Positions 1 to 35,947 of a DNA stretch of 35,947 nucleotides are shown in pieces. Position 1 is the first letter of the stretch; every line of letters starts with the position of its first letter. The notes below the pieces were generated by a model that did no database searches, was not told where the DNA came from, and was given only the letters and a program-made list of their open reading frames with translations. A program made the position numbers and the translations under genes. The stretch comes from Acanthamoeba lenticulata. Taxonomy: Eukaryota > Discosea > Longamoebia > Acanthamoebidae. Where the stretch lies: the NCBI GenBank assembly GCA_002179805.1, contig NAVB01000353.1, positions 1 through 35,947 of the forward strand, written 5' to 3'.

Positions 1-44
1 AAGACTATTAAATAAATTTTACGAGTGTGTTTTGTGTGTGTGAA

Positions 45-3000
45 TTACCGCTGGATGACGTCCTTGGCGTAGGCAAGGAGCTCCTTCTGGACCTTCTGCT
101 CGCGGATGAACTTGTCGGCGCCCTTGCCCAGGGCCTTGTACAGCTCGCCGGTCCCGCTCCGCTCGCGCTCGGCATCGGCCACGGACGCCAGATGGCGGCC
201 GCGGGGCGACCGGTCCTGCTGGGTGGGAATCCGCTGGGTCTCGCTCGAGAGCGCTCGTGGGAGGTGGATATCGGCCCCGAGCGACAAGAAGCGGAAGAAC
301 TCGCCCGAGCTCTTCAGGTCCGACATCGGTTGCTCGTGCTTCAGTCGCTGCCTTTCCTCCTCCTTGGCCGCTGTAAGAGAGAATTTCAGGAATTCCGAAC
401 AAAATCGAACATAAAAAAGAATTGAAAATAACCTTGGATGACGATGCCGAGGGGGAAAGAAGTCCAGCGGTTGTTGGCCAGGTTGAGCGAGGTCAGGGAG
501 TAGGGGAAGTAGCCCGGTTTCGTGCTGGCGTCGCTCAAGTCATTGGAGCCGAGGTCAAGCTTCTTCAAATTCCGCATAAGGCACAATGACGCTGGCAGTC
601 TGCAAGCAGGAATGTCAAATATGCAAATATGTACACATTTAGCGCGCCCAACGCCTCACATCCACCACGCCGTACCGCGTGAGCTTGTTACCAAAGAGGA
701 CCAAACGCTCGAGGGCGTGGAGGTAGCAAATGTAGGACGGCACGGCGGTGATGTTGCACAACGAAAGATTGAGGCTCGTCAACGACCGCAGCTGTGTGTG
801 GAGCGGTGAGCACAAGGCGGCTCTGGTGGCGAGAGGCGAGGAGGCGTACGTGGCAGATCGAGCGCGGGACGGTGACGAGGTTGTTCTGGCTCAGCGACAG
901 GTCCGTCAGCACCTTGAGATTCCGCATGCCTGCGACGTTCATCATAACACTTCACATGTGAGACGTGCGACTCCAACAACTGGGCCAGCCGGGAAGGCGA
1001 GAGAGACCTTCAAACGAGAGCGGCTCGATCTTCTCGAGGACGCAGCCCTGGCGGTCGTGGATGACGATGGGATTCGATGTGAGCAGGTTGTCGTCGAGCT
1101 TGAGCTTCTTGAGATTCGAGCCGATCTCCTTAATCTCGTCGGGCACGAAGATCACCTTGCGTGGGAACGAGCGCGACATGTTCAAGCTTCCCAACTGCGC
1201 AGTTCACACCAACACGCATCATGGCCGCGACGTCCTAGGGATGAGCCAAAGAGAGACTCCACTTGCGCTACTGAGGCTGATGTGTGCGTACCTTGTCCTC
1301 AGAGGCCTCCAGGGCGGCCATGTAGTCTGTGATCTGCTTTGTCCACCTCCGCCGCTGCTCGATGATAGGCAGGCGGGCCTGGAACGCAATAGTCATCATT
1401 AAAATAACGATATTTAAAATGTTAAATAAAAACAAAAAATGTGTTTAATTCTTTTGAAAATTTTGGCAAGGAGCGCACCTCGGCCAGCTTGCGGGCCGCC
1501 TGGTATTCCTGGTATGACTCGTAGAGGTCGATCAGGTCCTGCGCGAGTACGGAAATGAACCACGATCAGCCAGGTGAGAGGAGGAACGCCGGGTTTGGAT
1601 GCCGCACTTCGTCGGGGTCGTCGACCACAGGCGACGCGGCGGCGCCACGGGGCGACGTGAAGAGCGACGAGCGGGCAGTAGGCACGGTTGGCTGCGACGC
1701 GTTGAGCAAACGCGCGATGCGCGGCTTGCCCTGTCCGCCGCCGCTGGCCGCGGTCGCCGTTGGCGTCATTGGGGTGGTCGTCGTCGTGAACAGGTCGCCT
1801 CCGCGGCTGTGGGCGGTGGACATGGTGCTGCCGGCGCTCTTTCGCAGGAGGCCGCCAGGGCCCGGCGCCCGCGGCGGCGAGCGGGAGGCCGCGGTCGTGG
1901 TCAGCTCCATCAAGGGCGACAGCGGCTTGGTGCTCGCTGGAGCCGCGCCGGCGCCGGCGACGTTAGTCCGCGCTGCCGGCCAGAGCGGAGCGTGAGGGCG
2001 TGGGCGGTGGCCGTACACGAGAAGCCCGGCTTGTGGGCGCGCTTGAGCTCGGCCTTGGCCAGCGGGTTGCGTGCGGCGAGCTTCTTGAAGGCCTTGGTCT
2101 TGGCCACGGTCTTGAACCGGAAGCTGATCCACAGCTCGACCTTGACTCGGAGCTCGCTGAGCACGCCCGACGACCGGCGCACGCTGAGGAGCTTGTCGTA
2201 GATGTGGCTCACGTTCTGCACCGTCAGCGAGTCCAAGAGGACCTGCGCCAGCACGAGGACAGCAACCACGACGGCGAGGAAGAGGGTGCTCAGCCTCAAG
2301 ACAAAGGAGAAAGGGCTCACGTGGCGATGTACCTGAGCGCAGAGGTTGGCCAAGTGGGTCATCTCAAAGTCCAACGCCAGGAGGAACAGCCCCAGCGCGT
2401 TCGACTCCGTGATCTCCGCCTCGTCTTTGTACATATATCTGCTCGCCGACATAAGTTTTTTTTTCCAACAAATAATTTAATAAGATAGAAGGGGAGGTCG
2501 TACGAGAACATGAGGTAGTAGAGGTCGAATAAGAGGAGGTCGCCGGCGAACGCTTTGGACTTTTTCTTGGCCTTTTTGGGCAACTTGGCGTTGGGCGATT
2601 TGTTCGGCGCCGTTGTCGTCGTGGCCGAGTAGGCAAAGTCGCTGTGGGGCGAGAGCGACGGCGACGACGCCGAGCGCGTCATGCCCGAGCCGGGGAAGAG
2701 CTCGGCCGCCTGGAGGCACGGCGAGTGGACAAGCGTGATGAAGATGATGGTCGGGGCCGACGCCGTCGTTGTCGGTGCCACACGCTGGGGCTCGACGAGC
2801 ACCAGAGACTTCTTGCCGCCGCCGCCACCGCCGTTGTAGCCGTCATCGTGGCTGTCATCCCACGCCTGGCAGGCCGCCAGATTGGCGTCGTAGTCGGCGA
2901 TGATGTCGTGCCACTGCACGCTGCGGGCCGACAGGACGGCCTTGTGCGCGTGGATCTCCTGCCCGTCGATGATGATCGTGATGTCGCTTGATTGGAAATT

Positions 3001-5280
3001 CATTTCACCGGTCAGTACGCTGCGGACCAATCTCTCGACAAGAAATGGGGCGGTACCTGAGCATCTTGGAGTCGAAAAAGAGGCCCAGCGCGCCGCTCGG
3101 CCGACGTTGCTCGAGCACCTGCGTGTAGTCTGCGTATATAGATAGCTCGGTTGTGAGTCGAAAGGTCAAAGGGGGCAAGCCAGGACGCGAGCGCTCGCGT
3201 ACCGTGGCCCTGGAGGAAGGCCTTGGTCACCGCGGCGAGGCTATCCACGCGCAGTTTGACCGCCGCGTTGTGCAACCGGATAAAGGCCCGCATGTCTGCG
3301 GCGCGCCACGGACGCTGAGGTCGAGAAATCCAAAGAAACAAAAGAATGTAAAGAATAAAAATAGAAAGTACCAGTGATCTCGGGCTTGGGGAAGATGCCA
3401 GCGTAGATCCAGTCCAGCACTGCTCGGAACGTCTCTTCGTCCACGCCATGCACGCTCTTGCGCTTGTAGCCCTCTCGTATCACGCTCTGAAAACATAATG
3501 ATTTATTATTGTTTGATAAAATATACTGTATCATCAATTTATTTAAATGAAAAGATTAAAATAAAGAAATTAATGACCGCTTTTCATACCTTCATGAAGC
3601 GCGGGCTGTGCGCCGTGAGGATGACGGAGTGGGCCGGGACGACGCCCTCGTGGCCCAGGTCGAACTCGATGTCGCTGCAGCGGCGCTCGCCGACCAACGA
3701 CCAGAAGTCGTGCCCGTAGGTCGACGACACCTGAATCAATTGATTGCAAAGCCAGCGGGCCGTCGTCAGTTCCACCCAATGGCGGGCAAGAAGACGAGAG
3801 TTGGCGCGTACGAGGGTCATGGGCGGGAGCGTCGGGATCCGCTTGGCCTTGACCTTGGCCCGCGCGGCCTTCTTTTGGGCCCACTCCTGCCGTAGTTCTG
3901 GCGGATCCTGCGACGTGGCCGCCCGGATGCACTGCTCGATGTTGAACTGCACTCACGGAACGACGACGGCGACGACGACAACGTTGAGCGCGAGCGGTAT
4001 GTCACACAAGGACGAGAAAGGATTGTACTCGTGTACGAGCCGACGTCTCAAAGAAGGTCGCCTCGTAGGTCTGCGCCAGCAGGTCGGCCTCGGCATAGGA
4101 GACTGCAGGGGGGGGGGCGCAAGGACAAGCACGCAACTGGGGTCAGCCCAAGCTAGGCCAGGCCAGGCCAGAACGTTGTCAATCCTACGCACCCTCGCGC
4201 TGGTCCTCCCGGTCCGCCTTGTTCTAGATGAAGACGGACAGAGGGTGAGCCACAAACATGCACAACAACACACGCGCATGACGGAATGCGAGGAATGCGT
4301 AACGCGTACCCCGACGATGACGACAGGACCCATGGGTTCGCCCTGCGCGTGTGTGGACGAGAAGAACTCTTGTCAGTTTTGGGCAGTCTAGGGCAAGCGG
4401 ACGGGCTCATGTACTTTGACGCGCAGGATGCGCTCCATCCAGGCAGGGATGGAGTCGAACGAGGGACGCGACGCGATCGAGTAGACCACGATGTAGGCGC
4501 TGCACTCACCTGCAGAACACAACGCGAGCGGCCGTGTGACGTACGGGCGGGTGGTGAGCGCTCAAGCACCAACGATAAAATAAAATAAAGCATATATTAA
4601 TTATATATTAAAATTGTGAGAAAGCGGCTCCGTACGGATGACTTGGTCACTCCAGCCCCAGTCCTCCGACTCCACGTTGTCAAACAGATACACGACCCGG
4701 TACTGGCCGTCCATGAGGCAATGATAGCTGTGACGCACACCACACAACGTGCATAGAGGGTGTCATGATCACAAGGCAAGGACAAGGACAAGGGGGTCAG
4801 GAGGGTGCGTGTTGTGTAGCGAGCGCGGCTACATACTCATATTTGCCATCGGGTGACTCGAGCTCTGTGGTGCAGCGAATTCACACGGAATAAATGACGG
4901 CAAAAGTGCACGCGGTTCCGGAACCCGGAGGCGAAAGCAGCCCAGGAACAAGAAGAAGCAGCAACAAGAAGACGAGATTAACTTTGAGACCCGCAAGTGG
5001 CAGCAGGTGGGCGAAGCCGCAAAAGGGGGGCGGGCAGGGGGCAGCGCACCAAGAAAGGCATTGTGGACCAGTTGAATGATAATGCTGGTCTTAAGAGGGG
5101 AGGGTTGGACAACACGGCAGGGGAGGTGGTGTGGTTAATCCAATGCTTTGTGCGTGTTTGCAAGCGTCGTTGTGGGAACTGGGCGCCTGTATCCCGCTGA
5201 AAGAGGGTATATAAAGGTATAGGTACCTTGCCCACGCCAGCGTCGCCCAGCAAGAGCACCTTGCTATGCGGCTTCTCCAT
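45..5280 (-). CDS. RGK/Ras-like GTPase fused to two BTB domains and leucine-rich repeats
   Basis: Multi-exon gene. The start is the ATG at 5278-5280 and the stop is at 45-47. Exon 1 (5227-5280) encodes a P-loop ending GDAGVGK. Exon 2 (5050-5089) continues TSIIIQLVHNAF, and exon 3 is 4837-4864. Later exons give VVYLFDNVESEDWGW (about 4630-4710), SAYIVVYSIASRPSFD (about 4480-4500), GNKAD (G4, about 4225 and 4315) and ETSA followed by LQFNIEQC (G5, 4040 and 3950). The G3 region and the ETSA-LQxN segment resemble the RGK (Rad/Gem/Kir) family more than Rho. BTB 1 lies at about 3730-3380 (SDIEFDLGHEGVVPAHSVIL). BTB 2 lies at about 2990-2360, with a long Ser/Lys-rich insertion. A serine/threonine/proline-rich linker (about 1940-1566) and a short helical stretch follow, then about six LRRs (1180-430) and a charged C-terminus. 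The frame appears continuous across the joins checked. The layout recalls RhoBTB/RacA proteins, some of which act with Cullin-3, but that role is inferred here. Exons between 2000 and 1200 are the least certain. Confidence 0.8.
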
Positions 5281-5875
5281 TCTCTCAACACCACCCCGTT
5301 GTGGCCGCTTGTGCCGTGGGTGTGCGTGGGGAAGGTGTTATGTGTGGTTTGGGACGGCCAAAAGTGGGGCCGTGTGTTCCGTGCGCTCGCGGCAGTAAAA
5401 CTTTATTTGTGCCGACGATGGTCGGCACCGAAAAGTGCCAGCTGGCCGCAAGCCGCGCCCGGTTGGACGCACGCTGCTGGTGGGTGATCACGCCTAAGTT
5501 GCCCGCCAAGCGACTTGTCCCACCTGCGGGAGGTGGCAAGCCACCAGCCACGCCACCGATGCGATGAGGCCAGTTAGCCAGAAATATCCGGACATCAGCC
5601 TAAAGGTGGTGGAACCGGGAAAAAGCCGGGCGCGGTGGGGCAGACGCGGTTGCACCTTGGGCGCAACGACACAGCACCCGGGCCGGCTGCAGCATTGGCG
5701 AGAGAAAGACGACGATTTTTTGGAGGTTTCAGCCGAAGGCCCTCCAAGCATCGAAGCTCTCGTGTGTGGAAGGAAGGAAGAGAGGGGGTTTCAGGCCGAG
5801 GAAAAATCGATCGCCTTTCTTCGATATACAAGGCGTTGCACAGGCGAAAATTGATTCATAAATTCTTTCGCAATC
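5281..5875. other. Intergenic region between two divergent genes, with hairpin-forming repeats
   Basis: About 595 bp separate the GTPase-BTB-LRR start (minus) from the LIS1 start (plus), so both promoters should lie here. No convincing gene was seen; short ORFs on both strands lack family features. There are several short inverted repeats: GTGCCGAC at 5409-5416 with GTCGGCAC at 5421-5428, CCACCT/AGGTGG around 5520-5536, and GGTGGC-AA-GCCACC immediately after. I could not identify a TATA box with confidence. Confidence 0.5.
5409..5428. repeat. Perfect 8-bp inverted repeat with 4-nt loop
   Basis: GTGCCGAC, the spacer GATG, then GTCGGCAC. The arms are perfectly complementary. The repeat lies in the shared upstream region of the GTPase-BTB-LRR gene and LIS1. 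It could be a binding site for a dimeric regulator or a chance palindrome in GC-rich DNA. Confidence 0.45.
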
Positions 5876-8293
5876 ATGGAGATGACCAACAAGCAAAAAG
5901 ACGCACTGTACGTTGGCCCATCGTTTCTTCGTTGATGGTGTGACCTTGAATTTGTGCCAAATTTGTCTTTCTCTCCTCTGTTGGCCCGCATCATGTTTGC
6001 TATCACGCGTGGTGACGATACGCATCTGTGCCCCCATTTTTCACCAGCTTGACGAGCACTCGTTTCATTCAGCTTACCCCGCCCTCCTCCTGTGCACAGG
6101 AATAAAGCAGTGTTGGAATACCTGCGATCAGCGGGCTTCGCCAGGACAGTGGAGGCCTTTCAAGAAGAGTCTCTGGTTGATCCTGACCCCAAATCGGTGG
6201 GCCTTCTCGAAAAGAAATGGACCTCCGTTTTGCGGTTGCAAAAGAAGGTGCTTCTTCTCCTTCTTGCTACGCCGCGACATCTTTTATTCAGCCATTATTG
6301 GGAAAAAGATCCATTCCAGTTGTGCGCTGGCATCTGCCGTGGCGTTATCAATTTCAATTCCACGCTTGCCTCTTGCAGCTCGATTTCACCTCTCGCTGGC
6401 TCATCATTTTGCCTTTATAATTTGCTTTCAACTTTTCTTTACGCGTCCATCTTCATCTCTACTTCTACTTTCCATCTTTTCTGACGAGCGTGACGCCACA
6501 CACACGCACGCGCACAGATCATGGAGCTGGAGAGCAAGGTGACGCAGCTGCAGGAGGAGGTGGACAAGGGAGGCGGTGGTTCTGTCAAGAAGCAGAACGG
6601 GGAGCACATCCCTCGACCGCCCTGTAAATACACCCTCTCTGGCCACCGCAACAACATCAACTCTGTCCGGTACTTCTTTCATTCTCTTCCTCCTTCTTCT
6701 TCTTCTTCTTCATGCCTCCTTGTTGCTGGTCTCATCGCCATACGCTATGGTAATGATGTCCAGATTCCATCCGGTGTTCAACATCCTGGCGTCGGCGTCG
6801 GAGGACGCGACGATCATGCTGTGGGACTACGAGACGGGCGAGTTTGACCGAACGCTCAAGGGCCACACTCTGGCGGTGCAGGACATCGCCTTTGATCAGG
6901 CGGGCAAATTTTTAGGTTCGTCGTATTTTCTTTTCTTTGTTTGGCTTTCGAGTGCTCTTCTCATCATCATCTTCTTCTTCTTCTTCTTCTTCATGTTCAT
7001 GTCTCAGCTTCTTGCTCCGCCGATCTGTCGGTGAAGTTGTGGGACCTCTCGAGTTGGAAATGTATCAAAACGTTGCAGGTGCGCCTCCTCGCCACGTTGT
7101 GTTGATGAAAGTGATGGTTGGTGGTCGTAAAGTGGTGCTGACGTCACCATGGTTTAAACAGGGTCATGATCACAATGTGTCGGCGGTGGTGTTCTCGCCA
7201 ACGGGCGACCACATAATCTCGGCATCGCGAGACAAGACCGTCAAGGTCTGGGAAGTCTCCACCGGGTACCTGCCCTCTCCTTCGTCTTCTTTCGTTCTTT
7301 ATTCCCTTCGCTTTCGTTCTTTGCGTTTTATTTTATTTTATTTAAATTTTTACCATTTATTTGCGTTTATTAATTTATTAATTCATTTATATCATTTTTT
7401 CCAGGTATTGCGTGAAGACGCTGCAGCACGACGAGTGGGTGAAGCGCGTGGTGACGAGCGAGGACGGAGCCATGATCGTGACGGCCTCCTACGACCAGAC
7501 GATTCGCACGTGGGACCTGGCCAAGGGCGAGTGCACGGGCGTGTACCGGGGCCACGACCACGTCATCGAGACCATCGCCCTCTCGCCCGCCACCACGCCC
7601 TCCCTCGTCCAGGACACCGAAGCCGTACGCCCGCCCACCCCGCACACGCGCGCGCGTGTCGTGTCGTGCGCTCGTGTCGTGTCGTCTCACCACATCGCAC
7701 ACACGCGCAGGAGGCCAACGGGAACCACAGCAGGACGCGGACGGCCCGCACGCGAACGAAGGCCGGGAACAAGGGCGGGGCGGGCGCCTACATCGCGTCG
7801 GGCTCGAGGGACAAGACGATCAGGATCTGGGACACCCAGACCCAGCAGGAAGTCATGACCCTCGTACGCGCGCCTTTTGGCCTTGTGGTCTCTCTCGCGC
7901 GCCTGCCCTTGGCCTGACCTCAAAGCTTTGGGGATGTTGTGGCGGCGCCAGACGGGGCACGACAACTGGGTGCGGTCGGTGCTGTTCCACCCCAACGGGA
8001 AGTACCTGATCTCGGTCTCGGACGACAAGTCCATCATGATCTGGGACCTCGTACAGAGGCGCTGCATCAAGACGATACACGAGGTGCGTCCTTACCTGCT
8101 CTTCTCTCGTGTGTCGTGTGTGTGTGTGTGTGTGCGGCGCACGCACGCACGCACGCGCGAACAAACAAACTGACATGCACGCGACACGCAGGCGCATCCG
8201 CACTTTGTGTCGTGTGCGGACTGGAACAAGAGGTATCCTCTGCTGGCCACGGGCGGCGTCGACAACGCCATCAAGGTGTGGCCCGCCACATAA
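5876..8293 (+). CDS. LIS1: LIS1 (PAFAH1B1), dynein regulator with LisH and seven WD40 repeats
   Basis: LIS1 binds cytoplasmic dynein and NudE and controls dynein force production in nuclear positioning and organelle transport. The ten-exon model is 5876-5907, 6100-6247, 6518-6669, 6764-6915, 7008-7078, 7162-7265, 7405-7624, 7711-7863, 7952-8083 and 8192-8293, with every join in phase. The N-terminal LisH motif ([13 protein letters not shown]) is followed by the highly conserved [16 protein letters not shown], a short coiled coil ([14 protein letters not shown]), IPRPP and seven WD40 blades. Strongly conserved blades include [38 protein letters not shown] and [13 protein letters not shown]; the protein ends IKVWPAT. 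A variable Thr/Arg-rich loop (about 7711-7780) sits where animal LIS1 also varies. Introns contain TTC microsatellites (6690-6712, 6961-6994) and GT/CACG repeats (8115-8155). The start is fixed by the short first exon, [11 protein letters not shown], which aligns with the family N-terminus. Confidence 0.96.
6690..6994 (+). repeat. TTC microsatellites in LIS1 introns
   Basis: TTC/TTCTTCTTC runs at about 6690-6712 and 6961-6994 fall in introns 3 and 4 of LIS1. They form the pyrimidine-rich stretches before the 3' splice sites. They have no coding role in the spliced model. Confidence 0.7.
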
Positions 8294-8586
8294 CTCTTTT
8301 GAAGTGGCCAGATGGACGGAAGAGGAGGAGGAGGAGGACGGAGAAGAGAACAACAAAGAAGAGGAGGAAGAGGAAGGAGGAGGAGAAGCAGAGAGGAGAA
8401 GAGAGGCCACAAAAGTGCACGTTGAGAGGAAGAAGAACAAAAGCGCGTTGTATTTCACTTGTGGTCGTGTGTGTGTGTGTGGGCAACATCAAGGAACAAA
8501 ACATTTATTTGGTGATCGTGTGCGCTGTACATGAACAAGAAGAATGAGAAGAATGACGAGAGGAACAAAGAGAGATCGAGTCTTGG

Positions 8587-9474
8587 TCATGGCGTGGAGC
8601 AACTGCGCTCGAGGGACGGCCGAGACGGAGCCGAGCGCGGGCTCAGCCGAAGCAGGATCGGGTCCACGAGCTCCGCCAGCATCTGCTCGACGACCGTAGT
8701 CGGTCGTTCAATAAATGATGATGAAGTAGAAGAAGGGATGGCCGCCTGCGTCAGGGCCGTGTGGTCTGGCGAGCGCCAAAGGGTCAGCGCCATGCCTGTG
8801 TTGATGTTGTGGTGGCCGCTCTGCGGCTGGACGCCGGAGACGACGAGGACGTGCCCTCGCGTGCGCGTAAACATCACCACCCGGCTTCCGGGTGTTGAGG
8901 TGCTCAAGTGGTGGAAGAGCAAGGAGCAGGGCATGTGGTAGCGCCAACACGAGGGCGAAGAGGGCGACGAATACTTGGTCCGCACGACTGCTTTGCGGTT
9001 GTGGGACGAGAACGCTTGCATGAGCTCGACCCCAGGGAAGCAGGTGAGGCTCACCAGTTGCGGGCCTGTCGACTGCGTGCAGGTGTTGCCGTTGGTGTTG
9101 CCCGCTTGGCTGTAATTGTACAGGTGGACGCTGCTCCATTCGGGCGTGGAGCCGCCGACGAACCCGGCCTTGAGCTTGGCCTTGAGGCCTCCTCCCGGAT
9201 GGCGCTGATTCTGGCCCGAGAGGATGCCAATGATCGTGCGCAGGTGCACGGCGGACTCGTCGGCGTCCGCGCCGGTGTCTTCGTCGACGTCGGAGCGCCA
9301 CGAGAAGTCCATGGCGTCTCCTTCTGGCCCGTCGTCGACCTGGCGCCGACTGAGATAGGTGGGAGAAAGCGGAGGCGAGGCCAACTGGATCAGGCTGCTG
9401 CTGTGGCTTAGTCGGCGTCTCATGGTGGGCCGAGGAGGACAGGCCTGTGGTTGCTGCTGTTGGCGGCTGGTCAT
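8587..9474 (-). CDS. Hypothetical protein, 295 residues, no recognised domain
   Basis: Uninterrupted reading frame from the ATG at 9472-9474 to the stop at 8587. I do not recognise the product. The N-terminal third is Gln/Pro/Ser-rich and probably disordered. It is followed by an acidic stretch (DVDEDTGADADES) and a basic glycine-rich segment (GGGLKAKLKAGFVGG). The middle (TPEWSSVHLYNYSQAGNTNG) and the segment around VVMFTRTRGHVLVVSGVQ look like folded protein with beta-strand character. No signal peptide or convincing membrane segment is evident. The gene is convergent with LIS1, about 290 bp from its stop. Without homology the start is uncertain, and an unrecognised intron is possible. The opposite strand also carries an open frame (8908-9411), but its composition looks like a strand shadow. 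Confidence 0.45.
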   Translation of the reverse strand: MTSRQQQQPQACPPRPTMRRRLSHSSSLIQLASPPLSPTYLSRRQVDDGPEGDAMDFSWRSDVDEDTGADADESAVHLRTIIGILSGQNQRHPGGGLKAKLKAGFVGGSTPEWSSVHLYNYSQAGNTNGNTCTQSTGPQLVSLTCFPGVELMQAFSSHNRKAVVRTKYSSPSSPSCWRYHMPCSLLFHHLSTSTPGSRVVMFTRTRGHVLVVSGVQPQSGHHNINTGMALTLWRSPDHTALTQAAIPSSTSSSFIERPTTVVEQMLAELVDPILLRLSPRSAPSRPSLERSCSTP

Positions 9475-9904
9475 GAGAAGTGTGTGCGTGTGTGCAAAGC
9501 CGTTGGAAGTTTGACAAGTGAACCTGTCTGTGGGTCAACTGCGCCAACTGCCTGGCCGGTAGCTGTGGGCAGTTGTGATCTGGGAGGGTCGTTGTCTCAT
9601 GTAGAGAGCAGGATTTGGAGCAGATAGATCGTTTAAGTAGGACTTGTCCGCGGATACTTTGGCGGTTGCGTGGAATCTCTAAAAAGGACAGGCGTGACTG
9701 TTTAACACGTTACAAAAGGACAGCGGCTCTTGGACTTTGCCAGGAACCACGATCTACGGCACCACGCAGCTAGATGACGCCAAAATAGATCCATTTCTGT
9801 ACTTTTACTTCTTTTCCTTCAAGCACATAAATAAATAAAAAAGCATAAATAGTATTACGATTTTGAAAAGAGGAAAAAATAATAATAAATGTCATTTGGC
9901 CGGT
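9475..9904. other. Intergenic region, no gene seen
   Basis: This stretch lies upstream of the hypothetical gene at 8587-9474 (minus) and downstream of the START-NRPS gene (minus). The part nearest the NRPS stop (9790-9900) is AT-rich, with several AATAAA-like and TTTATT-like elements, as expected of a minus-strand 3' end. I see no RNA gene or repeat. Confidence 0.5.
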
Positions 9905-12900
9905 TTAAGGGCTCTTGCCGGCGAGGCTCGGGCGCAGCTTGCGGGCGACCTCGAGCACGGTGGGCTGGAAGACCATCGACTCGTGGTCGCCGCCGACGTC
10001 GACCACCTCGACGTCCTCACAAAATTGGTCCCACCCGAGCGTGCGCGCCCGGAGCAGCGGGTCGTCCACGCCGCGGATGTCGTTCTCGCCCGTCGTGCGG
10101 AAGAGCGTGACGCGGCCGCGCAGCAGGCGCGTCGACGGCGACGACGACGACGGAGCATAGGCGCGCGAGAGGAGCTCGCTGTGGCGGATGTCGCGCTGGA
10201 AGCGGAAGAAAAAGTTGATGGCGACCGAGGGCGGGACGAGCTCGAGCCCGTTGCCGTCGATGACCTTGGCCATGACGTGCAGCAGCCGGCCGTCGGGGCT
10301 CAGCGGCGCCGTCTCGTCGTAGCCGACGTCGACCCCGAAGCCCAGGTACTGCTTGGCCCCGCGGCACAGCATGCAAAACGCCAGCGCGTCGGCGTCGTAG
10401 GCCTGCAGGTAGGCCGCGTCGTAGGCCGGCGCTCGTCCGTCGAGCAGCAGCAAGTTGACTTCGTCGTTGGCCGCCTGCAGCTGCCGCGCCATCTCGTAGG
10501 CCACCGTGCACCCAAAGGACCACCCGGCGATCTGCGGCATCTCAACCTCGTGAGCCCGCGTGTGTGCGGTGCGCGTGTGTGCGGTGCGGTGCGTGTGTGT
10601 GCGGTGCGCGTGTGTATGTGCGATGCGTACGTTGTAGAGGCCGGAGCGGTGGACCCGGCGGATGGCGGCGACGTAGTCGGCGGCCATGGCCTCGATCGAG
10701 TCGTAGTCGCGGCGGGGCTCGAGGCCGTAGACCGGCTGGTCGGGCCCGAGGTGGTGCGCCAGCGCGCCGTAGCACACGGAGGACTTGAAGGCCGGGTGGA
10801 CGACGAACAGCGGCAGGCCGGCCCCGCGCGTCTGCAGCGGCACGAGCGGCGAGGCCAGCGACGACAGCAGCTGCCGGGCGCCGCCGACGTTCATGCGCTC
10901 GGCCAGCAGGCGCTCGGCGGCCGCCGCAGGCCGACAGGCTTCGGCTTCGTTCAGGGGGCAGGCCGACGCCGAGGCCAGGCTTGCTGGCTCCTTAAGGAGG
11001 GCGCTGACGTCATCACAGCTGTCGCGCCCGCCGTGCTCGTCGCCCTCGCTGGCCTTGTCCGACGGGCCGGCCGACGACGTCGCGAGGTCGCGCCGAGCCT
11101 CGGCCACGCAGACGGCCAAGTGGCGCACGGTGGAGGCCGAGAAGATGACCGAGAACGGGAAGCGGACGCCAAACTTGCCCTCGAGCGCGCCGATGAGGGA
11201 CACGCCGAGGAGCGAGTTGCCGCCCAGCGCAAAGAAGTCGTCGTCGATCCCGACGGGCGACACGTGCAGGATGGACTCAAAGACCTCCACCAGCGTGCGC
11301 TCCTCGGCCGACACGGGCGTCGCGTACTTGAACCCGACCTCGTGTTGGCTGCGCGTCGAACACGTCAGCATGACGTCAGCAACAGTGCCACGCAGGCGTG
11401 ACGTCAGCATCAAAGACGGGACGACGTGGAGACGTACGCCGAGCGGGTGGGCGAGGGGAGGGCCGTGCGGTCGACCTTGCCGTTGGGCGAGAGGGGCCAC
11501 CGGGCGAGGACCATGAAGTGGGAGGGCACCATGTAGGCCGGGAGGCGCTCCTCGAGCAGCAGCCGCAGCTCCTGCACCACGCGCGCCTTGGCCTCGCGCG
11601 CCGCGTTGTCGTCGTCGTTGTCGTGGACGTCGTCATCATCGGCGGCGGTGGGCTTGAGGATGATGTAGGCGACGAGGTACTTCTCGCCGCCGGCGTAGTC
11701 CGGGTCGCGCGCCACGACGAGGCACTCCTTGACGCCCGCGTGCGTGTAGAGGCAGTTCATGATCTCCTCCAGCTCGATCCGGTACCCGCGAATCTTGACC
11801 TGGTGGTCCACTCGCCCCAGGAATTCTGCTCCAACAAATAATCAGTAAATAAAATAAAATATTTCAAAAGAAAAAGAAAAAGGAAGTCGCATGTACCGAG
11901 CGTGTCGTCGTCTTTGTAGCGGAGGACATCGCCGACGCGGAACATGGTGTCGCTGGTGTGGGGCACGAGCGCCTTGAACGGATTATCTACAAACGCGCGC
12001 ACCGTCATCTCCGCGTCCACGTAGGACCCCACCCCTGTTGTCGTTGACGTCGAGTCCCACCAACCATTTTTGCTGATTAGCACAGCCAGAGGGGAGCAAT
12101 TGCTCTGTCGAGGGACACGAACCGTCGCCGGCTATGTACAGTTCGCCCAGCACGCCCGTGGGCACCAGCTGCCGGTAGGCGTCCAGCAGGAAGAACTGGC
12201 TGTTGTCCTCCTTCCCGCCTGCGGCCCCGCACGCACGCAGGTCAGCGGCAAAGGCCAGGGCCAATGGTGGAAGGCCGAGGCCCAGGGCAGAGAGGGCGTA
12301 CCGACGGGGATGGAAGAGCCGCGGGCGTGGTCGGCGGTGACGCGGAGGGCCGAGGCCCAGACGGTGGTCTCCGTCGGGCCATACATGTTCCACAGGGCGG
12401 CGCAGCGCGGGAGGAGCTGCCGCGCGAGGTCGCACGTCATGGCCTCTCCGCCGCACCAGATCCGCAGATGCGCCGCGTCGCCTGCCCAGCCCGCCGCACT
12501 GCGCAGCAGGTATTCGCGCACGTGTGAGCCGCCGCCAAGGAGAAGAAGGGCGCGAGGGCTTCATCATCAAGGGCATTTTGGTACCAGAGCATGCGCCACG
12601 AGGCCGGGGTGGCCTGGATGATCGTGATGGGCTCGCCCGCGGCCAGCCTCTCCTCGAGTAGAGCCTTGAGGCGGAAGCCGTCTCGCTGGATGGCCGACGA
12701 GATCATGACGACCTTGGCGCCGCAGGTGAAGGGCAGGACTAGCTCCAGCTGGGCGATGTCAAACGAGAGCGTGCTGACGCCCAGGATGACGTCGCCCTCG
12801 GCCATGCCCGGCCGGGCGCGGATGAACTGGAACTGGTTGATCAGGCCCCGGTGGCGGATGCGCACGCCCTTGGGCTTGCCCGTCGACCCGCTAGTGTAGA

Positions 12901-15900
12901 TGACGTAGACGAGCTGGCTCGCGTCGAGCTCGGCCGTGACGTGGGCCGGCACCGTGCAGTCGGGGAGGCCCGCGAGGGCGTCCACCACGGCCGGGTCGTC
13001 CAAGCACAGCGCGTCGCACTCGCCGGCTGGGCAGGTGTCGACACGCTCGATCAGCTCTCGCATGAGGATGAAGGCTTCGGGGAAGAGGGGACGAACCGTG
13101 GCCGGCAAAGAGCACGTCCGCTTTGGCGCGCTGGGTGATGATGCTGGCCACGCTGGCGTCGTTCACGATCTGCCACACGCGTTCCTTGGGCGTGCTGCGC
13201 AAAGAATGAATTAATTCCTCATTTTCATTTATTAATATTTTCGAAAAAGGAGCGTACTCGGGGTCAAGCGGGAGGTAGGCCGCGCCGGCCTTGAGAACAC
13301 CAAAGATAGCCACCACGACCTCCACGCATCGTGTCCTGCACATTCCCCACATTTTTACAATAAATAAACAAATGTAAAAGAGCGAAAACGAAGACGAAGA
13401 CGGGGTCGTACATGTAAATGGCGAGGAGGGAGCCCTTGCCCAAGCCGCGGGCCAAGAGGTAATGCGCCACGCGATTGGCTCGTCGGTCGAGCTCGCCGTA
13501 GGTGAGGACCTGGCCCAGCTCGTGGAACATGAGGGCCACACGGTCGGGCGTCCGGGCGGCCTGCTCGGCAAACAGCTGCTCGACCCGCACGTCGGTAGGA
13601 TAGGACCGCGCGTTGTCGTTGTGGGCCACGACGAGCCGCTGGACCTCGTCCTCGGGCAACAGCCGCAGCGCGTGGACGGCGACATCGGGCGCCGGGCAGG
13701 CGGCCAGACTGCCGAGGAGAGTCGACAAATATGTGGCCAAACGGCGGGCGTCCTGCGGGCGCCACAGGCCGGTGTCGTAGCTCAGCGCCAGCTCGACGCT
13801 CATCGCGGCCTCAGCGGTCGTGGCCAGCAGAACGAGCGGGTACTGCCAGCTGACGGCGGCAGCGGCGGTTGTCGAGCCGAGCAGGTCGCGCGTGTAGTCG
13901 TCTAGCACGAAGAGGCTGTCGAACAGGCGGTACTCGGGGCCGACCTCGCTCTGCTGCTGGATGGCACCGAGGCTGAGTCTTGACTGGCAGCGGGCTTGCT
14001 TGCTGCGCACGGTGGCGTCAAGCCGGGCAAGGAAGGCATCGAGCCGCACACCCACGCCATCGGCGCCTCGCATTTCCGGACTCGCGTAGGCGCTTTCGTC
14101 AAAGTCGGCGACGGTGGGCATCGGCGCGCGGACGCAGCCAATTGGTTGCGGATGGTGGTCAGCAGCAGCGGGCAGGAGCGAGCCAAAGAGGACGCGCTTC
14201 TCGCCGCCGCTGCAGCGCTGGAGCAGACAGGCCCACGCAGCCACGAGCACAGTCTCCAGGCCGACTCGGTGGCGCTGAGCCAGCGCGCGCAGGTGGTCGA
14301 GCTGATCGGACGTCAGCTCGACCTCAACTACTGCACGCCGCTGTCCGCTGCTGGGCTCGGCCGCCGGGCTGGCCTTGTAGAGCGGCGTCGGGGCTCGAAT
14401 GTCCCGCAGCAGTTCCCGCCAAAATCGCTTCTCCTCCTCGTCACGCTTGGCATCATCCTTGAGCTCAGGCTCCGGCTCGGCCTCGTCGTCCGACGCGGCC
14501 AGGTCATTGTTTTTGTCGACACGCCCGCCGGTGCGGACAAGGCGCATAAATTGGGCCAACACGGCGGCCGCGGAGCGATGGTCGAGTAGCGCGGCGTGGA
14601 AGGACCACAGAAGCTTCATACCTGCGTTCTGTCGCACGAGCGTGACGCGCAGCGGATGCTCCAGCCGGCGGAGGTCGAACCCGGCCTGAGCGTCGGCCGC
14701 GAGCAGCTCGGCCCACTCGCGCTCCTGCTCGTCGGCCGACTTGGCCGACCAGTCGACCTCGCGGAAGGCAAACGGAAGGCTGCGGCTCGGCAGGACCTGG
14801 TAGATCGACGACGTCGATGTCGAGGTCAACGTCGTTGTCGATGAAGCTCGCGGGGGCGGCGCAGGCGAAGCGCCGTTGCCGCTGCCGCCGCGCCGGCGAG
14901 CGCTGGCAGGCTTGACCCGCAGCAGGAGAGTGCGGAGCGCCGGGTAGCATTGGAGCAGCGTCTGCCACATTGCGTGGACCTCGGCGGCCGTGAGTGCGGC
15001 GGACGGGCCTTGCTCCTTGTCGCCTGCGGCTCGCACGTCGCAGCACCACTGCTGGACCTGCAGCGCGTCCGAGGCCTGGAACACGTTCTGCTGCTGGACG
15101 GTGAGCGGCCGGGCGGTCCATCGATCGTTGTGCATACGTGGCTGGTGCTGACGTGGCGTGTGCCCATTGGCCAGTTCATCGGCCTGCGCGGCATCCGCCT
15201 CGGGTTCGGCGCCTAGCGGGGTGATGAGCTCGTGCTCGTCGAGCACTTGGAACTGCAGCGTCATGTCCGAGTCCACAAGCGAGGCCTCAATGACCTTTAA
15301 ACGGTCCTTCTCCTCGTTCGTCCTATCGCCTTCGGTCTCGTAGCCAAACATCTCGTTGAGCAGTCCCGTCAGCTCTTGCATGGACAGCTCGCCCGAGATG
15401 ATCATATCGCACAGGTCCTCCAGCTGCGTCTTGTCGTCGAACATTTCCGCCAACTTACCTCCTGTTGTGAAGGAATTATGAATATTTTAAAAATAAAAGA
15501 ATGTAATAATGAATACAAAAGAAAATGAATATAAAAAAGACCTTTGTCGCCGTTCATGAGGGACTTGAGGAGGGCGGTGTCTGTGATGAGCCGCTTGATG
15601 GGCGCAAGGTTCATCAGTTGATCGAGCACGCTCGGGTTGTCCATGAGCCGCTCGAGCAGATGGCTGTAGGAGTCGCCCGAATCGGCCCCCGGGTTGGCCG
15701 CCAGCGGCGCGACGTCCGCCGCAGCAGTCATGGCGGCGGCCTCGGGAACAGGCTCCGCCGGGGCCAGCTGCCCCGCGGCGCGCTTGCGGGCGTAGTCGGC
15801 GCAGTGGGCGCAGATGGCGACCACGGCCTCTAGCGGCGGCTTCACCTGAAACATGTTGACCAGCATCGGGATGAGGGCCCCTGTGTGTGTTCCGTGCACG

Positions 15901-16667
15901 ATCAGCCAACGTTGCCAACCATGATCAGTCGTGGAATGACAAGGCGGACCTCGCGGGTTGACGTGGACGATGTGGACCAGCTTGCATGTGGTGTCGGTCT
16001 CGCGGATGACGCCGTAGCCGGTCACCGACACATGTGCGCGCACGACGCCGGCGGCGGGCGGGCTGGACGGCACGTCGATGCTGCGTGCCGCTGTCACAAA
16101 GTCGAAGCCTGCGTGGTTTTCATTGTTGTCAACAACGAACAACAAAATTGGCATATTTTTAGGTACAAAATTAAAATAATAAAATGGAAATGGTAGCAAA
16201 CCTGCAACGTGGCGAGCAGACGTTTCGAAGGTGGCGAGATCGCGGTTAGCGATGGGCCCCAGGGTAGGGAACGTGAAGTGAAGGATGCTGTGGTTCTCGT
16301 CGAATTGGCGCAATATTGTCTTGGCGGTAAAGACAGAAGGCGCAACACGCTGAAGGAATTCGGGATCGTTGAGAAACGAGATGAGCGTGTCCGCATCAAT
16401 TGCAACGCGCGTCTCGAAACGAAGGAGATTGATGGCTGAGTCAGGTCGGCGCTTCTCGTAGGCAACGATGCCTTTGTATTCTTTGGTGCGCTTCCAGCCC
16501 AAACGCGGGCTCGGCTCCTCCTGGGCCACGTCAATGAAGGCCCGCAGGACCTCGCGCCCCTTGGCCACGAAATCCTCGACCGAATCAGACTTGACCAGGT
16601 CAGGTGTCGCCTTCTGGACACGTTGGACAGGCGCAGATGTGCTGAATCCATTGAAAAATCTGTCCAT
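9905..16667 (-). CDS. START domain-NRPS fusion (START-C-A-PCP-TE), single-module peptide synthetase
   Basis: One multi-exon gene of roughly 1,900 residues from the ATG at 16665-16667 to the stop at 9905-9907. Residues about 50-320 form a START domain (GWKRTKEYKGIVAYEK; RAHVSVTGYGVIRETDTTCKLV; VNPRGALIPMLVNM). A helical linker follows, and an intron at about 15540-15463 joins it in frame to the NRPS. The condensation domain (about 15100-13650) carries WSFHAALLDHRSAAAV, so the HHxxxDG motif is altered. The adenylation domain (13600-11470) shows core motifs YTSGSTGKPKGV, NMYGPTETT, GRVDHQVKIRGYRIELEE and SPNGKVDRTALP. The carrier domain has DDDFFALGGNSLLG, with its phosphopantetheine serine at 11213-11215. 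The thioesterase has GWSFGC (Ser codon 10517-10519) and GGDHES (His codon 9983-9985). Joins at 13412/13335 and 15870-15960 restore conserved family sequence. The product and substrate are not known. Confidence 0.88.
11100..11300 (-). other. Peptidyl carrier (thiolation) domain of the NRPS
   Basis: The segment DDDFFALGGNSLLGVSLIGA matches the carrier-protein signature (LGGxS). The serine at 11213-11215 is the expected 4'-phosphopantetheine attachment site. The domain sits between adenylation motif A10 (about 11470) and the thioesterase. Its intact serine argues that the synthetase is functional. Confidence 0.88.
15402..16667 (-). other. START domain portion of the NRPS fusion
   Basis: This region encodes the N-terminal START module and helical linker of the NRPS gene. 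Read without splicing, it continues into the AT-rich intron and stops at 15402, which could lead an automatic caller to report a separate 421-residue protein. The intron (about 15540-15463) has a GT start (GTCTTT), a very AT-rich body and a CAACAG acceptor. After splicing, the frame passes directly into KLAEMFDDKTQLEDLC and the condensation domain. START domains bind a single lipid in a hydrophobic tunnel; here the bound lipid cannot be predicted. Confidence 0.75.
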
Positions 16668-17087
16668 CTCGCGCCCTCCTCAAGCTCGAGATTGGCGAGC
16701 GAAATGAAGTGATTATGGCCGGAAAATGGATCAAGGTCGTGGTAAGGGCCAGCTAGATCTCGCCCACAACGAACGGCCAGCACCGCGTACACTGGCGGAG
16801 TGATAACCTACCAAGCAGCTGGATTTCCAACTGTGGCGGTTATTGCGGCGACTTTTTTTTTCCCTCTACGACCAATGGGTTTTTCTGGGCGCCTTTCTTA
16901 GGCCAGAAGCCTCAACTGCGCTTTCAGAAAAGCGTTCAAAGTCGGGCAGTGCGGTGTGGACTCCGCAAAATGAAAAGAAATGAGAGAGAAATATGACTTG
17001 AATTCCTCATTTGCGCTTTACCCATTTTCTTTTTGAGCTTCGTTCTTTAGCGTGTTCTGTCTTGTTGTGGCGAACATCAAATCAATC
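16668..17087. promoter_or_regulatory. Shared divergent upstream region of the START-NRPS and START genes
   Basis: The two START-containing genes are transcribed away from each other from this interval of about 420 bp. It contains a T-run (about 16853-16861) followed by a pyrimidine-rich stretch, and it becomes more AT-rich towards 17087. No defined TATA box or operator could be assigned. The arrangement would permit co-regulation, which is an inference. Confidence 0.45.
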
Positions 17088-18233
17088 ATGTGGAACTCCC
17101 TCTTCGGACCCAAGACCGATGCTGCGAAGCCAGCGACTCCTGGTGAGGCCTCCTGCAATATTCTTGTTCAGTCTTATGATTCTCATCTCCTGCAACAGAG
17201 ACGCCCAAGGCTGCAACTAGGCCCTTGGAAAAGGTGACGGCGGAGAACTTCCAAGAGATCGGGCGTGCCATGGTTGCCGAGTTTGTGGAGAGCGCCAAGG
17301 GGCGCCCTGAAGATGGTTGGCAGGTAATGGCAACCAATAATTTAGACAATCGCGTTGTACTGAAAGCGATGCTTGCAGCTGGCAAAGACGCAGGATGGCG
17401 TCACCATCCACCGCAAGGCTACCGCGTCCTCAGACATCAACCGCCTTCGAGGTCCCTCTCTGCTCCTTTTTAATGATTATTATTTCATAATAACAATAAT
17501 AATCTTAAATTATTTTATTATGCTTGCACAGGTCAGATCACCATTAACATGGCGCCCGAGAAGGTGTTCACGGCTCTGGTCGACTCGACGCACCTCAAGT
17601 ACGTCGACCAGCTCTACATCGGTTCCAAGGTTTGCGAGCAATACGACCCCGAGCACGCCATCCTCTACTACCAGTTCAAGTACTCGCCCTCTAATTATTG
17701 TTTTATTATTTTAAAAATATTTTTTTAATTCCAAATATTCACGTTGTTGTCGTTGCTTGTAGGTTTCCCTTCCCGCTGTACCCGCGGGACTTCCTGGCGC
17801 TGGAGGTCTACACGAAGGTGAACGATACCACGTGGCTCGCCATCGCGCGTTCGGTTGATTCAGGCCACGTGCCCACCTCTGAGCAGTTTGTGCGCGCCGA
17901 CCTGCGGGCTTCGGGCTACCAGATCGAGGCGTACGTCCCCACATTCATGTTGAGAACAAGACAAAGCAATGAGCTCACCTTGCACCTTGCTTGGATTTAC
18001 TGCTGGACAGAGTGGCGGACAACCCGGATGCTTGCGTGGTGACCTACATCTGCGAGTGCGATCCGTGTGGCTACCTGCCCAAGTGGGCCGTCAATTTCGA
18101 CGTCGACCAGCCGCTCGTGCTCGCCAGGTACGTGCTGGCATCAGGCCAAAACTTTTCTCTTATTTTGACCCTGTTTTTCTTTTTCAGGATCAAGCTGCTT
18201 CTCGAGAAGGGCGTCAAGTCGTTCAACAAATAG
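17088..18233 (+). CDS. START domain lipid-binding protein
   Basis: Seven-exon model: 17088-17142, 17199-17323, 17379-17451, 17532-17679, 17763-17930, 18011-18127 and 18188-18233. All joins are in phase and the stop is at 18231-18233. The product is about 243 residues: a short Lys/Pro/Thr-rich N-terminus (MWNSLFGPKTDAAKPATPE) and then a near-complete START domain. Landmarks are INRLRGQITINMAPEKVF, the acidic EQYDPEHAILYYQF, FPLYPRDFLALE, the strand FVRADLRASGYQIE, and ECDPCGYLPKWAVN where the family has a DPGGxIPxxxVN motif. No signal peptide or membrane anchor is seen, so a cytosolic lipid-transfer or sensing role is likely, but the ligand is unknown. The protein resembles the START module of the adjacent NRPS over much of its length, suggesting the two arose by duplication. 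Confidence 0.88.
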
Positions 18234-18405
18234 GCACAATGCCAGTTCAGAGTTCCTCGTGTACACACCGAAGCGTTTCAATTTATTTATTTTATTTTAT
18301 TTATTGGTGTCGACAGGCACAATAAAACAATTTTTTGAAGGGAAATTGAAAAAGCAATTGAAAAGGAAAATTAAAAACACCAATAATTCCCAGCGAGTTC
18401 TGCTT

Positions 18406-20126
18406 ATGCGCGGCCAGACACAACGCTTTTGCTACCAAACGACCTCGTTGTCCTTGCGCCTTCACATCGCTCCCACGCTCCCTATCTTGCGAAGGACAGC
18501 ACCCCTCATCACTCGATCAGCGACTTCGTTTGCGAATCCCGAGCGCGTGCCCAACTCTCATCTTCAACACCACCCCCACCCTTTGCCTGGACATCACCAC
18601 CACCCGCACCCCTCTTCATTCTGGCACGTGCTCAAGATGGAAGGCGGCAAAGAGGCCACTGAAAAGGCCGACATCGTGGTGTTTGGAGGCGGCTCCTTTG
18701 CCACAGGCTTGGCCTACGTCCTGTCGAAGAACCACCACACCGTGACGCTCCTCACGCGCAATGAAGCCGTCGCCCGCGCCATCAACGAGCGCCACCACAA
18801 CCCCAAGTACCTGACCGAGTTCACGCTGCCGCCCAACATCCGCGCCTCGACCCAGGCCGAGGAGGTCGTCCCGCAGGCGCGCTACATCGTCCACGCCGTG
18901 CCCGTCCAGGCCAGCTTCGAGTACCTGCGCCGTCTGGCGCCATTGATCCCTCCCGACACGCCCCTCATCTCCTCCTCCAAGGTGACCCGCCACGACCCCA
19001 ATCTTGGAGGCTCTGCCATGCGCTGATGACGATGATGACGGTGGTTGTGACGATGGGCAGGGCTTGCACACGGAGAGCCTCAAGTACATGTCCGACCTTG
19101 TGCCCGAGGCGCTCGGCCGCAACCAGCCCACGGCGTTCATCAGGTACTGCTGAAGCGGCGATGTGTTGCCCTCCGCGGCCGCCTCGAATACTGACAGACC
19201 GCGGGGGGGGGGGGCAGTGGTCCCTCCTTTGCGCGGGAGCTCATGAAAGACGTGCCAACGGCAGTCGTCGTGGCCTCGATCGACCCTGTCGTTCGCGGTA
19301 TGTGACCTTTATTTGTTTTTGTTTTTGTTTTATTTTTAATACTCATCACCACGCTACGACTACAGAGCGTGTGCAGCGCCTGTTCGCCTCGCCCTCGTTT
19401 CGTGTCTACACCACCGACGATGTGGTGGGCGTTGAAGTCGGCGGCGCCCTCAAGAACGTGTTTGCAATCGCTGGTAAGAGCTCTCTTCGATGCTTTATCT
19501 TGTTTTATGAAAAGAAACAACAACTCAATGAACAAACTTTGGCGCAGCCGGCATGTCGGAGGGTCTGGGCCTGGGCACCAACACGCTGGCGGCGCTGGTC
19601 ACCCGCGGCTGCTCAGAGATGACCCGCCTCGCCGTTAAGATGGGCGCGCGACCCGAGACCCTCGCTGGTCCCCTTCCCCTGACCCGTGTTTTGGCCCCAG
19701 ATTTATAATTTATAATTTATAATTTATAATTTTTAATATTTATTTTCTTCAACAGGACTGTCGGGCATCGGCGATCTCATGCTGACGTGCTTCGGCAGCC
19801 TGTCGCGTAACCGCACGGTGGGCAAGCGCCTGGGCTCGGGCGAGTCCCTGGAGAGCATCCTGGCCACCATGGAAGAGGTCGCCGAAGGTACCTTCCCCTT
19901 GTCGTCACGCTCAATGCACGTGAGAGGTGCACGGAGGAGCGCGTCCTGAATCGCGTACGTGTGTGGGGCGCCAGGTGTGGCGACCACGCCGGCGGCGTGC
20001 AAGCTCGCCGAGCAGTACAATCTGGACCTGCCGATCATCAAGGCCGTGGCGGCCATCCTCCGCGGCGATCTCCAGGCCAAGGAGGCCGTGCTCCACCTCA
20101 TGACGCTCCCTTTGTCCGAAGAGTAA
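18406..20126 (+). CDS. gpsA: Glycerol-3-phosphate dehydrogenase [NAD(P)+], GpsA type
   Basis: Interconverts dihydroxyacetone phosphate and sn-glycerol 3-phosphate, feeding glycerolipid synthesis and redox balance. The exons end or start at 18981, 19061-19143, 19218-19297, 19366-19473, 19548-19667, 19756-19887 and 19975-20126, all in phase. The dinucleotide-binding motif is [13 protein letters not shown]. Other landmarks are [23 protein letters not shown] (with the catalytic lysine), GDLMLTC and [11 protein letters not shown]. These details match bacterial and plastid GpsA more than animal GPD1. Two starts are possible. The ATG at 18406 adds about 77 residues, initially Arg/Ser/Leu-rich and nearly free of acidic residues, like a mitochondrial presequence. 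The ATG at 18637 (context AAGATGG) gives a cytosolic form starting [11 protein letters not shown] chose the longer form because the frame is open and targeting-like, with moderate certainty. Confidence 0.92.
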
Positions 20127-20328
20127 TAGTAGAAAATAAATTAGTGATTTATTATTAAAAAGAATCTTTCGTTAATTATTTTTAATATTCAACACATCTA
20201 TTTGGGGTAGGTTGATGAGAAACGTGATGTTTATGTTTGCTTTGAGATTGTAGAAAAACAACATTTAAAGGGATTGTGATCGCCGGTTCGTGGGGCTCCC
20301 GGCTGGTTCACCGTAGCGGCGAAGAAGC
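20127..20328. other. Convergent 3' intergenic spacer
   Basis: About 200 bp of AT-rich sequence lies between the stop of the glycerol-3-phosphate dehydrogenase (plus) and the stop of the Leo-like lectin (minus). AATAAA-like and TTTATT-like elements (for example AAAATAAATTAG at about 20132-20143) fit 3'-end signals for both strands. No gene is seen. Confidence 0.5.
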
Positions 20329-21302
20329 TCAGTAGTAGCTCTTGCCATCGCACTCGGGGTAGCACTGGCGCTCCTTGGGGCACCACTCGCCAGAGGGCAG
20401 GTACTTGCCGTACGAGTCCGGGTAGCAGCCGTTGCTGTCGGCGTAGAGGACGAGGCCATAGCCGACCTCCTTGGGGTAGCAGCCGCGGCCATCGCGGTAG
20501 AACCAGGTCTTGCCGATCTGGCGCGGGCAGCAGCCGTTGCCATCCTTCCACTGGTAGCCGGGGCACTGCTTGTTCTCCTGCGTCGTGGTCTTGGGCGGGT
20601 AGTACTGCGTCGTGGTCTTGTAGTCCTCGGTCGTGGTCTTGGGCGGGTAGTACTGCGTGGTGGTCTTCTCCTCGCTGGTGGTCTTGGGAGGATAGTACTG
20701 GGTCGTGGTCTTCTCCTCGCTGGTGGTCTTGGGAGGGTAGTACTGCGTGGTGGTCTTCTCCTCGCTCGTGGTCTTGGGAGGGTAGTACTGCGTGGTAGTC
20801 TTCTCCTCACTGGTGGTCTTGGGAGGGTAGTACTTGGTCGTGGTCTGCTCCTCGCTGGTCGTCTTGGGCGGGTAGTGCTGGGTCGTGGTCTTGTAGTCGT
20901 GCTTGGGGCGGATGCACTGCTCATAGCACTTGCGATCATGCGGGCAGTACTTGCCAGCCTCGAGGTATTCGCCCTTCTCGTCCGGGTAGCACCTGCTCAT
21001 CCGCCAACGAGCCGGGGGTCGTCAGCCGCTGTCCAGTTGTTATTGTTTGTGGCCACAAGAGGAGCGTACCCAGAGCCATCGGCGTAGAAGACGCCGCAGC
21101 CGACGTCCTTGGGGTAGCACTTGTTGCCGTCGCGGTAGTAGGCCATGTAGTTGATGATCTCAGGACAGCAGCCCTTGCCGTCGGGCCAGTAGCCGCCTTC
21201 GCAAGGTCCGCCGTAGCTGTAGGAAGAGGAGCCGTAGTCATCGGCCAGGGCGCAGGCGGTCAAGGCCAGGCCCAGGGCCACAACGAGAAGCCAGCGAGTC
21301 AT
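20329..21302 (-). CDS. Secreted cysteine-rich cyst-wall lectin, Leo type with repeat linker
   Basis: Two exons, 21070-21302 and 20329-20992, joined in phase. A clear signal peptide (MTRWLLVVALGLALTACALA) precedes two homologous cysteine-rich domains flanking a repetitive linker. The C-terminal domain has eight cysteines, in the order C, CC, C, C, C, C, C (from QCPGYQW to CYPEC). The N-terminal domain keeps the same pattern plus a ninth cysteine in GCG, where the C-terminal copy has GYG. Paired motifs are GKGCCPE / GNGCCPR, YYRDGNKCYPK / FYRDGRGCYPK and ADGSGCYPD / ADSNGCYPD. This two-domain, 8-Cys plan with a Thr/Lys-rich spacer is that of the Leo lectins of the Acanthamoeba cyst wall, which bind cellulose. 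Cellulose binding by this protein is inferred from that resemblance. Expression during encystation is expected but no control site is visible. Confidence 0.82.
20565..20895 (-). repeat. 45-bp tandem repeats coding for the lectin linker (7 units)
   Basis: Seven in-frame copies of a unit centred on YPPKTT separate the two cysteine-rich domains. The central units read YPPKTTSEEKTTTQY. Units 2-5 are identical in protein; the last two vary (TTEDYKTTTQ, TTQENK). The array is rich in Thr, Tyr, Pro, Lys and Glu, consistent with an extended, possibly O-glycosylated spacer. Near-identity of the central copies at DNA level suggests recent expansion or homogenisation. Confidence 0.85.
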
Positions 21303-21763
21303 TGCTGCTGATGTTGGATGTCGTCGTTCACAAGTCGTTAACTCAGTTCCGAACAGTGTCGATTCGGAAGAAGGCTGTTCTTCTTGTTGGTTGTTGCTCG
21401 AGCAGTGAGAGGATGAGTGAGAAACGGAGAGGCCAGACCGCGCCTTTTGTGGCGGTCACCGACCAATCACGGCACGGCGCTCGAATAGTTAAGGACGGCA
21501 CGGGCAACCGATTTTTCGTGGTGGATCACACGCACGGCGGTTGCTGCGCGTGTTGGTGAGCGAGGCCACTACGGGTCCCTTTCAAAAATATCGAACTTTG
21601 TGTGCGCAAAGCAACCTGGGCAGCTTGCACGGCACGCCGCGTGTGAGCTCCTCCGTCACGGGCCAGGGCAGCCCGCAAGGCGTGGTTGTCCTCTTGGGTT
21701 TTCCAGAAAGTCCTCCCCGCCTGCGGCTTCAGGGCCGGCTGCCACCAAGCTTGGGTTCAAGCC
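21303..21763. other. Upstream region of the lectin gene and 3' flank of the methyltransferase
   Basis: About 460 bp with no convincing gene. The half nearest 21303 should hold the lectin promoter (minus). The part near 21763 follows the methyltransferase stop. Short open frames on both strands show no domain features. No repeat or RNA gene was seen. Confidence 0.45.
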
Positions 21764-23151
21764 TCAAGCCTCGACGCGCTTTGCTACACAGACCGCGTAG
21801 GAGAAGGTGAAGTGGAGCTGCCCATCGGTGTCACGAGCGACGCGTACGCCGCTCGGTCCAGTCCCAGGGACACCGCTCGTCGTCGTCTGGTGGTTCAGGT
21901 CATCCGCCAGGGCGTGCAAGATCTCGGCCCGCCGCGACTCGCCCTCCGCGGTGACCCCGAGCCATTGGTCGAAGCTGACTTGGTTGTCCATTCGCCACTG
22001 GCGGCCGTGGGACGCTTCGTCGAGTGCCAACGGCGGCCGAGCTCGCCTGAGGAACTCGTGCAGGTCGGCGGCACGCCACAGGCCGACATGGGAAGGATCG
22101 CGCAGACGCTCGAGGTGGTCCAGCCGCGCCTCTGAGGCACGCGTGAGCGAGTTTATCCTCAAATGCCAGAACGTGTGTGTGGGCTAGCGTACTCTGGGAC
22201 TCGCTGATATCGGGCGGTGCGACACGGTCGATGAGGATCACGCGGCCGCCCACTGCTCACGGCCCGCGGGTCAGCAATAACTCACGATCAGCCGAGACGG
22301 CGTGAACGCACGCTTGCAGGCGCGAGCCATTTCGTCGACGATTGCCTACGGCGTCTCCCAGTGATGTGCTGCGCGACCGTGAACACGCATTAGGCGCAAG
22401 CCGTCGGGGGACAGCAACAGCGCTCACATACCAGCCAACCGTGCCACCACCACATCAAAGGAGCCATCGAGAAAGGGCATCTGCCCATCCGCGCGCAACG
22501 GTCAAGCCTTCATGCATGCACGCAGAGACGGAGCGGAACGGAGGTCTAGACCAGGCACGCACCTGCTGGGCGTTGCAAACAATCCAGTGCACATTGGAAA
22601 AGCCCTCCTCCCGTGCCTTCTGTTGGCCAACTGCCAACATGTCCTGCACGTGTCGTTGGCTTGATCGTTACATGGTTGTCTCTGGCTCGGGCAGGGCGGG
22701 AGCGAAGGCATAGTGCGCGCACCTCACTCAAGTCTATGGCAACGACCTCTCGCACGTGCGGGGCCATCAGACGGCTCATGCGCCCGGTCCCGGCCGCAAC
22801 GTCGAGAACACGGAAGGACGAGTCCAGCGCGCCAGCAGCCTCCAAAGTTTGCTTGATCCACCCCAACATGCGGCCGCTGCTGGCGGGCTGCGACCGCGAG
22901 TGAGGTGACGTGCCGCGGGAAGGACGAGGAGAGGAGGATCTACCAACCTGATTGTCATAGCCCTTGGATGCTTGCACGGCAAACTCGCGCTTCAAAACAT
23001 CTTCGTGCGAGTCCTTCTCCGTTGCAGCGTCCAATGCAAAGGGGTCAGTCGACATGCGCCGGCAATGCACAGCACCACAACGAAGAGCGGCTGCACGGCA
23101 GCTTCGTCCAGGACTCCCACACCACACCCCTCGGGAGATGCGAGCCCACAT
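21764..23151 (-). CDS. SAM-dependent methyltransferase (class I, UbiE-like), with an in-frame TAG in the best model
   Basis: The start ATG at 23149-23151 opens an Arg-rich N-terminus (MWARISRGVWCGSPGRSCR) that looks like a mitochondrial presequence. A more internal Met precedes STDPFALDAATEK. Exon 1 ends at 22948. Later exons give FRVLDVAAGTGRMSRL (SAM motif I), EVVAIDLSE/DMLAVGQQKA, HWIVCNAQQ/MPFLDGSFDVVVARLA, VDEMARACK, GGRVILIDRVAPPD and KARLDHLERLRDPSHV, ending CVAKRVEA. This is the order of UbiE-type enzymes acting on unknown small molecules. The exon following VVVARLA reads HHWETP, then TAG (22346-22348 on the plus strand), then AIVDEMAR. The stop lies between two conserved segments in the same frame. 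It could be a nonsense mutation, a sequencing error or a splice form I missed, so the gene may be a pseudogene. It sits only 93 bp downstream of the Rap-GAP gene. Confidence 0.72.
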
Positions 23152-23244
23152 CTCGAGAGCAGTGCAATAATTATAGAAATGAAGAAGAAATGGAAATGGA
23201 AATGGTCTGAGGAAAATGATGTACAAGGAGGGACTGGGCATCCC

Positions 23245-25737
23245 TCAAAAGAGGACGCACCACTCGCCTGGCGCGAGCGGGTATCCATTCTCGTCGAACT
23301 GGGGCTGCTGTTGCGGTTGGCGAGAGTCGTGCGCCTTCAACTCGGCGATCCACCAGTCCGGCTGGCGGGCCACAAAGTCGTCCGGCAGAAGCGCGATGGG
23401 TTGCTCGCCGTCGACCGCCACCGTGACAAGGTCCAGCAGCGCCGCATCCGCTCCAGCCCGCTCCTTGAATTCTGTGTTTTTCAATTGCAATTATTAATAT
23501 TATTGTTGAGTTATTTTGAGGTATTTTCGACAGGTGATCATCTCGGGGAGGAGTACCGCTGAAGGAGAGGCGCGGTACGTCATCTAGGAGGTCTGCGGGG
23601 ACGACAGTGCCGAGCACGTCGCCGCCCTCCCTCCCGCCGTGGGACGTCGAGTTAAGGAGGAGGCGACGGAGGAGGGCCAGGCGCTGGCCGGCGCCGCCAA
23701 AGGCGAGTACGTCGAGGAGGCGCACGAGGTCGAAGAAGGCCAGCCCGCGATCCCGCGTGCCATTGAGCTTGGCGCCGTCGAACACACGTTGCACGGCGGC
23801 CTCGTTCTCACGGCCCTGCCAGCTCGGGCACAGGTGCGTCCACACCTGCCGGAACTCGGCCGCCGTCATTCGATCGCGCGTCCTCCGCTTCTCCTCACCG
23901 CTCCCCTGTCCGCCGTTGAGAGCGGGCTCAAGCTGTCCGCGCATCGCCTCAAGTTGCTTGCGAGTGACTGCAGCGTCCACACACATTTTAGAAAACAAAT
24001 ACAATAAAAACAAACAAACAAAATTAAAAATTAAAAATAAAGGAATAGTAAAACACATACAGCGGGTGGTGTGCTGGAGCACGAGGAGGGCGTGGTCCCA
24101 CTCCCCCGTGAGGCTGGCGCTGTGGCCCTCCTGGAGGAGGTACTGCAGCTGGAACTTGCGCACGTTGATAAACTTCTTCTGGAAGGTGGGAGAGCGGAAG
24201 GCCGCCCGCTCGGCGTTGATCAGCTTGTCCAGCAGCCACTGGCGCCCAGCCGCGTCCCGCCGCACGATACCGCCCGGCGGCAGCGGCGGCCCAAAGGCCG
24301 GAATGCCGTCTCTGGACGACGAGCGCGATGGTTAGGAACAGCGCCGTCAGGCAACCCCAACGTTGAGGGCTCGAGAAAGACGCACTTTCGCGATATGAAA
24401 ACGCGATAGCAGGACTCACCGTCCAGCAGCACGGGCGACACGATCACGAACACGTCTTCGGGAGGGAGGCAAGACAAGTCGCCGCGGTGAGAAAGAAGAG
24501 GACACAAGCGGGGCAAGGTGAGGAGCGGGGCTGGTACGATTGAACTGAGATTGAATGGAGGACGAGGAGAATTGTGGCGCAGAGGTCTCGGAAAAGACCA
24601 CGACAACGACGTCGTTGCCGATGTGCCGCTTGCGCTCGATCTGCTGCGGGTCGATGGCCGAGTAGGGCAGGTAGGTGAGCGGGTGAAACATGATCTCACA
24701 TTCCTCCCGCTCCCCGGTCCGTGTGTAGATCGAGTGCGTGCCCGTCGTGTTGCCTGCGCCACACTCGCGTCGTGAGCCTCAACCTCAAGAAACCCCCAAG
24801 TTGCAAGGTGAGACGGCAGTCAGCGCACTCTTTGTGTCAAGCCCGCCGTTGTAGCCTGTGAAGCCCTGCAGCTCCACCTTGGTCCCCAAGAATGTCAGGA
24901 ATTCCTCAAATGCGGGACTGCCGTGCTCTGTCGTGCATGCGTGCGTGCGTGTTTGTGCGTCAGCACATGAGCGGCCACGCGGAGGAGAGAGACAGGACGG
25001 GACGTGAGACCGTTGTTGTAGATCTGGAGCTCGTCGGTCTGGTCCTCCTTGCTAAAGAGGACGCCAAACTTGTGGCAGAGGGAGATCATGCGCTGCTCGT
25101 ACTTGGCCAGCCGGGCCTTGAGCTCGTCGTCGGCCCGAGGCGTGAACTTGACGCCAGCCAGCCCGCGACGCTTGCGCCGGAGGGCCTGCAGCTCGCCGCC
25201 CCACTCCTCCGCGTCGGCCCCGGCCACCGTGTCCGGCTCCCAGCCCTGCGCCACCGTCGGTGTGAGTCCCTACGTCGCTATTCAAGCTCGCCTAGGCAGA
25301 AGCAGAAGACGAACCTCCTTGGAGTGGATGAGCACTTGGAGTTCAGTGGCGGCGCCCTCTGGCTGGAGGGCGATGGAGACAGCCATGGGGCCGGCGTCAC
25401 CCTCGGGCTGCGGGTCGGTCACATAGTTGATGTGTGCTGATGTTGTTTGGGGTGGCCAATGCGAAGATTCTTAACGATGCTGCTCTCAGCATAGGAGATA
25501 GATTGTCGTACGTTTGTGCAGAAAACCTTGGGCGTACAAATGGCGATGCGCGGCGTCTTCAAAGAGGCGCTCTTCCTCCTCGGCCTCGGGGGTGGGCGCA
25601 TAGTCTCTTCGGGAGAATTCGTACTTGTATCCGTCCTCCTTAAGCGATTCCTGCTGGAGATTAAGTTCAACTCATCCAAATCTTCAAAACAGTTGTCAAG
25701 TCGGTACCGGCAACAAGGCGTTTTGGCTGTCCTCCAT
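23245..25737 (-). CDS. Rap/Ran-GAP domain protein (GTPase-activating protein for Rap/Ral-type GTPases)
   Basis: The start ATG at 25735-25737 gives a short first exon (MEDSQNALLP) joined to ESLKEDGYKYEFSRRDYAP. The GAP domain lies at about 25100-24270, with ISLCHKFGVLFSKEDQTDE, the stretch GSPAFEEFLTFLG, GFTGYNGGLDTK, TTGTHSIYT, IMFHPLTYLPY and QIERKRHIGNDVVVVVF. The Asn in HIGND (codon 24614-24616) corresponds to the catalytic Asn thumb of Rap1GAP-type proteins. The domain continues FSETSAPQF, then FNHVFVIVSPV after an in-phase join, and then DGIPAFGPPLPPGG. The C-terminal part (RKQLEAMRGQLEP and onwards, about 23980-23590) is helical and conserved-looking but I do not recognise it. The protein ends GYPLAPGEWCVLF. 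The likely role is to switch off a Rap/Ras-family GTPase in adhesion or motility signalling; the target is unknown. Confidence 0.88.
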
Positions 25738-25936
25738 GTTGCAGCGACAAAAGACCTTTTCCTCCTTCTCTTTCCGTTCAACTTAGCGAAGTTACGGACA
25801 GGAGACCAGTTGAAGTTGCTTTCAGTTTGTAGTTCGCCGTGCGACGTTTGTTGTGGGCTCCACGCGCAACCAACGGTTGTTGTATCCACGACGTTCGCAT
25901 TCTTGGCATTCCATTCTTCATCACCTTTAATTTTTA
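25738..25936. other. Short spacer between two minus-strand genes
   Basis: About 200 bp between the aprataxin-like stop (25937) and the Rap-GAP start (25737), so it serves as 3' flank of one and 5' flank of the other. It is moderately AT-rich. The minus strand is open in one frame through this interval, but the composition does not suggest coding. Confidence 0.4.
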
Positions 25937-26979
25937 TTAGCTTTGCGAAAATTGGCTCTCCTGCCAGCAGCGGGTGTTGTGGAGCTTGAACTCTTTGAAG
26001 GATCGTGCCCGGTACTGGCAACGGAAGCAAACAACTTCCTCCTTGAGGTATTGCTTGTACCCAGTCCCGTCAAACTTGCCATCTTGTTCGATCATCCGAA
26101 TCATCTCTGGGAGGGTTGCTGTGTGAGCCACATCAGGCCGACCGCAAAGTGATCGAGGAAGTGGCCAGTACCAGTGGAGGGCACGAAGAAGGGCGTGGTG
26201 AACGTGTTCCAACGTAACTCCCGATTCATGCATGGCGAGTCAAAGTCTTCACTCACCACGTGCAGGTGCAGTTGCCTGATGGTGATCACCTCGTCAGCAG
26301 GCTGAGCGCCAGAGGATGATGCCTTACGTGTCTGTGCGGGGAGGTGCGTACTTGAGGGAAGGCACCGCGTGGTAGCCGATGCGGAACGTGAGCGACGGAT
26401 CCTTCGCCCGCAACCTATCAGGACGTTCGTCAGCACTCCACGGCAGCTCGGGCAGAGGAGGCGGCTGTGCGCTGCGTACATGTCAACAACTTTGAGTGCG
26501 GTGGTGTGCATGGCGCGCAGCACCGGCAGGTGGAATCGCTTGAGCGTGCTCGGGCCTTCGACCTCTCGCAGTGGCAGCACCAGCATATGGTGCCGCGCCT
26601 TGGGCATTTTGTCGTAGATAACGATGATTTCCTCTCTTCGTGTGGTCTCTGTTGGTGGGCGCTTCCGTTCCTCCTCTTCCCCGCCGGCGACACTCTTGGT
26701 TTCTTGTGCGCTCCGCACTTCGGCGTGCACAGTCTCCCACAGGAACACCACGCCAGCTCTCGCAGCCTCTTCCGGGTTTTGGGTGATGGCGGCAAGCTCA
26801 AGCCGCCAAGCTTCTCCTCCGCCTCCCCGGCCTCGCCCACCACCCCTGCTGTTGCTGCCACCTCGTTGTTTGTTTTGCCCTCTACCTCCGCCACCGCCAC
26901 CTCGTCCTCGTCCTCCTCGGGGAGGTTGAGAGGTGCCACTGGTCCTTTCGCTGGTGGGCACATACTGTGGTCGCTGCAT
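25937..26979 (-). CDS. APTX: Aprataxin-like DNA adenylate hydrolase (HIT domain plus zinc finger)
   Basis: Aprataxin removes AMP from 5'-adenylated DNA left by abortive ligation, protecting nuclear and mitochondrial DNA. The ATG at 26977-26979 starts an Arg/Gly-rich N-terminus (GGRGRGGGGGGRGQNKQRGG and onwards). The HIT domain follows: VIYDKMPKARHHMLVLPLRE, AMHTTALKVVDMYAA, and after an intron LRAKDPSLTFRIGYHAVPSLK. Another exon gives RQLHLHVVSEDFDSPCMNRE and RWNTFTTPFFV, the most diagnostic aprataxin block. The C-terminal finger is VCFRCQYRARSFKEF followed by HNTRC (C2HC), and the protein ends SQFSQS. The histidine triad reads QxHxH, with Gln at the first position; I recall the same in plant aprataxins. 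No FHA domain is seen, unlike vertebrate APTX. A frame upstream to 27144 is open but would leave little promoter for the divergent gene, so I prefer the 26979 start. Confidence 0.88.
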
Positions 26980-27178
26980 TAAGACTTTCTTGTGATGAGC
27001 TGGGCCAGTAGTAGGGATAAGCGTGGAGGTAGTGACTTTTTCTCTCTTCTTCTGCCTATTCAGTTCAATTACGTTTCCGTCTTCGTTCTTCAATTTCGTT
27101 TTCTTTTTATATTTCTGCTGGTCCCAAGAAAAATAAAAAGACAATTTTTATCTTATTTTTTGCTCCACACTCAACAAG
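26980..27178. promoter_or_regulatory. Divergent upstream region of aprataxin and D-cysteine desulfhydrase genes
   Basis: About 200 bp of AT-rich DNA separate the two divergent starts. TCTTATTTTTTG (about 27150) and AATAAAAAGAC (about 27132) could contribute to core promoters, but I cannot assign a specific element. Confidence 0.4.
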
Positions 27179-28866
27179 ATGAAGGCTGGTGCTGAATTGC
27201 GTCCCTACGTAGCTCCTCAGTGGGCACAGGATGTGGGCCTCCAGGTGGTGCCTACCAAGTTTGTGCCCCTCACCAGCTCCTCCGGCCCGACCCGCCTCCA
27301 CCGGTGGCACTTGCCCTCCCTCGGTCTGTCCCACGGCTTGCATGAGTCGCGCCCCTCCCCCTCCTCTCGTCCTCCTCTGCACAGTTCGGGTCCTGTTTCT
27401 GTCGAGTAAGAGTGAGTGGCGCGACCACGAAGTATGATGACTCACGCCAGTTTATTATTCTGGATTTTTTGCTCCGCCCAGACGAGAGCAGCGTGGAAGT
27501 GTGGATCAAGCGCGACGATGAGACCGGCTTGGTGACGTCGGGCAACAAGCTACGCAAGCTTCAGTTCCTACTGGCTGACGCCATCGACAAAAAGCATGAC
27601 TGCATTGTCACCATTGGTCCGACGCCTGGCTTGTCGGGGCGCTTCGTGTGAGTGTGTATCACTGACGCGATTGGTCCGCAGGCGCGTGGCAGTCGAACCA
27701 CTGCCGCGCCACGGCCGCCGCCGCGCGCGAGCTGGGCCTCGAGTGCCACCTCATCCTCCGAACCGACTACACGCCGGACAACCTCCCCATCACCGGCAAC
27801 GTGGCGCTGGACATGATGATGAACGCGCAGGTCCACCTGGTGTCCGTGGCCCACTACGCGCAGGTACCCAGCCAGGCGACCCTTTTTTGTGCCCTCCCTG
27901 TCTCTGGACATGTTTGTGGCGTGTGCGCTCACACGCTCGCGTTAACAGGTTGGCGGCACGCAACTGCTGAGCGAGCTTGGCCAGCGGCTGGAGCGGGAGG
28001 GCAAGCGGCCCTACCTCATTCCCGTCGGCGGCTCCAAGTGCGTTCGTCCCGCCACAGAGGAGATCTCTCGGCGAGGGATCCATTCCTGGGCCGCGCTCAC
28101 AGGCGGGAACTGGATGTTGGCGTGATGTGCAGCGAGATCGGGTCGTGGGGCTACATCCAGGCCGCCGAGGAGCTGCGCCAGCAGTCGCGCGACCTCAACG
28201 TCGAGTTTGACGATGTCGTGATGACCATCGGAAGCGGCGGCACCACGGGCGGCTTCGCCCTCGGGGCGGCGCTGAGCGGAATGAGCCCGCGCACCAAGAT
28301 TCATGCCTTCTGCGCGTGTGACGACGAGGACCACTTCTACAACGAAATCGACCAGCTCATCGCCAACATGGGCCTCGCCGACCGCTTCCGCGCGCGGGTT
28401 CGTGCAACCTTGGAGAGCGATCGCCGCAAGGCAAGGACGAGCTAACGGGCCGAGTTTTTTTTGGGGGGTCACGAAACGGACGAACGCAGGAACTCATCCG
28501 CGTTTACGACAAGTACGTGGGGCTGGGCTACTCGGTGAGCCAGCGGGAGGAGCTCGAGCTCATCATCCAGGTGGCCCAGCACACCGGCGTCGTCGTGGAC
28601 CCCACCTACACCGGTGCGTGCGACATTGTCGTCGTCGTTGCAGTCCTCGACGTTCGTGCGTGCTTGCTCACGTTCACGCGACTCTGGCGGCAGGCAAGGC
28701 GCTCTACGGGCTGCTCAGCGAGATCAAGCGAGAGCCGGAGAAGTGGCGTGGCCGCAGGATCCTGTTCCTTCACACGGGCGGCCTCTACGACATCTACTCG
28801 CGCCTCGACCAGCTCGCGCCTCTCTTCCCCAAGCAGCAGATCCACTCGTTCAACGCTGCCCAGTGA
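27179..28866 (+). CDS. dcyD: D-cysteine desulfhydrase-like PLP enzyme (ACC deaminase family)
   Basis: Fold type II pyridoxal-phosphate enzyme; the family converts D-cysteine to pyruvate, H2S and ammonia, or deaminates ACC. Exons: 27179-27323, 27482-27616, 27682-27863, 27949-28037, 28133-(about 28435), 28490-28613 and 28694-28866. Motifs include IKRDDETG, SGNKLRKLQFLL (the first Lys is the likely Schiff-base residue), GAWQSNHCRATA, LIPVGGSNEIGSWGY, the phosphate-binding GSGGTTGG, DPTYTGKALYGLL and LHTGGLYDIYS. Both flanking motifs fit DcyD better than ACC deaminase, but substrate cannot be settled from sequence. No targeting peptide is obvious. Exon 5 seems to end either at a GC donor (AAG|GCAAGG, about 28432) or at an upstream GT (about 28398); both keep frame into ELIRVYDKY. 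Confidence 0.9.
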
Positions 28867-28956
28867 GCACCGCTGTGGCAATGAAGTTGATACAAAAAGG
28901 CCTTTGTTGGACGATAGAATCGTGTTTTTTACAGTAGTAGAGGTCATGGGTTCATG

Positions 28957-31900
28957 TCATGGTGCGCCTTGGCTCAGCCAATTCTTGGGGTCGAGCCTGC
29001 CCTCGCTGGGTACGCTGATGATCCGCTGTGCCTTGCGCACGTGGACCGCTTTGGTCTCTGCGCGACGAATAATTGTTTTAGTCATATTATTGTTTTTTTT
29101 AAAAAAAAAGAATAATAATGATAAAAGGACGTACCGACAACGGTGGTGTTGACCGTCACGTTTCCCTTCCTGCCATAGACGCGATACCTGTGATACAGAC
29201 GCGACCAAATCATCATACGCATGAGATGAGGGGGCTCTGCAAACGCCACGGCATCAACGACGGTCGAGGGCTGCCGCACCATTCGTCGAAGCGCATGTAG
29301 CCGCCGCCGACCCGGATGATGAGGAAGCCGTTGACCACGTTCATCCGCATCACCTTGTCGCGGATCTTGTAGACGCCCGGCTTGCCCCGCACGCGCTTCA
29401 CGTGCAGCTCGTCGGGCTTGATCTGCTTCTCCCGCATGAACCGCCGGAGCATGGTGCTCACCGAGGGCTTCTGTATCATCACACACGCCATCATCATCAT
29501 CAGCATCGGCATCAGCTGCACACGCAAGAACGCGAAGCGGTTCGGCGTACCTTCTTGGACTTGGGTGTCGTCGATGTTGTGGACGACGACCGGCTGGACC
29601 GTCGGCGCTTAGTCGAGGGCGATGCCTTGGGCGTGCTCGACGTGATCGACGAGGACGTCGACGTCGACGTCGAGCTGGACGACGAATGCAGCGAGATGGA
29701 GCGAGAGCGTCTGCGGACGAGCTTGCGTGCGGCCGAGAGTTCCTGCTTGCTCGGGAGCGGAGCTTTCCGTCGTTGTCGCTGTCGTCGCGTCGATGGATCG
29801 CCGCCATCGCTCTCTTCGTCCTCCCTCCTTCCCTTCTTCGTCGTCTCGCTCTCCTTGGCCTTGTTTTTGGCGCGCATCATGGGAAGCGACAATCGCTTTT
29901 GGCGCCGCTCCTCCTCGTCGATGACGGCCCGCCTGCCTCCACCTCCTGGCCTGGTGGACACTCGGGCGCTGCTGCTGCTTAGGCTGCTTCTGCTGCTTCG
30001 GCTCTTGTTGGTGCTGCTGCTGCTACTGAGGCTTCGACTGCCCGAACCGGCCGCCGCGTTCTTGGCCGTGCGCCGGCTTGATGACGATGACGATGACGAC
30101 TCCTCGGCTGCACCATCGCCTACTCGCTTCCTCCGTCTTCGCGCTTCGCTTCCCACGTCCTCGCTTTCGCTTTCGTTCTTTCTGGACGATCGTCGCCGCA
30201 GCTGCTGGGCTTCTTCGCTCTTCTTCTCCGCCTCGGAGTCGCTCTGGGAATTGGTGCGCTGCAGGGGCCGCCGCGACATCCGCAGACTGCTCCGAGGCAA
30301 GAGCCGAGCTCGCGCCGCGGCGTCGTCGGCATCGCTCCAGTCGAGTACGTCGTCTTCCCCGCTGTCGTTCTCCACCTCGCTATGGGGAGCGGTGAACGAC
30401 GGGCCGAGCGACCTGAGCGACCGACGTCGGGGCAGGTGGCCAATCCGCCGCGCGATGCTGTTTTCGTCGCTCCAGTCGAGTTCATCGCCGTCAGCGTAGT
30501 CGCTGTGTTGGTAGAAATCGTGTTCATCGGCACCGGAGTCTTCCCCGTCGCTCTCGTCGCTCGGGGCGATGCTGGAGCTCAGGCTGTTCAGTTCGCTGTC
30601 GTCGCAGTCGGTGCTACTGAAGAACTCGGTTTCGGTCTCTTCCTCCTCTTCTTCCTCCTCTTCCTCCTCTTCCTCCTCGTCACCATCATCGTCGTTGCCT
30701 TCGCCGTCCTCCTCTTCGCCTTCGCTCACATCCTCGCCCTCGTCTTCGTTACCATCCGCAGCATGCGCCTCATCAGCCTCAGCCTCAGCCTCAGCCGCAA
30801 TCCGCCAGTCCTCGACTGAATCGCACTCGTCTTGGTCATCGTCGGCGTGCAGGCACGGCTCCTCTGCTACGAACAGCTCAGCCTTGGGCGCGGTCGCGAA
30901 CTCTCCCGCGGAGTGTGTTTGACTCGCCTCGGGGGCGATGACGTCCTTCGGGACGGGCTGAGCTTCCATCGCCCGAGACTCAGGTGCTACCGCGACACGC
31001 GGCTCGTAAGACTCTGGCCGGGCCTCGCCTTGCCGTGGCGTGTGCTCGGCCATGTGTGTGTGGTCAGAAGGGACCGGAGCAATCGCGACGTCGGTCCTCG
31101 AAGGCTCAGCCAGAGCGATCTGCTCCTCTTCCTCTCGTTCACCTCTGTGCATCGCGCGCTCGCCAAAGTCAGGGTCCACCTGCTCGCTCTGGCTCTCCTC
31201 CACCTGTACGCCCTCGCCCTCGTCTTCGTCATCTCCCTCATGATCCTGCTCCTCATCGCCATCTACATCAGCATCGCTGCTGTCGTGCCCACCATCTTCC
31301 TCCTCGTCGTCCTGCCTGTCATTCACTTCGTCAACCTCCTCTTCCTCCTCCTTCTCTTCCTGCTGCCGCGTAGTCTCCTCGCTTTCGAGGTCGCTCTCGC
31401 CCGCTTGAGATGTCGCTTCGTCTCGTCGTGACTCGGCAGCTTCTGTTGGTCGCGCGGTTTCGGTCCCATTGAGTCGCTCTGCCACGTCCGCCATTTCGAC
31501 TGTGCGGACATCATTCCCTGCCTCAAGTTCCTCCTCGTGCTTGTGCTCGACCTTGTCCTCTCCTTTGTACTTGGGCTCATGCTCGAGCTCGAGCTCTTGC
31601 GCAGGATCGTCCTGGGCATCGTTCCCAGCCTCACGCTCGGGTTCGGGCTCGCGCTTGAACTCAGGTTCGACCTTCGGCTCGGGCTCGAGACTGTGCATAG
31701 CCTTATCTTTGTTTTCGGCGTCAGGCTTGTGCTCGGGCTCAGGCTCAGGTTCGAGCTGCTCATGTTCGAGCTCGTGATCGGGCTCGTGTTCGCGCTCATG
31801 TTCGGGCTCGGGCTCGGGCTCAGGCTCGTGTTCGCGCCCGAAATCGGGCTCGTGCTGAAGCTCGTGCTCGTGCTCAGTCTCGTGTCCGCGCTCATGTTCG

Positions 31901-34900
31901 AACTCGGGTTCGTGCTCAGGCTCGAGATCAGGCTCGTATTCGCGCTCGTGCTCGGACTCGGGCTCGTGTTCGCGCTCGTGTTCGGACTCGGGCTCAGGCT
32001 CGAGATCAGGCTCGTGTTCGCGCTCGTGCTCGAGCCCGAACTTGTGCTCGGGCTCGGGCTCGGGCTCATGCTTGGATTCGTGGTCGCAGTCGTGCTTGTG
32101 CTCGCCCTCATCCTCCTCGGGCTTGAGCTCATGCTCCTCCTGGGGTTGGTGTTGGGGTGGTTCGTTCTCCTCAAGCTCGTGCTTAGGTTCCTCATGCTCG
32201 AGCACAGGTGTGAGCACACCTCCTCCGCCTTCTTCGGTTTCATCACCGCTTTGCTCGACCTTCCAGCGAGGTGTCTCGCCCTCCTGTTGTGTTCGTTCCT
32301 TGTCCTCGTCGGGCTTTCGCTCTTGGCAGAGTATCGCAGCCGCTGGTCGGTCGCCCTCGCCCTCGCCCTCACCCTCGCCCTCGCCCTCGGGCCTCGGCGA
32401 CGGCACCAGAAGGTCCTCGGCGCCCTTCTTAGCTGCGTTTGTTGAAGGGCTCTGCCGGACGGCTTCGGGCTTCGCGGCCTCACCGCGAGCGTCCTCAGTC
32501 TCGCTTGGGATGATAAAGGATCGAGCAGGTGATGCTGGCCTGTCGACGCCCTCTTCGTCGTTGTCGGCCAATCGCTCTTCGAGCTCCTCCGCGGCGGCGC
32601 GGGTGATTTCCTCATCGTGATCAAGTTCACCGGCGTCGGCCGGCTGCGGCACATCGTCGAGGTCGTCTTCCTGGCTCTCCCGGAACTCGTTGTTGGCCTC
32701 GGCTAGCTCATGCTTGAGGCCATCAGGTTGAACCTCGTAGTGATGTACCTCCTCGTTCCGGACGTGATGATCCTGCGCCATCGAGTCATCATCGTTCTCC
32801 GGCAGCTGTGGCTTGCGCATGTCCTGCGCGTCAGTCTCCTGCAGGGCACACGGCGCAGCCCGCACAGGAGATACCGAACGAGCTGCTTCGCCGCCACCAA
32901 CACGGGCTTCGTCATCCTCGTCTTGGTGTTCAGCGATAAATTGATCGCCGTCGCCTACAGTTGCGTCGTCCACCTCTGCCGCCTCGCTAAGCTCGGGCTC
33001 CCCGCTGGCCCCGACCGCAGCCGCCACGAGGACGTCTCGCTCAGGCATCTCGTCGATATGTGGCCGCTCACGCGCGGGCGTCGGCGATTCCTCCTCGGGT
33101 GGCGCATCGCATGCCTGTGTGTCCTCCTCGCCTTGGCGCCAGTGTTTGGCCACCTCGTCCGTCTCCATCTCGTCGGGCTCATCGTCGCGCTCCAGCTCGC
33201 CAGCTTCCGCCGTGCTTTCACTCGCGTCCTCCTCCTCGCTCGATTCCTCCACCTCCTCTTGAACTGCAACCGCACCCCCGTCGTCCTCCTTTTCACCCCG
33301 GTCCTCTTCTTCCTCCTCATTGTACTGGTTCTTGTCGTCGCAGTCGTGCTTGTCCTCGTCACGACCGTAGTCGTGGTCGTGGCTGTGACGACCGCCCTTG
33401 GCAGCGATGGCACGCAGCCTATCCTTGGGCATGTTCTCCTCTCCTTCCTTCTTCTCCAGCCGTAGCTCTTCTTCTTCTCCTCCTTCTCCTTCTTCCTCGT
33501 CCTCTTCGTCCAGGTCCTCCTCGTCCCTCTCCTCTTGCGCCACCAGTCCGTGCTTCTCGATGGTGGCCGAGGTCGGATGGTGTGTGGCGCTTATCGCTCG
33601 CTCTCTTTCGGCTCGCCTTGGTTTGACGTCGCCATCGCCGGTTACGTCACGGTGTTCGATGGTCGAGCCGTCAGTCTCTGTACGTTCTTGTGGAGGCGTC
33701 ACCGCCTCGTGGCCGTCTTTTCTCCACGCAAAATCGTTCGTGCCGGCTCCTTCCTCCTTTTCGTCCTGTTTGCCTCGCCTTCGTTCTTCTGCCTTCTCCA
33801 CAGTGGGCGTCACTGTGGGCATGGCCGTGGCCGTGGCCGTGGCCGTGGCCGTGGGCATGGACGTGCCCGTGATTGTGGGCGTAGGCGTGACCATGGGCAT
33901 GGGTGTGGGTGTGGGCATGATGGTTGGCGTGACGGAAGACGTCACTGTGGGTGTGACTGTTGGCGCAACAGCTGCAGAGGCCTCTCGGGTGACCAGGGCA
34001 GCCCAGGCCCGTTCGTACCATGGCGCTCCCGAGGATTGGGCCTCTGCTTCCGGCGCCGAGACCTCCTCGTCCTCCTCGTCCTCCTCCTCGTCTTCCTCTT
34101 CCTGCTCCGACGACTCGGAGATGTCCTCTTCGCCTTCATCATTGCTCGAGGCGCCACACGTGCCCTCGGCAGGTTCGTCATGCGAGCGAGGAAGGACCTC
34201 CGTTACGTGTTGCGCCATTTCCAGCTCCTCGTCTGCCTCTTCTTCACGGTCCGCCTCCGGTTCGTCGTCGTCACTCAATTGCTCGTCCTCGACATCTCCT
34301 CTTTCACCCTCCACCTTGTCACGCCTCGGCGGATCCTCTCCTCCACGTTCTTCGAGACGCGGCGGCACGTCCTCGGCTCGCTCCTCGCGAGCAAGCGGTG
34401 CTGCATCGTCCCGATGGTCATCCTCGAGGGCCTCATCCTCGAGATGTCGCCGTAGCGGCTCGTCCACTTCAGCGTGCTGGTGCGGCATGGCTTCAGCCCG
34501 TGCCGGCAGCTCCGCGGCCGGCCTGGAATCAGGCCCGCCTCGAGAAAGCTCAGCCAGTTGTGAGGAGGCATCTGTGCTTGACCGCTTCGGCATGAGCTCC
34601 TTCAGCTGGTCTTCGGTCGTCTGTGTCTCACTTGCCTCTTCCTTCTCTCTGCGCACCGGCAGAGGCATCTGCGCGGCCACGTCCTCGTGTTTCGCTTCTT
34701 CCTCGTGTTTGTCTCGCTGCTCGTCCGTCCGTCGGGCAGGCTCGCGGGCCTCCTCCTTCGTGCCCGTTGCCTTTCCTCTGGCCTTGATGACGACCGACTT
34801 GCGCTTGAGCTTCTTCTCAAACTTCTGCAGTTCGGCCTCGAGCAGGCCCTCCATGCGCTCCAGCAGCCTCTCTTCCAAAGCCTTGGTTTCCGCAGCAAAG

Positions 34901-35823
34901 TCGCTGGTCTTGGCCTTTTGCTCTGAAGCCGATCTGGCACTGATGCGCTGCTGCTTCCGTTCGAGTTCGTCGATGTCCTCTTCCTCGTCGTTGTCAGAGC
35001 TCTCGGTAGCCTCGGCGGAGGACCAGCTGGCGTGCGCCTTCACGAACTCGGCGCCTTCATCGTCGGCGCGCAAGTCAACGTGTTGTGAGATTGCGTCGTC
35101 GGGCCAAACAAGCTCGTCTTCACTCCACCGTGCCTCTTCCTCTTTTTCTTCTTCCACTTTGACGTCGGCGGCAACTTTCTCAAGTTCGTTGTCATCCTCG
35201 TCGTCTTCGTCTCGGGCGAGGTGGAACCACGCCAGAAGGAGGAGAAGCGCGAGGATGACCATCAGCAGGAAGACCAGGCCGTCCTCGGCCCGCGGCCCGA
35301 GCCCGGGCAGCACCAGCCGCCGCCCGAGAAGGTCGATCTGGAGGTCGTGCATGTAAAGGCCCATCTTGCCGCGGCCGCTCACCGCCAGTCCGCGCACCAC
35401 GCCCGTCGCCAACGCCGCCCAGGCGAGTATCGCCGCGAGGTAGCGCCAGGCCCGACGGCCGGGCACTGCCGGCCGGGCATCGTCGCGGCGCTGTAGCAGC
35501 GCGGTGTCGCTCAGGAAGCGCAGGAGCTGAGCCTGCCACTCGGTCGCCGCGACCGAGCGCCGGTGAAGCCGCCGCTGCTCGGCCTCGAGACGCCAAAAGC
35601 GCTGGAGGGCTATGGCCTGTGCGTCGCTCAGCCGCGCCCGGCCGCGGGAGGGCCACAGAAGCCGCACCAGGCGTCGGATGCGGGCGCGGTCCTTGAAGGT
35701 GGCCGCCGCACGTCGATGTTCGACGCCGAACGTGCGCGCCAGGTGGCGGCCTAGCGTCTCCTCCGTTTCCGGGACGCTGGGCCGCAGTGCGGAGATAACT
35801 CGCGTGCTGCTTTGTCCCGCCAT
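28957..35823 (-). CDS. Giant acidic low-complexity protein with N-terminal membrane segments and C-terminal GAR (GAS2-related) domain
   Basis: The large first exon is open from at least 35901; I prefer the ATG at 35821-35823 (MAGQSSTRV) because the longer frame begins in a C-homopolymer that is probably UTR. The N-terminal 140 residues are Arg/Leu-rich and helical. Two hydrophobic segments follow: YLAAILAWAALATGVV and GLVFLLMVILALLLLLAW (about 35440 and 35260). About 1,500 residues of acidic Glu/Asp-rich low-complexity sequence come next, with Glu-Pro-Glu-His repeats, a Thr/Pro stretch and coiled-coil-like parts, then an Arg/Ser-rich basic tail. Small downstream exons add KPSVSTMLRRFMREKQIKPDE, KVMRMNVVNGFLIIRVGGGYMRFDEW and YRVYGRKGNVTVNTTVV, ending NWLSQGAP (stop 28957-28959). 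RVGGGYMRFDEW matches the GAR signature of microtubule-binding cytolinkers. A membrane-to-microtubule linker is inferred. The organelle is unknown. Confidence 0.75.
30298..30495 (-). repeat. Two copies of an LDWSD-(A)R-LPRxSLR motif
   Basis: DELDWSDENSIARRIGHLPRR (about 30437-30495) and DVLDWSDADDAAARARLLPR (about 30298-30355) are two spaced copies of a conserved-looking motif inside otherwise low-complexity sequence. Both have an acidic lead-in, the invariant LDWSD, an Ala/Arg helix and a basic LPR(R/S)SLR end. This suggests a selected short linear binding motif. Confidence 0.6.
31590..32110 (-). repeat. Glu-Pro-Glu-His-Glu low-complexity repeat tract
   Basis: Imperfect repeats of short units such as EPEPEPEHEREHEPD within the acidic protein. 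At DNA level they are CTCGGGCTCATG-like on the plus strand. Unit length varies (12-18 bp blocks), typical of expansion by slippage or unequal exchange. Stretches of EHEREHEP recur at several points between 31760 and 32040. Confidence 0.8.
33815..33965 (-). repeat. Thr/Pro/Met-rich repeat tract in the acidic protein
   Basis: GTGGCCGTGGCC-type hexamers on the plus strand encode runs such as TATATATATAMPT and PTPTPMPMVTPTPT on the minus strand. The tract interrupts the acidic region and could be an O-glycosylated or flexible spacer if on the luminal side, or simply neutral slippage sequence. Confidence 0.7.
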
Positions 35824-35947
35824 CCCGCTTGCGAGCCGCTGCAACAACGAACGCGTCAAGCGAGTTTGGGGGGGGGGGGGTAACGAGAAAGAAAGCGACA
35901 TGTGGAGGCCGAACCTGGACCTTGCAAGAGGAAGATGCCCTCTTTGT
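35824..35947. other. 5' flank of the acidic GAR-domain gene, with a G homopolymer
   Basis: Contains a run of at least 11 G on the plus strand (about 35868-35880). It is the likely 5' UTR or promoter of the minus-strand gene. An ATG at 35899-35901 is in frame with the downstream protein through the homopolymer, so length changes in the run would break that longer form. Confidence 0.4.

Follow-up and report, generated by a model that had tools for sequence, protein, structure and literature searches.

Much is known about NRPS modules and about START domains; a chain in which they are joined was not found described. The 35,947-nucleotide stretch of Acanthamoeba lenticulata DNA analyzed here (hereafter the window; contig NAVB01000353.1 of a 48.5-Mb assembly of 1825 contigs) raises the question whether a single gene encodes such a chain and, if so, what the chain could do. 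The first-pass annotation had read a START domain, a linker and a C-A-PCP-TE module in one spliced frame, and this was borne out by the gene model, by Pfam and by a full-length relative, P0001. As outlined in Table 1, the gene lies on the reverse strand. Its ATG is at 16667 and its stop ends at 9905, and the 1931-aa frame has no internal stop. The model contains 12 introns, all GT-AG and between 63 and 99 bases long. For eight of these, intron 3 included, the length is not a multiple of three, so that splicing at intron 3 is needed to maintain the frame. A separate observation concerns intron 12 (window 10532-10630, reverse strand, 99 bases), which consists mostly of a CA-rich microsatellite and is open in frame; when left unspliced it would add 33 residues immediately N-terminal to the TE active site. 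Pfam recovered START, Condensation, AMP-binding, AMP-binding_C, PP-binding and Thioesterase in this order, every one above its curated cut-off, and the START match lies in the N-terminal part of the protein, where it had been placed.

Table 1. Coordinates of the START-NRPS gene, its parts and the neighboring START gene in the window, with Pfam E values
Feature	Position	Strand	Evidence and remarks
Whole START-NRPS gene	9905..16667	(-)	Gene model; 13 exons, 1931 aa
START domain, residues 49-245	15771..16523	(-)	PF01852, E 1.6e-10 (whole protein), 3.2e-12 (START piece searched alone); spread over exons 1-3, interrupted by introns 16201-16109 and 15949-15881
Conserved linker, residues 275-385, interrupted by intron 3	15271..15683	(-)	86% identity to P0001
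Intron 3, join of START part and NRPS part	15462..15541	(-)	GT-AG, 80 bases, 19% GC
Condensation (C) domain, residues 433-930	13636..15129	(-)	Condensation, E 4.4e-18
Altered C motif HAALLDH for HHxxxDG, residues 610-616	14578..14598	(-)	
Adenylation (A) domain, residues 945-1485, interrupted by eight introns	11345..13593	(-)	PF00501 (AMP-binding), E 1.2e-76; AMP-binding_C, E 6.1e-07; TIGR01733
Carrier (PCP) domain, residues 1495-1570, GGNSL attachment site	11090..11317	(-)	PF00550 (PP-binding), E 2e-13
Thioesterase (TE) domain, residues 1641-1931, GWSFG/LLLLDG/GGDH	9908..10879	(-)	PF00975, E 1.2e-20
Stand-alone START neighbor, 247 aa	17088..18233	(+)	PF01852, E 1.9e-17; model read by eye

It could be argued that a START gene and a neighboring NRPS gene were wrongly joined, since the join falls in an AT-rich stretch of 80 bases. 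However, this stretch, intron 3, resembles the other introns of the gene and its removal is required by the frame, and relatives of the protein bear directly on the matter. In the whole-protein search, 8000 candidates were scored, giving at least 368 proteins at E ≤0.001, of which the best 120 were examined. The best match, P0001, has 1974 aa, shows 70% identity along the entire query and has the same set of Pfam domains, START included, in one frame; START was absent from the remaining 119 matches listed (best 120 of at least 368). The order C-A-PCP-TE in one chain was found in both the window gene and P0001. Of the 6099 bases of the P0001 contig, the frame would occupy 5925; given the 12 introns of the window gene, and breaks in other sequences at the same places, the simplest view of this contig is that of a spliced transcript. 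The alignment is free of gaps at all 12 predicted splice joins, that of intron 3 among them, and the unbroken run from START to TE is a strong argument against two genes, refuting them unless the P0001 contig is chimeric.

Further sequences bear on the same join. A search with residues 30-440 gave P0001 as the single match (6961 candidates, 0.55 to 1.75 times 1931 aa in length), and a two-sequence START-linker profile, for which the best 8000 candidates were scored, gave two matches, P0121 (231 aa) and P0122 (230 aa), each roughly half identical. Homology to P0122 stops exactly at intron 1. P0121 starts at exon 3 and has insertions in the variable post-START stretch and at the place of intron 3, and its frame continues from START exon 3 through the latter insertion into the linker, thereby spanning the suspected join. 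Both look like genomic reading frames, belonging to one or two more distant relatives. The continuity of START and linker is thus found in at least three sequences, two of which also show the joining of this part to the NRPS. In total, a single full-length relative, covering START through TE, came out of a word-based search of 5.77 billion proteins; this count depends on shared five-residue words, so that remote or unlisted eukaryotes may be missed. Among viral contigs, 23 stretches matched the search pattern and none of these encoded a START-NRPS relative. On the basis of P0001 and P0121 the two-gene reading was rejected as extremely improbable. There was no sign of separate START and NRPS transcripts, judging from P0001, which is continuous across the join, and the anatomy is almost certainly that of one eukaryotic gene encoding START, a conserved linker, C, A, PCP and TE.

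The two full-length proteins also allowed us to compare the conservation of the individual parts. Identity was 85% for START, 86% for the linker, 82% for the A domain, 91% for the PCP and 84% for the TE, and 63%, with 59 gap columns, for the C domain, which is thus the least conserved catalytic domain. The remaining stretches showed 52% (N-tail), 71% (pre-C spacer), 39% (PCP-TE linker) and 21% (post-START stretch). The identity of START and linker is on a par with that of the catalytic parts, indicating that they are kept like working parts.

START domains bind membrane lipids. When the START piece was compared with the PDB, matches were found to STARD10 (2.2e-9), 3QSZ (STAR-related, 5.4e-7), STARD6 (0.00025) and the START domain of ACOT11 (0.0026); a two-sequence START profile left the first four PDB matches unchanged and gave E 0.017 for the ACOT11/BFIT2 START. 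Structure prediction of START, run on the window frame without removal of introns 1 and 2 and with an alignment of four rows, reached a pLDDT of only 35, too low to be of use. In a search of the amoeba's own genome, the linker was located only in the START-NRPS gene. It matched no Pfam family above the cut-off; a ubiquilin-like match (E 0.074) fell short of the cut-off standard, so that a ubiquilin-like identity is not claimed, and structure comparison hardly reached the second half of the linker. Of note, a gene for a stand-alone START protein is located head to head with the START-NRPS gene, their start codons being about 420 bases apart. The protein shares 26% identity with the fused START (E 2e-20) and is not part of the START-NRPS enzyme.

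The A domain contains YTSGSTGKPKG, NMYGPTE, FRVGD, GRVDHQVKIRGYRIE and the NGK Lys, as read in the gene model, and these core motifs define the NRPS adenylation family; against TIGR01733 it scored 360.6 bits (cut-off 317.4). The textbook glycine code is DILQLGLIWK, and the literature search did not find this literal code together with glycine. In both the window gene and P0001 the pocket code is DILQWGMVWK. Among the 22 A domains that score best after P0001, 20 have a pocket that begins with DILQ, and two of these 20 diverge strongly later in the code. A midpoint-rooted tree of A domains was built with 270 leaves, comprising the gene model and the matches aligned over 430 columns or more (269 of 278). 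In this tree, P0001 and the window gene pair with each other (support 1.0) within a clade of 30 leaves (support 0.994). Of the 28 DILQ domains in the tree, 27 belong to this clade; support for the nearest single neighbor of the pair was only 0.367. Among solved structures, AB3403 (4ZXH) was the best match to the pocket region, being identical at seven of the nine code positions covered, and LgrA the best match to the whole protein, the fit being best over its second C-A-PCP module. A table in a review lists 4ZXH/4ZXI and DhbF (5U89) with Gly and LgrA with valine and glycine, and one passage explains that the glycine pocket of DhbF is shut off by a Trp, which is bonded to a Gln (PMC11253843). 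By position, Q1201 and W1258 occupy the places of this Gln and Trp. Because the A domain falls in the DILQ clade and its AB3403 match is listed with glycine, it is predicted to activate and load glycine. All organism names given among the listed whole-protein matches are bacterial, many entries being nameless and eukaryotes perhaps few, which makes a bacterial origin of the NRPS chemistry likely. Passages of the Acanthamoeba castellanii genome paper describe many laterally transferred genes with added introns, and the history proposed for START-NRPS would fit this.

The module had also been called complete, which holds for the domain order and not for the C-domain motif. In both full-length proteins, HAALLDH (HAxxxDH) replaces HHxxxDG, the second His being Ala and the Gly being His, whereas the other 11 of 13 aligned C segments read HH (nine HHxxxDG and two HHxxxDD). 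An unaligned word count over all proteins of the set gave 202 HH...DG and four HH...DH, and was kept as background only, because words lying elsewhere than in C domains are counted as well. Structure comparison indicated that the C-domain fold is retained, with matches that include starter C domains solved with C8-CoA, His mutants of RzmA among them. According to passages in PMC8097023, the primary catalytic role of the central His is debated, and modified motifs are commoner with small acceptors, so the window C domain may still work. As far as the motif can tell, the missing second His counts against plain condensation with the lipid as acyl donor, the weight of which was lowered, and a role of the lipid as acceptor or as allosteric ligand would be the better reading.

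Downstream of the A domain, the serine of GGxSL is present in the PCP as GGNSL, and the TE motifs GWSFG, LLLLDG and GGDH align with the TE of Pks13, thus providing the Ser-Asp-His triad that carries out TE catalysis. The TE is also related to that of AB3403 (1.3e-18). We then considered which partners the genome offers, using a family search that runs exon by exon and scores the best candidates only. Three matches to the PPTase family were found. Condensation matches were confined to the START-NRPS gene and contig C471, where the A-domain exon best fits L-aminoadipate-semialdehyde dehydrogenase (3.4e-45, below the whole-protein cut-off, as expected for one exon), so START-NRPS is the only C-A-PCP-TE gene found in the genome by this search, and it was found once. 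Several other family matches came as near-equal pairs, on contigs C1342/C36, C588/C825, C1021/C8, C575/C1063 and C270/C1051, suggesting uncollapsed haplotypes or recent duplication. A 22-base primer for Acanthamoeba 18S had no match in the genome at up to 2 mismatches, a result that carries no weight if the assembly lacks the rRNA genes. On another contig (C675:860-9004), an open frame of 3199 aa matches the carrier domain twice and perhaps encodes a large polyketide- or fatty-acid-type synthase. The neighboring frames that were scanned in the window (WD40, glycerol-3-phosphate dehydrogenase, PALP, DcpS_C, BTB, methyltransferase-like) include no evident partner. Two further stretches of the window have an unusual composition. 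Cys-rich frames at 20329-21455 (reverse strand) contain several TTTQYYPPKTTSEEK-like repeats and resemble a secreted or wall protein; Pfam gave no match in this repeat frame. At 29512-35946 (reverse strand), a 2144-aa, Glu/Asp-rich open frame with many EPEPEHEREHEPD-like units runs past the window end.

How could these parts work together? We tentatively favor a one-chain lipid-glycylating enzyme, in which the TE would pass a glycyl group to a lipid held by START. The A domain would adenylate glycine, a cellular phosphopantetheinyl transferase would arm the PCP so that glycyl-PCP could form, and the C domain would no longer condense and would serve as a structural platform. START would hold one lipid, a phospholipid, sterol or similar, and the TE would move the glycyl group onto a hydroxyl or amine of this lipid, giving a glycyl-lipid. 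This is preferred because the module is predicted to load only glycine and has a full-triad TE beside an altered C domain, so that an acceptor is required, and the START-held lipid was chosen because the chain has one further conserved pocket, which is of the lipid type. Against it stands that the TE can simply hydrolyze. More doubtful still is the wider scheme, in which bacteria-derived NRPS chemistry with a non-catalytic C domain would glycylate the lipid of its own START domain and use neither a tRNA nor a separate acyltransferase.

The closest rival, which we consider rather unlikely, takes START as an allosteric sensor: the enzyme would make a simple glycine product and be switched by lipid binding, relayed by the linker. 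Multidomain START proteins such as THEM1 are described, in passages of PMC10182070, as relaying ligand binding and tuning activity, and in view of such descriptions a regulatory role fits equally well. The START of ACOT11/BFIT2 is indeed a relative, although a weak one by the E values given above, and the conservation of the linker, which equals that of START, would suit a relay. Yet a sensor leaves the glycyl group without an acceptor. Third, and less probable again, comes an N-acylglycine synthase, whose altered C domain would join a fatty acyl group, START-delivered or from acyl-CoA, to glycyl-PCP before release by the TE. The intact C fold, its matches to the C8-CoA starter domains, RzmA mutants included, and the debate on the His role and on small acceptors (in the passages of PMC8097023) would all permit this, but both full-length proteins carry Ala and His where the 11 other C segments keep HH at the first of these sites, and no catalytic domain of the chain is less conserved. 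It seems improbable that the protein is a glycine carrier or tailoring enzyme, with glycyl-PCP used in trans by a partner and START as a membrane tether only. The binding of START domains to membrane lipids and the lack of another C-A-PCP-TE gene among those found in the genome would agree with a tether, whereas the full-triad TE in the same chain, and neighboring frames that offer no evident partner, would not. Glycylation of the START-held lipid by the TE stays our preferred, if provisional, reading.

If this is true, the gene would represent a new way to make aminoacyl-lipids or, should START be the sensor, a lipid-gated NRPS; in either case one gene physically joins amino-acid activation, with glycine as the predicted substrate, to lipid sensing or supply. 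We know of no earlier NRPS that is gated by a lipid. It is likely an enzyme of a bacterial type that was acquired by a eukaryote, gained many introns and was remodeled. The first-pass annotation knew of no characterized START-NRPS enzyme, and the open-access literature agrees with this: it yielded no description of a START-NRPS, subscription papers, supplements and outside preprints being beyond the scope of the search, and no such protein for START domain with adenylation domain or for Amoebozoa with peptide synthetase. In the text excerpts returned, 'START domain' beside NRPS terms was only a reference title or referred to starter C domains. No START-NRPS appeared among the titles and abstract openings of the Acanthamoeba matches listed, and the main text of the Acanthamoeba castellanii genome paper has no occurrence of 'peptide synthetase', 'nonribosomal' or 'non-ribosomal'. 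Among the papers listed for aminoacyl-sterol terms, one names ergosteryl-3beta-O-glycine a single time, and the others matched only through the short word 'ERGs'.

Known systems resemble individual parts of this chain. STARD10 binds phospholipids; it is the best solved START match (PDB 6SER, 2.2e-9) and is not fused to an NRPS. The termination modules EntF and SrfA-C are not known to have a lipid-binding domain, and the AlmE system consists of separate proteins and is not known to include START or TE. According to the review excerpts, EntF and SrfA-C are Ser and Leu enzymes and the A domain of AlmE activates glycine for lipopolysaccharide modification (PMC11253843), which gives a precedent for NRPS-type glycine activation in lipid modification. 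THEM1/ACOT11 is, like START-NRPS, an enzyme-START fusion, as described in passages of PMC10182070, but it has START at the C-terminus and acyl-CoA thioesterase domains, without NRPS chemistry. AB3403 (4ZXH/4ZXI) of Acinetobacter baumannii has the C-A-PCP-TE order in common with our protein, as its review entry states (PMC11253843), and shares with it the seven of nine covered pocket positions and the TE relationship (1.3e-18). It is a bacterial chain of 1320 residues without START or linker, and since it is called uncharacterized in a passage of PMC6668435, its product gives no guide. Measured against these systems, the NRPS module would be the known component of the enzyme, and the conserved START accessory domain and the altered C domain would be what is new.
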